A DNA stretch of 64,000 nucleotides from Bacteroidia bacterium. Its GTDB lineage: Bacteria > Bacteroidota > Bacteroidia > Bacteroidales > Paludibacteraceae. How positions within the stretch are numbered: the first letter of the stretch is position 1; every line of letters starts with the position of its first letter. Positions 1-64,000 of this stretch are shown here, piece by piece. The notes below the pieces were generated by a model that saw only the letters and a list, made by a program, of their open reading frames with translations, had not been told where the DNA came from and did no database searches. The stretch spans positions 1 to 64,000 of the forward strand of contig SAAO01000022.1 of NCBI GenBank assembly GCA_009929375.1. Reading direction: 5' to 3'. Position numbers and translations under genes: made by a program.

Positions 1-177
1 CAGGAAGGCAATGATGCTCAGGAGGTATTTTTAAACGATTATTTCGAACAAAAATTGAATTATATCCACTATAATCCGGTAATAGCCGAATTTGTAAATA
101 GCCCTGAAGATTATCGCTACAGTTCTGCTATCGATTGGGCAGGAGGTAAAGGATTATTAGACGTAACTATTGTGTAA
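1..177 (+). CDS. C-terminal end of a RAYT (REP-associated tyrosine transposase), cut by the window edge
   Basis: The first 58 codons are open in frame 1 and end at TAA. The translation carries the hallmarks of the C-terminus of Bacteroidetes Y1/IS200-like RAYT transposases: a helix with NYIHYNPV, then SPEDYRYSSA and a short GGKGLLDV tail. The catalytic HUH and tyrosine lie upstream of the window, so it cannot be judged whether the gene is intact. RAYTs are single-copy transposases that act on nearby REP palindromes. The CGACGGG/CCCGTCG hairpin just downstream at 218-240 fits that role. The alternative is a decayed remnant. Confidence 0.8.
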   Translation, partial: QEGNDAQEVFLNDYFEQKLNYIHYNPVIAEFVNSPEDYRYSSAIDWAGGKGLLDVTIV

Positions 178-217
178 GCAGTAGCAAAGGCGGATTACAA
201 ATCCTGATATTACATTC

Positions 218-240
218 CGACGGGTTTACAAAACCCGTCG
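218..240. repeat. REP-like perfect palindrome, 10-bp arms
   Basis: CGACGGGTTT (218-227), loop ACA, then AAACCCGTCG (231-240). It lies 40 bp after the RAYT stop codon. The same CGACGGG/CCCGTCG theme recurs, less perfectly, at 1928-1952 and 4152-4183. There is no T-tract, so a REP element is more likely than a terminator. Confidence 0.75.
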
Positions 241-277
241 AACGAGCGCCATTATTTGCTCATTCAAAGGGCATATC
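241..277 (-). repeat. Interspersed repeat, copy 1 (inverted)
   Basis: On the minus strand this reads ATATGCCCTTTGAATGAGCA followed by AATAATGGCGCTCGTT. It matches 563-598 at 33 of 36 positions in the opposite orientation. It abuts the palindrome 218-240. Confidence 0.75.
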
Positions 278-562
278 AGTGAAGACAGTTAAGCGGTTCG
301 GCAAACTCAAACAAGTTTGGTTTGCACTCACCTTGCACAAAATTGACATTGGAAGAGTTGCTTTTCTTCTCTTAATTGTTTGATTTTAACTGCAAGTAGC
401 ATACTTGTTACTATAAACATTGGCATTGGGTTGTCAGATTATGTCAAAGATAGATGTTTATTCACAAAAAAAGGCTCAAAATGCAAAACACAAAGGCAAT
501 TAATTTACAAAAAAATCACCTGATTCCGACAATTTGTGTCAATCAATCACCTGCCTCCACGT

Positions 563-600
563 ATATGCCCTATATATGAGCAAATAATGGCGCTCGTTCC
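563..600 (+). repeat. Interspersed repeat, copy 2
   Basis: Contains ATGAGCAAATAATGGCGCTC. It is the closest match to copy 1, with which it forms an inverted pair about 285 bp apart. It is followed directly by the mosaic block at 601-658. Confidence 0.75.
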
Positions 601-934
601 CGTTGTACGTGTGCAGAACTTAGTGCTTAGGAGATGGCCTATCTGTTTGGGGGGGTGCTTTATAAGTTGTTTTAAAAACTATAATATACAAAGTGAGTAA
701 ATTTATTTCTCAGCCCCAAATATACAACTATACTGCAAATGGATAAGCGCACACCTAATGCTATGCTCATTGTGATCTGATATGGGTATAGCTTTCGTTT
801 TATGTACAAAGTATGCCGGCTATACTATAATACATAGATAATACATATACAATACATTAAAAAAACATAATAAACACATATTTATATAGGTATATGTCAA
901 ATTTGTATTATGTTAGTATATAAAAAGATTTTAG

Positions 935-942
935 TATCTTTG
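935..942 (+). promoter_or_regulatory. Putative Bacteroidetes -7 box for the gene at 1013
   Basis: TATCTTTG fits the Bacteroidetes -7 consensus TAnnTTTG and lies about 70 nt before the ATG at 1013. No TTTG sits at the ideal 19-21-nt spacing; the nearest candidate is TTAG at 913-916. The surroundings are very AT-rich. Confidence 0.45.
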
Positions 943-1012
943 TGTATATAACAAGTACTTGTTAGAGATATTGGTTAAAGCAAACATATATTCAACAGCA
1001 GGAGGCAAAATA

Positions 1013-1822
1013 ATGGCTATTGTAAAAGGAACATTTGTAATGACGGGTAGTTTTGGGAATGCAAGTTTCTATACTATGCGTGGCAGCGATAAAGTAATTG
1101 TGCGTACAAAGGGTGGTGCTTCGAAGAGTAAAATAAAAAACTCACCGCAATTTGCAGCTCTGCGCAAACAGCAAAAAGAGTGGAGTGGATGTGCAAAATT
1201 TGGTTCGGTAACACGCTATGCATTTGGTGGTTTACACCGCCTGGCCGATTACAATATCACTCCGGTGCTCAATGGTATTGGCAAAAAGCTGATGAAGTTA
1301 GATACCGAGTCGGAAATTGGTAAACGATATTTGCGTCTTAGTACCTACAAAGGGGCTCTGGAAGGCTTTAATCTGAACAGAAATTATCCGCTCAACACAG
1401 TTTTGCGTATATTGCCCGGCGTGAGGCTCGATAGCGATAAATTCGAAGTAGAGATATTTATACCCAGAATAAATACGACCATCGACTTGCTGAATGTACA
1501 AAAGCTACCTTTTTTCAGACTTATTGTTTCGCTGGGCATTGTGTCGGACCTTGCATTCAATGCCGATATAAACGACTATGTAGCCATTGTGCCACAGGTG
1601 CACGGCATCAGCGAAGTACAAACGGGAAAATGGCATAGCACGCAAACCATAGTGGAGGCACACAGTATAAAAGCAGCTTTCAGCCCTGATGATATAGAAG
1701 GCAATACCAACGAAATAACTCTGTTGGCCTGCCTGGCTGTGGAGTTTGGCAATGTGGGCTTTACAGGCGAACCTGTAGAGGTGAAATACGCGGGTAGTGC
1801 CAGGGTAATTGCAGTAGGTTAA
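1013..1822 (+). CDS. Uncharacterised Bacteroidetes protein, 269 aa
   Basis: I cannot name this family, although its style (MAIVKGTF, FYTMRGSDKVIVRTKGG, then a basic helix, then ALEGFNLNRNYPL) resembles uncharacterised proteins I have seen in Bacteroidetes genomes. There is no signal peptide, membrane segment or nucleotide-binding motif. The N-terminal third is basic (many K/R and a KSKIKNSPQF stretch) and the C-terminal half looks beta-rich. An in-frame TTG lies 54 nt upstream (959), but the ATG at 1013 is preferred because GGAGG stands 8 nt before it. The gene stands alone between REP-like repeats, with no operon partner. The strong Shine-Dalgarno sequence is unlike most genes in this window. 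It could be a mobile or accessory gene; no function is proposed. Confidence 0.75.
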   Translation: MAIVKGTFVMTGSFGNASFYTMRGSDKVIVRTKGGASKSKIKNSPQFAALRKQQKEWSGCAKFGSVTRYAFGGLHRLADYNITPVLNGIGKKLMKLDTESEIGKRYLRLSTYKGALEGFNLNRNYPLNTVLRILPGVRLDSDKFEVEIFIPRINTTIDLLNVQKLPFFRLIVSLGIVSDLAFNADINDYVAIVPQVHGISEVQTGKWHSTQTIVEAHSIKAAFSPDDIEGNTNEITLLACLAVEFGNVGFTGEPVEVKYAGSARVIAVG

Positions 1823-1840
1823 TTTTACTTCTCTACACGG

Positions 1841-1878
1841 ATCTGCCCTTTAAATGAGTAAATAATGGCGTGCGTTCC
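1841..1878 (+). repeat. Interspersed repeat, copy 3
   Basis: Contains CCCTTTAAATGAGTAAATAA followed by TGGCGTGCGTTCC. It is a diverged direct copy of 563-600, placed just after the stop codon of the uncharacterised gene. Confidence 0.7.
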
Positions 1879-1891
1879 CTAGTGCTCAAGC

Positions 1892-1929
1892 ATATGTTCT
1901 TTAAATGAGCAAATAATAGCATACGTTCG
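1892..1929 (+). repeat. Interspersed repeat, copy 4
   Basis: Contains TTTAAATGAGCAAATAATAG followed by CATACGTTCG. It sits 13 nt after copy 3 and runs straight into a CGACGGG-type hairpin, just as copy 1 abuts a palindrome. Confidence 0.7.
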
Positions 1930-1952
1930 ACAGGATTTTTTTAATCCCGTCG
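1928..1952. repeat. REP-like hairpin with one mismatch
   Basis: CGACAGGATT (1928-1937), loop TTTTT, AATCCCGTCG (1943-1952). Nine of ten pairs match (A1932 faces C1948). It shares the CGAC..GTCG ends with the palindrome at 218-240. Confidence 0.6.
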
Positions 1953-2064
1953 GAATGTAACATAAGGATTTTTTAATCCCCTAAGCTACAATTGTAAATT
2001 AAGAAGATATTTATAATTTTGTGGCAGTAAAAAATAATCGGTATCATATCGGAACACAGTTATT

Positions 2065-2147
2065 CCCTTTGGTCATGACCGTTGGTTCCTTATAGTATAT
2101 TCCGCCGGGATTCGGAATTACTCCCTATGGTCGTGACCGCTGGTTCC
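2065..2147 (+). repeat. 25-bp direct repeat pair
   Basis: CCCTTTGGTCATGACCGTTG (2065-2084) plus GTTCC, and CCCTATGGTCGTGACCGCTG (2123-2142) plus GTTCC. They differ at 3 of 25 positions with 58-nt periodicity. GGTCATGACC in the first copy is itself a perfect palindrome. Confidence 0.7.
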
Positions 2148-2870
2148 CGTCGAACGTGTGCGAAGCTAAATGCTTTGTATAGCATATCTGTTTGGGCGTG
2201 GCAGGGATGCCAATTGTAATCGAATAATTGTATTTCAGAAGTGACTGGCCTTGCTAATGTAGGTAACTATTCGTTACAGGTATTAGTAAGGCTTTGTCGT
2301 TTAATTTAGCGCAAAGAAAATCTCTTACTGATGTGGCATCATCCCGTCGACCCTGCGCCATGCCTGCCGCTTTAAATAGCATATCTTTTTGGTCGGATAT
2401 ACTCACAACGACCAGTACCCTTCAATACTTTGTTCAATTTGTCCTTTTTGCTTATTTCCCTATAATTTTTATTGCAGAATCAGGATTTACACTTGTGCAG
2501 AATCAGGATTTACACCAATCGAAAAATGAAAAATTGAATTTAACTTTGACAGCGAATTCAGATTGTTTCTTATTCCTGTTTTTGCAGTGTGAGATTTTCT
2601 GATTCAAAGTCACTAAATATAGGTATATCTTTTTGAGTCGTATGCTCTGCCTGAAAATGTTTTCAATCGGAAAATAATCTGTTACTTTGGCAAAAGCCTT
2701 TGGTTCGGGTGCGAAGGCTGAAATACGATATAGTGCGGTTTATCAGGCAGTGGTGGCGAACAAGTTGGGGTTTTAAAATTGATATGGGAAACTAAAATGT
2801 AAAATATATGATTAAAACTACTCTTTTTTTCGAACAAGGATTTGTAAAATTAAACTCAGGAGGTATTACA

Positions 2871-4097
2871 ATGAAAAAACTTATTTTATTCGCGGCAATT
2901 ATGATTTGCTCTGTAAATTTAGCCAATGCGCAAACAAAAGGCGTAAATGTAGCTTTGAACAAGCCTGCTACTGCAAGTGCTTCAACCACTTCTGAGATTC
3001 CGGCTTATGCTTTTGATGCTGACATAAATACCAACTGGTGTGCACCGGGATATGATGGTTGGCTTAAGGTGGATTTGCAAGACAAATATTTAGTTGACAG
3101 TATTAAATTGTATGTCAACCAGGCAAACACAGGTAACTCTGTTCACGAAATTAAAGTCTCAAACGACTTTGAAAATTGGACAATTGTTGAAACATTATCA
3201 GGCATTACCACCAACGGACAGATTCTGACCGTAAAATTCGACGAACCATTGCTAAATGTGAGGGGTGTGATGATAAATACCACAAGTTCAACTGCATGGG
3301 TCGCATGGGCCGAAGTCGAAGTATATTCAATCGCCACACCTTCACCGGAAACCAATCTGCTTGCAAATGCCGGTGCCGAAAGCGAGTACGAAGCCTGGAC
3401 AAAAATCGATGATGGTGATGGTTGGGGTATTAATACAGTTGAATTGGGTTTAACGGGAATTCCACACAGCGGTGATAAATTTTGGGTCTCATCTTACTTT
3501 AATTGTACACTTAGTCAAACGATCGACTTGTTGGCTGCTGGTTTTAAAGAGTCGCAGCTTGATGCATCGCCTAATATAAAGGTTGGAGCATTTGTGGCTG
3601 CAAATTCGAGAACAGGTTCTTTCGCAACAATCAAACTTGAGTTGCTCGATGCAAATGACGATGTACTTTCCACGCATTATGTTTGTAATGACTTAAATAT
3701 TCTTGTAAATACTCCGTGGACAGAAAAATCGCTCATTGTGAGCAACTATGGCACTGGTGTAAGAAAACTTAAATACTATTTAATTGGAAGAGATGACCGG
3801 ATCTGGGGTGGGCATTTCGGAACACAATTCGACGATGCATTTGTGTATGTAGGGGCATCAATATCAACCGGTATTAATGACGGCACAAGCAAATCAATAT
3901 CTGTTTCGCCTAATCCTGCAAGCGACTTTATCAATATGGGAGAATATAGTGGATCAATTAAAATTTACGACATGAAAGGAAGTTTGGTATTCTCGCACAA
4001 TGCTTCTGTAAATGAACGTATAGATATTAGTTCGCTACAAAATGGAGTTTATGTGTTAAGAACAACAACGGAAAATTTCAAACTCATTAAAAAGTAA
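2871..4097 (+). CDS. Secreted discoidin (F5/8 type C) plus FBA-like protein with T9SS sorting domain, 408 aa
   Basis: Residues 1-20 are a signal peptide (KKLILFAAIM core, cleavage near ANA-Q). Residues 25-153 look like a discoidin/F5-8 type C carbohydrate-binding domain (NVALNKPATASAS start, AYAFDADINTNWCAPG, WLKVDL). Residues 162-328 resemble the F-box-associated (FBA) domain of eukaryotic Fbs glycoprotein-binding F-box proteins: NLLANAGAE, DGDGWGI, SSYFNC, QTIDLLAAGF, YGTGVRKLKYYL, HFGTQFDDAFVYV. Residues 337-408 are a type-A T9SS sorting domain (SVSPNPASDF...NGVYVLRT...KLIKK). The ATG at 2871 is chosen because AGGAGG precedes it and it starts the signal peptide; an upstream in-frame ATG at 2808 lacks both merits. 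There is no catalytic domain, so a glycan or glycoprotein binder at the cell surface is inferred. A hairpin follows the stop. Confidence 0.8.
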   Translation: MKKLILFAAIMICSVNLANAQTKGVNVALNKPATASASTTSEIPAYAFDADINTNWCAPGYDGWLKVDLQDKYLVDSIKLYVNQANTGNSVHEIKVSNDFENWTIVETLSGITTNGQILTVKFDEPLLNVRGVMINTTSSTAWVAWAEVEVYSIATPSPETNLLANAGAESEYEAWTKIDDGDGWGINTVELGLTGIPHSGDKFWVSSYFNCTLSQTIDLLAAGFKESQLDASPNIKVGAFVAANSRTGSFATIKLELLDANDDVLSTHYVCNDLNILVNTPWTEKSLIVSNYGTGVRKLKYYLIGRDDRIWGGHFGTQFDDAFVYVGASISTGINDGTSKSISVSPNPASDFINMGEYSGSIKIYDMKGSLVFSHNASVNERIDISSLQNGVYVLRTTTENFKLIKK

Positions 4098-4151
4098 GAC
4101 TGCCTGAAATTTTGTAAGGTTCGGCGCGGCCTTTAACGCTGCAAATACAAT

Positions 4152-4183
4152 AGTCCGACGGGTTAGCTTTAGCTCGTCGGACT
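4152..4183. terminator. Bidirectional hairpin between convergent genes
   Basis: AGTCCGACG (4152-4160) pairs with CGTCGGACT (4175-4183), and an inner AGCT pairs with AGCT. It lies between the stop of the discoidin protein and the 3' end of hydA, so it may stop transcription from both sides. The CGACGGG core resembles the REP palindromes at 218 and 1928, so it may be a REP element used as a terminator. Confidence 0.55.
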
Positions 4184-4215
4184 ACTATATTCACTCGTCA
4201 GCCTCTCAGCAGTAA

Positions 4216-5973
4216 TCAATAACCTCTTTCGGTATAAGTAGTGTGTAGCAAATGATGCGACAGATGGCCGAGTGGTTCTTTCAGAAAATGCTCATACAGA
4301 TACAGAATTTCCGGATTTTCGTGCGATTTTCGTAATCCCTTGTGCGCATCTTCGTAATAGATGGAATCAGCTCTGAATTTTCGCACTTCTGCATTGGTGG
4401 GGATAGGTTGTCCGCCGCCTCCCAGACAGCCTCCTGGACAGGTCATGACCTCGATAAAGGCATAAGGCGATTCACCTTTTTCAATCTGTTCCAGCAGAAT
4501 GCGTGCGTTTTTCAGGGTGTGAGCCACTGCCACCTTAATTTTGGTTCCGCTGAGATCTACTTCCGCTTCGCGAATACCTTCCATGCCACGCACGGCTCTG
4601 AAGTTTATATCGCTTAATGTTTTTCCGGTGTAAACTTCGTAGGCGGTGCGCAGTGCAGCTTCCATTACGCCTCCTGTGGCTCCGAAAATCACTGCTGCAC
4701 CCGTAGAAGTGCCCAGCGGATTGTCGAATTCCTCTACTGGTAAATGACTAAAATCGACACCTGTTTCGCGGAACATACGCGATAGCTCGCGGGTGGTAAG
4801 TACCGCATCCACATCGAAGAAACGGTCGTTTTCGGTCAGGCTCAGTTTGTCCTTCCAGTATTCGAAAGCGCCATCCATCTCGGGACGTTTGGCTTCGTAC
4901 TTTTTAGCCGTGCAGGGCATTACCGAGACTACCACTATGTTGCGCGGATCGAGTCCTGTTTTTTCTGCATAATATGTTTTAGCTACAGCGCCAAACATTT
5001 GTTGCGGCGATTTACAGGTGGATAAATGTCCCAGCGAAGCCGGAAAGAAATGTTCGATAAACTTTATCCATCCGGGCGAACATGAAGTAATCATAGGAAG
5101 CTTTCCGCCGGTTTTAATGCGGTTCAACAGTTCGTTTCCTTCCTCAATAATGGTAAGGTCGGCTGTGAAGTTTGTGTCGAAAACCTTCGAGAAACCCAGT
5201 CGGCGAAGTCCTGCCACCATTTTTCCGGTAACTAAACTGCCCGCAGCCATGCCCATTGCTTCGCCTATGCCTACACGTATGGCGGGAGCAGTTTGCACAA
5301 TTACTGTTTTTGCAGGGTTGTGAATGGCGTCCCACACTTCCGAAACCGAACTTTTCTCTGTAATAGCGCCTGTAGGGCAAACCAAAGCACATTGTCCGCA
5401 ATTGGTGCAGGCCACGCTGCCCATTGGCATATCCAGATAAGTGGCAATATGTGTTTTTACGCCACGTCCGGCAAAGTCAATGGCTTTTACAGTTTGCATT
5501 TCACTGCATACAGCCACACAACGGCCACAGAGTATGCACTTCTCCGGGTCGCGAACGAGCGAAAGCGAACTGACATCCTTTTTCAAAACTTGCTTACGGG
5601 TGCGAACAAAACGTTTGTCGGTAATGCCCATTTCGTAGGTGATGGTTTGCAATTCGCAGTTCAGGTTGCGGTCGCAGCCCAGACAATCCTGCGGATGATT
5701 GGCCAGCAACAGTTCGGTATTGATGCGGCGCGCGGTGGCAATCCGTTCGTTGTGCGTGGTGATTTCCATGCCTTCGGTCACTGTAGTGATGCACGAACGC
5801 AACAGCGAACGGGCTCCTTTTACCTCGACCACACAAATACCGCAGGATGCATTTGTCGATACATCTTTGAGGAAGCAAAGTGTGGGAATACGAATACCCG
5901 CTGTCTGACAGGCCTGAAGAATGGTTTGACCTTCGGCCACATCGTATGATTGGTTGTTGATTGTAATTTTCAT
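4216..5973 (-). CDS. hydA: [FeFe] hydrogenase catalytic subunit HydA (585 aa)
   Basis: Catalytic subunit of a cytoplasmic multimeric [FeFe] hydrogenase, 2H+ + 2e- = H2. Domain order: [2Fe-2S] ferredoxin fold (C33, C44, C47, C61); His-Cys3 [4Fe-4S] (H93, C97, C100, C106); two [4Fe-4S] ferredoxin motifs (C146/149/152/156 and C189/192/195/199); H-cluster domain with TSCSPGW (296-302), MPCTAKKYE (352-360) and TCPGGCLGGGG (511-521); C-terminal small-subunit segment (DSIYYEDAHKGLRKSH). The H-cluster cysteines C298, C354, C512 and C516 are present. The usual proton-relay cysteine of TSCCP is Ser299 here. It starts 18 nt after hydB stops, as last gene of the hydC-hydB-hydA operon. The HydEFG maturases are not in the window. 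Confidence 0.96.
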   Translation of the reverse strand: MKITINNQSYDVAEGQTILQACQTAGIRIPTLCFLKDVSTNASCGICVVEVKGARSLLRSCITTVTEGMEITTHNERIATARRINTELLLANHPQDCLGCDRNLNCELQTITYEMGITDKRFVRTRKQVLKKDVSSLSLVRDPEKCILCGRCVAVCSEMQTVKAIDFAGRGVKTHIATYLDMPMGSVACTNCGQCALVCPTGAITEKSSVSEVWDAIHNPAKTVIVQTAPAIRVGIGEAMGMAAGSLVTGKMVAGLRRLGFSKVFDTNFTADLTIIEEGNELLNRIKTGGKLPMITSCSPGWIKFIEHFFPASLGHLSTCKSPQQMFGAVAKTYYAEKTGLDPRNIVVVSVMPCTAKKYEAKRPEMDGAFEYWKDKLSLTENDRFFDVDAVLTTRELSRMFRETGVDFSHLPVEEFDNPLGTSTGAAVIFGATGGVMEAALRTAYEVYTGKTLSDINFRAVRGMEGIREAEVDLSGTKIKVAVAHTLKNARILLEQIEKGESPYAFIEVMTCPGGCLGGGGQPIPTNAEVRKFRADSIYYEDAHKGLRKSHENPEILYLYEHFLKEPLGHLSHHLLHTTYTERGY

Positions 5974-5991
5974 GATTGTAGATTTTTCAGG

Positions 5992-8900
5992 TTAATAGCA
6001 TTTTACATCGCAACGCAGGCAACGGCCTACTTCATGACGTGCCTGTTCTCCTGTATAACCACATTCCACTTCGTGGAAATTGCCCACGCGTTCACCCACA
6101 GCCAGTTTGTACGATTTGTTTTTCGGACTGCGTTTCGGGTTTTGCGGCACATTGTCGTGGTATTCGAATTCGCGGAACAAATGGTGGAAGCGTTCTTCCT
6201 GCATAAGTTCGTAATCGATTACTTCGGCTGCTTTTCGTGCCATTCCCATTGCTTCGGCAGCTGTGGAAGGTCCTGTAACCGCATCGCCACCTGCATAAAC
6301 GCCCGGTATACCGGTGCTGAAACTGAAGGCATTTACAATCACACGGCCATCGGGGGTTGTTTCTATTTTATGTTTTTGTAAAGCTGCTGAATCCACCCGT
6401 TCGCCCACAGCCAAAACCACTGAATCACAGTTTATAATTTCGTATTTCCCTGTGGCTATTGGCTTACGTCGTCCGGAGTTATCGATACCTCCGCATTGCA
6501 TTTTTTCAATTTTCAGACCTTTTACAGTACCGTTTTCGCGTGTCAGAATTTCCACCGGGGCTGACATAAACCGGAATTTGATTCGTTCGGCTTCCGATTC
6601 CAAAATTTCAATTTTGTTGGCCGGCATATCGCATTTATCGCGGCGATATACTACAGTGACTTCCTTGCCCAGTCTCCACAGGCTTCGGGCTGCATCGATA
6701 GCCACATTTCCTGCGCCTATCACCAAAACCTTTTGTCCGGTTTTGGGCGTTTTGCCCATTGCCAGTTCTTTCAGTAAATCGGTTCCGGCAAATACTCCTT
6801 CAGCTTTTTCACCCGGAATGTCGAGGTCGATGTCTTTCCATGCGCCAATGGCAATGTACACAGCATCATTATCTTTTTTCAGTTTATCAAGCGAAAGATT
6901 CTGTCCTAGTTTTTGTTTGAATTTAAACTGTACGCCCAGCTTTTTGATCAGGGCAATTTCTTTGCGGAGTACATTCAACGGAAGTCTGTATTGTGGAATT
7001 CCGTAGCGTAACACACCGCCTGCTTCGTCGTAAGCTTCGTAAATGGTTACATTATGTCCCAAACGTACCAGATAAAATGCAGCTGTTAGTCCGGCAGGAC
7101 CTGAACCCACAATGGCGATATTTTTTCCTGTTTTCGGGAGTTTTTCTTTTATCAGTTTTGTGTAAATGTCGTTTTCCTTACCGAGTTTGTACATGGTGTC
7201 GGCTAAGTAGCGATGAATTTCGCCTTGCGAAACCGGCTCGTCGAGTTGCTCACGGCGACAACGCATCTGGCAGTGGAAGTGGCAAATACGTCCGATGGTT
7301 CCGGGCAACGGATTATCGCGCAATGTAAGCTCAAATGCTTCTTCGATACGATCTTCCTTTATCAGTTCAATATAACCCGGAATATTCATATGCATCGGGC
7401 AGCTGTTTTCGCAAAGTGCCATGTACAGCTTTTCGCAAACTCCGGCATGACAGCGTTTTTCGATGATATGTTCTTCGTACTCGTGTCGGAAATAACGTAA
7501 AGTGGTCAGAATTGGATTCGGAGCTGTTTGTCCCAGTCCGCAAATGGCTGTGTCCTTAATGGTTTTTCCGAGCAGTTCGAGCATGGTCAGGTCGGCATTT
7601 GTGCCTTTTCCTTCGGTAATGCGTTTCAGAATGGCCAATGCCTGTGCCAGACCTTCGCGGCAGGGAGTGCATTTTCCGCAGGATTCGCCGGAATTAAATT
7701 CCAGAAAATAGCGGGCTACATCCACCATGCAATTATCCTGATCCATGACCACCATTCCACCTGAACCCATAATGGCGCCCAGGGATGCCAGCGACTCATA
7801 ATCAACCGGTGTGTTGAAATGTTCGAGCGGAATGCAGCCACCCGACGGACCGCCGGTTTGCACAGCTTTTACCTTTTTATTTGTTCCTGTTCCTTCGCCA
7901 ATATCAAAAATGAAATGATTGAGCGTGGAGCCGAGTGGAAGTTCAACCAAACCTGTGTTTTTTATTTTTCCTACCAACGAAAATACCTTTGTTCCGGGGC
8001 TTTTTTCAGTGCCAGTGGTGCGAAACCATTCGCCACCTTTTTCAATTATTGCGGGTACATTGCACCATGTTTCCACATTGTTGATATTGGTGGGTTTGCC
8101 ATAAAGCCCGTAGTCGGCAGGGTAGGGCGGGCGAGGTTTTGGTCGACCTGCATTTCCTTCGATAGAAGCTATCAAAGCTGTTTCTTCGCCACAGACAAAT
8201 GCACCGGCACCTTCCACCACACTCAAATGAAAACTGAATTCGCTTCCCAAGATGTTTTTGCCCATCAATCCGAGTTCAGTAGCCTGTTCGATAGCCATTT
8301 TCAATCTTTTTACGGCCAACGGATATTCGGCCCGCACATAGGCAATTCCTTCGGAAGCACCCATGGCATAAGCACCCAACATCATACCCTCGATAAGCGA
8401 ATGCGGATCGCTTTCAATTTCGTTGCGGTTCATGTATGCTCCGGGATCGCCTTCGTCGGCATTGCAGATTATGTATTTCTGATCGGCTTTTTTATCATGC
8501 ATAATCTGCCATTTTCGTGCAGTGGGGAAGCCTGCACCTCCGCGACCACGTAAATTAGCATTTGTAACTTCCGAAATGATATTTTCAGGACTTTCGAGTG
8601 TGAGTGCTTTGGCCAAAGCTCTGTAGCCACCTATGCCGATATAATCTTCAATTGATTCCGGATTAATGAGTCCGGCATTGCGAAGCACAATCTTCTTCTG
8701 ACCTTTGAAGAAAGGAATTTCATCCCAATGCGGAATGTCTTCATATTCTTTTCCGAATTCAAATTTCGTTGTTAAATGATCCCACTCGTCGATACGGCAA
8801 AGGATTTTCTTTTTGTAAACGTTACCGTTTTCAATGCTTTCTATTATGGGCAACAGGTCTTTTTCTTCAACTCTATTATAAATCAATAAAGGTTTTCCGG

Positions 8901-9123
8901 ATTGATAAACCGTTACAAGTGGCTCTTCGGCGCAAAAACCAAAACAACCCACCGGTTTCAGCAGAAACTTATTGTTGGTTTGCAGGCGAAGCAACGACTG
9001 AAACAGTTGGTCGGCACCATTTCCAATACCACAGGTTCCCATGCCCACCATAATCATAGGTTTGTCAGGTATAATGCGTTCGCGGTTCAGTGTGTGAAGT
9101 GAATATAATGTGTTGGTGTCCAT
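5992..9123 (-). CDS. hydB: HydB-type NuoF subunit fused to an NfnB/GltD-type NAD(P)H flavoprotein (1043 aa)
   Basis: Flavin and Fe-S subunit of the hydrogenase complex. Residues 20-100 form a thioredoxin-like [2Fe-2S] domain (C31, then GCFGFC 59-64). Residues 140-550 are NuoF/HydB: GRGGAGFP (193-200), NADEGDPGAY (221-230) for FMN/NAD(H), and a [4Fe-4S] site CGKCTPC (482-488) plus C528. At CHAGVC (558-563), where HydB proteins normally continue into a two-[4Fe-4S] ferredoxin tail, the sequence instead enters a GltD/NfnB-like module. It has C571/C575 and C614/C618/C622 cysteines, a FAD site GSGPAG (673-678), a dinucleotide site GAGNVAIDAARS (803-814) with YRR (826-828) suited to NADPH, and GGD (945-947). 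The end carries RCLRCDVKC. The junction is continuous with no frameshift. Fusion of NADH and NADPH modules recalls the Stn transhydrogenase of Sporomusa. The coupling mode is inferred. Confidence 0.93.
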   Translation of the reverse strand: MDTNTLYSLHTLNRERIIPDKPMIMVGMGTCGIGNGADQLFQSLLRLQTNNKFLLKPVGCFGFCAEEPLVTVYQSGKPLLIYNRVEEKDLLPIIESIENGNVYKKKILCRIDEWDHLTTKFEFGKEYEDIPHWDEIPFFKGQKKIVLRNAGLINPESIEDYIGIGGYRALAKALTLESPENIISEVTNANLRGRGGAGFPTARKWQIMHDKKADQKYIICNADEGDPGAYMNRNEIESDPHSLIEGMMLGAYAMGASEGIAYVRAEYPLAVKRLKMAIEQATELGLMGKNILGSEFSFHLSVVEGAGAFVCGEETALIASIEGNAGRPKPRPPYPADYGLYGKPTNINNVETWCNVPAIIEKGGEWFRTTGTEKSPGTKVFSLVGKIKNTGLVELPLGSTLNHFIFDIGEGTGTNKKVKAVQTGGPSGGCIPLEHFNTPVDYESLASLGAIMGSGGMVVMDQDNCMVDVARYFLEFNSGESCGKCTPCREGLAQALAILKRITEGKGTNADLTMLELLGKTIKDTAICGLGQTAPNPILTTLRYFRHEYEEHIIEKRCHAGVCEKLYMALCENSCPMHMNIPGYIELIKEDRIEEAFELTLRDNPLPGTIGRICHFHCQMRCRREQLDEPVSQGEIHRYLADTMYKLGKENDIYTKLIKEKLPKTGKNIAIVGSGPAGLTAAFYLVRLGHNVTIYEAYDEAGGVLRYGIPQYRLPLNVLRKEIALIKKLGVQFKFKQKLGQNLSLDKLKKDNDAVYIAIGAWKDIDLDIPGEKAEGVFAGTDLLKELAMGKTPKTGQKVLVIGAGNVAIDAARSLWRLGKEVTVVYRRDKCDMPANKIEILESEAERIKFRFMSAPVEILTRENGTVKGLKIEKMQCGGIDNSGRRKPIATGKYEIINCDSVVLAVGERVDSAALQKHKIETTPDGRVIVNAFSFSTGIPGVYAGGDAVTGPSTAAEAMGMARKAAEVIDYELMQEERFHHLFREFEYHDNVPQNPKRSPKNKSYKLAVGERVGNFHEVECGYTGEQARHEVGRCLRCDVKCY

Positions 9124-9165
9124 TGCGATAGATTTAAAGGTTCAACAATGTAAAGGAAAAAACTG

Positions 9166-9669
9166 CTATTTCAGCTTTTTGAGAATGCGGATAAGCTTCT
9201 GTGTGTTTACATGGCTGTGAATTTTCCCGTCCACAGCGACAACAGGTGCCTGTGCGCATTGTCCGAAACAGGCTACGGTACGAATGGTGAATTCATTGTC
9301 GGGAGTGGTGAATGAAGCTTCGTCGTCGGTGTCGGGATACCTGAACCCGAGAATCTGTGCCACTTCACCCAAAAGTGCTTTTGAGCCTTTGGTGTGACAT
9401 GCAGTGCCACGACAAACCACAATGCTGTGTCGTCCCTGAGGTTGCAGATTGAAAAACGAGTAGAAAGTAGCCACGCTGTAAACCTGAGTATATGGCACAT
9501 GCAGTTTTTGAGCCACTTCGGTAAGTGTTTCGGGCGGGAGATACTTGAAACGGTTGGCTTCCTGGGCTTCTTCGAGTGTGGTAAGCAGTCGTCCGTGTAC
9601 GTTTTTGTGCCTTTCGACAATTTCATCGAGCACTGCCCCGCTAATGTGGGTGGTACGGGTTTTTTCCAT
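9166..9669 (-). CDS. hydC: HydC/NuoE-like [2Fe-2S] subunit (167 aa)
   Basis: Small [2Fe-2S] subunit of the hydrogenase complex, homologous to the 24-kDa NuoE subunit of complex I. A helical N-terminal part (PPETLTEVAQKL, YSVATFYSFF) is followed by a thioredoxin-like fold with the four ligands C86 and C91 (CRGTAC) and C134 and C138 (CFGQC), the standard C-x4-C...C-x3-C pattern. Length is normal for HydC. It is the first gene of the operon, 42 nt ahead of the hydB fusion. In bifurcating hydrogenases HydC relays electrons close to the HydB flavin. No Shine-Dalgarno sequence is visible; the leader is about 100 nt if the TATATTTG box at 9781-9788 is used. Confidence 0.94.
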   Translation of the reverse strand: MEKTRTTHISGAVLDEIVERHKNVHGRLLTTLEEAQEANRFKYLPPETLTEVAQKLHVPYTQVYSVATFYSFFNLQPQGRHSIVVCRGTACHTKGSKALLGEVAQILGFRYPDTDDEASFTTPDNEFTIRTVACFGQCAQAPVVAVDGKIHSHVNTQKLIRILKKLK

Positions 9670-9780
9670 AACTATATCGTGTTTTAGTTATAATTCCGAT
9701 ACAGAAAAGACAAACAGATTGAGACAATTTTCCGACAGCAGGGCGATACATTTGGGTTTGAAGTAAAAATGTATCTTCGA

Positions 9781-9788
9781 CAAATATA
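9781..9788 (-). promoter_or_regulatory. Putative -7 box for the hydrogenase operon
   Basis: On the minus strand TATATTTG fits TAnnTTTG, about 110 nt before the hydC ATG. No clean TTTG lies 19-21 nt upstream, so this is a tentative call. Confidence 0.35.
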
Positions 9789-9936
9789 TAAAATTAGTTA
9801 CATATTATCACATAAATTGAAATTTATTTGCAGAAAAATTTCTTTAATTGGGTTTGTGTGAAGTCATTTATACAAAAGAAACTGTATCAAAAGCAAAGAG
9901 AAGTAAACTAAAACTTACAAATCTATACTTTAAGCT

Positions 9937-10030
9937 GCCCCCAACCCTCCGCCACGGCGGACATGCTCTAAAGGGGGCTTTTACATTGTGCAAATAAAAA
10001 AATATGTTGCACAAACTAAGTCCCCTTTAG
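9937..10030. repeat. Composite nested inverted repeat
   Basis: Several palindromes overlap: GCCCCC (9937-9942) with GGGGGC (9973-9978); CCGCC-AC-GGCGG (9949-9960); CTAAAGGGG (9968-9976) with CCCCTTTAG (10022-10030); and, inside, TTGTGCAA (9986-9993) with TTGCACAA (10007-10014). The CCCCTAAAGGGG theme reappears at 45551-45562. It may be a small mobile or REP-type element that also acts as a terminator. Confidence 0.6.
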
Positions 10031-10110
10031 GAGCAATATTACAATTTGTATCTTTAAAATTGCCCAAGTATACTTTAGATTCAGCCTCAAATTGAAATTT
10101 ATTCGTGCAT

Positions 10111-11424
10111 TTATCGGGCTATCACCTTCTCAACAGATGTGTAATTACCTGTTTGATATTGAATAATGTAAGCACCGGGCTTTAATGGTTGCATCTGAAT
10201 TTTTCCGGAACTTGTTTCCGGATATGCTTTGTAGATCATACGTCCGCTAATGTCGGATATGCTGATTCTGTTGATTATTGAAGGCGATTTAAACGTAAGC
10301 AGATCTCCATTCAGATTAAAAGAAGCATTCGCGCGAATGTTATTGATGTCTGTGTTGAAATCGATGCTCACACCGGGCATGGTCATGTGCATTCCTTCCA
10401 TTTGACTTACAATTTGCCAGCAATCGGATTTGCTCATTAGTCTGTAAGGCGTTTTGGACGGATCGAGCGTAGCCGAAATACGAAAAGAGGCATTGTTGCT
10501 GAGCGATTGCACATTGGTAATGGCGACCGGGTTGTAATCGACATCGGTAAGCTCAAGTTCGTTGGCTGTGAGGCCTGAAAGCTGTTTGTACAAATAGAGA
10601 TTGAAGCCTGTTTGGTCAGCGTTTGAAGTGTAGGAATTGTTCGAAACCAGATTTGGCCACGACGAAATAATCTGAGCCATTCCGCCTGCCTGGGTTTCGT
10701 CGCCTGTGGCTCTGAGGGCAAGTTTGTAGCCGGCATCGGCAATGGTAGTGGTATAAGTCAGTCCGGTGGCACCTTCAATAGGTGTCATATCGTAAGTAAG
10801 CGGATTGACTCTGAACCATTGGTAGCTTAAATGTCCTTCAACATCAGTGTCATCGGATAGCTTTTTGACTGTAAATGAGGCTTCGAGACCACGTCCGATA
10901 TTTGGAGCCATGATGCCGGTGATAGCCATGCTTTCATCGAGTCCCCAGCCTGCAAAACGGGTGTCGATACCTGAAAGTTCAGCCATCACTTCATTTGAGG
11001 TAAATCCATCCTTTGGTCCGCCATTTGCCCTGAGCCGAAATGTGTAGGAAGCATCGGGCGACAGACTGAAATTATCTCCGGTAAGCGTAAGATCTTCGTA
11101 ATAATGCTGATAGTTGCTCCACGATTGCCCGTTGTTAGCCGAAATCTGAACAGTGTAACTGTTAGCTCCAATAGTGCTTGGTTCGGGAAATTCCATATCG
11201 ACTGTAGGCCGGCTGCCGCTTCCGGCAAACATACCATTGCTACGGTGCGAGTATTTCAGAAATAGTCCGCCAATTTTTCCTTCGGATTGTGTGAACTGTG
11301 GAAATGCTGGTAAAGTGCCACCTTCACCGGGAGTAAACTGTGCATAAGCAGGGATAATGAGCAGAATGCTCAGTACAGTAATCAGAGCTTTTTTTTGTAA
11401 GAAGTAGTTGTGTTTCATGACCAT
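10111..11424 (-). CDS. Secreted T9SS-cargo protein of unknown function (437 aa)
   Basis: I do not recognise a specific family. The N-terminus is a clear signal peptide (KKALITVLSILLIIPAYAQ). ATG codons at 11424 and 11418 are both possible starts. The central part contains fibronectin/Ig-like beta-sandwich patterns (SYTVQISANNGQSW, SYTFRLRANGG, YQWFRVNP, YKLALRATGDETQAGG). The last 70 residues are a type-A T9SS sorting domain (RISISDISGRMIYKAY, LKPGAYIIQYQTG, final EKVIAR). Export across the outer membrane and surface attachment or release are therefore inferred. No catalytic motif is visible. It is monocistronic, with nadC ending upstream at 11602 and the hydrogenase region downstream. Confidence 0.8.
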   Translation of the reverse strand: MVMKHNYFLQKKALITVLSILLIIPAYAQFTPGEGGTLPAFPQFTQSEGKIGGLFLKYSHRSNGMFAGSGSRPTVDMEFPEPSTIGANSYTVQISANNGQSWSNYQHYYEDLTLTGDNFSLSPDASYTFRLRANGGPKDGFTSNEVMAELSGIDTRFAGWGLDESMAITGIMAPNIGRGLEASFTVKKLSDDTDVEGHLSYQWFRVNPLTYDMTPIEGATGLTYTTTIADAGYKLALRATGDETQAGGMAQIISSWPNLVSNNSYTSNADQTGFNLYLYKQLSGLTANELELTDVDYNPVAITNVQSLSNNASFRISATLDPSKTPYRLMSKSDCWQIVSQMEGMHMTMPGVSIDFNTDINNIRANASFNLNGDLLTFKSPSIINRISISDISGRMIYKAYPETSSGKIQMQPLKPGAYIIQYQTGNYTSVEKVIAR

Positions 11425-11544
11425 TAGTTTTAAGGGTAAATGAGTTATTTGTTGGGTGATTTATTATTAAAACAAATGACAGCATCAATTGGTTTAGTTT
11501 GCTTTTGAAACTATTCAGATCAATATTGTAAATGGCAGTTTAAA

Positions 11545-11579
11545 AAAAGAGAAAACCAGAAAAACTGATTGTCTCTTTT
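11545..11579 (-). terminator. Hairpin terminator after nadC
   Basis: On the minus strand AAAAGAGACAATCAG pairs with CTGGTTTTCTCTTTT around a five-T loop, with one mismatch and one G-U pair, then runs into a T-tract. It lies 22 nt past the nadC stop codon. Confidence 0.7.
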
Positions 11580-11601
11580 GAATATATTTGACTGGAATTT
11601 T

Positions 11602-12441
11602 TTAAATAGCTTTAAAGCTCATATCCAGACTTTTTACTGAGTGCGTGAGCGCACCAACAGAAATATAATCCACACCACACAGCGCATAGTCGCGCAATGT
11701 GTCGAAAGTGATACCACCTGATGATTCTGTTTCGTAGCGACCTGCGATAATTTCAACTGCTTTGCGGGTGTTTTCTACCGAAAAATTATCGAGCATGATA
11801 CGGTCCACGCCTCCAATTGCCATTACCTGAGCAAGTTCGTCGAAGTTTCGTACTTCAATTTCAATTTTCAGATCTTTGTTTTTGGCTTTCAGGTAATCTT
11901 TGGCACGAAGAATAGCTTTGTCGATACCTCCTGCAAAATCCACATGATTGTCTTTGAGCAAAATCATATCGTAAAGTCCGATACGATGATTCACGCCGCC
12001 ACCAATTTTTACAGCTTCTTTTTCAAGAAGCCGGAGACCCGGAGTTGTTTTACGGGTGTCGAGTACGCGTGTTTTGGTTCCTTCGAGCAGTTTCACATAT
12101 TCGCGTGTACGTGTAGCTACGCCACTCATGCGCTGCATAATATTGAGCATAAGTCGCTCGGTTTGCAGCAACGATTGTATTTTTCCTTCCACCACAAAAG
12201 CCACATCGCCCGGATTTACATCTGCTCCATCCTGAATAAATACAGTGGTTTTGAGTGTGGGGTCGAAAGCTGCAAAAATAGCCTGAGCTACTTCCACACC
12301 GGCTAAGACGCCTTTTTCTTTGATAATTAACTGCGATTTGCCAATGGCAGTATCGGGAATGCACGAGAGAGTTGTGTGGTCGCCGTCGCCAATGTCTTCG
12401 GCAAACCACAGTTTGATAAGTTGTTCGAAATTGTTATTCAT
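11602..12441 (-). CDS. nadC: Nicotinate-nucleotide pyrophosphorylase (quinolinate phosphoribosyltransferase)
   Basis: Converts quinolinate and PRPP to nicotinate mononucleotide, CO2 and PPi in de novo NAD synthesis. The translation has the family hallmarks: EDIGDGDHTT near the start, RMSGVAT, DTRKTTPGLR, EKEAVKIGGGVNHR, LYDMILLKDNH, and IMLDNFSVENTRKAVE. The length of 279 aa is typical. The ATG at 12441 is preferred over an in-frame TTG at 12453. It gives an 8-nt overlap (ATGAATAA) with the stop of the upstream DUF4783 gene, which suggests translational coupling. The nadA and nadB genes are not in the window. Confidence 0.95.
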   Translation of the reverse strand: MNNNFEQLIKLWFAEDIGDGDHTTLSCIPDTAIGKSQLIIKEKGVLAGVEVAQAIFAAFDPTLKTTVFIQDGADVNPGDVAFVVEGKIQSLLQTERLMLNIMQRMSGVATRTREYVKLLEGTKTRVLDTRKTTPGLRLLEKEAVKIGGGVNHRIGLYDMILLKDNHVDFAGGIDKAILRAKDYLKAKNKDLKIEIEVRNFDELAQVMAIGGVDRIMLDNFSVENTRKAVEIIAGRYETESSGGITFDTLRDYALCGVDYISVGALTHSVKSLDMSFKAI

Positions 12442-12835
12442 TTGTAGGTTCAATTCTGAGTTGTTGAATTACAGTCTGATTGCCTGTTTTTCGGGTTAAT
12501 ATATAAACTCTGAATGTGGAGTTGCTAGTTTTCAGTGTGCCGATAAGGAAACTTGCAGCTTCTTTATCGCCTTTGTGAAGCACTACAAATGAGGCTACTT
12601 TGTTGGTTTTGAAAAAGTCGGTAATAATACCCGATGCCTGTGGTTTGCTGAAAACATCATTTTTCTGGCCAATCACCAGTTCCACGTTTGTGTTCAGGTA
12701 ATTATTGAGTTTTGCAGCATCGCCTTTGCTTAATGCACTAGTGATTTCAGCCGGAACTTCATTGCTTTGTGCTGATAAAATACCTGTTGTTAAAACCAGC
12801 AATGTGCTGATCAGAAAGAGTCGTATTGTTTTCAT
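12434..12835 (-). CDS. DUF4783-family secreted small protein (133 aa)
   Basis: A small exported protein with signal peptide (MKTIRLFLISTLLVLTTGI, cleavage near SAQ). The mature part (EVPAEITSALSKGDAAKLN, VELVIGQKNDVFSK, ASFVVLHKGDKEAASFLIGT) matches my recollection of DUF4783, an NTF2-like Bacteroidetes family without known activity. It is the first gene of a two-gene unit with nadC and overlaps it by 8 nt. Such a pairing is common by my recollection, but it gives no clear functional clue. Confidence 0.8.
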   Translation of the reverse strand: MKTIRLFLISTLLVLTTGILSAQSNEVPAEITSALSKGDAAKLNNYLNTNVELVIGQKNDVFSKPQASGIITDFFKTNKVASFVVLHKGDKEAASFLIGTLKTSNSTFRVYILTRKTGNQTVIQQLRIEPTNE

Positions 12836-12870
12836 AATTTTTATCCTTTCTCCGGCCTAATGTAATTGTT

Positions 12871-12879
12871 GCAAATATA
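12871..12879 (-). promoter_or_regulatory. Putative -7 box for the DUF4783-nadC operon
   Basis: TATATTTGC on the minus strand matches TAnnTTTGC exactly, about 35 nt ahead of the ATG at 12835. The -33 region is not a good TTTG. Lies in the 267-nt divergent spacer with rlmH. Confidence 0.5.
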
Positions 12880-13102
12880 AGCCATAAAGCTTCATTTTGT
12901 TATTATTCAGAGAAATTACATTGTCCGGTTTTTTACAAAACAGCAGTTTCCATTCGGTAATGTCGCTGAAAAGTGCCATATTTGCATTTGGTTTTTAACC
13001 TGCTGCAAAAATACATTAATTAATTTGATGCAGCCAAATTATTGTCTTTTTTTTATTTACTGCAAATAGCACACCAAATAATTCAAAAACACAGCTATTA
13101 AC

Positions 13103-13576
13103 ATGAAAATAACTTTATTAATGGTTGGGAAATCGAATCACCCACAGTTAATTAAATTAGAAGAAGAGTATCGCAACCGGCTGAAACATTATACCACATT
13201 TGATGTGCAGATTGTTCCTGAACTTAAAAATGCTAAAAATCTTTCGGAACAGGAACAAAAAGAAAAAGAAGCAGATTTGTTACTAAAATACTTTGATGCT
13301 CAGGATGAAGTAGTGCTGCTTGATGAGCGAGGGAAACAGTTCAGTTCGGTAGGTTTTGCTGATTTTATCGAAAAAAAGAATCTTTCGTCGTTAAAGCGCA
13401 TGATTTTTGTGGTGGGTGGCCCGTATGGTTTTTCGCAGCGTATTTACGACAGGGCAAATCAGAAAATATCGCTTTCGGCCATGACTTTTTCGCATCAAAT
13501 GATAAGGGTTATCTTTATGGAGCAGGTTTACAGAGCATTTACCATTATCAGAGGCGAACCTTATCATCACGAATAA
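13103..13576 (+). CDS. rlmH: 23S rRNA (pseudouridine-1915-N3)-methyltransferase RlmH
   Basis: SPOUT-class methyltransferase that methylates pseudouridine 1915 in helix 69 of 23S rRNA using S-adenosylmethionine. The 157-aa protein has normal length. It carries the trefoil-knot cofactor loops LLDERGKQFSS and FVVGGPYGF, and the C-terminal signature MTFSHQMIRVIFMEQVYRAF ending in RGEPYHHE. It is divergent from the DUF4783-nadC operon and is followed after 26 nt by the sensor kinase, so the two may be cotranscribed. Confidence 0.97.
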   Translation: MKITLLMVGKSNHPQLIKLEEEYRNRLKHYTTFDVQIVPELKNAKNLSEQEQKEKEADLLLKYFDAQDEVVLLDERGKQFSSVGFADFIEKKNLSSLKRMIFVVGGPYGFSQRIYDRANQKISLSAMTFSHQMIRVIFMEQVYRAFTIIRGEPYHHE

Positions 13577-13602
13577 TGCAGCGCTAATTATCAAATACAT
13601 TT

Positions 13603-16600
13603 ATGCAGCTATCATCCAAATACAAATTTCTGTCCGGCATTTTGTTGCTGTGTCTCATTTTAGCCATAGTTTCGGGTATAATGTACCGAAGTTCGTCGGC
13701 CAAAGTGCCCGACACGGACAGGTTTGTGTCGGAATTGCGTAATGCTGAACGAAAAGCAAATCACTCGCTGGCTGTTTACGAAAAACTTCTGCGCGAAAAA
13801 GGAGTGGATATGCTGGCTGAAACAGTTCATGCGGAAAATGATATTCCGGTTTATGTGTTTTCGGACAATGAGCTGATTTTCTGGACTGATAACCGTATTG
13901 ACCTCGATACACTGAATGCTGAAAACTGTGACAGTGTGGCTTTTTTGGCTCTGTCGAATTCGTATGTGCTGCAGAAATGCCGGAAAGTGGATAGCTTACA
14001 ACTTATTGCGCTTATTCCTGTTAAGAATAATTTTCCGTACGAGAATGATATTTTACAGAATGAGTTTTCGGAATTTTTCAGTGCCAATAAGCAGGTCGGA
14101 ATAACTGTTGGAAGTGACAGGGACAAAAACGCTGTGTTTTCGTCGGAAGGTGTATATTTGTTTACGCTCAAAGCACCGGAATCACCTGTCTACAGCGATT
14201 TCTGGGGTTGGACAGGCTTTATTTCACAGCTTTTGTGCGTCTTGCTTTTCCTGTTTTTCTATGCTAATGCAGGTCGTTTTACAAAATCGCGTGAGCTGAA
14301 TCCCATTCAATATTTGCTGCTTACCCTGTCGGTAATGTTGCTGATAGGTTTGAGTTTGTACTTCAACTTTCCACGTTTGCTTTATTGGGATCATATTTTC
14401 AATCCGTTGCAATATGCTTCAAATGCATTTCTTACTTCGCTGGGGCATCTTTCACTTTTTAGCTTATTCTTTGTTGCGGCAGCGTATTTGTTTTATTTTC
14501 ATACAAATACCAGTCGGTTGAGCCGGAATGGCTATGCAATTCTTTTCAGAATAATTTTTGCGCAGGCCTTTGTAGCTCTGTATTATATTGTCAGCAGTCT
14601 GGTTTTTCATTCAAGCATTCAGATCAGTATTCTCAGTTTCAAAAACTTCTCAGTAGTTTCTGTTTGGGTACATTTCCTTATCTTTATCTGGGGTGTTGGA
14701 CTGGTGTTGTTGTATCAGAAAATCAGAAATAGCGAAGTTTCGGACAACAGGCTGCTTCACTTCCTGAAATACGATTTGCCGGTTGTATTATTTTGCGGCT
14801 TACTGTATTATTTCATCTCACCTTCGCATGTTCACGGAATAATTATTTCGCTGATTGTACTTTTACTCGCATTCAATCTGCAGATTTTCATACCGAAACG
14901 CAAATCGTTACAGTTCTATGCTTTTGTATGGGTAATGGTTTATACCTTGTTTTTTGTACTGAATTCCGCGTGGTTCAATACTCAGAAAAATATCGCGAAA
15001 TACCGTTTACTGGCCGAAAATATACTGATAAATGGTAACACTGAATACGATAGAATGACAGATGTGTTGCTCGAAGAACTGGACGATCAGCTTCGAAACG
15101 ACGCGTATCTTTACACGTTGGCTTCGTCGCCCGATTCGGTAAACGTAGTGAGCAATTATTTGCATGAGACTTATCTGCGAGGCTTTTGGAATAAATATGA
15201 TATGCGTCTGAACATTGCGCAGTCGAGGTCCGAAATTGATTATCAGTATCAGCTTTTTATTGATCGGGCAGGTACAAAATTGTCTAAAACCCATTTCTAC
15301 AGAGTTCCGGCTTCGTACAATGATATGACTTATCTGGGAATTTTCCCGAATGTGCTTCCTGCGGGCGATACTTTGTTCTTTTACATGGAATTTTACCCGG
15401 GGCGTGATTTTAAAAGCTACAGTTTTCCGAATTTGCTGATCAACGGCGCGCCTGATATTCAGAATTCAATGGGCATTCAGACAGCGCGTTACGAAAAATC
15501 GAAACTGGTTTTTGCTTCTGATGGTTTTGAACTGCCCGACAATGATAAATGGATTCCTGAAGATAAAAACGGGTTGTTCAGTTTTTTGTACAATGGTCAT
15601 CAGTATTATATATATAGTCAGAATCACGAGAGTATTGTGGTTATTTCGGAGCTGAATCCGGGTCGTTTGCAGGATTATTTGCTGTATTTTGCATATACAC
15701 TTCTGATTTTTTATCTGCTTGTTCGTTTGATGACTGGTCTTTATGCGCTGGTTCGTCGAAAAAAGATATTCAGTGCCGGGCTTGCTGCCAAATATCAGTA
15801 CATGTTCGTGATATTATTGATAATGAGTTTTCTGGGCATTTTTTATGTGTCGGTAAATTATATCAGGGCAAAATACAGCGACGAACAGATTGCCAAACTC
15901 GAGAGTAAAAAGAAATATATTCAGAAAGCTTTGCAGGACATGTATTTCTGGAATCGTGATTTGTCGGCTGTCAGCACTCAGGCACTGAATTTCGATTTGC
16001 AGGAACTTTCGCTGGTGTACGAAACCGATATTCATGTGTATGACCATCGCGGGAGACTTGTAGGAAGCTCGCAACCGCTTATTTTTAATAAAAATCTGAT
16101 AAGTCCGTATATTTCGCCTGTACCGTTTTTCAGCCGTAATGCAGGCATTAATCAGACTGAACATATCGGAGAACTTGAATATCTCTCGGGATATTCGGCA
16201 CTTTACAATGGCGATTATCTTCAAATTGGTTACATTGCAGTTCCTCAGTTTTTAAGTCAGGAAGAAATGCGATCTGAAATTCAGGAATTTCTGAGTGTGA
16301 TTATTCATATTTATCTGATAATTATTATTCTGGCTGTTGTGCTGAGTATCGTAATTGGTCGTCAGCTTTCGGCTCCACTCAAAATGATTGAGAATAAGCT
16401 GAAGCAAATGCGTTTCGGGCATCGCAACGAGAAAATCGATTATCAGATGCACGACGAAATCGGTCAGTTGGTGGCGCAGTATAACCGCACGGTGGATGAA
16501 CTCGAAAAAAGTGCTTCTTTGCTTGCCCGTTCGGAGCGTGAAACGGCCTGGAAAACCATGGCCCGACAGATAGCCCATGAAATAAACAATCCGCTGACGC

Positions 16601-17208
16601 CAATGAAACTGACGATTCAGCAATTGCAACGCACTCACAAAATGAAGGATGAGCGTTTCGACGATTATTTTGAAAAAACAAGTCATACGCTGATTGAGCA
16701 AATTGATAATCTTTCGCGCATTGCAGGCACATTTTCGAATTTTGCCCGTATGCCCGAGGCACAGTTTACGCAGGTCGATCTGGCAGCAAAACTGAAATCG
16801 GTTGTACAGCTTTTTGCCCATAATCACGAACAAACAGAAATAGTTTACAAAGGTCCGAATGCTGGTGTGGTGGTGCTGGCCGACCCAGAGCAGCTGACAC
16901 AGGTTTTCAATAATCTGCTGAAAAATGCAATTCAGGCCATTCCTGCCGACCGGAAAGGTCGCATCATGACGCAGGTGAAAACTGAAGCTGACAAAGCTGT
17001 TTTCAGTATTTCCGACAATGGCACAGGCATTCCCGACGAAGTGGCAGCGCAGCTGTTTACACCTAATTTTACAACCAAAAGTACCGGAATGGGACTTGGG
17101 TTGAGTATCAGCCGGAATATTGTGGAAATTGCCGGAGGAACTATTTCATTTACAACAGAAGCGGGAAAAGGTACAAATTTTGAAGTGCGTTTTCCACTGT
17201 ACGGATAG
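13603..17208 (+). CDS. Large multi-pass NtrY-like sensor histidine kinase (1201 aa)
   Basis: Membrane histidine kinase. The N-terminal 750 residues contain many hydrophobic spans: one near 10-28, a cluster from about 205 to 460, and two near 695-750, with extracytoplasmic loops between. A further span near 895-917 leads into a HAMP linker (about 918-968). The dimerisation domain has the H-box ARQIAHEINNPLTPMKL with phospho-accepting H992. It is followed by the ATPase domain: N-box QVFNNLLKNAIQAI, G1 DNGTGIPDE, and GMGLGLSISRNIVE. The H-box style is that of NtrY. No response regulator or sigma-54 activator is adjacent, so the partner is unknown. The sensory half, with two membrane blocks, is unusually long. 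It may be cotranscribed with rlmH. Confidence 0.92.
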   Translation: MQLSSKYKFLSGILLLCLILAIVSGIMYRSSSAKVPDTDRFVSELRNAERKANHSLAVYEKLLREKGVDMLAETVHAENDIPVYVFSDNELIFWTDNRIDLDTLNAENCDSVAFLALSNSYVLQKCRKVDSLQLIALIPVKNNFPYENDILQNEFSEFFSANKQVGITVGSDRDKNAVFSSEGVYLFTLKAPESPVYSDFWGWTGFISQLLCVLLFLFFYANAGRFTKSRELNPIQYLLLTLSVMLLIGLSLYFNFPRLLYWDHIFNPLQYASNAFLTSLGHLSLFSLFFVAAAYLFYFHTNTSRLSRNGYAILFRIIFAQAFVALYYIVSSLVFHSSIQISILSFKNFSVVSVWVHFLIFIWGVGLVLLYQKIRNSEVSDNRLLHFLKYDLPVVLFCGLLYYFISPSHVHGIIISLIVLLLAFNLQIFIPKRKSLQFYAFVWVMVYTLFFVLNSAWFNTQKNIAKYRLLAENILINGNTEYDRMTDVLLEELDDQLRNDAYLYTLASSPDSVNVVSNYLHETYLRGFWNKYDMRLNIAQSRSEIDYQYQLFIDRAGTKLSKTHFYRVPASYNDMTYLGIFPNVLPAGDTLFFYMEFYPGRDFKSYSFPNLLINGAPDIQNSMGIQTARYEKSKLVFASDGFELPDNDKWIPEDKNGLFSFLYNGHQYYIYSQNHESIVVISELNPGRLQDYLLYFAYTLLIFYLLVRLMTGLYALVRRKKIFSAGLAAKYQYMFVILLIMSFLGIFYVSVNYIRAKYSDEQIAKLESKKKYIQKALQDMYFWNRDLSAVSTQALNFDLQELSLVYETDIHVYDHRGRLVGSSQPLIFNKNLISPYISPVPFFSRNAGINQTEHIGELEYLSGYSALYNGDYLQIGYIAVPQFLSQEEMRSEIQEFLSVIIHIYLIIIILAVVLSIVIGRQLSAPLKMIENKLKQMRFGHRNEKIDYQMHDEIGQLVAQYNRTVDELEKSASLLARSERETAWKTMARQIAHEINNPLTPMKLTIQQLQRTHKMKDERFDDYFEKTSHTLIEQIDNLSRIAGTFSNFARMPEAQFTQVDLAAKLKSVVQLFAHNHEQTEIVYKGPNAGVVVLADPEQLTQVFNNLLKNAIQAIPADRKGRIMTQVKTEADKAVFSISDNGTGIPDEVAAQLFTPNFTTKSTGMGLGLSISRNIVEIAGGTISFTTEAGKGTNFEVRFPLYG

Positions 17209-17290
17209 GATTTTTCGTCAATCCGAACCCTTTTCGTTCAGAATTGTTTATTTTGTTACCAGCTTAATTATGAGCTTAAATTATTGACTT

Positions 17291-19573
17291 ATGTGGCGTT
17301 TTTTGTTTCTGACAGTTTGTTTTTATTCTATTACTTTCAATATAAATGCTCAATCGGTTGGACTGGTTTTGAGTGGAGGAGGCGCGCGTGGCATTACGCA
17401 TGTGGGAGTGATTAAAGCACTCGAAGAAAGTGGAATTCCGGTGGATTATGTGGCCGGAACGTCGATGGGTGCTGTGATTGGAAGTTTGTATGCGATGGGT
17501 TATTCGTCCGACGAAGTGATTACAATTCTGAAATCGGATGAATTCAAACGCTGGAGCACCGGAGAATCCGATCCTGCATATTCATATTTCTACCGTAATG
17601 CTGACCCGAGGCCTTCTTTTGCCGATGTGCATTTGAATATCGACAAAAGAGAGACACTGAATGTGTCTACAAAGTTTATTCCTACCAATATTGTTTCGCC
17701 AAGACAAATGAATTTTGCTTTTCTGGAATTGTACACGCAGGCTAATGCAGTGTCAGGTGGCGATTTCGATAAACTTTTTGTGCCTTTCAGAAGTGTGGCA
17801 GCCGATGTGTACGAAGAAAAACCTGTTGTTTTTCGCAGGGGAAATCTGAGTGATGCGGTGCGAACTTCCATGACTTTCCCGTTTATGTACAAACCCATTT
17901 CTGTGGATGGCCGTTTGCTTTTCGATGGTGGAATTTATAATAATTTTCCGGTTGATGTAATGCGTAAGGACTTTAACCCGAAATTTATGATCGGAAGTGT
18001 GGTGACCGGAAATCCACCAAAGCCCGAAGAAGATGATGCCGTTCAGCAACTGGCAAATCTGATTGTGAAAAAGACTGATTACAGCATTGATCCCGAGCAG
18101 GGAATAATGTTTCGTTTTCCGCTCGATAACTATAGTTTGTTCGATTTTAGTGTGGTGGACGAACTGGTTAAAATGGGTTATGACTCCACAATGGCACATA
18201 TCGACGAAATAAAAAAACGTGTCAATCGTTATGTTTCGCCTGCGGAACTGGCGCAGCGACGTAAAATCTTTCGTGAAAGTTATCCTCCTTTTGTATTTAA
18301 AAATGTGTATATCAGTGGTGTGGATAGTCTCCAAAAACGATATGTGGAATCGGCTTTTCACCACGATAATGAAAGTTTTACGCTACCCGAGTTCAAGGAA
18401 GGTTACTTTAATCTGATTTCGGACGATAAAATTTCGGAGGTATTACCGCGGGCTGTTTACAATTCAGAAAATGGTTTTTTCGATTTACATTTGAAAGTAA
18501 GAACCCGCGACAGGCTTAAAATTTCGCTTGGTGCCAATGTGTCATCTTCGACTTCAAATGTGGCTTATGTTGGCCTTGTGTATCAGAATCTGCGTGAATA
18601 TGCCCAAATGGCCTATGCCGATGCGCAATTCGGACGAATGTATAATGCTTTCGGACTTGGTACACGTATTGATGCTTCGCAGCCCCGGAAATTTTATATG
18701 AAACTGAACATGGTGCTTCACCGTTTCGATTATTATCAGGGAAACAGACTGTTTTATCAGGACGATCGTGTGGCTGAATTCAGTCAGTTCGAAGTATATT
18801 CGAAATTTGCAATCGGATTGCCGCTGACTATGAAGGGACGAATGGAGTATGGACTTGGCTATGCAAATATGACTGATTTTTACCGCATCACCGACAACGG
18901 AGCTGTGAACCGCAGTGTGTATAATCTTGGAAATGTATTTGCACGTTTTGAAACATATACATTGAACAATTTGATGTATCCGACTGCAGGTTATCAGTAC
19001 GGACTGACTTTACAAATGTTTGGTGGTAACGAAATGTTTTTCTCGGGTGCTCCCGGCCTTGCTCCGGAAACACCGCAGAGAAGTATGTGGGGACAAGCCA
19101 AAGGTGTTTACGATAGGTACTATAAAATTTCGAAAAAAATCACGCTCGGTGCATTTGCCGAGGCTGCTTACAGTTCGCGAAAACCTTTGCTCAACTATCA
19201 GGCAAGTCTTATTCAGGCTCCGGCTTTCAGGCCAACTGCGCACAGTCAGACCGTTTTTAACGCCGCTTATTCGGCCAACGAATATCTGGCTACCGGAATA
19301 AAGCCCATTTATCAATTAAATGATCAAATGCACTGGCGAAATGAGTTCTATCTTTTTATGCCTTATCGTACAATTTTGCGTGCGCCGGGAAATGAAATGC
19401 GCTATTCTGCCCCCTTTACCCGTATGGAGTTTATGGCTGAGACAGCTCTTGTGTTTAATTTTCGTATTGCCACAGCTTCCGTTTTTCTGAATTATTACAG
19501 CAATTCGGTAAGTCCTGTGAATTTCGGTGTGAATGTGGGTTATCTTCTTTTTAATAAGAAGTTTATGGAGTGA
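17291..19573 (+). CDS. Patatin-like phospholipase with POTRA and outer-membrane beta-barrel (760 aa)
   Basis: Residues 1-21 are a signal peptide (cleavage near NAQ). Residues 23-225 form a patatin domain with oxyanion motif SGGGARG (28-34), nucleophile elbow GTSMG (56-60, Ser58) and DGG (212-214) supplying the catalytic Asp. A POTRA-like segment follows (PPFVFKNVYISGVDSLQ). From about 405 to the end there are alternating beta-strands typical of an Omp85-type barrel (LKISLGANVSSSTSNVAYVG, FRIATASVFLNYYSNS). This architecture matches PlpD-like type Vd autotransporters, so the lipase may be exposed at or released from the outer membrane. No partner gene is evident. It converges on the TauE/SafE gene with only 6 nt between stop codons. 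Confidence 0.92.
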   Translation: MWRFLFLTVCFYSITFNINAQSVGLVLSGGGARGITHVGVIKALEESGIPVDYVAGTSMGAVIGSLYAMGYSSDEVITILKSDEFKRWSTGESDPAYSYFYRNADPRPSFADVHLNIDKRETLNVSTKFIPTNIVSPRQMNFAFLELYTQANAVSGGDFDKLFVPFRSVAADVYEEKPVVFRRGNLSDAVRTSMTFPFMYKPISVDGRLLFDGGIYNNFPVDVMRKDFNPKFMIGSVVTGNPPKPEEDDAVQQLANLIVKKTDYSIDPEQGIMFRFPLDNYSLFDFSVVDELVKMGYDSTMAHIDEIKKRVNRYVSPAELAQRRKIFRESYPPFVFKNVYISGVDSLQKRYVESAFHHDNESFTLPEFKEGYFNLISDDKISEVLPRAVYNSENGFFDLHLKVRTRDRLKISLGANVSSSTSNVAYVGLVYQNLREYAQMAYADAQFGRMYNAFGLGTRIDASQPRKFYMKLNMVLHRFDYYQGNRLFYQDDRVAEFSQFEVYSKFAIGLPLTMKGRMEYGLGYANMTDFYRITDNGAVNRSVYNLGNVFARFETYTLNNLMYPTAGYQYGLTLQMFGGNEMFFSGAPGLAPETPQRSMWGQAKGVYDRYYKISKKITLGAFAEAAYSSRKPLLNYQASLIQAPAFRPTAHSQTVFNAAYSANEYLATGIKPIYQLNDQMHWRNEFYLFMPYRTILRAPGNEMRYSAPFTRMEFMAETALVFNFRIATASVFLNYYSNSVSPVNFGVNVGYLLFNKKFME

Positions 19574-19579
19574 TAAATG

Positions 19580-20359
19580 CTAAATGTATTTGCTTACCAT
19601 ATATATTGCTACTGCAAGTAAAAAGAAAGCATACACTTTTTTAAAGATTGAAGAGGGCAGTTTGACTCCGATTTTTGAACCGAAAAAAACGCCAATCACA
19701 ATACCGGCTGCAATAAGAACAGCATTCATAATGTCCAAATGCCCTTCGCCGGCATAAATAAGTACGCTTGGCAAACCAACAGGTAGTTGAAGCGCGGCAA
19801 GTGAAGTAGCTGCAGCTTTTTTCGGATCATAGTGAAATATGCCAATCAGCATTGGAACAATTACCAGTCCGCCACCTTTCCCGAAAAGTCCTGCAAAAAT
19901 ACCTGCAGCCAAACCAACCAGTACAAAAGCCCAAAAAGGTTTTGGTTTCAGATCATCTGGGCTGAGAATTTTTTCCTTTTTCTTTTTCAATCCGAAAAGT
20001 GAACGCAAATCGAAGTAGCTTAAAGCCACATAAAGTAAAATAGCCGCATAAAGATGTGCGAGCAGGCTCTCGCTGATATTGATGGCAATTTCTCCACCAA
20101 AAAACGACCCGGCAAACAGTCCGAGCGAAATCCATAACGATTCTCTGATATTGAGATGGCCGGCTTTATAATATGCCCAAACACCTAAAATACCTACAGG
20201 CAGCAACATTGCTGCAAGCGAAGTGGCATTGGCGTCGAGTATGTCCATTCCGAATAACACAATGAGCGAAGGAACCATTACAATTCCCCCGCCAATTCCA
20301 AAAAGTCCGGAGAGTATTCCGGCAGCAATTCCAAGTATAAGTAATCCAGTTTCGTACAT
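19580..20359 (-). CDS. TauE/SafE-family anion permease (259 aa)
   Basis: Polytopic inner-membrane protein with about eight hydrophobic spans in two homologous halves. Each half holds the family's glycine-rich motif: GLFGIGGGIVMVPSLIV near residue 20 and GLFGKGGGLVIVPMLIG near 158. The central loop is charged (KKKKEKILSPDD). Members export or import sulfite, sulfoacetate and other organosulfur anions; the substrate here cannot be told. Its upstream flank carries a 7-bp tandem repeat (20369-20403) starting 10 nt before the ATG. Confidence 0.9.
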   Translation of the reverse strand: MYETGLLILGIAAGILSGLFGIGGGIVMVPSLIVLFGMDILDANATSLAAMLLPVGILGVWAYYKAGHLNIRESLWISLGLFAGSFFGGEIAINISESLLAHLYAAILLYVALSYFDLRSLFGLKKKKEKILSPDDLKPKPFWAFVLVGLAAGIFAGLFGKGGGLVIVPMLIGIFHYDPKKAAATSLAALQLPVGLPSVLIYAGEGHLDIMNAVLIAAGIVIGVFFGSKIGVKLPSSIFKKVYAFFLLAVAIYMVSKYI

Positions 20360-20368
20360 TTGTTATTA

Positions 20369-20403
20369 TTTCGTGTTTCGTGTTTCGTGTTTCTTGTTTC
20401 GTG
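20369..20403. repeat. Five tandem copies of a 7-mer
   Basis: TTTCGTG is repeated at 20369, 20376, 20383, 20390 (variant TTTCTTG) and 20397. It lies directly upstream of the TauE/SafE start codon, which is on the minus strand, where the unit reads CACGAAA. Confidence 0.85.
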
Positions 20404-20498
20404 TTCAGAGTTGATTGGTTAATTATCTAGTTGATTGACAGTACAACCCAATTGTAAATCGTAAATTGATAAATTGTAAATGAAAAAAATATATATGT

Positions 20499-21767
20499 CT
20501 AGTATTTGTTTTTCCACAAAAATCTGAGCCATTCGCTGTGTTTTTTTTCAGCGGCATTGTCCTGAACTCTCCAAATAGATGTTTTTTGAAGCTGGTCGGG
20601 CATAAATTGTTGTTCCACAAAATGGTTGGGATAATCGTGTGAGTATTTGTAGTTTTTGCCGTATTCCAGATCTTTCATCAATTTGGTGGGCGAATTGCGT
20701 AAATGCAGCGGTACGGGTAGATTCCCGGTGCGTTCCACGAGTCCCAGGGCTTCGTCAATAGCCAGATATGCGGAGTTGCTTTTGGGCGACGCAGCCAGAT
20801 AAATGGTTGCTTCGGCCAGAATAATGCGACCTTCGGGCCAGCCAATTTTCTGTAAAGCATCGAAACAGGCATTTGCCAGTAAAAGCGCATTCGGATTTGC
20901 AAGTCCTATGTCCTCGGCTGCCGAAATAACCAATCGACGGGCAATAAATTTGGGATCCTCGCCACCAGCCACCATGCGTGCCAGCCAGTAAATAGCTGCA
21001 TCAGGATCGCTGCCGCGTATCGATTTTATAAAAGCCGAAATAATATCGTAATGCATTTCGCCATCCTTATCGTAGGCCATAGGGTTTTGTTGCAAACGCT
21101 CAGTCACAATTTCGTTGAGGAAATGGACTTCGTCGTTTTGCTCCGATGAAATCACAAGCTCCAGAATGTTGAGCATTTTTCGGGCATCACCTCCGGCATA
21201 ACGCAACAGAGCTTCTGTCTCGTCGAAAAAAACTTTCCGATTTTTGAGTTCAGTATCGGTGGTTACTGCGCGCTGAGCCAGTTCCAGCAAATCTTCATTG
21301 GTCAGCGATTTCAGTACATACACCTGACAGCGGGAGAGGAGCGGAGTTATTACTTCGAACGATGGATTTTCAGTCGTTGCACCAATCAGCGTCACAGTCC
21401 CGTTTTCCACAGCTCCAAGCAGCGAATCCTGTTGCGATTTGCTGAAGCGGTGAATTTCGTCGATAAACAGAATCGGATTGCCACCCTGCGAAAAGAAACG
21501 CGATTGTTTGGCTTTTTCGATTACCTCGCGTACATCCTTCACTCCGGAAGTGACAGCACTCAGCGTATAAAAAGGCCGATCGAGTTTGTTGGCGATGATT
21601 TTGGCCAGCGTGGTTTTGCCCACACCCGGAGGTCCCCACAAAATGAACGAAGCAATATGCCCCGATTCTATCATTTGTCGGAGTATGGCTTTTTCGCCAA
21701 TCAGGTGTTTCTGACCCACATAATCGTCGAGCGTTTGCGGACGGAGCCGTTCGGCTAAAGGTTGCAT
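20499..21767 (-). CDS. rarA: Replication-associated recombination protein A (RarA/MgsA AAA ATPase)
   Basis: AAA+ ATPase of the clamp-loader clade acting at stalled replication forks. It has Walker A GPPGVGKT (45-52), Walker B ILFIDEIHRF (99-108), a sensor GATTENPSFE, and the C-terminal tetramerisation region (RGSDPDAAIYWLARM, IARRLVISAAEDIGLANP, YLAASPKSNSAY). The ATG at 21767 (MQPLAERLRPQTLDDYVGQ) is the expected start; an upstream in-frame TTG adds eight odd residues. A good promoter (TTTG, 19 nt, TACTTTTGC) lies 21-52 nt upstream, giving a very short leader. It appears monocistronic. Confidence 0.96.
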   Translation of the reverse strand: MQPLAERLRPQTLDDYVGQKHLIGEKAILRQMIESGHIASFILWGPPGVGKTTLAKIIANKLDRPFYTLSAVTSGVKDVREVIEKAKQSRFFSQGGNPILFIDEIHRFSKSQQDSLLGAVENGTVTLIGATTENPSFEVITPLLSRCQVYVLKSLTNEDLLELAQRAVTTDTELKNRKVFFDETEALLRYAGGDARKMLNILELVISSEQNDEVHFLNEIVTERLQQNPMAYDKDGEMHYDIISAFIKSIRGSDPDAAIYWLARMVAGGEDPKFIARRLVISAAEDIGLANPNALLLANACFDALQKIGWPEGRIILAEATIYLAASPKSNSAYLAIDEALGLVERTGNLPVPLHLRNSPTKLMKDLEYGKNYKYSHDYPNHFVEQQFMPDQLQKTSIWRVQDNAAEKKHSEWLRFLWKNKY

Positions 21768-21787
21768 AATACTGAAATTTGATTTGT

Positions 21788-21819
21788 GCAAAAGTAGCTT
21801 TTAAAAATAAAAGGACAAA
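21788..21819 (-). promoter_or_regulatory. rarA promoter
   Basis: On the minus strand TTTG (21819-21816), a 19-nt spacer, then TACTTTTGC (21796-21788), matching the Bacteroidetes consensus TTTG-N19-21-TAnnTTTGC. The -33 element lies inside the left arm of the hairpin 21811-21840 (AAGGACAAAATCA / TGATTCTGTCCTT, 12 of 13 paired). Confidence 0.7.
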
Positions 21820-21922
21820 ATCAATTATGATTCTGTCCTTCTGATATTATGATTAAGTTGGTAATATTTAATGATATATTTCCAACACAATAGAAAACAT
21901 AGAAATTATTAATGAAAAAGAC

Positions 21923-22042
21923 TTAGTTCACATAGTAAAAGTATCTGACGATACTTTTTTAGTTCTGAAAATTATCCCGATTTTCGGGATAATCCTATGT
22001 GCTCTTAGTCTTTCTTTTTTTTTCAAAACTACTGTGAACTAA
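21923..22042. repeat. MITE-like element with terminal inverted repeats
   Basis: TTAGTTCACATAGTA (21923-21937) faces TACTGTGAACTAA (22030-22042): 13 bases pair with a 2-nt bulge. Between them lie two perfect hairpins, AAAAGTATC-TGAC-GATACTTTT (21937-21958) and ATTATCCCGA-TTT-TCGGGATAAT (21971-21993). The 120-bp unit has no coding potential. Confidence 0.55.
21971..21993 (-). terminator. Hairpin terminator candidate for the MaoC-like gene
   Basis: Perfect 10-bp stem with 3-nt loop. On the minus strand the stem is followed by TTTTC. It is about 100 nt past the stop codon at 22092. Confidence 0.5.
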
Positions 22043-22091
22043 TGTGGTGAAAAAACATTTCAATAATAATTATCGATTACTTATGCGTGAC

Positions 22092-22556
22092 TTACACGAA
22101 GTGATACAGGAAAACGATATTGGCTTCGAGCGCCGGTTTTTTGCTGTCCTTTATTTCAAGTACCGCGTATATCTCGGCTTTGGTTGTTCCGCGCAGATTT
22201 ACCAGGGAGTTGAGTTTTGCTTTTACGCGTACTTCGCTGTTTACAGCAACTGCCTGCATGAATCGTAATTTTTCAATTCCGTAATTTACCGTAAGCTTTG
22301 AGTTACGCACTTCCACAATTTGTTCCCACAAATGAGGTAAAACCGATAGATTAAGATATCCGTGCGCAATTGTGCTTTTGAAAGGGCTTTCGGTTTTACA
22401 ACGTTCTTCGTCCACGTGTATCCACTGATGGTCGAGAGTTGCATCGGCAAACAGATTAATTTGCTCCTGCGTAATAGTAATGTAATCCGAAACTCCCAGT
22501 TCTTTGCCTACGTACTGGTTGAATTCGTCGAAACTGCTGATAATGATAGGATTCAT
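22092..22556 (-). CDS. MaoC-like (R)-specific enoyl-CoA hydratase domain protein (154 aa)
   Basis: Hot-dog fold protein of the MaoC/PhaJ type. The hydratase-2 motif is recognisable: FADATLDHQWIHVDEERC with the catalytic pair Asp42 and His47, followed by SPFKSTIAHGYLNLSVLPHL, the usual overhang segment. Members hydrate (R)-enoyl-CoA thioesters. The exact substrate is unknown, and no acyl-CoA metabolism gene is adjacent. It has its own promoter (TTG, 20 nt, TATATTTGC at 22652-22621) and appears to be a single-gene unit. Confidence 0.9.
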   Translation of the reverse strand: MNPIIISSFDEFNQYVGKELGVSDYITITQEQINLFADATLDHQWIHVDEERCKTESPFKSTIAHGYLNLSVLPHLWEQIVEVRNSKLTVNYGIEKLRFMQAVAVNSEVRVKAKLNSLVNLRGTTKAEIYAVLEIKDSKKPALEANIVFLYHFV

Positions 22557-22620
22557 GACTTTTTTGCTGATTTATAGTGTCGAATATAATTATTTTTATG
22601 CACAAATGATTCAATTTTGT

Positions 22621-22652
22621 GCAAATATAGACAATTATAATTTAACAGACAA
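22621..22652 (-). promoter_or_regulatory. Promoter of the MaoC-like gene
   Basis: Minus strand: TTG (22652-22650), 20-nt spacer, TATATTTGC (22629-22621). The presumed leader contains a 7-bp stem GCACAAA/TTTGTGC (22601-22623). Confidence 0.7.
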
Positions 22653-22721
22653 GCTCAATTCAGGAAAAATACCTTAAAAACAGTTGGCGATTCAAAAAAA
22701 TACGACAACGATAAAGCGGCC

Positions 22722-23612
22722 TTATTTGGTTGTGCAACGAATCATCACCGGAAAATGATCGGATGGAACTTCGTTTTCGCCAAATCGTTTATTTATAGTC
22801 TCGTACGATATTACATTTACATTTTGAGTAAAAAGGTAATCGATACGAACCGATTCCGAAAAACTGGCTTTGTCTTTTTCCCAGCCATTAAAAGTACCTA
22901 CCGAACCTTTGGGTTTTTCAACTGAAACCAACCGACTGTCTTTCAGTTTTGCGGTGATGGTGTTGTAAAACTCTGTATCGTTAGGGTCGGCATTAAAGTC
23001 GCCCACGCAAATTACTGTTTCGTTACCTGCCAGCTCTTCCATCTTGCGGGTAATCAATTTCGCACTTTCCCGACGCGCTACGACACCAATATGGTCGAAG
23101 TGAGTGTTGAAAAAGTAGAATTCCTTGTTAGTGACACGGTCTTTTAGTTTTGCCCAGAGGCAAATACGGTTCAGGGCAGCATCCCAGCCTTTCGATACTT
23201 TTTCGGGTGTTTCCGAAAGAAAGAAGAATCCTTTTTGCAGTAATTCGAAACGACTTTTCAGATAATAAATCGCTGCACGTTCGCCTTGTGAACCCTCCTG
23301 ATTATCGCGTCCGTACGAAACAGTGGCGTACGAACTGAGCAGATCGCTCAGGTCATTTTCCTGCGATTTGTCGATTAATTCCTGCACGCCAAAAACGTCG
23401 AACTGAAATTCATTGATCAGTTTGGCCACCTCGGGTTTGCGAACTTTCCAGTTTGTGTTTCCGGTATCGGAGTTTGTGCGGATACGTACATTGTAAGTCG
23501 CCACTTTCAGCGTGTCTGATGCTGATTTTATGATTTCTGAGTCGGGTTGAGCAACGCAGGAAATTCCTGCAAAGCTGAAAAACGACAGCAAAATTATCAG
23601 TAGTTTTTTCAT
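22722..23612 (-). CDS. Exported endonuclease/exonuclease/phosphatase-family protein (296 aa)
   Basis: Metal-dependent hydrolase of the EEP superfamily. The ATG at 23612 is chosen because it opens a signal peptide (MKKLLIILLSFFSFAGIS, then CVAQ); longer readings lack any signal. Catalytic motifs run in order: ATYNVRIRT, DVFGVQEL, FYFFNTHFDHIG, CVGDFNADPND, and VPSDHFPVMI with the terminal SDH. Such exported Bacteroidetes proteins are often called endonucleases, but phosphodiesterase or sugar/inositol phosphatase activity is equally possible. A Cys at position 19 makes a lipoprotein conceivable, although the lipobox is poor. It follows the DUF4301 gene by 20 nt, so both are likely one operon. 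Confidence 0.88.
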   Translation of the reverse strand: MKKLLIILLSFFSFAGISCVAQPDSEIIKSASDTLKVATYNVRIRTNSDTGNTNWKVRKPEVAKLINEFQFDVFGVQELIDKSQENDLSDLLSSYATVSYGRDNQEGSQGERAAIYYLKSRFELLQKGFFFLSETPEKVSKGWDAALNRICLWAKLKDRVTNKEFYFFNTHFDHIGVVARRESAKLITRKMEELAGNETVICVGDFNADPNDTEFYNTITAKLKDSRLVSVEKPKGSVGTFNGWEKDKASFSESVRIDYLFTQNVNVISYETINKRFGENEVPSDHFPVMIRCTTK

Positions 23613-23632
23613 TAATATTTTCTTTAAAAGTA

Positions 23633-25150
23633 TTATTGATGTTCGGTGCGTAATAAATCGTTTACGGTTTTTACAGGGTTGAATGTGCTTACAGGCACTT
23701 CCACAAACACTGTATTCCAATCGCTCATTGCACCATTCCACAATCCGGGCAGTTCGAGCGCTTTCAGCTCTTTACCGTTTTTCGATTTTGATGAAATGAA
23801 GCCTGTTTTCGGGTCGACATGTTTCAGCAAATCGAATTTTTCTCCTTTGTAGTTTTTCACAGCACAAACCAAATCTACCGGATTGAAGTGTGTGGCCTGC
23901 ATCATTTTTGCTTTTTCTTCGGGTTTCGAAAGGTCGATTTGAGAACTTTCGAGAATTTGTGTGCTTACTGTTCCATCGTTGTTTACAGTCAGGAACGGAC
24001 CACCGCCGGGTTCTCCGGTGTTTTTTACCATACCGCAAACGCGCATCGGACGATTTAATTTTTCAAATAAGTATTTTTGAAATTTTTCGCCTGTGAGTTG
24101 CTGACCTTCGCCAGGTTTGTTGTTCAATTCGTTTTCGCAGAATGCTGCAATTTCAGCAAGCTTGTTTTCAGGTAAAAGTCCGGCTTCCATTTCACGCAGA
24201 TATCCGAATGTTGTTTTCTGAAGTGATACAAGCATTCCGGCAATCATTTTTTTGTAAATAATTGTCGGGTTTTTCATGGCGTCGGGTACCACATTATCGA
24301 TGTTTTTTACAAAAATAATGTCAGCTTCGAGGTCGTTGAGGTTTTCAATCAGCGCACCATGTCCTCCGGGGCGGAACACAAGCTGACCATTTTCGCGGAA
24401 TGGCTGATTTTGTGCATCAGCGGCAATGGTGTCGGTTGAGGATTTCTGTTCCGAGAAACTTACATTGAATTTCTTTTCGAATTCCTTGCTGAATTTTTCG
24501 ACAGATTCCTGCAAATGTGCTTCGAAAAGTGCACGGTGCTCGCCCGATACTGTGAAATGTATATTGACCTCATTGTTGGCATTGGCAGCATAGAGTGCAC
24601 CTTCCACCAAATGTTCCTGCATGGGTGTGCGTTTGGTGTCGGCGTATGAATGGAAAAGCAATAGTCCTTTAGGCAATGCTCCGTAGTTCAGTCCTTTGGC
24701 CAAAAGCAGGTTTTCAACTACTTTTTTGTATGCACCTGCCGACACGAGTTCCGATATTGATTTTGCTTCGTTAGTCAGACATTTTTCATTCAGAGCATTG
24801 AAAAATGCAAACTTTTCTATTTCTTTGAAAAACAGTATTTCAGCAGGTTTTGTTGGCGTCTGATTTTCGCTGTCGATAAACTCGAAGAGATCTTTAAACA
24901 TACGGCTGGCAGCTCCGGAAGCAGGCACAAATTTGAGAATGGATACCTTTCCGCTCAGATATTGATCCCAGATTCCAAGAAACTGGTTGATTTGTTGATC
25001 GGAAATTACAGTGATGCCATTGCCGGGAGATGCGGCTGAACGAATTTCCAAAAAGGGGAAGCCTTTTTCAAAAGAATTAAGTTGTTGGATAATCTGATTT
25101 TCGGAAATTCCTTTTTTTGAAAGCAGTGTAAGATCGGATGGATTCAGCAT
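23633..25150 (-). CDS. DUF4301-family protein (505 aa)
   Basis: Cytoplasmic protein of a Bacteroidetes family I recall as DUF4301. The motifs VPASGAASRMFK (75-86) and FRPGGHGALIENLNDL (about 262-277), followed by DIIFVKNIDNVVPD, are laid out like UTP-sugar nucleotidyltransferases (a glycine-rich loop, then a GGHG..N..L uridine-binding segment). A sugar-nucleotide pyrophosphorylase-like fold is therefore plausible, though the function is unproven. There is no signal peptide or membrane span. First gene of a two-gene unit with the EEP-family protein; a -7 box is at 25322-25330. Confidence 0.82.
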   Translation of the reverse strand: MLNPSDLTLLSKKGISENQIIQQLNSFEKGFPFLEIRSAASPGNGITVISDQQINQFLGIWDQYLSGKVSILKFVPASGAASRMFKDLFEFIDSENQTPTKPAEILFFKEIEKFAFFNALNEKCLTNEAKSISELVSAGAYKKVVENLLLAKGLNYGALPKGLLLFHSYADTKRTPMQEHLVEGALYAANANNEVNIHFTVSGEHRALFEAHLQESVEKFSKEFEKKFNVSFSEQKSSTDTIAADAQNQPFRENGQLVFRPGGHGALIENLNDLEADIIFVKNIDNVVPDAMKNPTIIYKKMIAGMLVSLQKTTFGYLREMEAGLLPENKLAEIAAFCENELNNKPGEGQQLTGEKFQKYLFEKLNRPMRVCGMVKNTGEPGGGPFLTVNNDGTVSTQILESSQIDLSKPEEKAKMMQATHFNPVDLVCAVKNYKGEKFDLLKHVDPKTGFISSKSKNGKELKALELPGLWNGAMSDWNTVFVEVPVSTFNPVKTVNDLLRTEHQ

Positions 25151-25321
25151 GATTGTTCAGTTTTTATTTTTCGGAAAATTAAAATACAATGTATCTGACA
25201 AAATGAAATGACAGCATCTGACAAATGCGTGGAGCAGGACAGCTTGCTGTGTCTTTTTACCGTTTTACAATCCGGTAAGAGTTAAATGAGAGAAGCATTT
25301 CATAAAGAAAAATACACTTTT

Positions 25322-25330
25322 GCAAAGATA
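25322..25330 (-). promoter_or_regulatory. Putative -7 box for the DUF4301 operon
   Basis: TATCTTTGC on the minus strand matches TAnnTTTGC. The nearest TTTG (25350-25347) is at 16-nt spacing, shorter than the 19-21 usually seen. Confidence 0.4.
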
Positions 25331-25508
25331 ATGAAAACTTTTGTGACAAAATGTAAGAGAGATTAAAAAACGAATGTGTTTTGGCCTGTTTTCGGGGCTT
25401 TTGTCCGGTCTGGTTTAAAGATAAAACAGCGCATGGAGGGCGGTTGCATGAGTCAAATTATCCACATAATAATGTCAGTTTTTGCACATGGCCGACGTAT
25501 TGTTAGCG

Positions 25509-25516
25509 TATTTTTG
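25509..25516 (+). promoter_or_regulatory. Putative -7 box for the pectin locus
   Basis: TATTTTTG matches TAnnTTTG. It lies 15 nt before the first SusC ATG (25531) and 66 nt before a second in-frame ATG (25582), which would favour the second as start. The -33 element is weak. Confidence 0.4.
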
Positions 25517-25530
25517 TATCAACAAAAAAT

Positions 25531-28500
25531 ATGAATTCAAAAAATAAAATTATGTTCAACCCAGATCTAAGGATTTTAAAGATGAGTAAAATCAGAAAGA
25601 ACCTTTCGTTCTTACAAAAGCTCTTTTTGTCGCTAACGATGCTGGCCCTGTCATTGGGATCGGTATTTGCGCAAAACAGAACAGTCACCGGTGTGGTTAA
25701 GGATGCACAGGGTGAAACTATTATTGCCGCTTCGGTGGTAGTAAAAGGAACAACCATTGGTACAGTAACCGACATCGACGGTGCGTTTCGTCTCGAAGTG
25801 CCTGCCAGTGCCAAAACACTTGTGGTTTCGTATGTAGGGATGCAGACTCAGGAAGTGGCTATTACCGCTAATCAGCTGAGCGTGGTTTTAAAAGATGATG
25901 CCAAAATGCTCGACGAAGTGGTGGCCATTGGCTACGGAACTGTACGTCGTAAGGATATTACCGGTTCGGTGGCTTCGGTAAATGCCGATGCTATTGCTGC
26001 AATTCCTGTTAATTCGGCAAGTGAAGCCATTTCGGGTAAACTGGCCGGCGTTCAGGTAACCACTACCGAAGGTTCGCCCGACGCTGAGGTGAAAATCCGT
26101 GTGCGTGGTGGTGGATCAATTACCGGCGAAAATAAACCATTGTATGTGGTGGATGGTTTTCCGGTGTCATCAATTAGTGATATTGCTCCGGGCGATATTG
26201 AAACAATCGACGTGCTGAAAGATGCTTCGTCAACTGCAATTTACGGTTCGCGTGGTGCCAACGGGGTTATTATTGTAACCACAAAATCAGGTAAGGCAGG
26301 TAAGATTTCAGTGAATTACAATGCTTTCACAAGCTGGAAAAAAATGGCAAAAACGCTTCCCGTACTTTCCGGAGCTGATTATGCCAAGTGGCAATATGAA
26401 CTTGCCCTGCTGAACGATGATGTGGAATCGTACGAAAAATTCTTCGGAAATTATGAAGATATCGATTTGTACGACAATGTGCCCACCAACGACTGGCAGA
26501 ATTTGGTGTTTGGTCGTACCGGCTTTACATTTAACCATAATCTGTCGATTAATGGTGGTTCCGACAAGAGTAAATTTGCATTCAGTTATAGCAACGTAAA
26601 CGATCGTGCCATTATGGAAATGTCGAGCTTTCGTCGCGATAACCTCAATTTTAAAATGAATACCAAGACTTCGGATAAATTCACGCTCGATTTTTCAGCC
26701 CGTTATTCCAATACTGCAATTTATGGTGGTGGAGCCAATGAGCAAAAAGAAGTTTCGAGTGCCGACTCTCGTCTGAAACATGCTATGATTTATACTCCGT
26801 TTCCTTTGTCGGATTTAACTTCAGACAGCGGCTCAAGCGATGACTCGGAAGTCGGAAACCTTTATAATCCGCTCGAAAATATCAGAGATAATGATCGTCA
26901 GCAGAAACGCCGTACATTCAATCTGGCAGGATCATTAACCTGGGAGATTGTGAAAAACCTTAAACTCAAAGCTGAGGTTGGTTACGACGATTATATCAAT
27001 AAGGATAACCGCTATTACGGTATGACCACTTATTACATCAAAAATGTGCCAGCTTCTGCTAATCAGAATCATCCGGCTGTGATACTTGCTAATACTGACA
27101 GGTCAGTTATCCGTAGTACAAATACACTGAACTACGATTTCAAAAAACTGCTGAATTCCGATCATGGTCTGAATTTGCTTTTGGGACACGAATATATTTA
27201 CACACAACAAAATATACTCAGCACAACCGTTCACGGATTCCCAACAAGTTTTACTTCTGACGAAGCTTTCCGCCTGACCACTCAGGGTTATGCATATTCT
27301 ATCGACAATTATTTCAGCCCCGACGATAAGCTTTTATCATTCTTCTCGCGTGCTAATTACGACTATAAGAGCAAATATCTTTTGAGTGCCACTTTCCGTG
27401 CCGACGGCTCGAGTAAGTTCTCGAAAGGTAACAAATGGGGATATTTCCCTTCGGCTGCTGCTGCATGGCGTGTGTCGGGCGAAGATTTTATGGCTGATAG
27501 CAAACACTGGCTCGACGATTTGAAACTTCGTTTGAGTTATGGTACAGCAGGTAATAATGATATTCCTGCCGGACAAATGACACAGTCGTTCGAATCAAAG
27601 TCTACTTCGTGGATCAACGGTTACAGCAGCTATTGGGCTGCTTCGAAAACCATGGCCAATCCTGATTTGAAATGGGAAACAACCATTACACGTAATGTGG
27701 GTATTGATTTCACCCTGTTTAACAGCCGCCTGAATGGTACACTCGAAGGTTACTGGAACTCAACCAAAGATTTGTTGATCGATTTTCCGATTACAGGTAC
27801 CGGATACGATAGCCAATACCGAAACATGGGTGAAACCCGTAACCGTGGTATCGAAGCATCGCTGAACTGGATTGCTATTGATAAAAAGAACTTTGGTTTC
27901 TCGGTAAGCGGTAATATCGGCTTTAATCATAACAAAATCATTTCGCTGGGATTAATTAATGAAATTACTTCTACAGCCACTTACAGTAACTGGGCTTCTA
28001 CCGAAATCGGACAGGATTTCCGCGTGGTAACTGGTGGTTCGGTAGGCGAAATGCTTGGTTATGTTTCTGATGGACGTTATGAAGTTGACGATTTCACAGG
28101 CTATAATGCTACGACTCAAAAATGGGAACTGAAAGAAGGCGTGGTTGATGCAAGTGGCGTAATCGGAACTTTACGACCAGGTTCAATGAAACTGAAAAAT
28201 CTCACCGAAGGCGATAATGCAATTACTGTGGACGACCGCACTGTAATTGGTAATGCAAATCCATTGCATACAGGTGGTTTGACACTAAACGGACGTGTAT
28301 ATAGTTTCGATTTGAGTGCTGCTTTTAACTGGAGCGTGGGCAACGACATTTACAATGCCAACAAAGTGGAATACACTTCGACCAGTAAATATCAGTATCG
28401 CAATATGACAACCCAAATGGAATCGGGCAAACGCTGGACCAACCTGAATGCGGATGGAACACTCAGCAACGATCCGGCTGAACTGACAGCTCTGAATGCC

Positions 28501-28809
28501 AATACCACAATGTGGTCGCCTTATATGGCACGTTACGTGTTCTCCGATTGGGCTGTGGAAGATGGTTCATTCGTGCGTCTGAATACGCTTACTTTGGGTT
28601 ATACTTTGCCGAAAAGTGTGTTGTCGTCATTGAAAATATCTAACCTCAGGGTTTATGCTACCGGTTACAATGTATTTGTGCTTACAAACTACACAGGTTT
28701 CGATCCTGAAGTTTCGACACGTCGAAGAACAGCGCTTACACCGGGTGTGGATTATTCGGCATATCCCAAAAGCCGTCAGATTGTATTGGGTCTAAATTTA
28801 AGTTTCTAA
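25531..28809 (+). CDS. SusC/RagA-family TonB-linked outer-membrane transporter (1092 aa)
   Basis: Outer-membrane importer for oligosaccharides, powered by TonB. The N-terminus has a signal peptide ending near FAQ (residue 48). An in-frame ATG at 25582 (MSKIRKNLSF) gives a more standard signal length. Residues 52-118 form a carboxypeptidase-regulatory-like domain (VTGVVKDAQGETI, SYVGMQ), followed by DEVVAIGYG (128-136) and the plug (about 140-250, IRVRGGGSI, YVVDGFPV, GDIETIDVLKDASSTAIYGS). The rest is the 22-strand barrel, ending in QIVLGLNLSF. It heads a SusC-SusD-lipoprotein-pectate lyase unit, so pectic fragments are the inferred cargo. Confidence 0.96.
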   Translation: MNSKNKIMFNPDLRILKMSKIRKNLSFLQKLFLSLTMLALSLGSVFAQNRTVTGVVKDAQGETIIAASVVVKGTTIGTVTDIDGAFRLEVPASAKTLVVSYVGMQTQEVAITANQLSVVLKDDAKMLDEVVAIGYGTVRRKDITGSVASVNADAIAAIPVNSASEAISGKLAGVQVTTTEGSPDAEVKIRVRGGGSITGENKPLYVVDGFPVSSISDIAPGDIETIDVLKDASSTAIYGSRGANGVIIVTTKSGKAGKISVNYNAFTSWKKMAKTLPVLSGADYAKWQYELALLNDDVESYEKFFGNYEDIDLYDNVPTNDWQNLVFGRTGFTFNHNLSINGGSDKSKFAFSYSNVNDRAIMEMSSFRRDNLNFKMNTKTSDKFTLDFSARYSNTAIYGGGANEQKEVSSADSRLKHAMIYTPFPLSDLTSDSGSSDDSEVGNLYNPLENIRDNDRQQKRRTFNLAGSLTWEIVKNLKLKAEVGYDDYINKDNRYYGMTTYYIKNVPASANQNHPAVILANTDRSVIRSTNTLNYDFKKLLNSDHGLNLLLGHEYIYTQQNILSTTVHGFPTSFTSDEAFRLTTQGYAYSIDNYFSPDDKLLSFFSRANYDYKSKYLLSATFRADGSSKFSKGNKWGYFPSAAAAWRVSGEDFMADSKHWLDDLKLRLSYGTAGNNDIPAGQMTQSFESKSTSWINGYSSYWAASKTMANPDLKWETTITRNVGIDFTLFNSRLNGTLEGYWNSTKDLLIDFPITGTGYDSQYRNMGETRNRGIEASLNWIAIDKKNFGFSVSGNIGFNHNKIISLGLINEITSTATYSNWASTEIGQDFRVVTGGSVGEMLGYVSDGRYEVDDFTGYNATTQKWELKEGVVDASGVIGTLRPGSMKLKNLTEGDNAITVDDRTVIGNANPLHTGGLTLNGRVYSFDLSAAFNWSVGNDIYNANKVEYTSTSKYQYRNMTTQMESGKRWTNLNADGTLSNDPAELTALNANTTMWSPYMARYVFSDWAVEDGSFVRLNTLTLGYTLPKSVLSSLKISNLRVYATGYNVFVLTNYTGFDPEVSTRRRTALTPGVDYSAYPKSRQIVLGLNLSF

Positions 28810-28831
28810 CCCTGTAATAAAGTACAGAAAA

Positions 28832-30616
28832 ATGAAAAATATATTTTTAAAAACCTTTATGGTAATGTCGCTCGTGGGTTTTATGGCTTCATGTAGCGAT
28901 GTGTTGGAAGCTCCTACAAAATCGTCGCTAGATGAGCAGGTGATTTTCTCAACTCCTATTCTGGCTGAGGGAGCAGTAATGGGTATTCACCAGTCATTTT
29001 CAGAAACCAATTCGTATCGTGGCAGGTATATTCCTTTTTATGGATTGAATACCGACCTGGAGTGGTGGAATTCGTCGGAAAATACTCAGGACGACCGCGC
29101 TTTACTTACTGCCTACAACCCGAATGTGGGAAGTACACAGATGAATACCGATAATAATGCCTGGGCAAAAATGTACGAAGGTATCGAACGTGCTAATATT
29201 TGTATCAGAGGTTTACGTGCATACGGCGACGTGGCTAATAATCCGGAACTGGCTCAGCTGTTGGGCGAAGCGCTTACATTGCGTGCATTTATTTACTTCG
29301 ACCTGATTAAAGCCTGGGGCGATGTACCTGCTCGTTTTGAACCACTGAGTACCGAATCGCTTTACATTCCGAAATCGGATCGTGATGTGATTTATAAACA
29401 AATTATTGCCGACCTCGAAGAATCGGCAAATCTGGTTCCATGGCCGAAAGAAACTCCGGCTACACGCACAACCGAACGTGTAAACAAAGCTTTTGTAAAA
29501 GGATTTCTGGCGCGCGTGGCCTTACATGCTGGTGGTTACTCACAACGTCCCGATGGAACTATTCGTCTGAGCAACGATCCTGCACTCGAACGTGTAGCCA
29601 TGTATACCAAAGCTAAAAATGCTGCTCTTGAGGTAATTAATAGCGAAACATCTGTTTTGGGTGGTTTCGAGCAGAATTTCCGCAGATTGTGCGAAGAGAA
29701 TAATGCTGCCGGTTTTGAGTCGCTTTACGAACTTCCTTTTTCTGAGGGTCGCGGTCGTGTGCTTTATACATTTGGTGTAAAACACCGCACAGTTGATAAG
29801 TATACGCAACAGGCTCAGGGTGGTGCTAACGGACCATTGCCAACTTTGTTTTACGATTATGATAAGGATGATATTCGTCGCGATATTACCTGCGTACCTT
29901 ATTATTGGGATGGTGGTGTTCAGGTGCCAAATAAACTGAGCCAGTGGTATTTCGGTAAACTGCGTTACGAATGGATGAAACGAATTGTTACTTCAACAAA
30001 CGATGATGGTATTAACTGGCAGGTAATGCGCCTTGCCGATGTGTATCTGATGGCTGCGGAGGCTATCAATGAGCTCGATGGACCAGAAGCTGCTGCTCCT
30101 TATCTCGAAGAAGTACATAAACGTGCATTCCCTAATAATCCTGCCAAAGTGCAGGCATTTATGGCTGCCGCTAAGGCTGATAAAGATGCATTTTTCAATG
30201 CCATTGTGGACGAACGTGCTTTTGAATTTGCAGGTGAAATGCTTCGTAAATCGGATTTGATTCGTTGGAATAAACTTTCAACAAAACTCACTGAAGCTAA
30301 AAATAATCTTGCAGCATTGGCTAATCGTACAGGTAAATATGCCGGTTATCCTGATAAAATTTATTACAGAACAGCAGCCGATGGTGAAACTGTTGAAATT
30401 TATGGTTTGGAAAAAGGCCACACAGATGTTGAAGGAGCTGCTTTGGGCTATACTTCGAACAAGGGTTGGTTTGTGAGCGATGGTATAAATACAATTACAG
30501 ATCTGAAAATAAACTCATTGTATCTTCGCAATCCCGACGAAAGACAATACTGGCCTATCTGGCAGGTATTCCTCGATTCGAGCAACGGTACGCTTACTAA
30601 CGATTATGGTTATTGA
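28832..30616 (+). CDS. SusD/RagB-family glycan-binding lipoprotein (594 aa)
   Basis: Surface lipoprotein that forms the lid over the SusC channel and binds glycan. The signal peptide ends at a lipidation cysteine (GFMASC, C21) followed by SD, the acidic surface-export context common in this phylum. TPR-type helical patterns are visible (ERANICIRGLRAYGD, GEALTLRAFIYFDLIKAWGD, NKAFVKGFLARVALHAGGYS), as is the conserved C-terminal region (QVMRLADVYLMAAEAINEL, DERAFEFAGEMLRKSDLIRW). It starts 22 nt after the susC stop codon, the classic pair order. Confidence 0.96.
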   Translation: MKNIFLKTFMVMSLVGFMASCSDVLEAPTKSSLDEQVIFSTPILAEGAVMGIHQSFSETNSYRGRYIPFYGLNTDLEWWNSSENTQDDRALLTAYNPNVGSTQMNTDNNAWAKMYEGIERANICIRGLRAYGDVANNPELAQLLGEALTLRAFIYFDLIKAWGDVPARFEPLSTESLYIPKSDRDVIYKQIIADLEESANLVPWPKETPATRTTERVNKAFVKGFLARVALHAGGYSQRPDGTIRLSNDPALERVAMYTKAKNAALEVINSETSVLGGFEQNFRRLCEENNAAGFESLYELPFSEGRGRVLYTFGVKHRTVDKYTQQAQGGANGPLPTLFYDYDKDDIRRDITCVPYYWDGGVQVPNKLSQWYFGKLRYEWMKRIVTSTNDDGINWQVMRLADVYLMAAEAINELDGPEAAAPYLEEVHKRAFPNNPAKVQAFMAAAKADKDAFFNAIVDERAFEFAGEMLRKSDLIRWNKLSTKLTEAKNNLAALANRTGKYAGYPDKIYYRTAADGETVEIYGLEKGHTDVEGAALGYTSNKGWFVSDGINTITDLKINSLYLRNPDERQYWPIWQVFLDSSNGTLTNDYGY

Positions 30617-30631
30617 TCAACTTAAATTAAA

Positions 30632-32251
30632 ATGCAAATTATGAATAATATCATTAAGAAATCGATTTACATATCGCTGCTCGGGCTCTTCGCTTTTTTC
30701 ACATCCTGCGAAGAACGTCAGGAAGAGCTTACTGAACTGATGACCGACAGAGTATTTTCGGCTACAGGTGTCGAAGCGCGTATCGTGAATAAAACTCAGG
30801 TTGTGCTGAGCTGGACTAAAAACCGGGAGGCCGAAAGTTATACTTTGGAAGTGTTCGAAAACGATTCACTTACTTTTGTCGGAACTCCAGTGATGACAAT
30901 TGAGGGAATTACCAACAGTGATATACCTTACACCATTGCTACAGGGCTTGTTGGTGAAACTCAGTATTCGGCCCGTATCAAAACAATTTCGAAAAACGAA
31001 AAGGAAGATTCGAAATGGAAAGGTATTTATTTTAAAACTGCCGCTGAGCAAATTTTACAGGAAGTTGATGCTGCTACAGTGACAAGCTCAACTGCTGTGA
31101 TAAAATGGGTTGCAGGTGAAATTGCCACGCATGCAGTAGCCACCAACGGAGTGAATGAAGTGCGTCAGGATGTGACGGCTCAGAATATTGCTGCAGGCGA
31201 AATGACTATTGCAGGTTTGACTGAAGACACGCGCTACACAGTGCGTCTTATGAAGGACGACAAAGTACGTGGCTCGGGAAGTTTCGAAACTATGATCGAC
31301 CTGACAGCTGCAGGAACAATTGTGGTGGCTACAGGTGAGGATTTGCTCACAGCTATTCAGGGAGCTCCTTCCGGTGCCCGCATTGTGATTAATCCAACAA
31401 ATGCCGGTGATGCATTCCTGACAGGTGGAGTGACTATCGAACTTGACAAGGCAATTTCAATTCGCGGATATCAGCAAAGTAAAATGCCGGTAGTACACGC
31501 TATGTTCCGTGCTACAGGTCCAAATGCTTCGCTTTTTGTGCGTTCGGTTCAACTCAACGGTTTGAGTGAAGCTGTCTACCGCGATCACCTTGTACAGCTT
31601 ACAGTTTCCGACATCGAAACAGGTCCGTTTATTTTTAAGGATTGTATTATTACAAATTACAATAAGTCGATTCTGGCCGGAGCAAGCGGTATAGTGACCG
31701 CTGTGAAGGAATTCAGAATTGAAAACTGTAAAGTTTCGAATATTCTTACAAACAGTGCCGATTGTATTGACGTTCGTGCTGGTGTGGTTGAAAAACTGAA
31801 TCTTATCAATTCAACTTTCTACAATTGCGCCCCTGCCCGCGACTTTATCCGTCTCGATGATGCGTCAGCCGGATTTACAGGAAAAACTTCGGTGGTGAAT
31901 GTCGATCGTTGTACTTTCAGTGCAGTGAGCAATAACTCCTCCAAAAGAATACTGTATATACGTTACGGTGGTAGTACAACACCATTAAACAGTACGACTT
32001 TCAATAATAATGTGATTGCCAATACAGCAGGTTATTATACCAATCAGCCGGCGACAGTATTCACAAAGAGTAAAAATAATTATTTTAATGCTCCGGGCTT
32101 TACAGTAAACGAAACTGTCAATGCACAGGTGGATGTGGCAGGTAATTATACGCAACTTGATCCCGGCTTTGTGGATGAGGCTAACGGTAATCTTACTATC
32201 ACCAATCAAACATTGCTCGACAATGCTGTAGGTGCCAATATTAAATGGTAA
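30632..32251 (+). CDS. Lipoprotein with FN3 and DUF4957/DUF5123-type beta-helix (539 aa)
   Basis: Signal peptide with lipidation cysteine (LFAFFTSC, C26 from the first ATG; a second ATG at 30641 is equally good). Residues about 40-230 hold two fibronectin-III-like units (ARIVNKTQVVLSWTKN, YTIATGLVGETQYSARI, AAGEMTIAGLTEDTRYTVRL). From about 235 a parallel beta-helix begins (ARIVINPTNAGDAFLTGGVT, FIFKDCIITNYNKSI, FRIENCKVSNIL, NLINSTFYNC), resembling the DUF4957/DUF5123 proteins I associate with pectin loci. It is probably a surface pectin binder; no lyase active-site pattern is evident. It is 15 nt behind SusD. A strong hairpin follows its stop codon. Confidence 0.82.
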   Translation: MQIMNNIIKKSIYISLLGLFAFFTSCEERQEELTELMTDRVFSATGVEARIVNKTQVVLSWTKNREAESYTLEVFENDSLTFVGTPVMTIEGITNSDIPYTIATGLVGETQYSARIKTISKNEKEDSKWKGIYFKTAAEQILQEVDAATVTSSTAVIKWVAGEIATHAVATNGVNEVRQDVTAQNIAAGEMTIAGLTEDTRYTVRLMKDDKVRGSGSFETMIDLTAAGTIVVATGEDLLTAIQGAPSGARIVINPTNAGDAFLTGGVTIELDKAISIRGYQQSKMPVVHAMFRATGPNASLFVRSVQLNGLSEAVYRDHLVQLTVSDIETGPFIFKDCIITNYNKSILAGASGIVTAVKEFRIENCKVSNILTNSADCIDVRAGVVEKLNLINSTFYNCAPARDFIRLDDASAGFTGKTSVVNVDRCTFSAVSNNSSKRILYIRYGGSTTPLNSTTFNNNVIANTAGYYTNQPATVFTKSKNNYFNAPGFTVNETVNAQVDVAGNYTQLDPGFVDEANGNLTITNQTLLDNAVGANIKW

Positions 32252-32268
32252 TTGTTCTCTGAATAATA

Positions 32269-32306
32269 ATTAAAGCGAAAAAGGCACTGTTCTTTTTCGC
32301 TTTAAT
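32269..32306 (+). terminator. Strong hairpin inside the pectin locus
   Basis: Perfect 15-bp stem: ATTAAAGCGAAAAAG (32269-32283), loop GCACTGTT, CTTTTTCGCTTTAAT (32292-32306), followed by GTTTTTAT. It lies between the beta-helix lipoprotein and the pectate lyase. It could be a terminator, attenuator or mRNA-stabilising stem. Confidence 0.7.
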
Positions 32307-32343
32307 GTTTTTATACTTTATTTTTATTCAAAATCAATTTCTT

Positions 32344-33831
32344 ATGTCTAAATATCTGAATTTTTTAATGCTTCTTGCTTTTTCTTTGTTGAGTTTGTCA
32401 TGCGATCCGGTAGTTGATGAGCCTGAAAACAATGATCCTGAGATTGAAGAGGAGCTGATCAAAACTTATCCCACACCTTTGCGCGATACAGTTCCTGCTT
32501 TTCCGGGGGCTCAGGGTGGTGCGCAGTTTATTACTGGTGGTGCGGGCGGCGATGTGTATGTGGTAAATAAACTTGAGGATTCGTACAGCGAAGGAACGCT
32601 TCGCACAGCATTGGGAAAAACCGGACGCCGAACCATTGTTTTTGCAGTGTCGGGGGTAATTGAACTTGTGTATGGAAAAATCTCGATCAACAATGGCGAT
32701 GTGACTGTGGCGGGACAAACTGCTCCGGGCGATGGAATTGTGATTGCAAATTATCCCATTCAGGTAAATGCCGATAATGTGATTTTGCGTTTTCTCCGTT
32801 TCAGAATGGGCGATGTGACTAAAACAGAAGATGATGCACTGAATGGCCGTAACCGCAAAAATGTAATGATCGACCACTGCTCAATGAGTTGGAGCACGGA
32901 TGAATGTTCGTCGTTCTACGACAACGAAAACTTTACGATGCAATGGTGTATTATTTCCGAAAGTCTTCGTAATTCGGTTCATGGTAAAGGCGCACATGGT
33001 TACGGAGGTATTTGGGGTGGCAAAAAAGCTTCGTTTCATCATAACTTGTTAGCACATCACGATAGTCGCAATCCACGTTTTTGCGGTAGCCGCTACAGCA
33101 ATAAACCTGAGGAGGAGAAAGTGGATTTTCGTTACAACGTAATTTATAACTGGCGAAGTAACAGTGCTTATGCGGGCGAAGGTGGTTCGTATAATATGGT
33201 TAACAATTACTACAAACCCGGTCCCGCAACGTATTCTCGCGGAACGAATAGTTTGACTTATCGAATTTTTCAGCCAAACCCCGATGATGGCACAAATAAT
33301 CAGCCTCAGGGTGTTTACGGGCATTTTTATGTGGCCGGAAATGTAATGGATAACAAACTGGCCACAGCGCCAGATGTGACTGCCGATAACTGGCTGGGCG
33401 TACATTACAGTCTTTCAGCGATGCCTGAATTACGTCAGGAAAATGAATTTAAGTTCTTTACATTCGAACCCAAAACAGCCGAGCAGGCCTATAGTGATGT
33501 GTTGTTAAAGGCCGGAGCAAGTTTTAAACGTGATACAATAGATGCACGTATTGTGCGCGAAGTGCGTGAGGGAAGTTTCACTTTTACAGGTTCAAATGGC
33601 AGTACGCTCGGACTTATCGATACACAAACTGATGTGGGTGGCTGGCCGGTTTACAGTTTTATTCCCGAGAATGTTCCTGTGGATACCGATAAGGATGGAA
33701 TGCCTGATGCATGGGAGGAAGAAAAAGGTCTGAATAAAAACGACAAAACAGATGCGGCAAAATATAATCTAAGCCCATCTTATACCAATCTCGAAGTGTA
33801 TTTTAACGATCTGGTGAAACATTTGTATTGA
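32344..33831 (+). CDS. Polysaccharide lyase family 1-like pectate lyase, lipoprotein (495 aa)
   Basis: Cleaves homogalacturonan by beta-elimination. The ATG at 32344 opens a lipoprotein signal (MSKYLNFLMLLAFSLLSLSC, C20); an earlier in-frame ATG at 32305 lies within the hairpin. The mature protein starts with the PL1-like AFPGAQGGAQFITGG and proceeds through beta-helix turns. It has the signatures MIDHCSMSWSTDE (vxIDH-type, 175-187) and SRNPRF with RNPR (242-245), equivalent to the catalytic RxPR of pectate lyases. The C-terminus has a calcium-loop segment DTDKDGMPDAWE. It is the only carbohydrate-active enzyme of the locus and would start depolymerisation at the cell surface. Confidence 0.93.
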   Translation: MSKYLNFLMLLAFSLLSLSCDPVVDEPENNDPEIEEELIKTYPTPLRDTVPAFPGAQGGAQFITGGAGGDVYVVNKLEDSYSEGTLRTALGKTGRRTIVFAVSGVIELVYGKISINNGDVTVAGQTAPGDGIVIANYPIQVNADNVILRFLRFRMGDVTKTEDDALNGRNRKNVMIDHCSMSWSTDECSSFYDNENFTMQWCIISESLRNSVHGKGAHGYGGIWGGKKASFHHNLLAHHDSRNPRFCGSRYSNKPEEEKVDFRYNVIYNWRSNSAYAGEGGSYNMVNNYYKPGPATYSRGTNSLTYRIFQPNPDDGTNNQPQGVYGHFYVAGNVMDNKLATAPDVTADNWLGVHYSLSAMPELRQENEFKFFTFEPKTAEQAYSDVLLKAGASFKRDTIDARIVREVREGSFTFTGSNGSTLGLIDTQTDVGGWPVYSFIPENVPVDTDKDGMPDAWEEEKGLNKNDKTDAAKYNLSPSYTNLEVYFNDLVKHLY

Positions 33832-33858
33832 AAATGGTATTTGTATTGCGAAAGATTA

Positions 33859-33893
33859 AAAAGTCATCGGGTTTTGCTCCGGTCACTTTTTTT
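33859..33893 (+). terminator. Terminator of the pectin locus
   Basis: AAAAGTCATCGG (33859-33870), loop GTTTTGCT, CCGGTCACTTTT (33879-33890) with one C-C mismatch and one G-U pair, then a continuous T-tract to 33893. It stands 28 nt after the pectate lyase stop. Confidence 0.75.
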
Positions 33894-33966
33894 AAAGAAT
33901 TATCATGAATTATCCGGAAATTTCTATGGCTATTTTTTATTTGCATTCAGGAAAATTTCCCCGGAA

Positions 33967-33998
33967 TTGTCAGAAAAAATTAATAGCCTTATCTTTGC
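33967..33998 (+). promoter_or_regulatory. truA promoter, immediately before the start codon
   Basis: TTG (33967-33969), 20-nt spacer, TATCTTTGC (33990-33998). The GTG start of truA is at 34002, so transcription should begin at or within a few bases of the start codon. Confidence 0.65.
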
Positions 33999-34001
33999 AG
34001 T

Positions 34002-34763
34002 GTGAAACGTCGTTATTTTATATATCTCTCGTACAAGGGCACTGCATATCATGGCTGGCAAATTCAGCCCAATGGAATTTCGGTGCAGGAAGTGCTTGCC
34101 AAAGCGCTTTCGCTTGTTTTGCGCACCGAAACTGAAATTGTTGGTGCCGGTCGTACCGATACAGGCGTACATGCAGCGCTTATGGTTGCTCACTTTGATG
34201 CTGAGCTGAATTTGGGCGATGGCGCAGCACTTTGCACCAAACTCAATAGTATGTTGCCACAGGATATTGCAATATCGCGTATTGTGGAAGTGCAAGCTGA
34301 TGCACATGCCCGCTTCGATGCTGTTTCGCGTCGCTACGAATATCATATTATAACCTCCAAAAATGTATTTCTGCATGGTTTTGCGGCTCGTTTCAATGAA
34401 AATATTGATTTTGAAATAATGAATCAGGCAGCGAAAATTCTTTTCGAATACAGCGATTTTACAAGTTTCAGCAAACTGCACACCGATGCCCGCACTAATA
34501 ATTGTGTGATAAAACATGCCGAATGGACACAACGGGGCGCAGTGTGGGTGTTTACAATAGAAGCTGATCGTTTTCTCCGGAATATGGTGCGCGCAGTCGT
34601 AGGTACTTTACTCGAAGTGGGTCGTGGTAAAATGACGCTCGATGAATTTCGTGCGGTTATCGAAGCCAAAGATCGCTGCAAAGCCGGAATGTCGGTACCT
34701 GCACAGGGACTTTATCTCGTTGATGTGCAATATCCTTCAGAGGTTTTTGTCAGCAATAAATAA
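34002..34763 (+). CDS. truA: tRNA pseudouridine(38-40) synthase TruA
   Basis: Isomerises uridines 38, 39 and 40 of the tRNA anticodon arm. The protein begins [19 protein letters not shown] as expected of the family and holds the catalytic motif [11 protein letters not shown] with Asp53. Further on are [13 protein letters not shown], and the C-terminal [20 protein letters not shown]. The start is GTG; no ATG is available without losing conserved residues. The length of 253 aa is standard. An EamA transporter follows 28 nt downstream, probably in the same transcript. Confidence 0.97.
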
Positions 34764-34791
34764 ATTTCAATTCTCTCTCAAAATATATTTT

Positions 34792-35688
34792 ATGTGGTTG
34801 TTTCTTGCTCTGTTGTCGGCTTTGTTGTTGGGAATTTACGATGTAAGTAAAAAAGTGTCGGTGCAGGGCAATGCGGTGATTCCGGTTTTGCTCACCTCTG
34901 TGCTTTTTTCATCAGCCTTACTGTTGCCTTTTTTGCTTATATCGCGTTTGCAGCCCGAGTGGCTTTCCGGAACTCCGTTCTTTGTGCCCGTTGTCGATTT
35001 TGAAACGCATCTTTATCTGATTTTGAAAGCCGTCATTGTGCTCTCATCGTGGCTGTTTGCTTATTTTGCAATGAAACATTTGCCCATTACGCTGGCTTCA
35101 CCCATTAAAGCTACGCAGCCTGTGTGGGTGGTTCTTGGTGGTGTGCTTATTTTTGGCGAAAAACTGAATGGTTATCAAACTGCAGGCGTGGTGGTGACTC
35201 TGATTTCATTTTTTATGTTTTCGTTTGCAGGAAAAAAAGAAGGTTTCTCGTTGCGGTCGAGCAAATGGATATGGTTTATCATTTTGGCTACTCTTACAGG
35301 TGCCGTAAGTGGTTTGTACGATAAATATCTGTTGCATCGCTTCGATCATATGGCAGTGCAAACTTATTATACTTTTTATCAGGCCTTGATTATGGCCTTG
35401 ATTACTCTGTTTTTGTGGGCTCCCACCCGCAAAAAAACAACTCCTTTTCAGTTCAGATGGTCTATTGCACTGATTTCTGTATTTCTTGTGTCGGCCGATT
35501 TTGCCTATTTTTATGCGCTTACAATGCCCGATTCGCTGATTTCGGTAGTTTCGACCATGCGCAGGGCAGGAGTTGTGGTACCTTTTCTTTATGGCGCTTT
35601 TGTGATGCACGACAAGCATCTGAAATTGAAAGTCATTGACATGATTGGAGTGATTCTGGGGATGGTACTATTGTTTCTTGGTTCCTGA
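34792..35688 (+). CDS. EamA/DMT-family inner-membrane transporter (298 aa)
   Basis: Drug/metabolite transporter superfamily protein with about ten hydrophobic spans in two repeats. The first repeat includes GIYDVSKKVSVQGNAVIPVL and LPITLASPIKATQPVWVVLG with FGEKLNGYQTAGVVV. The second includes ATLTGAVSGLYDKYLLHRFD, SADFAYFYALTMPDSLISVV and MIGVILGMVLLFLGS. The ATG at 34792 gives a normal start in the first membrane helix; longer readings overlap truA. The substrate cannot be predicted. Confidence 0.9.
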   Translation: MWLFLALLSALLLGIYDVSKKVSVQGNAVIPVLLTSVLFSSALLLPFLLISRLQPEWLSGTPFFVPVVDFETHLYLILKAVIVLSSWLFAYFAMKHLPITLASPIKATQPVWVVLGGVLIFGEKLNGYQTAGVVVTLISFFMFSFAGKKEGFSLRSSKWIWFIILATLTGAVSGLYDKYLLHRFDHMAVQTYYTFYQALIMALITLFLWAPTRKKTTPFQFRWSIALISVFLVSADFAYFYALTMPDSLISVVSTMRRAGVVVPFLYGAFVMHDKHLKLKVIDMIGVILGMVLLFLGS

Positions 35689-35785
35689 TCCGGTATGAAA
35701 AGTAAGAATGAATATGTCCTGAAGACTGTTTTATATGATTGAAATACAGAATCTTTCAATAAAAATAAAAAATCAGGAGAAATAA

Positions 35786-35818
35786 TTTGATTATTAAACA
35801 GAAAGTTTGTATTTTTGC
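35786..35818 (+). promoter_or_regulatory. rpmE2 promoter
   Basis: TTTG (35786-35789), exactly 20 nt, TATTTTTGC (35810-35818). This is a textbook Bacteroidetes promoter and the best in the window. The start codon is 42 nt downstream. Confidence 0.8.
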
Positions 35819-35859
35819 AAGCCAAATTGAAAAACAGAAAATAATAAAAACATTAAGAT

Positions 35860-36120
35860 ATGAAAAGCGGAATTCACCCAGAAAGCTATCGCACCGTGGT
35901 ATTTAAAGATATGTCGAATGGCGATACTTTTTTCTCACGTTCAACCGTGAACACCAAAGAGACCATCGAGATTGATGGAGAGACTTACCCTGTTGTAAAA
36001 ATGGAAATCTCAAGTTCATCACACCCTTTCTACACCGGAAAATCTAAACTGGTGGATACTGCAGGACGTGTGGACAAATTCATGAGCCGTTACGCAAAAC
36101 GCGGAGAAGCAAAAAAATAA
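35860..36120 (+). CDS. rpmE2: 50S ribosomal protein L31 type B (zinc-free)
   Basis: Small basic ribosomal protein of 86 aa ([48 protein letters not shown]). It contains no cysteine, so it is the zinc-independent (C-minus, type B) paralogue form, which can replace the zinc form when zinc is scarce in bacteria with both. It has its own strong promoter and terminator. No L31 of the other type is in the window. Confidence 0.96.
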
Positions 36121-36147
36121 TCTCCTTTCCTGAATATCAAAGCATTG

Positions 36148-36184
36148 AAAGCTCTGAACAATATATTTGTTCAGAGCTTTTTTA
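36148..36184 (+). terminator. Intrinsic terminator of rpmE2
   Basis: Perfect 14-bp stem AAAGCTCTGAACAA (36148-36161), loop TATAT, TTGTTCAGAGCTTT (36167-36180), then a T-rich tail. Confidence 0.9.
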
Positions 36185-36276
36185 TTTGTTGTGATTCTGC
36201 TCAGGGCAAAATAACTCTAAGGTATTTTAAATGCCTTTTTTTGAGCTTTATCAGCCTGTTTCTCAGATAAAATGTT

Positions 36277-36285
36277 TAACTTTGC
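36277..36285 (+). promoter_or_regulatory. Putative -7 box for leuS
   Basis: TAACTTTGC matches TAnnTTTGC, 67 nt before the leuS ATG. The -33 region has no clear TTTG at proper spacing. Confidence 0.5.
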
Positions 36286-36351
36286 ACGTTTTTATGCAAT
36301 ATAGTTTTGTGTCTAACATTCAGTTGATAATAATAAATTTCAAGATATATT

Positions 36352-39153
36352 ATGGAGTACAATTTCAGAGAAATAGAGCAAAAATGGCGCGAAAAGTGGC
36401 AAAAGGAAGGCACTTATAAAACCGAAACCGACAAAACCAGACCCAAATTTTATGTATTGGATATGTTTCCTTATCCTTCAGGTGCAGGTTTGCACGTGGG
36501 ACATCCGCTGGGTTACATTGCTTCGGATATTTTCAGCCGCTACAAACGCCTCAAAGGTTATAATGTACTTCATCCAATGGGATATGATGCTTACGGACTT
36601 CCGGCTGAGCAATATGCCATTCAGACCGGACAACATCCGGCTGTAACAACCAAGAATAATATCGCTCGTTATCGTGAGCAACTCGATAAAATTGGTTTCT
36701 GTTATGATTGGGACAGAGAAATTCGTACCTGTGAACCCGATTATTACAAATGGACACAATGGGCTTTTGTGGAAATGTTTAATCATTACTTCGACAATCA
36801 GCTGCAGAAAGCCATGCCTGTGTCTGATTTGATTAAGGCTTTTGAAACAAACGGAACTGCCGGCGTTGATGCAAACTGTACAGAAGAACTCAGTTTCACA
36901 GCAGAAGAGTGGAAAGCAAAAACCGAACATGAACAGCAGGAGATCTTGCTAAACTATCGTATAGCTTATTTGGCCGACCTGAAAGTAAACTGGTGTCCTG
37001 CACTTGGAACCGTGCTTGCCAACGATGAGGTGAGCGAAGGTGTTTCGGTAAGGGGCGGACATCCCGTGGAGCAGAAAATGATGCGCCAGTGGAGTTTGCG
37101 GGTGTCAGCATATGCACAGCGTTTGCTCGATGGCCTCGACAAACTTGAATGGACAGATTCGCTCAAGGAGACTCAGAAAAACTGGATTGGACGTAGCGAG
37201 GGTGCTGAAATGAAATTTAAAATCAAGGATTCAGACATCGAATTTGATATTTTTACTACCCGTGCTGATACAATTTACGGTGTGACTTTTATGGTGCTTG
37301 CGCCTGAAAGCGAATTGGTTGCAAAACTCACTACCGATGCACAAAAATCAGATGTCGATGATTATATTGCGGCAACAAAAAAACGTACCGAACGCGAACG
37401 TATTGCCGATCGTCGTGTGACAGGTGTCTTTAGTGGTTCGTATGCCATTAATCCTGTGAGCGGTACCGAAATTCCTGTGTGGATTTCCGATTATGTGCTT
37501 GCCGGTTACGGAACTGGTGCTATTATGGCCGTTCCTGCTCATGATAGTCGCGACTATGCTTTTGCGCGTCATTTTAATTTGCCTATCATTCCGCTGATTG
37601 AAGGTTGCGATGTGAGCGAGGAAAGTTTCGATGCCAAAGAAGGAATTATGTGTAATTCAGGGTTTCTGAACGGGCTGACAGTAAAAGAAGCCATTGCGGC
37701 AGCTAAAAAATATATTGATGAAAATAATCTGGGTCGCGTAAAGGTTAATTACCGTCTGCGCGATGCCATTTTCAGCCGTCAGCGCTATTGGGGCGAACCG
37801 TTCCCGGTGTATTACAAAAAGGGTATGCCTTATATGTTGCCAATGGGAAAACTGCCATTGCTTTTGCCCGAAATTGATAAATATCTGCCGACAGAAACAG
37901 GTGAACCGCCTCTTGGACGCGCTGCCAACTGGGGCTGGAATGAAGTTGCTCAAAAAGTAACTGCATCTTCCGAAATTGATAATCTGACGGTATTCCCGCT
38001 TGAACTCAGTACTATGCCCGGTTTTGCCGGATCGTCGGCTTATTACCTTCGCTACATGGATCCGAAAAACGATAATGCACTTGTAAGTACAGATGCGAAC
38101 GAATATTGGGAAAATGTGGATTTGTACATTGGCGGAACCGAACATGCAACAGGTCACCTTATTTACAGTCGTTTCTGGAATAAATTCCTTTTCGATTTAG
38201 GAAAGGTTTGCAAAGATGAGCCTTTCAAAAAACTGATTAATCAGGGAATGATTCAGGGTCGGAGTAATTTTGTGTATCGTATTAAAGACAGTAATACTTT
38301 TGTGTCGCTGAATCTGAAAGATCAATACGAAACGACTCAGATTCACGTAGATGTGAATTTCGTATCGAATGATGTGCTTGATCTTGAAAAATTCAAAGCA
38401 TGGCGTCCTGAGTTTGCTGATGCTGAATTTATTCTCGAAGATGGAAAATATCATTGTGGCTGGGCCGTGGAAAAAATGTCGAAATCGATGTTCAACGTGG
38501 TAAATCCTGACGATATTGTGGAGCGTTACGGTGCAGATACATTGCGTTTGTACGAAATGTTCCTTGGTCCGCTCGAACAATCGAAACCATGGGATACCAA
38601 TGGAATTGATGGTGTACACCGCTTCCTGAAGAAACTCTGGGGCCTTTTCTATAAAGATAATCAACTTGTAGTGACCAGTGAAGCACCTACAGCCGATGAG
38701 CTGAAATCGTTGCACAAAACCATCAAAAAGGTAACCTGGGATATTGAAAACTTCTCTTTCAATACTTCAGTGGCTGCTTTTATGATTTGTGTGAACGAAC
38801 TGACAACCCTTAAATGCAGCAAGCGTGATATTCTGGAACCTTTGGTAATATTGCTTGCTCCTTTTGCTCCGCATGTTGCCGAAGAATTGTATCAGGTACT
38901 TGGAAATACAACTACAGTTAATGATGCCGCTTTCCCTGTTTGCAACGAAGCTTATCTGGTGGAAAGCACCGTAAAATATCCGGTTTCGTTCAACGGGAAA
39001 GTGAGATTTATGCTCGATTTGTCCGCAACTCTCAGCAAAGAAGAGGTTGAAAAAGAGGTGTTTGCCAATGATCAAACAGCAAAATATCTTGCTGGAGCAT
39101 CTCCTAAAAAGGTAATTGTGGTGCCCGGGAAAATTGTGAATATTGTACTCTGA
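36352..39153 (+). CDS. leuS: Leucyl-tRNA synthetase
   Basis: Class I aminoacyl-tRNA synthetase charging tRNA-Leu. HIGH motif HVGH (48-51) within [21 protein letters not shown] (708-712), and a CP1 editing domain ([36 protein letters not shown]) that removes mischarged residues. The length of 933 aa is at the upper end for bacterial LeuRS, with an extra segment before KMSKS ([20 protein letters not shown]) of a kind I associate with Bacteroidetes LeuRS. It is followed 56 nt later by the YitT-like gene. Confidence 0.98.
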
Positions 39154-39209
39154 AATCGTATTGAATAATTGAAGCTGCAATTTTTTTCATTGATAGAAAA
39201 CCTCTGATT

Positions 39210-40154
39210 ATGAGTTCGAAAAAGGATACAGGTAATAGTAAAAAAACTAATTTACCGGAAGAAGTGGGCAAAAGCGTGAAGAAATTTACCCGTCAGAGCT
39301 GGATTAGCCTGCGTGAATATATTTTTATAACCTTTGGCTTGTTTATTTACGCAGTGGCCTGGAAAGCCTTTTTGTTGCCCCACCAGATTACCGGTGGAGG
39401 TGTGACTGGTATTGGTGCTCTGTTTTATTATGCCGCTAACATACCAATTTCAGTTACATACTTTTCAATAAATGCTGTGCTTCTGATTATATCAATCAAA
39501 AGTATTGGCCTGAATTTTAGTTTGCGCACTATATTCGGTGTGGCTGTAATGACAATGTTTTTCTCAATTATTCCTGTGCCTGAACGGGGAACTTTTGTTG
39601 GGCCAAACGAAGACTTTATGGCCTGTGTCATAGGTGGTTTGCTGGCAGGTGTGGGGATCGGAATTGTATTCCTGTCGAACGGAAGTTCCGGAGGAACCGA
39701 TATCATAGCCAAAATTGTAAACAAGCACCGTAATATTACCTTGGGTAGAATTCTGCTTTATTGCGATGTGTTGATTATTTCGTCATCGTATTTCCTTGAA
39801 ATAGGTAGTATTGAACGTATTGTGTATGGTTTGACACAACTTACAGTTTCCACAGTGGCGGTTGATATGGTCATAAACGGGGTGCGGCAATCGGTCCAGT
39901 TTTTCATTTTTTCGAAGGAGTATGAGCAAATAGCCACACGTATTAATACCGAAGTGCATCGTGGAGTGACCATTCTCGATGGTATGGGGTGGTACTCAAA
40001 ACAGCCCGTAAAAGTCATCACTGTGATTGCCCGCAAAAACGAATCGATTAAAATTTTCCGCATTGTAAAAGATATCGACCCAAATGCCTTTATTTCCCAA
40101 TCATCCGCAATTGGAGTGTATGGTGAGGGTTTTGATGTAATTAAAGGGAAGTGA
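39210..40154 (+). CDS. YitT-family membrane protein with DUF2179 domain (314 aa)
   Basis: Inner-membrane protein with five to six hydrophobic spans (EYIFITFGLFIYAVAWKAFL, FGVAVMTMFFSIIPVP, VIGGLLAGVGIGIVFLSNGS), including the family motif LLPHQITGGGVTGIG and the GSSGGTDIIAKIV segment. The C-terminal cytoplasmic part is a DUF2179-like domain (KVITVIARKNESIKIFRIVK, DPNAFISQSSAIGVYGEGFD). Its function is not established. The Wzx-like gene starts 16 nt after its stop, so the two may be cotranscribed. Confidence 0.92.
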   Translation: MSSKKDTGNSKKTNLPEEVGKSVKKFTRQSWISLREYIFITFGLFIYAVAWKAFLLPHQITGGGVTGIGALFYYAANIPISVTYFSINAVLLIISIKSIGLNFSLRTIFGVAVMTMFFSIIPVPERGTFVGPNEDFMACVIGGLLAGVGIGIVFLSNGSSGGTDIIAKIVNKHRNITLGRILLYCDVLIISSSYFLEIGSIERIVYGLTQLTVSTVAVDMVINGVRQSVQFFIFSKEYEQIATRINTEVHRGVTILDGMGWYSKQPVKVITVIARKNESIKIFRIVKDIDPNAFISQSSAIGVYGEGFDVIKGK

Positions 40155-40170
40155 TGCCAATTTATAGATC

Positions 40171-41646
40171 ATGGGTGATAATCTGAAAGAAAAGATGGTA
40201 GGAGCTCTTAAATGGAGCACGGTGGATCGACTGGGGCAGCAGACGGTTCAGTTTGCCATCGGGGTTGTATTGGCACGACTGCTATCGCCTGATGATTTTG
40301 GGTTGATAGGGATTGTAATGATTTTTGCGGCCTTATCTTATGTATTGGTCGATAGTGGTTTTGGCCAAGCATTGATACGCAAAAAAGATGCTTCTGATTT
40401 AGATTATAATACTGTATTCTTTTTCAATCTTACCACATCGCTTCTGCTGTATGTTCTTTTGTATTTCGTTGCACCTTATATCGCTGTTTTCTTCAATCAG
40501 CCGGCGCTAAAATCAATTGCACGTGTAATATTTCTTGCTGTAGTTTTCAATTCACTTTATCTTGTTCAGTTTACTAAGCTGGGTAAGAAAATGGATTTTA
40601 AAACACTGGCTAAAATTAATATTCTTTCTACTTTATTGAGCGGTATCGTTGGGGTCGGAATGGCATTTGCCGGTTTTGCTGTTTGGTCGCTTGTTTTACA
40701 ACAGGTCTTGTTTCATTTCCTGCGATTTCTTTTTTCATTGATCTTTGTAAAGTGGAAGCCGCAATTTCTATTTTCGTTCGAAGTGATAAGGGGAATGTGG
40801 CGTTTCAGTATAAATCTGTTAGGAACTTCGGTGCTTAATGTAATATTTAATTCTACTTATGTGCTGATACTGGGGAAATTTTATCCTAAAAGTGAAGTTG
40901 GGTATTATTCGCAGGGAAATAAACTAAGCGAAACTTTTAATTTTACATTTCAATCTATATTGATTGGTAGCAGTTATTCTTTGTTCTCACAAATTCATAA
41001 TGATGAAGAGCGATTTCGTCGTATTTTTCGAGAAATTACCCGAAAAACCGCAATGATTACTTTGCCGGTTTTTTTGGTCATGATTGCTGTGGCCGAACAG
41101 CTTATTGAAGTGGTGTGGTCAGTTAAGTTTCTTCCTTCGGTACCATATTTCAGATTTCTATGTTTGGCAGCTTTGTTTGCGCCACTTTATTCGCTGAATA
41201 TTACAGCATTGAATGCCAGAGGAGAATCTAAATCGACATTTCGTATTGAAATTCTGAAAAAATCACTAATTTTAATGTCTATTTTCGTTGCTTTTCCCTA
41301 CGGTATTTCAGCCATGCTATGGGGTTATGTGGCGGCATCGATAATTGCATACGTTTTTTCGCTGATTTACATCAAGAGGAATCTGAAACATTTTTACAAA
41401 CATCAATTACAGGATGTAATTTTTAGCCTGATTACGGGTTTGTGTATAGCACTGCCGGTGTTTTTTATCGGTTATGCAAGTTTGCAGGTGTATCTGCTTT
41501 TACTTTTTCAGTTAGTTGTAGCTGGTTTATTGTATATATTTGTATTGAAAATGTTTTTCAAAGATGTATATCTAAAAATTTTGTCTATTCTACAGTCGGC
41601 TTTTCGAATGTTGAAATCAAGTAAGAAACAAAACACAGGGTTTTAA
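40171..41646 (+). CDS. Wzx-like polysaccharide flippase (491 aa)
   Basis: Polytopic membrane protein of the MOP/MATE superfamily, polysaccharide transporter branch. The N-terminus has VGALKWSTVDRLGQQTVQFA, LLSPDDFGLIGIVMIFAALS and SGFGQALIRKKDASDLDYNT, typical of WzxC/lipopolysaccharide biosynthesis flippases, followed by 12-14 hydrophobic spans. It would flip undecaprenyl-linked oligosaccharide across the inner membrane. It converges on the minus-strand sugar cluster (41730-46926), whose product it may export, although it is transcribed from the opposite side. Confidence 0.9.
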   Translation: MGDNLKEKMVGALKWSTVDRLGQQTVQFAIGVVLARLLSPDDFGLIGIVMIFAALSYVLVDSGFGQALIRKKDASDLDYNTVFFFNLTTSLLLYVLLYFVAPYIAVFFNQPALKSIARVIFLAVVFNSLYLVQFTKLGKKMDFKTLAKINILSTLLSGIVGVGMAFAGFAVWSLVLQQVLFHFLRFLFSLIFVKWKPQFLFSFEVIRGMWRFSINLLGTSVLNVIFNSTYVLILGKFYPKSEVGYYSQGNKLSETFNFTFQSILIGSSYSLFSQIHNDEERFRRIFREITRKTAMITLPVFLVMIAVAEQLIEVVWSVKFLPSVPYFRFLCLAALFAPLYSLNITALNARGESKSTFRIEILKKSLILMSIFVAFPYGISAMLWGYVAASIIAYVFSLIYIKRNLKHFYKHQLQDVIFSLITGLCIALPVFFIGYASLQVYLLLLFQLVVAGLLYIFVLKMFFKDVYLKILSILQSAFRMLKSSKKQNTGF

Positions 41647-41654
41647 CTGAATGT

Positions 41655-41702
41655 GAAAAATGGTTTGAGTATGCGGTATATTAATTGTCTAAGCCATTTT
41701 TC
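41655..41702. terminator. Bidirectional terminator candidate
   Basis: GAAAAATGGTTT (41655-41666) pairs with AAGCCATTTTTC (41691-41702), including one G-U pair, across a 24-nt loop. It sits in the 83-nt gap between the convergent flippase and acetyltransferase genes. The long loop lowers confidence. Confidence 0.45.
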
Positions 41703-41729
41703 CTCAATTTTTTGATTTCCTTTAGCAGT

Positions 41730-42290
41730 TTATTGTCCCAACATTCTTTTTTCCATTTCCAGAATTTTCTTTTCCCGTGGCGAAATTTGTTTTGCAGGTA
41801 CTCCGGCATAGATTGTCCACTCAGGAATGTCTTTTTTGAGTAAACTCATGGCACCTAAACAAGCTCCCTCATGCATACAAACACCCGGAAGAATAATTGA
41901 ACCTGCAGCCACAATAGAGTGTTTGCGAAAGCTTACAGTGGCGCCGGATACATTTACAAATTCGGCAGGAATCATTGGATTTGTCATAAAATTACCTGAA
42001 TAATCATCGCTCTGACTGTAAACCATTACTCGTCCTGAAATAGTTACGTAATCTTCGATAATTATTCCATATCGGCCATATAATGCGGTATATGCCGAGA
42101 TATGAATATAAGAACCTAAACTTATGTTGCCGCTGAGAATGCAAAAATCATCAATACGTACATGGTTGCCTATACTGATTTGTTCGGGTGTATATATTGA
42201 TGCCTTCCTGCTGATTTTTACATTTTCACCGAACTGTTTAAACCCAATTTCGGCTAATTCATTTTCGGAATAAAAACTGCTTTTAATCAT
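41730..42290 (-). CDS. Left-handed beta-helix acetyltransferase (186 aa)
   Basis: Hexapeptide-repeat acyltransferase. Repeats such as ISIGNHVRIDDFCILSGNIS, LGSYIHISAYTALYG, IIIEDYVTISGRVMVYSQSD and SIVAAGSIILPGVCMHEGAC form a left-handed beta-helix, closed by IYAGVPAKQISPREKKILE as in sugar O/N-acetyltransferases. The ATG at 42290 is chosen because it overlaps the aminotransferase stop as ATGATTAA, which implies coupling. An upstream in-frame start at 42320 would extend it by ten residues. Placed directly after a sugar aminotransferase, it probably N-acetylates the amino sugar made there (inference). Confidence 0.88.
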   Translation of the reverse strand: MIKSSFYSENELAEIGFKQFGENVKISRKASIYTPEQISIGNHVRIDDFCILSGNISLGSYIHISAYTALYGRYGIIIEDYVTISGRVMVYSQSDDYSGNFMTNPMIPAEFVNVSGATVSFRKHSIVAAGSIILPGVCMHEGACLGAMSLLKKDIPEWTIYAGVPAKQISPREKKILEMEKRMLGQ

Positions 42291-43374
42291 CGTTGGTTGT
42301 GTGTTTTGTAATGGTTTCACAAATATATTCCTGTATATCCGGGCTTAAATCAGGAAATAAGGGTAAACATAAGATTCTTGATGCAATTGATTCAGAAATT
42401 TCGCAGGGTTCGTATTTTTCAAGATAACTGAGTTTGTTCAGCGATGGATAGAAATATCTTCGGGGAAAAATATCTTTTTCGTTCAACTCTTTTTTAACTT
42501 TTAAAAGTAAGTCTTCGTTTTCGAAAACAAGAGGGAAATATGCGTAATTATTTTTGAATGAATTGTTTCGTTTCTGTGTCTTAAATTCAGGCCGTGCATC
42601 AAAATATACTTTATATTTATTCCAGACTTTTTCTCGTCCATCAATAATCTGTTTTATTTCCGAGAGTACACAAAGTCCCATAGCTGCCTGAAATTCATTC
42701 ATTTTAGAATTTATTCCGAGCATATCAACGCGGTCGTAACCTGAAATTCCAAAGTTAATCATTAACTTCGCTTTTTCATAATCTTCTTTGTTTTTGAAAA
42801 TTATAGCTCCACCCTCGATAGTATGAAAAATTTTTGTAGAATGGAAACTCAGAATGGAAGCATCTCCATAATTCAATACATTTTTGCTCATGCCTGAAAC
42901 GCCGAATGCATGTGCTGCATCGTAAATAATTTTTAAATTATGCTTTCGGGCAATTCTGTCAATTTCCTCTACATTACATGCATTGCCGAATACATGTACC
43001 GGCAGTATTGCAGATGTTTTTTCTGTAATTTTTGACTCAATATTAGTCGGATCAATATTGAAACTATCTTTCTCAATATCAGCAAAAACAGGAGTCAGAT
43101 TTTCCCAAACTAACGTGCTTGTAGTAGCCACAAACGAAAATGGACTTGTAATAACTTCGCCTGATAGCCCCAGGGCTTTGTATGCTATTTGAAGTGCCAG
43201 AGTCCCGTTTGAGACCATAAGTAAGTGCTCTACACCAAGATAGTCGCTCAGTTGCTTCTCCAGTTTCTGTAATAATTCTCCATTATTGGTAAGCCAGCCA
43301 CTGCTATAAATATGGTCGATGTAACTGTTTAGCTTTTCGCGGTCGGGCAGATATGTTTTGGTTACGTTAATCAT
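42283..43374 (-). CDS. DegT/DnrJ/EryC1/StrS-family nucleotide-sugar aminotransferase (363 aa)
   Basis: PLP-dependent aminotransferase acting on keto-deoxy nucleotide sugars. Family motifs: SNGTLALQIAYKAL, ITSPFSFVATTS, LPVHVFGNACNVEEID, IYDAAHAFGV with Asp152, and SFHSTKIFHTIEGGAI with the PLP lysine at Lys181. Length is normal. It may form a 4-amino-4,6-dideoxyhexose, as do WecE and VioA; sugar stereochemistry cannot be read from sequence. Its ATG overlaps the GT56-like gene stop by 4 nt (ATGA), and its own stop overlaps the acetyltransferase ATG by 8 nt, so all three are tightly coupled. Confidence 0.93.
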   Translation of the reverse strand: MINVTKTYLPDREKLNSYIDHIYSSGWLTNNGELLQKLEKQLSDYLGVEHLLMVSNGTLALQIAYKALGLSGEVITSPFSFVATTSTLVWENLTPVFADIEKDSFNIDPTNIESKITEKTSAILPVHVFGNACNVEEIDRIARKHNLKIIYDAAHAFGVSGMSKNVLNYGDASILSFHSTKIFHTIEGGAIIFKNKEDYEKAKLMINFGISGYDRVDMLGINSKMNEFQAAMGLCVLSEIKQIIDGREKVWNKYKVYFDARPEFKTQKRNNSFKNNYAYFPLVFENEDLLLKVKKELNEKDIFPRRYFYPSLNKLSYLEKYEPCEISESIASRILCLPLFPDLSPDIQEYICETITKHTTNDD

Positions 43375-44444
43375 TTAGCGTGTTTCTTTAGTAAATCATC
43401 CCACAAGTTGAGATAGTATTCTTTTGAAATTATTTTCGAAATTGTGTTGAAATTATTTTCGGCTTTATCTACCGGTTTTATCAGTTCGCCGAAACTACTT
43501 TTGTCGATATTTCGAATATCAAAAATATCACATTTATGTCGTTCGAAGAAATAATATGAGGTTATATCAGAACGCATGTATACTTTGCGACCTAAATACA
43601 TAAGGGCGAGAATATTTCCCAAACCCTGCTGTCGCTTATGATTCATTAGAGCTACATCAACTGTGGATAGTAGCTCCGCATATTCTTCTGTATTCATGTA
43701 GTTTGTTACAGGCTCAAATTTTTCAGCAAAAATTTCGTTACCGTATTGGATCACTTTTTCTATGTATTGAGCACTTCCACCGTACGATAACGGACATTTT
43801 ATTATAATATCTTCGTTACTGAACCGACTTAGATAGTTGAGCATTTCAATGTGGAGGTTCGAGGGATCACCAGAATTTCCAGTCAGAAAGGTTGTTGTTG
43901 CTGATGCCTTATTAGTTCTGAACTTATCCAACTGTTTTGTATTTACAGGTATCGGATATAGAATAGGAGTATAAACTGCATTTGTGTAATACAGTTTTTT
44001 TACCAGATCGTAGTCTTCTTTTACAAAGGCTGCAATCTCAGGTAAATGACCGATGATTTTTTTTCTCAGAATCTCATAAATTCTGGTTTTCAGATTTTTA
44101 TTACGTTTGTAATACGAATAAAGATCGCTGCCCCAAATAATCCATGTACTTTTTGCAATTAATTTTTTATTTAAAGCCCAAAACAATAGGGAGGGATCAT
44201 ACGCCAGAAAGTGCAGATAAATCCAGTGGGCTTTTTTGATGTTTTTTAGTACAAATAGTAAATCCCTGACTTTGGTCAGATATTTAATTCTATCATTTAA
44301 TTTTTCGGAATATTGCAGACTTTTATCTTGTTTTCGTGCAAAGCCAAATACAACAAAGTGTTGTTTCAGATCAGTGATTTCTTCAATCTGGTCTAATAGA
44401 GCTTTGCTGTAGCCGTTCTCTCCTGTAAAAAAATGATAGTACAT
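43371..44444 (-). CDS. WecF/GT56-like 4-acetamido-4,6-dideoxyhexose transferase (357 aa)
   Basis: Glycosyltransferase resembling TDP-Fuc4NAc:lipid II Fuc4NAc transferase (WecF, family GT56). Diagnostic stretches: WIIWGSDLYSYY, FLTGNSGDPSNLHIEMLNYL, DIIIKCPLSYGG, YIEKVIQYGNEIF, FEPVTNYMNTEEYAELLSTV and DVALMNHKRQQGLGNILALM. The ATG at 44444 is preferred; an upstream in-frame ATG at 44504 would overlap wecB by 47 nt. It lies 13 nt after wecB and overlaps the aminotransferase by 4 nt. The best-known members work in enterobacterial common antigen synthesis, so an ECA-like polymer is a plausible but unproven product. Confidence 0.85.
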   Translation of the reverse strand: MYYHFFTGENGYSKALLDQIEEITDLKQHFVVFGFARKQDKSLQYSEKLNDRIKYLTKVRDLLFVLKNIKKAHWIYLHFLAYDPSLLFWALNKKLIAKSTWIIWGSDLYSYYKRNKNLKTRIYEILRKKIIGHLPEIAAFVKEDYDLVKKLYYTNAVYTPILYPIPVNTKQLDKFRTNKASATTTFLTGNSGDPSNLHIEMLNYLSRFSNEDIIIKCPLSYGGSAQYIEKVIQYGNEIFAEKFEPVTNYMNTEEYAELLSTVDVALMNHKRQQGLGNILALMYLGRKVYMRSDITSYYFFERHKCDIFDIRNIDKSSFGELIKPVDKAENNFNTISKIISKEYYLNLWDDLLKKHAK

Positions 44445-44457
44445 TTCTGCTTTTCGT

Positions 44458-45528
44458 TTACAATTTTCTGATTTCCTCCACCGCTTTTTCTGCCGCTTTT
44501 CCATTTCCGTAAAGATCGATGCTGAAGTCGGATGTTTTTGTTTTGAATGTCTCGAAAGCGGCTTTTAGTTTTTGCGTATCGCTGCCAGTGAGTATGTTGA
44601 AACCGTTTTCGACTAATTCGGTCCATTCGGTTTGTTCGCGCAGGGTAATGCAATGTTTACCAAAGAAATATGCTTCCTTTTGTACGCCGCCACTGTCGGT
44701 GATAACCATGTCACAGGATTTGAGCAGCATTATCATGTCGAAATATCCAACGGGCTCAATAATGGTAAAGTCGGGTAGTTTGTAGTTTTGTGCCAGTATG
44801 TTGCGTGTGCGTGGATGCAAAGGTACAACCACCGGAGTTTCTTTATTTATTTCGGTAAGTCCGGCAATAATGTTCTTCAGGTTTTCAGGATTGTCTGTGT
44901 TTTCCTGTCGGTGTATGGTTCCGAGTATGAATTTTCTGAGTCCTGTTTTGCGAAGAATATCAGATTTTATCTGAGCTTTACCGGCATAATACATAGCCGC
45001 ATCCTGCATTACATCTCCGTTTTTAAAAATTTTCACCGGCATGTGTGCAAAACCTTCGTTTTCGAGGTTGCGAATAGCTGTGTCGGTTGGGCAGAAGAGT
45101 GCTGATGAAATACGGTCGGTGAGGATGCGGTTGATTTCTTCGGGCATTTCCATGTTGAACGAACGCAACCCGGCCTCCACATGAATGACCGGAATATGAA
45201 GCTTTGCAGCAGCCAATGCTCCGGCAAGTGTGGAATTGGTGTCACCATATACCAAAACGCCATCAGGTTTTTCGCTCATCAGAATTTTTTCAATTCCTTC
45301 GAGCATTCTGCCTGTCATTGCGCCGTGCGAAACTCCGTGAATGTCGAGATGAAAAGCTGGTTTGGGTATTTCCATTTCGCTGAAAAAAACGTCCGACATA
45401 TTGGCGTCGAAATGCTGTCCGGTATGAATAATTTTCTCCTGAATACCTGCTATCTGAAACTGACGGCTTAGCGTTGCAGCTTTTACAAACTGAGGACGGG
45501 CTCCTACTATGGTGATTATTTTTTTCAT
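44458..45528 (-). CDS. wecB: UDP-N-acetylglucosamine 2-epimerase (non-hydrolysing)
   Basis: Interconverts UDP-GlcNAc and UDP-ManNAc. The protein begins KKIITIVGARPQFVKAATLS and has the family's HTGQHFDANMSDVFF, VLVYGDTNSTLAGALAAAKL, PVIHVEAGLRSFNMEMPEEI, LGTIHRQENTDNP and ITDSGGVQKEAYFFGK. All catalytic positions I know of appear intact. Length (356 aa) is typical. It sits between a GT4 transferase and the WecF-like gene. No UDP-ManNAc dehydrogenase (WecC) is visible in the window. Confidence 0.96.
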   Translation of the reverse strand: MKKIITIVGARPQFVKAATLSRQFQIAGIQEKIIHTGQHFDANMSDVFFSEMEIPKPAFHLDIHGVSHGAMTGRMLEGIEKILMSEKPDGVLVYGDTNSTLAGALAAAKLHIPVIHVEAGLRSFNMEMPEEINRILTDRISSALFCPTDTAIRNLENEGFAHMPVKIFKNGDVMQDAAMYYAGKAQIKSDILRKTGLRKFILGTIHRQENTDNPENLKNIIAGLTEINKETPVVVPLHPRTRNILAQNYKLPDFTIIEPVGYFDMIMLLKSCDMVITDSGGVQKEAYFFGKHCITLREQTEWTELVENGFNILTGSDTQKLKAAFETFKTKTSDFSIDLYGNGKAAEKAVEEIRKL

Positions 45529-45550
45529 TTGATAAAAAATTTACCCCTAA

Positions 45551-45562
45551 CCCCTAAAGGGG
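45551..45562. repeat. CCCCTAAAGGGG palindrome
   Basis: A 12-bp near-palindrome with perfect 5-bp arms, preceded by CCCCTAA, between wecB and the GT4 gene. The same word forms the arms of the composite repeat at 9937-10030, which suggests a shared short intergenic repeat family. Confidence 0.55.
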
Positions 45563-45612
45563 AATAGAGATTAGTTTGTATAATCTGTTAATTCTATTTG
45601 TGCTGATTTTGA

Positions 45613-46926
45613 TTATACAATAACCTGATTGTTTGTTAGTGTTTTAATTAACTCTGCTAATTCTCCTGTAAGTGATTTACGCGAGAATTTTTCGATAGAA
45701 CCTGATTGTATTTGTAACTTATTGTTTTTGTACTTATTGTAAAATGTAATGATGGCTTCTTTCGCCGCTTTTACATCATCGAAATCCACCATTACGCCTG
45801 CATTGGTTTGATTCAGAATTTCAGCAGCATCTCCATCAGTAGGGCCAACACCAATAATAGGACGTTTGGCTGCAAGATATTCGAAAAATTTACCTGTGAG
45901 AATTCCTTTTGCATTGGCAGAATTGTTGATGAGCAGGAGCAGCAATTGTGACGATTGTTGACGCTGGATGGCTTCGTGATGTGGCAGATAATCCGTTTTT
46001 ACAAGATTACTGCTTAATCCGCAGGCATTAATTTCTTCCAGAACAGTAAAATCTGTTTTTCCGATCAGATGTATTTCCAAATCGTTTTTCAAATCATTAG
46101 TTTCCTGTACTAATTCACTCAGGGCTTTCCAGATCACTTTTGGGTTTCGTGCAGCATTAAGAGTACCAATATGCGAAATTGTAAACTTCCGGTCAGTCTG
46201 AACACTCTCTAAAGCAGTGTCATCGCTGTCGAAGCCATTTGGAATTACTTTCAGAAGTTTAGGGTTCAAAAGTTTGAACTCTTCCTCCATTCCTTTCGAT
46301 ACAACGAGTACCGCATCGGCTGTTTGGATCACCTTTCGCTCCAAACGATGATGAATGCTGTCGGCAAGTCCGTTCAGATTCAGATCTTTATAAAAATCGA
46401 TATTAGTCCAGGGGTCGCGAAAGTCAGCTATCCATTGTAAAGAAGCAATTTCTTTTTTCAATCCAAGTCCGATAAGATGCATGGAGTGAGGTGGTCCTGT
46501 GGTAATTACAGTCTCAATTTTGTTTTCCCGGATATAAGCTGTAAGAAATTTTACCGATGGTTTTACCCAGAATCTTCTGGGATCAGGAATCAGAAAATTG
46601 CCACGAATCCAGATTGAAAGCTTGTCTTTCCAGCTGTGTTTTTTGTTTTCCGAGATAAATCCGGCATTGATTTTTTCACCTTTCTTTCCTGTAAGCGATC
46701 TGTATATCTCATAAGGTTCCCAAATGGGAGTTTTAAGTACACAAATATCGTCAGGAATGTCTTTTTCAAAAGAGTGATCAATAGATGGATATTCCGGATT
46801 TTCGGGTGTGTAAATTACAGGTTCGTATCCAAAATGACGAAGATACTTTGTGAATTTCACCCAGCGTTGTACGCCGGCTCCACCACTTGGAATCCAATAA
46901 TATGTGATTATCAGTATTTTCTTCAT
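45613..46926 (-). CDS. GT4-family glycosyltransferase (437 aa)
   Basis: GT-B fold glycosyltransferase. The N-terminal domain opens KKILIITYYWIPSGGAGVQR (acceptor side) and holds TTGPPHSMHLIGLGLKKE and WIADFRDPWTNIDFY. The C-terminal donor domain has FTISHIGTLNAARNPKVIWK, LIGKTDFTVLEEI and KGILTGKFFEYLAAKRPIIG with the E-x7-E region. It is probably the first gene of the minus-strand sugar cluster, 84 nt before wecB. The sugar and acceptor are unknown. It follows gltX on the same strand after 55 nt. Confidence 0.9.
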   Translation of the reverse strand: MKKILIITYYWIPSGGAGVQRWVKFTKYLRHFGYEPVIYTPENPEYPSIDHSFEKDIPDDICVLKTPIWEPYEIYRSLTGKKGEKINAGFISENKKHSWKDKLSIWIRGNFLIPDPRRFWVKPSVKFLTAYIRENKIETVITTGPPHSMHLIGLGLKKEIASLQWIADFRDPWTNIDFYKDLNLNGLADSIHHRLERKVIQTADAVLVVSKGMEEEFKLLNPKLLKVIPNGFDSDDTALESVQTDRKFTISHIGTLNAARNPKVIWKALSELVQETNDLKNDLEIHLIGKTDFTVLEEINACGLSSNLVKTDYLPHHEAIQRQQSSQLLLLLINNSANAKGILTGKFFEYLAAKRPIIGVGPTDGDAAEILNQTNAGVMVDFDDVKAAKEAIITFYNKYKNNKLQIQSGSIEKFSRKSLTGELAELIKTLTNNQVIV

Positions 46927-46981
46927 TCTGAATACGCGATTCTCTAAGAGCTGTAATTTTTATTTGTACCGTTTTACGGAA

Positions 46982-48502
46982 TCATCCTAATACTTCTATT
47001 GCTTTTTTAAGTCGCAGGATGGTTTCGTCTTTTCCGATAATGCTGATAATGTCAAACATATGAGGCCCTTTCGATTCGCCTACTACCGACAAACGGAAAG
47101 CATTCATCACTGCACCCATGTTGTAGGCTTTTTCGGCAATCCAGGCTTTTACGGTTTCCTCGGTTTTTTCCGGAGTAAACTCATCAATGGTCTGAAGTAC
47201 TTCAATCAATTCCTCCATCAATGCCGGTGTTTCGACCTTCCAACGCTTTTGAACCGTTTTTTCATCGTAGCTTTCGGGTGCTACAAAGAAGAAAGCTGAC
47301 TGAATCCAGAGTTCGTTTACAAAGTTGGCACGTTCGCGTACCAGCGAAACAATTTTCTGTACTTTGTCCGAATCCTCAATAATTTCTTTTTCGACCAGAA
47401 TGTGCTGATATTGATCAGTCACTTCTTCGAGCGATTTGTTTTGTAAATATTTGTGATTGAACCACTTTCCTTTTTCGTAGTCGAATTTGGCACCACTTTT
47501 ACTTACGCGGTCGAGCGAGAACAGATTGATAAGCTCCTGCATTGAGAATATTTCCTGATCGGTGCCTGAATTCCAACCAAGTAATGCAAGGAAGTTGACA
47601 ACAGCTTCAGGAAAATAACCGGCTTCGCGGTACCCTGAAGAGGTGTCACCCGATTTCGGATCTTTCCATTCGAGTGGGAAAACAGGAAATCCGAGACGGT
47701 CACCATCACGTTTGCTGAGTTTTCCATTACCATCGGGTTTGAGCAACAATGGTAAGTGTGCAAACTGTGGCATTTGGGCTGTCCAACCGAGATATTCGTA
47801 AAGCAATACGTGGAGTGGGGCAGAGGGCAACCATTCTTCACCACGAATGACATGCGAAATTTCCATCAGATAATCGTCCACCACGTTGGCCATGTGATAA
47901 GTTGGAAGCTCATCGGATGATTTGAAAAGTACTTTGTCGTCGAGTACCGAAGAGTTGATAATTACTTCGCCACGAATCAAATCCTGTACTTTTATATCGC
48001 GGTTTGGCTCAATTTTAATACGAACCACATATTGCTCCCCTTTTTCGATACGGCTTTTTACTTCGTCGGCCGAAAGTGTGAGTGAGTTGGTCATCAGCTG
48101 ACGGGTGGAAGCATCGTACTGGAAGTTCGCAATTTCAGCACGTTTTACTTCAAGCTCGGTAGGGGTGTCGAAAGCAATATAAGCGAGACCGGCTTCGAGT
48201 AACTGATCAACATATTTACGGTAAATAGCTTTACGTTCGCTTTGGCGATACGGACCATGAGGACCTTCTTTTGCAGCTCCAATGCCTTCGTCAATATTGA
48301 TTCCCAGCCATTGCAGTGCTTCCACAATGTAATCCTCGGCACCGGGCACGAAGCGTGCCGAATCGGTATCTTCAATGCGAAGAAGCATGTCACCGCCGTG
48401 CTGACGTGCAAAAAGGTAATTGTACAGTGCGGTTCGTACACCGCCGATATGAAGTGGTCCGGTAGGACTTGGTGCAAAACGCACCCTTACTTTTCTGTTC
48501 AT
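46982..48502 (-). CDS. gltX: Glutamyl-tRNA synthetase
   Basis: Class I synthetase charging tRNA-Glu. HIGH-type motif [16 protein letters not shown] (His18), [10 protein letters not shown], and KLSKRDGDR (261-269). The length of 506 aa is normal for Bacteroidetes. The ATG at 48502 is the conserved start; a longer reading to 48538 adds twelve unrelated residues. The promoter at 48566-48535 (TTG, 20 nt, TAAATTTGC) supports this. The leader contains the palindrome GCCTTTAAAGGC (48521-48532), about 20 nt ahead of the ATG. Confidence 0.97.
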
Positions 48503-48534
48503 TTCTTTGTAAAATATTAAGCCTTTAAAGGCAC

Positions 48535-48566
48535 GCAAATTTACGGAAAAAAGATTGATATGTCAA
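48535..48566 (-). promoter_or_regulatory. gltX promoter
   Basis: Minus strand: TTG (48566-48564), 20-nt spacer, TAAATTTGC (48543-48535), matching the Bacteroidetes consensus. A perfect palindrome GCCTTTAAAGGC follows at about the expected transcription start. Confidence 0.72.
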
Positions 48567-48629
48567 GAGGCAGTATTTTTATTTACAAATTGATTTAAAA
48601 CAGAAATTTCAACCTCATTACCTGAATAG

Positions 48630-48667
48630 AAAATCCCCGGCTCAGGATTCTGAAACCGGGGATTTTT
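48630..48667 (-). terminator. Terminator of the FAS1-SusCD operon
   Basis: AAAATCCCCGG (48630-48640) pairs perfectly with CCGGGGATTTT (48656-48666) around a 15-nt loop. It stands 22 nt past the stop of the last SusD gene. Confidence 0.82.
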
Positions 48668-48688
48668 CAATAAATTTATTTAGTTCAA

Positions 48689-50401
48689 TTATCTTGTTGG
48701 CAGATACCATTTTTGAGGATCGCTCAACAGGTTGAGATAATGATTGTAGTTGTCAGCATGTTTTGCGGCAACCTTTTTGGCCAGATATGCAGGATCGTTG
48801 CGATGTCTCGAAATGCGCATCAAATCGTGGAAGCGGTTTCCTTCGAGACCGGTTTCAAGTGCTAACTCATCGCTTATGCTATTTTCAACAAAGAGTATTG
48901 AGTCCGATTTTGCTAAAGCCAGATCGGCAGGGTCTGTGCTTACAACGATACTGTCATTACCACTGATATCTTTTAACGTTACGAAGCGTGTATAGTCAGG
49001 AATTACAAAAGATACATTTACCTCCGAATTACCACTGCCACGGCTGTGAATACCAACATTTTCATTGAATTTTTCGTTGCTGAAAATTGTAACGTAAGGT
49101 TTTGCATCAGCAAGTTCGAATGGCGAAATACGTGTCGGGTTTGCCATGTTTGTAGCATTCAGACCATATTTAAGTACTGCAAATGCAAGTGAAGGTTTGC
49201 CTGCACGGTTTACAGCTTCAGCGTAACGAAGATAAAGTAAGGCCGAACGATAAATCCAGGTACTGCGATTTTCGTATTTTGAAATTACTTCTACAGGTTC
49301 GTTGTTATTGTTATTTACTGAATATAGATTATCTGTAAGCCCATACATACGTAAATCTCCGGTGGTGTATTTGATCGGACCGGCACCTTCGCGGAAACAA
49401 TAAACCTGCTCATCTGATAGTGTTTTGTATGCCTGCGATGTGGTAATCTCCTGATTTTTACTCATGGTAAACAATTTACTTACTGTAAGTGGCTGATCTG
49501 CAATTCCGGAATGGTCAGCTTCCGCCGTTTGAATTATACTTATCATTTCGCCGGTATTACTGTTGTTCAAAAACAGACCTGACCAGCTATCTAACTTCAC
49601 TTCATATCTGTCGTTATACCATTTTATTGAGTATGACGGACTTATTAGGTAGCCCTTTTCAATCAGCTTTGAATAATAAAAGGCTGCATTTTCAAAGTCG
49701 GATTGTAACTGGCTACGACTGGCTTTCCAAAGATATAAATCGCCCATTAGAAATAATGGATTTATAAATAAGAAATTTTCTGTGTATGTGGGTAGTACGT
49801 TATTTGTGAGTGGATTTAAACCTTGAATGTCGGCAATCAGGGTGTCGATCAGTTGGTCAGTTTCAAGTTCTGTATAATTACTGTTTAAATCATCAACCGA
49901 TAAAACCGGTTTATTAAAATAGCGTACTTTGCCATAATTGAGTCCGAGCTGCAGATAAGTCCATGCACGAATAGTACGTACAGCCAGCAATTCGCGAACA
50001 AACGGTTTGTCTACTCTGACAGTGATATTTGTATCAACGCGGTTGATATAATAGTTGCAGTTGTTGATAATGGCATAAAAATCGCGTGTGTCGCTGAATT
50101 CGCTTGTAGCCACATTGATATTGTGATTACTCAGATTACGAAGATCGTATGCTGTTTTGTTGGTTACTTCGAGCAAATCGGCTCTCAGTTCGCCCATTAG
50201 CACATACTTATCAGCAATTTTCTGCACTTTGCTTAATATTCCCAATACCGAAAATACTGTGTCGTTAGGCGAATTGATCAGATTATCGTCCTGCTCCATG
50301 AATCTGTTCGAATCAGTTGACATCATGTCTTCGCAGGAGGTTGCGGTGAGCAGTATTCCTGAAAGAATCAGTACTTTAATGGTTGAAATTATCCTGTTCA
50401 T
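48689..50401 (-). CDS. SusD/RagB-family lipoprotein, module B (570 aa)
   Basis: Surface lipoprotein with signal ending at C23 (GILLTATSC) followed by ED. SusD-type helices and conserved stretches are visible: VRELLAVRTIRAWTYLQLGL, NYGKVRYFNKPVLSVDDL, LFINPLFLMGDLYLWKASRS, YRSALLYLRYAEAVNRAGKP, and near the end LETGLEGNRFHDLMRISRHR. It is the last gene of the long FAS1-SusCD operon, 22 nt behind its SusC, and is followed by the terminator. The ligand is unknown; no degradative enzyme in the operon hints at it. Confidence 0.94.
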   Translation of the reverse strand: MNRIISTIKVLILSGILLTATSCEDMMSTDSNRFMEQDDNLINSPNDTVFSVLGILSKVQKIADKYVLMGELRADLLEVTNKTAYDLRNLSNHNINVATSEFSDTRDFYAIINNCNYYINRVDTNITVRVDKPFVRELLAVRTIRAWTYLQLGLNYGKVRYFNKPVLSVDDLNSNYTELETDQLIDTLIADIQGLNPLTNNVLPTYTENFLFINPLFLMGDLYLWKASRSQLQSDFENAAFYYSKLIEKGYLISPSYSIKWYNDRYEVKLDSWSGLFLNNSNTGEMISIIQTAEADHSGIADQPLTVSKLFTMSKNQEITTSQAYKTLSDEQVYCFREGAGPIKYTTGDLRMYGLTDNLYSVNNNNNEPVEVISKYENRSTWIYRSALLYLRYAEAVNRAGKPSLAFAVLKYGLNATNMANPTRISPFELADAKPYVTIFSNEKFNENVGIHSRGSGNSEVNVSFVIPDYTRFVTLKDISGNDSIVVSTDPADLALAKSDSILFVENSISDELALETGLEGNRFHDLMRISRHRNDPAYLAKKVAAKHADNYNHYLNLLSDPQKWYLPTR

Positions 50402-50423
50402 ATATTTTGTTGTTCAAATTTGA

Positions 50424-53400
50424 TTATAGATAAACTTTAAATCCGGCAAAGAAGCTACGGCTCTGAGGCAATAGTCCAGTATCGATGCCCTGATATAGTG
50501 TGCTGTTTCCGGCTGAGAATTCAGGATCGACACCAAGATAATTTGTGATTGTAAACAAATTATTGGCTGAAGCCCATATTGTAACTCCCTGAAGGAAATT
50601 GATTTTGCCAATCGGTAAATCGTACGAAACCTCAAGAGTTTTCAGTCGCAGATACGAACCATCTTCTATCCAGCGGTCAGAAAAACGGTTGTTGCCTTTC
50701 GGGTCGCCATATTCCGATCTTGGAATTGAAGCTTTACTGCCTTCAGTAATCCAGCGGTTGTTTAAAGCCATGCTTTGATTGCTGAATGTGCTTCCGTTTT
50801 CGAGTTGCGAACGCAAATAGTTATAAATGTCGTTGCCGTATGTGTAGTTGAATACAAGTTGTACTCCCAGTCCTTTGTATTTAAGTCCGGCATTAATTGC
50901 GCCAAAGAAATCGGGATTACTGTTTCCAATCACCACCTTATCTTTGTCGTCGATAATTTTATCGTTGTTCTGATCAATAAATCTGACATCTCCGGCTTCG
51001 AGGGCTACCTGTGCTCCGGTAGTTTCAATTACCGACAAACCATCCAGTGCAGCGTCATCGGCTGTGCTGTATACGCCATTTGTTTGATATCCCACAAACT
51101 GACCTATAGGTTGGTTTACAGCAGTCAGAATTTCGGCTCCGTATACTTTGGTGCTGTAATCGCCATCGGTAAGTGAAAGGATTTTGTTTTTGTATGCAGC
51201 AATACTTGCTCCTAAAGTTACATTCAGGTCTTTTGTGCTGATTACACGGGCATTGAAATTAGCTTCGTAACCGCGGTTCGATAATTTTCCATCGTTTGTC
51301 CAGTATGTACCCATTCCACTGTATGGTGCCGGCGTTTTCAACACCAGAAGATTATTGGTTGTATTGTTATACATATCGAACGAAAGAGATAGACGGTCGT
51401 TGAAAAGTGACGCATCGAGACCGAGATTTCTTTTGGTTACTGTTTCCCACTGAATAGCAGGATTTGCAATGTTGTTAATGTGAACTCCGGTTAAGTAATA
51501 GGAGTATTTTACTGCGCTGAAATATGTACGGGCCGCAGTACTTTCGATATCATCGTTACCTGAAGCACCTATACCAGCTCTCATTTTCAGCATATTTACG
51601 AAATTTACATTTTTCATGAAATTTTCGGAACTGATAAGCCATGCAGCATTCAGCGAAGGGAAGACTGCCCAGCTAACTCCCAGCATATTAAGCCCCGAAT
51701 TAGTTTTGTTGCCAAAACGTGAACTTGTTTCGAAAGCGAGTGCTGCTTCTGCAAAGTATTTGTCGCGGAATCCATAGTTGAAAAGTCCGTAATAGCTAAG
51801 CAGTTTGTAAGGATCATCATCTCCGCTTACTGCTTTATATTGTAAACTTCCCGACATTTCGCGCACCTGATCGCTACCGGTATTATGTCCTTCGGCATAT
51901 TCCGATTTGTAGGTATCATACATAAAGCGTACACCTGCATTGAGGTCGTAGCTATGTTCATCAGTTGTTTTGTTCCAATGAGCTTTTGTGTCGCTGAATA
52001 TTGAAGTTTGACGTGCAAACTGAGTTTTTACATGGTTGTTCGATATCATTTCGTTTTCTAACTCGATATAGGGAGCCACACCATACATTGGGCTGTACAT
52101 GTTTTCCGAAAGATTGATCATCGAGAAACTGAATCTTGAACTGATGTTCAGATTTTTGTTGACTTTGTAATCCGGAACAACCGACATGTTGAAATTGGTT
52201 TGCTGTGTGTGTCCGAGTCCATATTCAAGAATCGCATTCGGGTTGGCAATTTTCAAAAAGTCGTAAGTGTCGAGTTTTGTAGTCAAAGCTCTGTCGTTGC
52301 TATACTGATAAGGAGTTAGAAACGGCGATTTGATAAGTGACAAATAGCCCGGCGAATTGATTTGTGTGCGATAGCTTTCGGCAATTCCATCGTTGCGGAG
52401 TTTGCGTGTAGCCTGCAGGTACGAAATATCGAACACTGTATTCAGCTTATCTGTAAGATTAATATCAGAGTTAAAACGTGCATTGATGCGGTTGAAATCA
52501 TTCTTTCTGAGTGTGCTCAACGAATTTGTAAGCCCGATTGACAGATTGTAAAGTGCAATTTCGTCACCACCATTTACAGCCACATTGTAGCTCTGTGTGG
52601 TTCCGTTACGGTAAACCTGATCGACCCAGTTAGTGTTGTTGTGATATTTATTGTAATAGATAAAGTCAGGATCTGTATTCAGAAAATATTGTTCGCTCAG
52701 ATTTTTTTGTGCATCGGGGCTTTTCAACAGGTCACTTAGATATATGCGGTACTGATCAGCATTCATCATTGGTGTTACCTGTGGTTTTTGATTATAACCC
52801 AACATACCCGACACAGTAATCTTAGTGGCCATGCTGCGTCCGCGATTAGTGTTGATAATAATCACACCGTTTCCACCTTTGCTTCCGTAAATTGAAGTTC
52901 CATCTTTCAATACACTAATGCTTTGAATATCATTCATGTCGAGGCCAGAAAGCGGATTGAGATAATTGCCCAAATGTAATGACTGACGTTCGCTCAGATT
53001 GTCGAAAATCACACCATCCACGATAATAAGCGGTTGTGTGTTTGAGTTCAGTGAGTTGATACCCCGAATCAGCATACGTGCTCCGGTTGCAGGGCTACCC
53101 GAATGTATATTCAAAAGCATATCGCCTGAGAGTTGTTTCTTAAACTCCGCATCGATTGAATACGAAGACTGGCTTTCTAACTCAAACGATTTGATGGCTG
53201 TTGAAATTGTGGCTTTACGTTTAGGTCCGAAAGCTGTTATTTCGTCGGCATACACATTCGAAAACACCGAAGGATAGATGTAAATTTCGATTGATCCTCC
53301 GGATTGATATACGGCCACTTCTTTTTTGTCGTAACCGGGAGCCGTCACAATGAGTGTGCGCAGATAGGGCAGCAACTTAATGCTGAATGCACCATTCTCG

Positions 53401-53633
53401 TCGGTCATAGCAGATACGCGCGGGTTGGTGGTTTGTATCTTTGCTCCTGCAAGGGCTTTTTTGGTGACTGCATCGATCACTTTTCCGGTGAGCGAGTCAG
53501 CACTTACCTCCACAGTTTTGGTTGAGACTGCCGCGTTTTGTGCAAATGCCGGAACCGTACTACCCACTAATACTACGAGTAAACTACATTTGTAAAAATG
53601 TATGATGCTGTTTTTCAGTTTTGAAATTTTCAT
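50424..53633 (-). CDS. SusC/RagA-family TonB-linked transporter, module B (1069 aa)
   Basis: Signal peptide ends at AFAQ (residue 32). A carboxypeptidase-regulatory-like domain (about 46-115, LTGKVIDAVTKKALAGAKIQ) is longer and more divergent than in the pectin SusC. The plug has MLIRGINSLNSNTQPLIIVD, GVIFDNLS, and MNDIQSISVLKDGTSIYGSK with GGNGVIIINT. The barrel ends RSFFAGFKVYL. It pairs with the SusD 22 nt downstream and follows a FAS1 lipoprotein by 96 nt. Confidence 0.95.
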   Translation of the reverse strand: MKISKLKNSIIHFYKCSLLVVLVGSTVPAFAQNAAVSTKTVEVSADSLTGKVIDAVTKKALAGAKIQTTNPRVSAMTDENGAFSIKLLPYLRTLIVTAPGYDKKEVAVYQSGGSIEIYIYPSVFSNVYADEITAFGPKRKATISTAIKSFELESQSSYSIDAEFKKQLSGDMLLNIHSGSPATGARMLIRGINSLNSNTQPLIIVDGVIFDNLSERQSLHLGNYLNPLSGLDMNDIQSISVLKDGTSIYGSKGGNGVIIINTNRGRSMATKITVSGMLGYNQKPQVTPMMNADQYRIYLSDLLKSPDAQKNLSEQYFLNTDPDFIYYNKYHNNTNWVDQVYRNGTTQSYNVAVNGGDEIALYNLSIGLTNSLSTLRKNDFNRINARFNSDINLTDKLNTVFDISYLQATRKLRNDGIAESYRTQINSPGYLSLIKSPFLTPYQYSNDRALTTKLDTYDFLKIANPNAILEYGLGHTQQTNFNMSVVPDYKVNKNLNISSRFSFSMINLSENMYSPMYGVAPYIELENEMISNNHVKTQFARQTSIFSDTKAHWNKTTDEHSYDLNAGVRFMYDTYKSEYAEGHNTGSDQVREMSGSLQYKAVSGDDDPYKLLSYYGLFNYGFRDKYFAEAALAFETSSRFGNKTNSGLNMLGVSWAVFPSLNAAWLISSENFMKNVNFVNMLKMRAGIGASGNDDIESTAARTYFSAVKYSYYLTGVHINNIANPAIQWETVTKRNLGLDASLFNDRLSLSFDMYNNTTNNLLVLKTPAPYSGMGTYWTNDGKLSNRGYEANFNARVISTKDLNVTLGASIAAYKNKILSLTDGDYSTKVYGAEILTAVNQPIGQFVGYQTNGVYSTADDAALDGLSVIETTGAQVALEAGDVRFIDQNNDKIIDDKDKVVIGNSNPDFFGAINAGLKYKGLGVQLVFNYTYGNDIYNYLRSQLENGSTFSNQSMALNNRWITEGSKASIPRSEYGDPKGNNRFSDRWIEDGSYLRLKTLEVSYDLPIGKINFLQGVTIWASANNLFTITNYLGVDPEFSAGNSTLYQGIDTGLLPQSRSFFAGFKVYL

Positions 53634-53729
53634 GTGTAAAAATTATTTTTCAATTGTCACATGGAACCTGCATGTCAGATTTTCATTTTAATTGTTGAAT
53701 ATTCTGGCAAATGCTTGTTTCATATCTAA

Positions 53730-55322
53730 TTATCGTACTGGTTCAAATATAATACAATCGATTAACAGTTCTCTGGTATATACAGAAGTTTCTTTAGCGG
53801 TTACATTGCTGTTAACCTTGAATTTTACGTTTGTTGATTCGAGTCCGTATTCCGAATACGGGAAAGTAACTTTTGATGCAACAAGCACTTTGGTCACTTT
53901 TTCAGGATCGGTCACATAACCGGCCGAGTTGTTTGTGTAATTTACATTTACAATCTTTCCTCTGTCGTTCGATTGATAGGTAAGCGTAAATGTCAGCTTA
54001 TTCGGTTTAGGAGTCAGTGTTTTTACTTTTTGAGGCACCATCACGCAATAAATGTTGTATGCACCACCTTGTTTTATTGTGGAATCAGGGTTTAGTGCTC
54101 CCGACAATGTATTTCTGACTTCGAATGTCACAGTTGGATTTACAGAAGCTGTTGTTGCCGAGACTTCAATAAATTTTTTGTTCGAAATATGGTATTCAAT
54201 GTCGTTGTAACTACGCTCATATAAATTCGACCATGTGTTTGTTCGTCCGGTTGAACGCTCAGCCTCAATAAGAATTTCCTTATGCCAGGATTCCCATGGT
54301 TTTATATTCAGCTCGTTGACCATATACACTTTACCGTTACTTGCAGGAAATGCCAGCGCTGATTGTTCAAAAGGTTTATAAAACTTGTTCTTGTTTGTAG
54401 ATATGAGTGTGTCGTTGTTCATGTTTTGCCATGTGTGGCTGAATACCAGATCTTTGGTAAGCGCGTACAGGGTGTTTTTCCGTTGAAGCGTATCAGCCGT
54501 GATTTTTGTGTCTTCTGACAAATAATAATAGTTATAAAAGTTTTTAATACTATTGTAGGATCTTTCCCATGCCATATTCGTAGGCAATAATACAGAGTAT
54601 GTACTATCCTCGTTATTCATGGCTCCGAGCCTCCAGAACATAACATTGTAGTTGTAAATCACCGAATCGAGATACACGGTTTCGCCCATTTCGTTTACAT
54701 CTCCCGGAATACTCTTTTCGGCATCGAAATATATTTCATTGAACGAGAACAGGTAGTTGCGTACCGAGTCGAGTTCAATTCCTTTCGACAGGAATTCCCA
54801 AACATTGTTGAAAAACGGAATTTGATCTTCAATCACATGAATTACTCCGTTTGAAGTGAGTATGTTCTTCTGCTTCAGCTTTATTTCTCCAATATAAAAG
54901 TCGTTGTCTACAGGTTTGAATGTCATTATTTTTTTGTTAAGCAATAAAATACGTACATCCTTTGTACCTGAAGCAGGGTAACTGAAACGTGTAATATGAT
55001 TCTGTACAAATTCTTTCAGCAGCATGTCTTTGTCAACATCTGTTTCGGTAGTGTCGATCATAGCAGCTGCCTGATTGTCGGGTATCCAAATGGTAAACAT
55101 TTGCGAGCTTGCAAGCATCTGGTCGTAGCCGGTTTTCTTTACAGCCCAGGCAAATATTGAGAAATCGGGATTTTCCTTTATTGTTTCCCAAAGGTTTTTG
55201 TCCGAAACGATGGAAGGGTCGACGCTGTAATGTTCGTTCCATTTCTCACTTTCGCAGGCCGTAAAGCCAACCAACGCAGCCAGAAACAGCAATAAACCTG
55301 TATTTTTGAATTTTATCTTCAT
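53730..55322 (-). CDS. Fasciclin (FAS1) domain lipoprotein, module B (530 aa)
   Basis: Start ATG at 55322 (MKIKFKNTGLLLFLAALVGF, lipidation C23 in FTACESE); the longer reading begins with TTG. The first FAS1-like domain spans about 40-180: FSIFAWAVKKTGYDQML, MFTIWIPDNQAA, LKEFVQNHITRFSYP, LTSNGVIHVIEDQIPFFNNV. A second, less clear one follows (FSFNEIYFDAEKSIPGDVNE, SVLLPTNMAWERSYN). The C-terminal 150 residues (TVTFEVRNTLSGALNPDST, YNIYCVMVPQKVKTLTPKPN, TRELLIDCIIFEPVR) look like a beta-sandwich binding domain. FAS1 domains mediate adhesion in other proteins; a surface ligand-presenting role beside SusCD is inferred. Confidence 0.88.
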   Translation of the reverse strand: MKIKFKNTGLLLFLAALVGFTACESEKWNEHYSVDPSIVSDKNLWETIKENPDFSIFAWAVKKTGYDQMLASSQMFTIWIPDNQAAAMIDTTETDVDKDMLLKEFVQNHITRFSYPASGTKDVRILLLNKKIMTFKPVDNDFYIGEIKLKQKNILTSNGVIHVIEDQIPFFNNVWEFLSKGIELDSVRNYLFSFNEIYFDAEKSIPGDVNEMGETVYLDSVIYNYNVMFWRLGAMNNEDSTYSVLLPTNMAWERSYNSIKNFYNYYYLSEDTKITADTLQRKNTLYALTKDLVFSHTWQNMNNDTLISTNKNKFYKPFEQSALAFPASNGKVYMVNELNIKPWESWHKEILIEAERSTGRTNTWSNLYERSYNDIEYHISNKKFIEVSATTASVNPTVTFEVRNTLSGALNPDSTIKQGGAYNIYCVMVPQKVKTLTPKPNKLTFTLTYQSNDRGKIVNVNYTNNSAGYVTDPEKVTKVLVASKVTFPYSEYGLESTNVKFKVNSNVTAKETSVYTRELLIDCIIFEPVR

Positions 55323-55397
55323 GTGTAAATAATTTTTGGTCAATGAATCATAAACCTTATAAAACAGTAAATGATAAGTTGTTAAATAGTAAATACA

Positions 55398-57293
55398 TTA
55401 GTCTCTTGTTTCGGGTACGCCTCCTGGAGGTGCATAAACACTTTTGGGGACAAATTCAAAATAGTCCATCTGAGCCTGAGCTTTCGGATTATCGAGAACA
55501 GAGCGGAACCTGATGTAGTGAGGTTCATAGGTGTCGAAAGTAAATGTTCCTACAATACGTCTCATTGGATAAACTTCTTCGCGCAGCGGTTTTGAGTTTT
55601 GTCCGATTACCATGGTTACCGGAGCATTCATAAATCCACGGTTACGCATAGCCTTGTCAATTTCAACTCCGTTGTCGTCGGTTTCGGCATCGCTAATCCA
55701 ACCTACTTTTGCAGCCGTTTTTCGCATGCGAAGGTCGAGTGGAATTCCGATGGGTTTGCCATCCACGTATATTTGAGTCACGCTTCGTTGATCATTTCCT
55801 GAATATCCGAAACGAAGTTCGTAAGTTCCGGGAGGTACAGGCAGCAAGCGAACTGTGATGTCGTAAGTACCAAGTCCCATCATTTCATCGCCCTGAAAAT
55901 TGTGCCATTGTCTGTCTTTACCAGCCAGATAAATGAAACGGGTGTCTTTTGTTTGTTTTACATATTTGAAATATCCCGGAGGAATACCAAAACGGTCGCC
56001 ACTTGAGTTGTTCTGCGAATTCGACAAACGTAGATTATTGTTCTGCATTTCAGGCATTAATGAAGTAAAGTCGAAACGAATACGTGTATTCGAAAGCATA
56101 TATTCCACATTGTCGGTATAAAGCAGAATTTCGTTAAGATGATGTATTACACCATTTACAGTGGTTTTTGTGCGGTTTGTTACATACAATTCGTCTTCAC
56201 TGTCGGGGTTGATCATAGCTGCCATTCCGCTGGTAATACGTTTGTTCGAAACTTTCATAATGCGGTTGGTGTACATGGTTTCAAGGAATTCGTACATTTC
56301 CACGTTTTTAGCCATGCTGGTGCTTATGAAAAACTGGTTCGAGTTCACGATTTTTTCAACCAGGTGATACGAAATAAACTTATTCAGACTGTTGTTGCGG
56401 TTTGTAAAATTATTTTCGTAACCTGGTGATGGATACCATTGTTCTGCTTTAAGAATCAGGTCGTCAATGCTATTGATACCAAATTTCTTGAAGAGCTGAT
56501 CCGATTCCACAAATGCAGTATAACCAAATTTACGGGTTGGAGGACATGGAATGGTATAAGTTTCGTATTCGTCTTTATACAGATATTTTTCAGGATCGTA
56601 CGTTTTGTCTTCGATAAGCAAAAGCGAATCGTTCATTCCTGTAAGTTTAAGAGCAGCACTGAAAATTGTCAGATCGGGATCACCAGCAATAAGATCGGGT
56701 AATTGAGCCATCGAAGGTGTGAGTACACGGTTAATAACATGAATCACTCCATTGTAAACTTCAATATTTTTTTCGATTATTTCTGAGTTACGATTCAGAA
56801 GAATTCTTGATTTGCCTGTAATTGTATCTGTTTCGAACAAAACTTCAATGACACGGTCGTTCATATTTACATTGGGAATTACACCATCTGTGAGTGCATC
56901 TGTGAAATACTTCATATTCACAATATGTGTACGTACAATGTAATTTATTTCATCGGTAGTCATACTATCACGTGTAAATTGTGAACCTCTCGATTTATAA
57001 TACAACTCTAAGGCTTCATTAGTAGGAGCCAGACAGGTGTATTCGCCATAGGCACTTAACATCCCTTTCAGGCCGGCCATGTCCACCAATTTTACATATT
57101 CGCTGTAGTTAGCGCTGTCTTTTTTCAGATACGAATAAATCATATCACCTGTGAAAGTGGTGATATAGCGCTCATCTATCTCGGGTTTGCAACCGAATGC
57201 AAGAAATGCCACGAGTGCGAACAATACTGCTTTATTCAAAACAGCTTTTGCCATTATTCTGATATTTTTTTTCATATATATCATATTTTTCAT
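55398..57293 (-). CDS. Fasciclin (FAS1) domain lipoprotein, module A downstream copy (631 aa)
   Basis: Lipoprotein signal ending at C35 from the first ATG (LFALVAFLAFGC); start codons at 57293, 57275 and 57254 are all possible. Two FAS1 domains are visible: about 55-190 (LVDMAGLKGMLSAYGEYTCL, APTNEALELYY, NVYNGVIHVINRV-like VYNGVIHVINRVLTPSM) and about 205-400 (DLTIFSAALKLTGMNDSLLL, GYTAFVESDQLFKKFGI, TVNGVIHHLNEILLYT). The C-terminal third is a beta-rich, carbohydrate-binding-like region (FIYLAGKDRQWHNFQG, PPGTYELRFGYSGNDQRSVT, HYIRFRSVLDNPKAQAQMD). It lies 24 nt after SusD of module A. Confidence 0.88.
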   Translation of the reverse strand: MKNMIYMKKNIRIMAKAVLNKAVLFALVAFLAFGCKPEIDERYITTFTGDMIYSYLKKDSANYSEYVKLVDMAGLKGMLSAYGEYTCLAPTNEALELYYKSRGSQFTRDSMTTDEINYIVRTHIVNMKYFTDALTDGVIPNVNMNDRVIEVLFETDTITGKSRILLNRNSEIIEKNIEVYNGVIHVINRVLTPSMAQLPDLIAGDPDLTIFSAALKLTGMNDSLLLIEDKTYDPEKYLYKDEYETYTIPCPPTRKFGYTAFVESDQLFKKFGINSIDDLILKAEQWYPSPGYENNFTNRNNSLNKFISYHLVEKIVNSNQFFISTSMAKNVEMYEFLETMYTNRIMKVSNKRITSGMAAMINPDSEDELYVTNRTKTTVNGVIHHLNEILLYTDNVEYMLSNTRIRFDFTSLMPEMQNNNLRLSNSQNNSSGDRFGIPPGYFKYVKQTKDTRFIYLAGKDRQWHNFQGDEMMGLGTYDITVRLLPVPPGTYELRFGYSGNDQRSVTQIYVDGKPIGIPLDLRMRKTAAKVGWISDAETDDNGVEIDKAMRNRGFMNAPVTMVIGQNSKPLREEVYPMRRIVGTFTFDTYEPHYIRFRSVLDNPKAQAQMDYFEFVPKSVYAPPGGVPETRD

Positions 57294-57317
57294 TTTTCTG
57301 AGATAATTGTGATTCGC

Positions 57318-58853
57318 TTATTTGTATTTCGATTCGTAATACGGATTCTGGGTCAGCTTACCATTAGCGCTAAGTTCATCTTCATGGATAGGGAAATATA
57401 ATGCATCCATAACTTTCATTTTGCTGCTTACCACACTTTGATTTTCCGTTAGTTTTCTAATTATAGTTTCAACCAGACGGTTGGTTTTTCCATCACGGCG
57501 GGCCATACGCATAAGGTCGAACCAGCGTTTTCCTTCGAACATTAGTTCGCGCTGTCGTTCGAGAAGTACGAGTTTCTCCATTTTGTCTTTGTCGTTATAG
57601 TTTTCAATAGCAAGAGTATCGGTCAGTGTCGGGTTCGAACGAAGGTATGTGGTATTTACAATTTTCAGAGCTTCGCCAAATTTTTCCTTTTGAACCAGGG
57701 CTTCAGCTTTCATTAGCATAACATCGGTTAGGCGATACACAATCCAGTTAGCAGGCTGGATTTGAGCTGTGCGATATGTGTAAAAACTTGTACCTGCCGA
57801 ATTTTCAGTTCTGATCATGCCGGGGTACTTGAAAATCGGATACACATTGTTTGTTGTTTTGGGGGCAATAAAGTCTTTACGGCGCACATCAATGATTTCA
57901 GGAGTGTTGGTAAAAACGTCATTGTCAATAGTGATAAACTCAGGAACCACAAGCTGACCTGCAGGGTTTTCTTTGGTTCCATAGAAACTGTTTATTGTAT
58001 TGTTGTAAGTGTAATTATTGGTTGAAAACTGCAATTCAAAAATACTTTCGGTTGAGTTTTTTAATCCGAAAATTTTTGAAAAAGGCTCATTCTCCGGTTC
58101 AATCATTTTGAGTAATGGATCGTCCAAAACTCTGTTGCTTACAGAAATACAATCATCGTATTTGTTACGCCACAAATAAATGTCGGCCAGCAATGCTCTG
58201 ATGGCATTTTTAGTGATACGTCCTTTGTTGGCATTTGCTTTTCCATAGGCGCTCATGGCCCAGACTTCAGCCTTAATCAGGTCGGCTTCAAGATAATCAA
58301 GAATTACGTCTTCAGAACTTTTAGGAATACTATAGTCCTGTGTGTCGCTAATTGAAGCATCTGTTACAAATGGAACTTCTCCAAAGGCACGAACCAGATA
58401 AAAATAGCTTAAAGCACGAATTGTCATTACTTCAGCCAGTTTGGCATTTAGTTTTGATTGTGAGAAATTCGGATCAATCACTGTGGGAGCATAGTGCATT
58501 ACAATATTACAATAGTTAATTGTTTTGTAGAATGCTGACCAGCTTGCATAAGGATTTGTAGGCTGAATATTGGCTTCGATAATCTTTTTGAGATTCTCGC
58601 TTATACCATAACCTCCAATCACGTTGTCGGAGCGTAGTTCTCCGTATACAATCATTCGGCTGATCACATCATTTTCAATCATCGAACGGTAGCAGGTGGC
58701 AACCACTGCTTCCACATCCGACTCCAGTTTCCAGTAGTCACCTGCCACAATTTTACCCTCCGGTTCGATGGAAAGCCAGTCGGTACATGCCGAAAATGTG
58801 CTAATAAGGCTTATGATGGCAATAAATTTTATATGTTTCATTTTCCTACTCAT
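57318..58853 (-). CDS. SusD/RagB-family lipoprotein, module A (511 aa)
   Basis: Lipoprotein signal ending at C23 (SLISTFSAC) followed by TDW. Starts at 58853 or 58841 (MKHIKF) are both possible. Conserved SusD features: LSIEPEGKIVAGDYWKLESD, AVVATCYRSMIENDV, KLAEVMTIRALSYFYLVRAF, GEVPFVTDASIS, AIRALLADIYLWRNKYDDCI, NWIVYRLTDVMLMKAEALVQ, and ERQRELMFEGKRWFDLMRMA. These are the canonical RagB hallmarks, clearer than in module B. It sits 19 nt after its SusC. Confidence 0.96.
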   Translation of the reverse strand: MSRKMKHIKFIAIISLISTFSACTDWLSIEPEGKIVAGDYWKLESDVEAVVATCYRSMIENDVISRMIVYGELRSDNVIGGYGISENLKKIIEANIQPTNPYASWSAFYKTINYCNIVMHYAPTVIDPNFSQSKLNAKLAEVMTIRALSYFYLVRAFGEVPFVTDASISDTQDYSIPKSSEDVILDYLEADLIKAEVWAMSAYGKANANKGRITKNAIRALLADIYLWRNKYDDCISVSNRVLDDPLLKMIEPENEPFSKIFGLKNSTESIFELQFSTNNYTYNNTINSFYGTKENPAGQLVVPEFITIDNDVFTNTPEIIDVRRKDFIAPKTTNNVYPIFKYPGMIRTENSAGTSFYTYRTAQIQPANWIVYRLTDVMLMKAEALVQKEKFGEALKIVNTTYLRSNPTLTDTLAIENYNDKDKMEKLVLLERQRELMFEGKRWFDLMRMARRDGKTNRLVETIIRKLTENQSVVSSKMKVMDALYFPIHEDELSANGKLTQNPYYESKYK

Positions 58854-58872
58854 TATATTTTTTCAAAATGTA

Positions 58873-61800
58873 TTAAAAACTTACTGAAATACCTGCTGTA
58901 AACGAACGCGAACGTGGAGTCTGACTATTGTCGGTACTTACTCCGAGTGATCCGTAACCAACTTCAGGATCCACTCCCGAATATTTGCTGAAAGTAAGCA
59001 AATTGTTGATGGTCAGATACAGGTTTAATGAATTAATGTGATATGGTTTAAGCTTGGCAGGATCGAGCATATAGTTCACCTGAAGGTTCTTTACACGGAA
59101 GAATGATCCATCTTCCACATAACGGTCGCTTCCCAACCAGTTGTATCCACTCTGATAAAGTGCACGTGGAATGGATGTAACATCGCCATCCTTGCGCCAG
59201 CGCCAGTTTACACTTGCAGACTGATTGTTGTTACTGTACATGTTTTCGGCGAGCATTCGGCCTCTGTTTACCACTTTGTTTCCTACCCTGAAGTTCGAAA
59301 AAATATTGGCCGAAAAACGTTTGTAGTTGAACTTTACTGATAAACCTCCGTTGAAAAGTGGGTTGGAGTTGCCAAGATATACGATGTCAAGTTCGTTGAT
59401 GTTTCCATCGTGATTAATATCTTCGTAAATGGCATCACCTCCATTGAATTTGTACTCGGAAGATTCGCCTGCAGCAAAGGTCATACGTACAGGATCGCCT
59501 GAGGCGTTACGGATAATAGTTCCGTTTTCGTCGAGTGCAAAAGGACTTGTGCCTTCGCGGCCGGGCTCGTATTCGCTGTACTGATACACACCTTTATAAC
59601 GGAAACCGTATATCGATCCGAAAGAGTTATTTTCCTGAATACGTGTCAGATACGATCCGTTGCTGTAGTCGAAATCTTTGTTGTAGCTATCCAGAATACT
59701 TTGTTTCAGGTCGATAATGGTGTTTACGTAGTTAGAGAAGTTCAACGACACACCCATTGAAAAATCACCGGCTCTGATAATTTTGTTTGCATTCATGTTA
59801 AGTTCCCAACCTATATTGTCCATGATACCTGCATTCTGATAGCTCAGAGAACCATAACCTGCTGTGGAAGGAATTGCCAGATTTGCAAAAAGCATATCTT
59901 CGGTACGTTTCGAATAATAGTTGAAGTCCATAGTGTATGAATCTTCCAAAAATCCGAGGTCGATACCATAGTTAAATGAACTTACTTTTTCCCAGCGAAG
60001 ATCAGTCAACTGAATGTTTTCAGGACGAATTGTGGGAATGTCCACATAGCTGCTGTATGCCGAATAAAGGCTGTAGAACAGATATTCGCCACCAGGTTGG
60101 TTACCGGTAATACCCCAGCTCGGACGTAATTTAAAAGTACTCAGCCATTTGTCGCTGAAATCCATAAATTTCTCATCAGCAATGTTCCATGCAAATGATA
60201 ATCCGGGGAATGTTCCCCATTTGCGGTCGTCACCGAATTTGGTACTACCATCACGTCGAACAGTAATGTCGGCTACATATTTGTCGAACAAAACATAATG
60301 AGCCATAAACATATAGGCCATCCAACGTCCCTGTCCGGGACCGGTAGAGAAATTATTAATATTTCCACCCGCTGTAGCACCGGTAATTGGTCCTGTAGGA
60401 GTTCCGTAAGCCGAAATGCTTTGGTATCTCGATGAGTTTGTTCCCAACTGGAACGAACCGTAAAGCATTACCGAATGATCTTTGTTTTTTATTTTCGGAA
60501 TCCAGGTAAGGTTGTTGTCAGTTGATATTGACAGATTTCTGTTATCATAGGTATTCGATGCATTTATGTCACCTCCTGTCCAGTTCGATGTGCTCAGTTC
60601 TTTAGGAAGAAAGCTGTATGTGCTCCCATTGTTAACATCGAACGACACATAGGCTTTGTATCGCAACATAGTTTCCTGTGGATCGAGCAAATCGTATTGA
60701 ATACGGAATGTTGGTAGAATTCTCACCGAACGGGTCAGTTTTGTCGCCAGATTAGCAGAAGCTACAGGGTTACGAAGATCTTTCTGGTCGTCGAGCTGGT
60801 TGGATGCATTGGGCAACATTTTATAATATCTGTCGGTATTGTTTCCCTGCGCATCCTGTGCATAAATGCTCATGTTAGGCATTATTCTGTAAGCAATTCC
60901 CAACAGACCATCATAGTTTTGCTTGTTGTTGGTATCGGTGAACGAGAATTCTGAAGAGAAACGAATTCTGTCCGATACGTTATAATCAAGGTTAATACGT
61001 GTTGAATATCGTTTCAGATTTTGTCCGATAACCGAACCGGTCTGGTTGTAATACCCACCTGATACAAGGAAGCGGGCACGATCGCCACCACCCGAGAGTT
61101 GTACGTAATGGTCGTGAGTGCTACCAAATTGAGTTACTGCTTTTACCCAGTCAGTGTTGTTATTGAAATTTTCGTATTCTGAGAATGTCGGGTCGTAGTT
61201 CAACTCGCGGATATTTGCTGTTCTGTCGCTTTGTGTCGGATTGAAATATGATTCTTTGAGTAACATAGTGTAGTCGTCACCGGTAAGCATTTTCATTCCA
61301 CGGGGTTGTACTGCACCGCTGAATCTATAAGAATACTGAACTCTGGTTTTACCTCTGATACCTTTTTTTGTGACAATGGAGATAACCCCGTTTGCACCAC
61401 GCGATCCCCAAACCGCTGTAGAAGCAGCATCTTTCAATACAGTAATGCTTTCGATGTCGTCCACGTTTACACTGAGGAGGTCGGCAAATTGTTCCTGATT
61501 GGCAGTTGCAAATTCAAAATCGGCAGCAGCAGGAGTCTCAAAAATTACACCATTGAGAACAATCAGAGGTTCTGAACTTGAGTTGATGGATGTAATACCA
61601 CGAATACGCATTGAACTTCCGCTACCGGCATCACCCGAATTGCTTACAATGTCGAGTCCCGAAATACGTCCCTGAAGTGCATCGTCAACTGAAACAACCG
61701 AAAGTCCTTCGAATTCCTTGGTGCTAATGGTTTGCATTGCCATTGAGATTTCACGGGTCGGAATGTCAAGCGTTCCGTTGTTGGTTGTCTTTTTTGCGCT

Positions 61801-62145
61801 GATGGTTACTTCTTTGATCGTCATGGCATCGACCATGTTGAAGTTGAAAACCCTTTTGGTTCCTATACTTACTACCTGTGTGTTGTAACCTACGTACGAT
61901 ACCTTCAGTTTGTTCGCGGTGTTTTTAATCTTCATCGAGAAATCGCCATTGTAATCGGTTACAGCCGACGAATATATACGGTTGTTCTGGTCAATTTCAA
62001 TTACGTTGGCTCCGATGAGTCCTCCTTCGAGCGCTGAATATACTTTTCCCCTTATTATATTGTCCGAAGCGTTTTGAGCAAACACTGACAGTGCGCTTAA
62101 ACTTATCGCAAGCAGGATGAGTATTTTGTTTACTAATTCCTTCAT
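58873..62145 (-). CDS. SusC/RagA-family TonB-linked transporter, module A (1090 aa)
   Basis: Signal peptide ends at VFAQ (residue 24). A carboxypeptidase-regulatory-like domain covers about 30-105 (IIRGKVYSALEGGLIGANVI, LKVSYVGYNTQVVSIG). The plug contains VDDALQGRISGLDIVSNSGD, MRIRGITSINSSSEPLIVLN, GVIFETPAAADFEFATANQE and VDDIESITVLKDAASTAVWG. The barrel ends RSRSFTAGISVSF. The GVIFETP insertion before DDIESI is shared in weaker form (GVIFDNLS) with the module B SusC but absent from the pectin SusC, so the two FAS1-associated transporters may form a subclass. The upstream FAS1 gene ends only 7 nt before it. Confidence 0.96.
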   Translation of the reverse strand: MKELVNKILILLAISLSALSVFAQNASDNIIRGKVYSALEGGLIGANVIEIDQNNRIYSSAVTDYNGDFSMKIKNTANKLKVSYVGYNTQVVSIGTKRVFNFNMVDAMTIKEVTISAKKTTNNGTLDIPTREISMAMQTISTKEFEGLSVVSVDDALQGRISGLDIVSNSGDAGSGSSMRIRGITSINSSSEPLIVLNGVIFETPAAADFEFATANQEQFADLLSVNVDDIESITVLKDAASTAVWGSRGANGVISIVTKKGIRGKTRVQYSYRFSGAVQPRGMKMLTGDDYTMLLKESYFNPTQSDRTANIRELNYDPTFSEYENFNNNTDWVKAVTQFGSTHDHYVQLSGGGDRARFLVSGGYYNQTGSVIGQNLKRYSTRINLDYNVSDRIRFSSEFSFTDTNNKQNYDGLLGIAYRIMPNMSIYAQDAQGNNTDRYYKMLPNASNQLDDQKDLRNPVASANLATKLTRSVRILPTFRIQYDLLDPQETMLRYKAYVSFDVNNGSTYSFLPKELSTSNWTGGDINASNTYDNRNLSISTDNNLTWIPKIKNKDHSVMLYGSFQLGTNSSRYQSISAYGTPTGPITGATAGGNINNFSTGPGQGRWMAYMFMAHYVLFDKYVADITVRRDGSTKFGDDRKWGTFPGLSFAWNIADEKFMDFSDKWLSTFKLRPSWGITGNQPGGEYLFYSLYSAYSSYVDIPTIRPENIQLTDLRWEKVSSFNYGIDLGFLEDSYTMDFNYYSKRTEDMLFANLAIPSTAGYGSLSYQNAGIMDNIGWELNMNANKIIRAGDFSMGVSLNFSNYVNTIIDLKQSILDSYNKDFDYSNGSYLTRIQENNSFGSIYGFRYKGVYQYSEYEPGREGTSPFALDENGTIIRNASGDPVRMTFAAGESSEYKFNGGDAIYEDINHDGNINELDIVYLGNSNPLFNGGLSVKFNYKRFSANIFSNFRVGNKVVNRGRMLAENMYSNNNQSASVNWRWRKDGDVTSIPRALYQSGYNWLGSDRYVEDGSFFRVKNLQVNYMLDPAKLKPYHINSLNLYLTINNLLTFSKYSGVDPEVGYGSLGVSTDNSQTPRSRSFTAGISVSF

Positions 62146-62152
62146 ATATTGG

Positions 62153-64000
62153 TTATTTTACTGTTCTGTGAGTGGTAACTGTTTTACTTTTAGCTCTCGA
62201 TTTAGCCGTCAGCTGTCGCATTTTGTTCATCATATTACTGTCGTAAACCAACACATCATTGATTTGATGGATTACCGCCCACGACGATGTTTCAATTAAA
62301 GTCGCTTTTTGAAGGTCAGTATTGTTGAATTTGTAGTCGCGTGCCATGATATTGTACAAACCATCATCCTTGCGTACTGTGGTTGTGGTGTTCGCGTTGG
62401 TGTATAAAGTCAGATTGTCGCCTGATAATTTGGTTCCCAGTTTGTAATAGGCTTTTTTACCTGTGAGGGTATAAGCAGCTGTTTCATAGGTAATTTTATC
62501 AGTGTTACTTCCGTCGATATATACCGAGTTATCCTGGAAGTGATATTTTAAGAAGTTAACCAGCAGTGAAGATAGTGAGTCTTTTAAAGCCTGATTTGTT
62601 TCCAGTTTAATAGTCTCCCATGTGGGCAGTCCTTTGGCTATAGCAGCCTGTACAGCTGCATTCGTTGGTACATAAACCGAATAATGATAAGTATTGAAGA
62701 ATTTCACGTTGAAGTCCATTCCTGCATATTTTTTATCTGTGTAGAAAATATCGTACAAATCGCTGGCTGTGGCTTCGTCATTTCCCTGCAACAGACGGAA
62801 AAATTCGCTGAACTGAGGCTCTTCCGACAAAATTTTATAAACCGAACGGTAGGGTGGAAGCAGAGGAGCATCCAATAAATAGGTTTTACCGTTACCACGT
62901 CCGTTAGTGGCCTTGGTTTGGTCGTATATTCGTTTTACTTCAGGATTGTTAGCGGTTTCAATATTTCCACCTCCCTGAACTTTGATGGTTCCGTTTTGGT
63001 TTATTTTTATCTGACCACCTCCTTTGGTGCGATAGTATTTTTTACCACTTTGAATATCGCCTACCACAATATGATAGTCGAGAATATCATTCATTCTGTT
63101 GCTTATTTCGCCGGGAGTAACTACACGTATCGAATCGCCGATTTCACCTGTGCTGGGTGTGTATTTATAAGCAGTTCCGGTAATGATATTGGGAGCTTTG
63201 AAACGTAATTTGAAAATTTCAGCATCTGTTTTTGCATATGAAACAGGGTCGATATAGTAAAATCCGTCGCCCATTAATGCTCCTAAATCAGGAATGTCAA
63301 GTGGCACGAGGAAACTATAGTGACTATCCATTGACAGCAGATATGCATCGAACTGAAGTGATTTAACAGCCTGATTGAAAATTTTAGTGTTGTCGTGAAT
63401 CAGAATCGGAGCTGTTACAGCCACATATGATGCGGGTGCATAAATTTTGTTGGTAACATACACTACACCATTATTACCTACAAATGTTTTTACCACATCG
63501 CTTTTGCTGATTCCCATAGGTTCTTTACCATCGTCCATGATTTCGTTGAAACGACCGGGTAATGTACCGAGGAATGACGATTTCATGTGGTTTCTCAATA
63601 AATCATCAAGTACATCATTTGGAATGCTATCGATGGTTTTGAACTTTTCAATCAGGAACTTACCGCCACCATTGTTGAAAAAATTATTCATGGTTTCGTT
63701 GGTCGGAACAAAAATAGCAGCCATGTCCGATTGCATATTGTTGTTCAGATTGTATGTGTTCCAACCCGGATCAAATTCAAGATACCCTGCCTGAACCTGA
63801 CCTTTAGGGTTTGTAATGTTTGGTGAAACTGATGATCTTTCAGCAAAATATCTTTTTACAAAGATTGAATCCGTGAATTCGGGATGCAGGATTTTGTACG
63901 CATTGGTAGCAGTAGCATTGTAGTAAGGTGCTGAAAATCTTTCGAGTATGTTGCTGAAAACCTGTGTTTCAGGAGTTGTTCTGATGATCTCAGCCATGTT
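62153..64000 (-). CDS. Fasciclin (FAS1) domain protein, 5' end beyond the window (more than 615 aa)
   Basis: The frame is open to the right edge. A Met codon at 63997 is internal-looking: no signal peptide follows, and the first segment (TQVFSNILERFSAPYYNATA) starts inside a FAS1 unit. Three FAS1-like units can be traced: one to about residue 195 of the visible part (MAAIFVPTNETMNNFF, VGNNGVVYVTNKIYAPASYV), a second to about 385, with long insertions (DAYLLSMDSHYSFLVPLDIP, MNDILDYHIVVGDIQ), and a third to the end (YSVYVPTNAAVQAAIAKGLP, WAVIHQINDVLVYD). The tail is basic (KMRQLTAKSRAKSKTVTTHR). It is cotranscribed with SusC of module A, 7 nt away. Confidence 0.88.
   Translation of the reverse strand, partial: NMAEIIRTTPETQVFSNILERFSAPYYNATATNAYKILHPEFTDSIFVKRYFAERSSVSPNITNPKGQVQAGYLEFDPGWNTYNLNNNMQSDMAAIFVPTNETMNNFFNNGGGKFLIEKFKTIDSIPNDVLDDLLRNHMKSSFLGTLPGRFNEIMDDGKEPMGISKSDVVKTFVGNNGVVYVTNKIYAPASYVAVTAPILIHDNTKIFNQAVKSLQFDAYLLSMDSHYSFLVPLDIPDLGALMGDGFYYIDPVSYAKTDAEIFKLRFKAPNIITGTAYKYTPSTGEIGDSIRVVTPGEISNRMNDILDYHIVVGDIQSGKKYYRTKGGGQIKINQNGTIKVQGGGNIETANNPEVKRIYDQTKATNGRGNGKTYLLDAPLLPPYRSVYKILSEEPQFSEFFRLLQGNDEATASDLYDIFYTDKKYAGMDFNVKFFNTYHYSVYVPTNAAVQAAIAKGLPTWETIKLETNQALKDSLSSLLVNFLKYHFQDNSVYIDGSNTDKITYETAAYTLTGKKAYYKLGTKLSGDNLTLYTNANTTTTVRKDDGLYNIMARDYKFNNTDLQKATLIETSSWAVIHQINDVLVYDSNMMNKMRQLTAKSRAKSKTVTTHRTVK

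Follow-up and report, generated by a model that had tools for sequence, protein, structure and literature searches.

An [FeFe]-hydrogenase operon from Paludibacteraceae in which a GltD/NfnB-type module takes the place of the HydB ferredoxin domain

The systems closest to the operon reported here are the electron-bifurcating HydABC hydrogenases, the Stn and Nfn-Bfu enzymes, NfnAB and the Bfu family, the last defined by a core, BfuBC, that is conserved and contains clusters B1-B5 and C1 (Schut 2022, PMC9304861). With the HydABC of T. maritima, A. woodii and T. kivui our operon has in common HydA, HydC, the FMN core, B1 and the hinge, whereas their two-[4Fe-4S] ferredoxin domain is missing and an NADP(H)-type module stands in its place. 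The Stn and Nfn-Bfu enzymes (StnABC and the NfnABC of T. sibiricus and C. saccharolyticus) likewise unite a bifurcating B-C core with GltD and an RCLxC tail at the C-terminus, but they have no hydrogenase, carry GltD as a fusion to the A subunit and keep the ferredoxin domain of the B subunit, as reported for StnB; in Stn the GltD module lies on the side of the third substrate (PMC10482914). NfnAB has the NADP(H)-module fold of our protein with two [4Fe-4S] clusters and FAD, but carries Glu at the position of the proximal-cluster ligand, and the tail that is C-terminal in our protein is N-terminal in NfnL.

The same replacement was described by Zheng and Huang in 2024 as "sub-type I BfuB" (PMC11406978). 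In these BfuABC of Hydrogenedentota and relatives, DPD_II and a C-terminal FAD/NAD(P) domain occupy the place of B3/B4 in BfuB and bfuA has no C-terminal A5 domain, both as in our operon, the match being one of architecture; some of them have an extra bfuD, whereas no extra gene separates hydC, hydB and hydA in our operon. That text never uses the term NADP, and the portion available makes no mention of Bacteroidota within sub-type I, of NADP(H) as a substrate, of the hinge or of the His position discussed below. It is the one publication describing the fusion that we found; the literature searched held no biochemical study of it, and the available portions of PMC6349859 and PMC6085437 do not describe it. 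The fusion noticed in our first-pass annotation is confirmed as real and present in several bacterial phyla, while its architecture is not new.

In the window (the whole stretch of 64,000 nucleotides analysed, contig SAAO01000022.1 of the Bacteroidia bacterium assembly GCA_009929375.1), hydC, hydB and hydA follow one another on the minus strand, separated according to the ORF coordinates by 42 bases (hydC/hydB) and 18 bases (hydB/hydA), with no additional genes between them and no NfnA-like gene in the operon (Table 1), which agrees with the tight packing described in the first-pass annotation. Along the 1043-aa HydB, Pfam places Complex1_51K at residues 186-357, NADH_4Fe-4S at 468-552, Fer4_20 (DPD_II) at 559-646 and Pyr_redox_2 at 668-962. 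This order and the single open reading frame bear out the reading that a NuoF core is joined without a break to a complete GltD/NfnB module, and the motifs SCGKCTPC (481-488), CHAGVC (558-563), GSGPAG (673-678), GAGNVA (803-808) and YRR (826-828) lie where they had been placed. With NCBIfam the fused protein reaches at most 468 bits for NuoF and at most 463 bits for GltD-type models, and none of the 25 models listed exceeds its own cut-off. An AlphaFold2 single-chain model (56 sequences; mean pLDDT 87.6, pTM 0.78) was compared by Foldseek, which matched one part to chain B of the C. saccharolyticus NfnABC (target TM 0.95) and to HydB structures, and the other part to NfnABC chain A, StnC and NfnL (5jca_L, target TM 0.83, rmsd 1.5). 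HydA belongs to group A6 (cut-off of the model 765 bits), and the solved structures that match it best are T. kivui 8a6t_A (615 bits) and A. woodii 7q4v_A (614 bits). Its H-cluster motifs TSCSPGW, MPCTAKK and CPGGC are intact; among the 68 full-length HydA from the 80 homologous loci introduced below, the first two motifs occur in all 68 and the third is exactly CPGGC in 60.

Table 1. Features of the hydC-hydB-hydA operon in the window.
Feature	Position	Strand	Description and basis
hydC	9166..9669	-	167 aa, thioredoxin-like [2Fe-2S] subunit (HydC/NuoE/BfuC); Pfam 2Fe-2S_thioredx E 1.5e-41
fused hydB-gltD	5992..9123	-	1043 aa; Pfam, alignments, AlphaFold model
hydA	4216..5973	-	585 aa, [FeFe]-hydrogenase catalytic subunit; NCBIfam FeFe_hydrog_A6 872.9 bits
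residues 1-563 of fused HydB	7435..9123	-	Trx-like [2Fe-2S] domain, FMN/NADH core, B1 [4Fe-4S], B2/zinc hinge
residues 564-1043 of fused HydB	5995..7434	-	GltD/NfnB module, two [4Fe-4S] sites, FAD site 673-678, dinucleotide site 803-828
His637 codon	7213..7215	-	predicted ligand of the FAD-proximal [4Fe-4S]; alignment column

The best structure matches of the HydB core are the NiFe-HydB 7t2r_B (659 bits) and 9n5u_B (645 bits). By motif we take Cys31, Cys60 and Cys64 to belong to the Trx-like [2Fe-2S] domain and Cys482, Cys485, Cys488 and Cys528 presumably to B1. Conservation was read from an alignment of 88 fused sequences, comprising the window and 87 of 90 loci (L005-L014 and L034-L113; L013, L063 and L089 failed the full-span filter), in which these residues and those of the hinge are invariant, except for Cys31 (86/88). 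The hinge was mapped through the 7t2r alignment from the B2-site ligands C438, H525, C531 and C536 of A. mobile HydB (PMC9304861) and corresponds to Cys465, His552, Cys558 and Cys563, each 88/88; a fifth A. mobile position, C476, falls on Thr503, which is Thr in 76/88. The B2 site is a [2Fe-2S] cluster according to Feng and Schut and a zinc site, termed the hinge, according to Furlan 2022 (PMC9499530), and its His is missing from HydB homologues that do not bifurcate (PMC9304861). Of the three residue marks that Losey 2020 gave for bifurcating beta subunits, i.e. Ala/Met, Gly-Gly-Pro-Ser-Gly and a Phe at T. maritima position 367 (PMC7311640), the first two were placed by motif, with an equal numbering offset, at Ala229/Met231 and 424-428 and are conserved in 88/88; for the third, Phe309 (88/88), Phe381 (88/88) and Phe367 (81/88) are candidates, the exact column not being fixed without the T. 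maritima sequence. The fused protein therefore has B1, the B2 hinge with its His and the bifurcating-type core residues of the Bfu family, with the Phe mark not exactly placed.

What follows the hinge is different. The motif CxxCxxCxxxC occurs twice within the last 110 residues in each of the 20 canonical HydB rows, but all 29 of the fused rows with His at residue 637 (His-type fusions) lack it beyond the hinge, so the loss of the ferredoxin tail proposed earlier holds throughout this set; in the protein of the window Pfam finds Fer4_20 there instead, and the first cysteine of the module follows the last one of the hinge by 8 residues. IPR017896, which is part of the Bfu definition, is presumably the ferredoxin-type domain. 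Because B3 and B4 are missing, the fused enzyme falls outside the strict Bfu definition (PMC9304861), though it should work alike.

In the module, Cys571, Cys575, Cys614, Cys618, Cys622, Cys1035 and Cys1038 are all conserved in 88/88, and so are the FAD glycines and YRR, in keeping with the intact FAD and dinucleotide sites of the first-pass annotation. Since two [4Fe-4S] clusters require eight ligands, one more is wanted besides the seven invariant cysteines, and from its alignment position His637 is a candidate ligand of the proximal cluster. It is His in 85/88 and Lys in L011, L012 and L014, as well as in L013, which lies outside the 88. The column aligns with K170 of StnC, where Lys170 is a ligand of the cluster beside FAD, while NfnB has Glu at the equivalent position (PMC10482914). 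It holds Lys in three and Glu in one of four PDB chains, and six Lys, three Glu and no His in nine other GltD-type proteins chosen from search hits (the alignment of L116 is doubtful there); Glu is found in P. furiosus NfnL and in the NfnB of the window's own genome. The protein thus departs from Stn in having GltD on B rather than on a NuoG-like A, which here is the hydrogenase, and His rather than Lys at K170, and from NfnAB in having His for Glu in an operon without NfnA. The resemblance to Stn noted in the first-pass annotation is accordingly one of the same parts in different wiring, with GltD placed on HydB where the ferredoxin domain was. Residues 1007-1041 weakly resemble residues 14-48 of P. 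furiosus NfnL (17 bits); this C-terminal tail is permuted relative to NfnL and positioned as in StnC, where the same stretch directly follows the module. Use of NADP(H), which had been proposed from YRR, is likely, but YRR has no discriminating power within the family because it is also found in StnC, the NfnA chains 9bov_A and 9n5u_A and P. furiosus NfnL; it marks NADP(H)-binding relatives generally and does not prove NADP over NAD.

There is no agreement on the mechanism of bifurcation in HydABC, and the dispute turns on what the swinging C-terminal domain does. We give about even chances to the reading that the operon encodes a HydABC-type hydrogenase in which the ferredoxin domain has been exchanged at the hinge for an NADP(H) module, NADP(H) replacing ferredoxin as the low-potential partner. 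In the soluble complex, the mobile C-terminal domain through which HydB reduces ferredoxin would have been swapped at the B2/zinc hinge for a module with an NADP(H) site, FAD and two [4Fe-4S] clusters. Electrons would pass between H2, the HydA clusters, B1 and FMN, which would serve as NAD(H) site and branch point, then to HydC/B2 and onward through one [4Fe-4S] and the putatively His637-ligated [4Fe-4S] to FAD and NADP(H). The FAD would simply convert between two-electron and one-electron transfer, as the FAD of StnC does, rather than being a second bifurcating flavin, and the net reversible reaction would be NADH + NADPH + 2 H+ <=> 2 H2 + NAD+ + NADP+. A change of the low-potential partner is the simplest reading because the bifurcating core is unchanged and the arm is changed. 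It draws on the invariant hinge with the Ala/Met and GGPSG marks, the lost ferredoxin motifs, the complete module, the non-Glu position of the eighth ligand, the StnC-like placement of the C-terminal tail and the presence of both a ferredoxin-tailed HydABC and NfnAB in the same genome. The wider proposal, that such fusions form a ferredoxin-free bifurcating or confurcating [FeFe]-hydrogenase in at least five phyla, with NAD(H) and NADP(H) as carriers and a His-ligated [4Fe-4S] near FAD, we advance tentatively and at somewhat less than even chances.

In vivo, NADPH stands at about -370 mV and NADH at about -280 mV. By our arithmetic H2 lies near -296 mV at 10 Pa, and it is plausible that at low H2 the two carriers jointly can drive H2 formation, for which NADH alone falls just short; in fermentation the direction would probably be towards hydrogen. 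If so, fermenters would be able to pass electrons from NADPH to H2 without ferredoxin, anaerobic communities would call for altered redox models, and evolution would have made the low-potential outlet an NADP(H) port by an arm swap at the hinge. The clade is a natural experiment in which the swinging domain has been exchanged and the remainder left unchanged. Should two carriers still be coupled, the arm would be a modular port and bifurcation would reside in FMN, HydC and the hinge. The invariant hinge with mappable bifurcation marks, the seven cysteines and the His637 position are new here, and the results on the hinge and His637 make the proposal sharp and testable.

The first-pass annotation had suggested one complex linking H2, ferredoxin, NAD(H) and NADP(H). 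With ferredoxin docking at the outer [4Fe-4S] of the module, such a four-couple complex is possible: NfnB shares the fold and uses its two [4Fe-4S] clusters to reduce ferredoxin, which could by analogy dock on the module as on NfnB. Homology to NfnL covers the length of the module (5jca_L, 315 bits), which keeps both cluster sites, and its CPMHMNIPGY segment is closer to NfnL than to StnC. Ferredoxin coupling is nevertheless weakened because the ferredoxin-reducing domain of HydABC has been lost, being missing in all 29 His-type fused rows, and the proximal ligand position has His and not the Glu of NfnB; we consider the four-way link unlikely, while its NADP(H) part probably stands. Zheng and Huang suggested that the additional FAD might form a second bifurcating centre, of the canonical kind, next to FMN-FeS (PMC11406978). 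This seems to us very unlikely: Arg713, at the alignment column of NfnB R201 and StnC R239, is conserved in 88/88, but the same Arg is found in StnC, whose FAD does not bifurcate (PMC10482914), His stands where NfnB has Glu, and the operon has no NfnA-like gene, though an NfnA relative elsewhere in the genome could act in trans.

A hydrogenase without bifurcation, exchanging electrons independently with NAD(H) and NADP(H) as a soluble hydrogen-linked transhydrogenase, is distinctly improbable. It would accord with the HydABC of Syntrophomonas wolfei, in which the absence of B3/B4 is accompanied by a loss of bifurcation (cited in PMC11406978), an observation that also counts against an NADP(H) module serving as bifurcation partner; the hinge His, the Ala/Met and the GGPSG marks are, however, retained in 88/88. 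An assembly chimera or a read-through of two genes can be regarded as negligible. Neither a stop codon nor a frameshift is present at the junction in the window, and in 80 of 80 homologous loci from several phyla, including two that are partial at contig ends (L063 and L089), the best frame crosses the junction, while the His-type fusions form a single clade in two trees (see below).

These loci are the best 80 of 183 relatives (L034-L113) found in a scan with one genome per species, a set that leans towards fusions because the search patterns were derived from the fused protein itself. By record title they comprise 53 from Bacteroidota, 11 from Spirochaetota, 7 from Ignavibacteriota, 5 from Omnitrophota, 1 from FCPU426 and 3 unplaced, the majority from metagenome bins; a Paludibacter bin, at 80% identity, is the nearest relative that bears a name. 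In 79 of the 80 loci the fused hydB has hydC upstream of it, the remaining L063 beginning within hydB, and all three genes lie on one strand in 75, the other five (L036, L042, L063, L086 and L089) being cut by contig ends. In L086 the HydA match is a different gene, located upstream. Within the window's phylum, the full-length fusion was found in 11 of the 395 genomes drawn, its own included, and within its family in one frame in 17 of 150 genomes, with one more split across two contigs and one partial. Gene neighbourhoods (at most four upstream and three downstream genes around hydCBA) were compared across the 79 loci that include hydC; every family there is confined to 12 loci or fewer, and a conserved functional neighbour was rejected.

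Quick maximum-likelihood trees were computed for the core and the module with 29 of 85 His-type fusions, four with Lys (Lys-type, L011-L014) and canonical, stand-alone or solved proteins. In both trees the His-type fusions are one clade (SH-aLRT 100) and the Lys-type fusions are separate from it. A forced single origin gave AU p 0.128 for the core and, with a forced tree that was slightly better, 0.558 for the module; since a single origin is not rejected, we do not claim convergence, and repeated origin of the fusion was dropped.

The maturases present a real puzzle. In the own genome (99.98% complete) there was no match above cut-off for HydG and none for HydF, which leaves the H-cluster of this organism, and hence H2 itself, unsecured. 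HydG was above cut-off in 10 of 27 fused-bearing genomes, i.e. in 5 of 21 presumed His-type genomes, leaving 16 in which it was not found, in 5 of 5 presumed Lys-type genomes (G482 and G437 assigned by identity alone) and in 0 of 1 for G172, whose A subunit has no H-cluster part. It was found in 14 of 19 genomes with canonical loci (L015-L033), against the His-type genomes a difference of Fisher p 0.0037 with relatedness ignored. HydF was above cut-off in 5 of 19 genomes, the identical five to those with HydG. Among the five canonical genomes without HydG, one (G132) is a single contig in which HydF is present (428 bits). [FeFe]-hydrogenase genomes without HydG are touched on in PMC9431212, and the available portion of PMC12578642 does not address them. 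Within flanks of up to 8 kb, hydG-F-E directly adjoin the fused operon on the opposite strand in 3 of the 80 loci (L047, L052 and L069), an argument for a true hydrogenase at these three; a HydG-like stretch also lies at the edge of L071.

The own genome also encodes a canonical HydABC with two CxxCxxCxxxC motifs at the end of its 624-aa HydB, a group B1 hydrogenase, a separate NfnAB pair on contig C92, a GltD next to a GltB end (named by eye), RnfC and pyruvate:ferredoxin oxidoreductase; PntB was searched for in this genome and is absent. Ferredoxin is therefore served elsewhere. When the 278-aa NfnA of the own genome was searched in 46 genomes (E <= 1e-30), a relative turned up in 26 of the 27 that carry the fusion and in 18 of the 19 others. 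Because NfnA is equally present in both groups, there is no sign of the fusion replacing Nfn, and a role as its substitute was rejected; the transhydrogenase function proposed in the first-pass annotation is weakened, as it would fill no visible gap in these genomes, the own one included. A second HydB-like match, ending at 567-575 as in canonical HydB, is present in 5 of 15 members of the family with the fusion (at least 70% identity).

HydG, one of the [FeFe]-hydrogenase maturases, was absent over cut-off from 16 of the 21 searched genomes that bear a His-type fusion (histidine at the position of His637, a predicted ligand of the FAD-proximal [4Fe-4S] cluster) and carry [FeFe]-hydrogenase genes. 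Among the genomes with canonical HydABC, whose HydB keeps the ferredoxin tail, 5 of 19 lacked HydG over cut-off despite their [FeFe]-hydrogenase genes. The genome of the window likewise possesses [FeFe]-hydrogenase genes, and neither HydG nor HydF was detected over cut-off; HydE, HydF and HydG queries gave no match within the window. In genome G132 (one contig), HydG was not found, and a HydF gene (TIGR03918, 428 bits) is positioned upstream of canonical hydCBA. The absence of HydG, and of HydF in the window's genome, may mean that contigs are missing from the assemblies, that maturation takes an unknown route, or that the ligands are borrowed.

At one Lys-type locus, the fused HydB-GltD is accompanied by a 225-aa A subunit without the H-cluster part, and by a Glu_synthase-domain protein (PF01645, E 1.6e-15). 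This system is apparently a non-hydrogenase relative.

Downstream of hydA, three genes recur in six of the fused loci and perhaps constitute an H2 sensor set. Extra hydC-like, NuoF-like (~406 aa) and hydA-like genes, named by eye, lie near the fused operon in L038, L067, L079, L082, L086 and L091, and single members of this second set, also named by eye, were seen in at most eight loci.

Features at the operon flanks and in related loci
Feature	Location	Strand	Basis
Secreted-protein-like gene, one operon flank	window 2808-4097	+	by eye
Secreted-protein-like gene, other operon flank	window 10111-11424	-	by eye
147-aa protein, DRTGG-like	downstream of hydA, L050/L054/L056/L059/L060/L061		by eye
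159-aa ATPase, anti-sigma type	same six loci		by eye
475-aa protein	same six loci		weak [FeFe]-hydrogenase similarity (TIGR04105, 123 bits, below cut-off)
HydF gene, G132	L136:8802-10007		
Lys-type fusion system	L014; L138:6660-13002		

Contig C60 of the window's genome encodes a monomeric group B1 [FeFe]-hydrogenase (502.8 bits, cut-off 450), its third hydrogenase-type protein.
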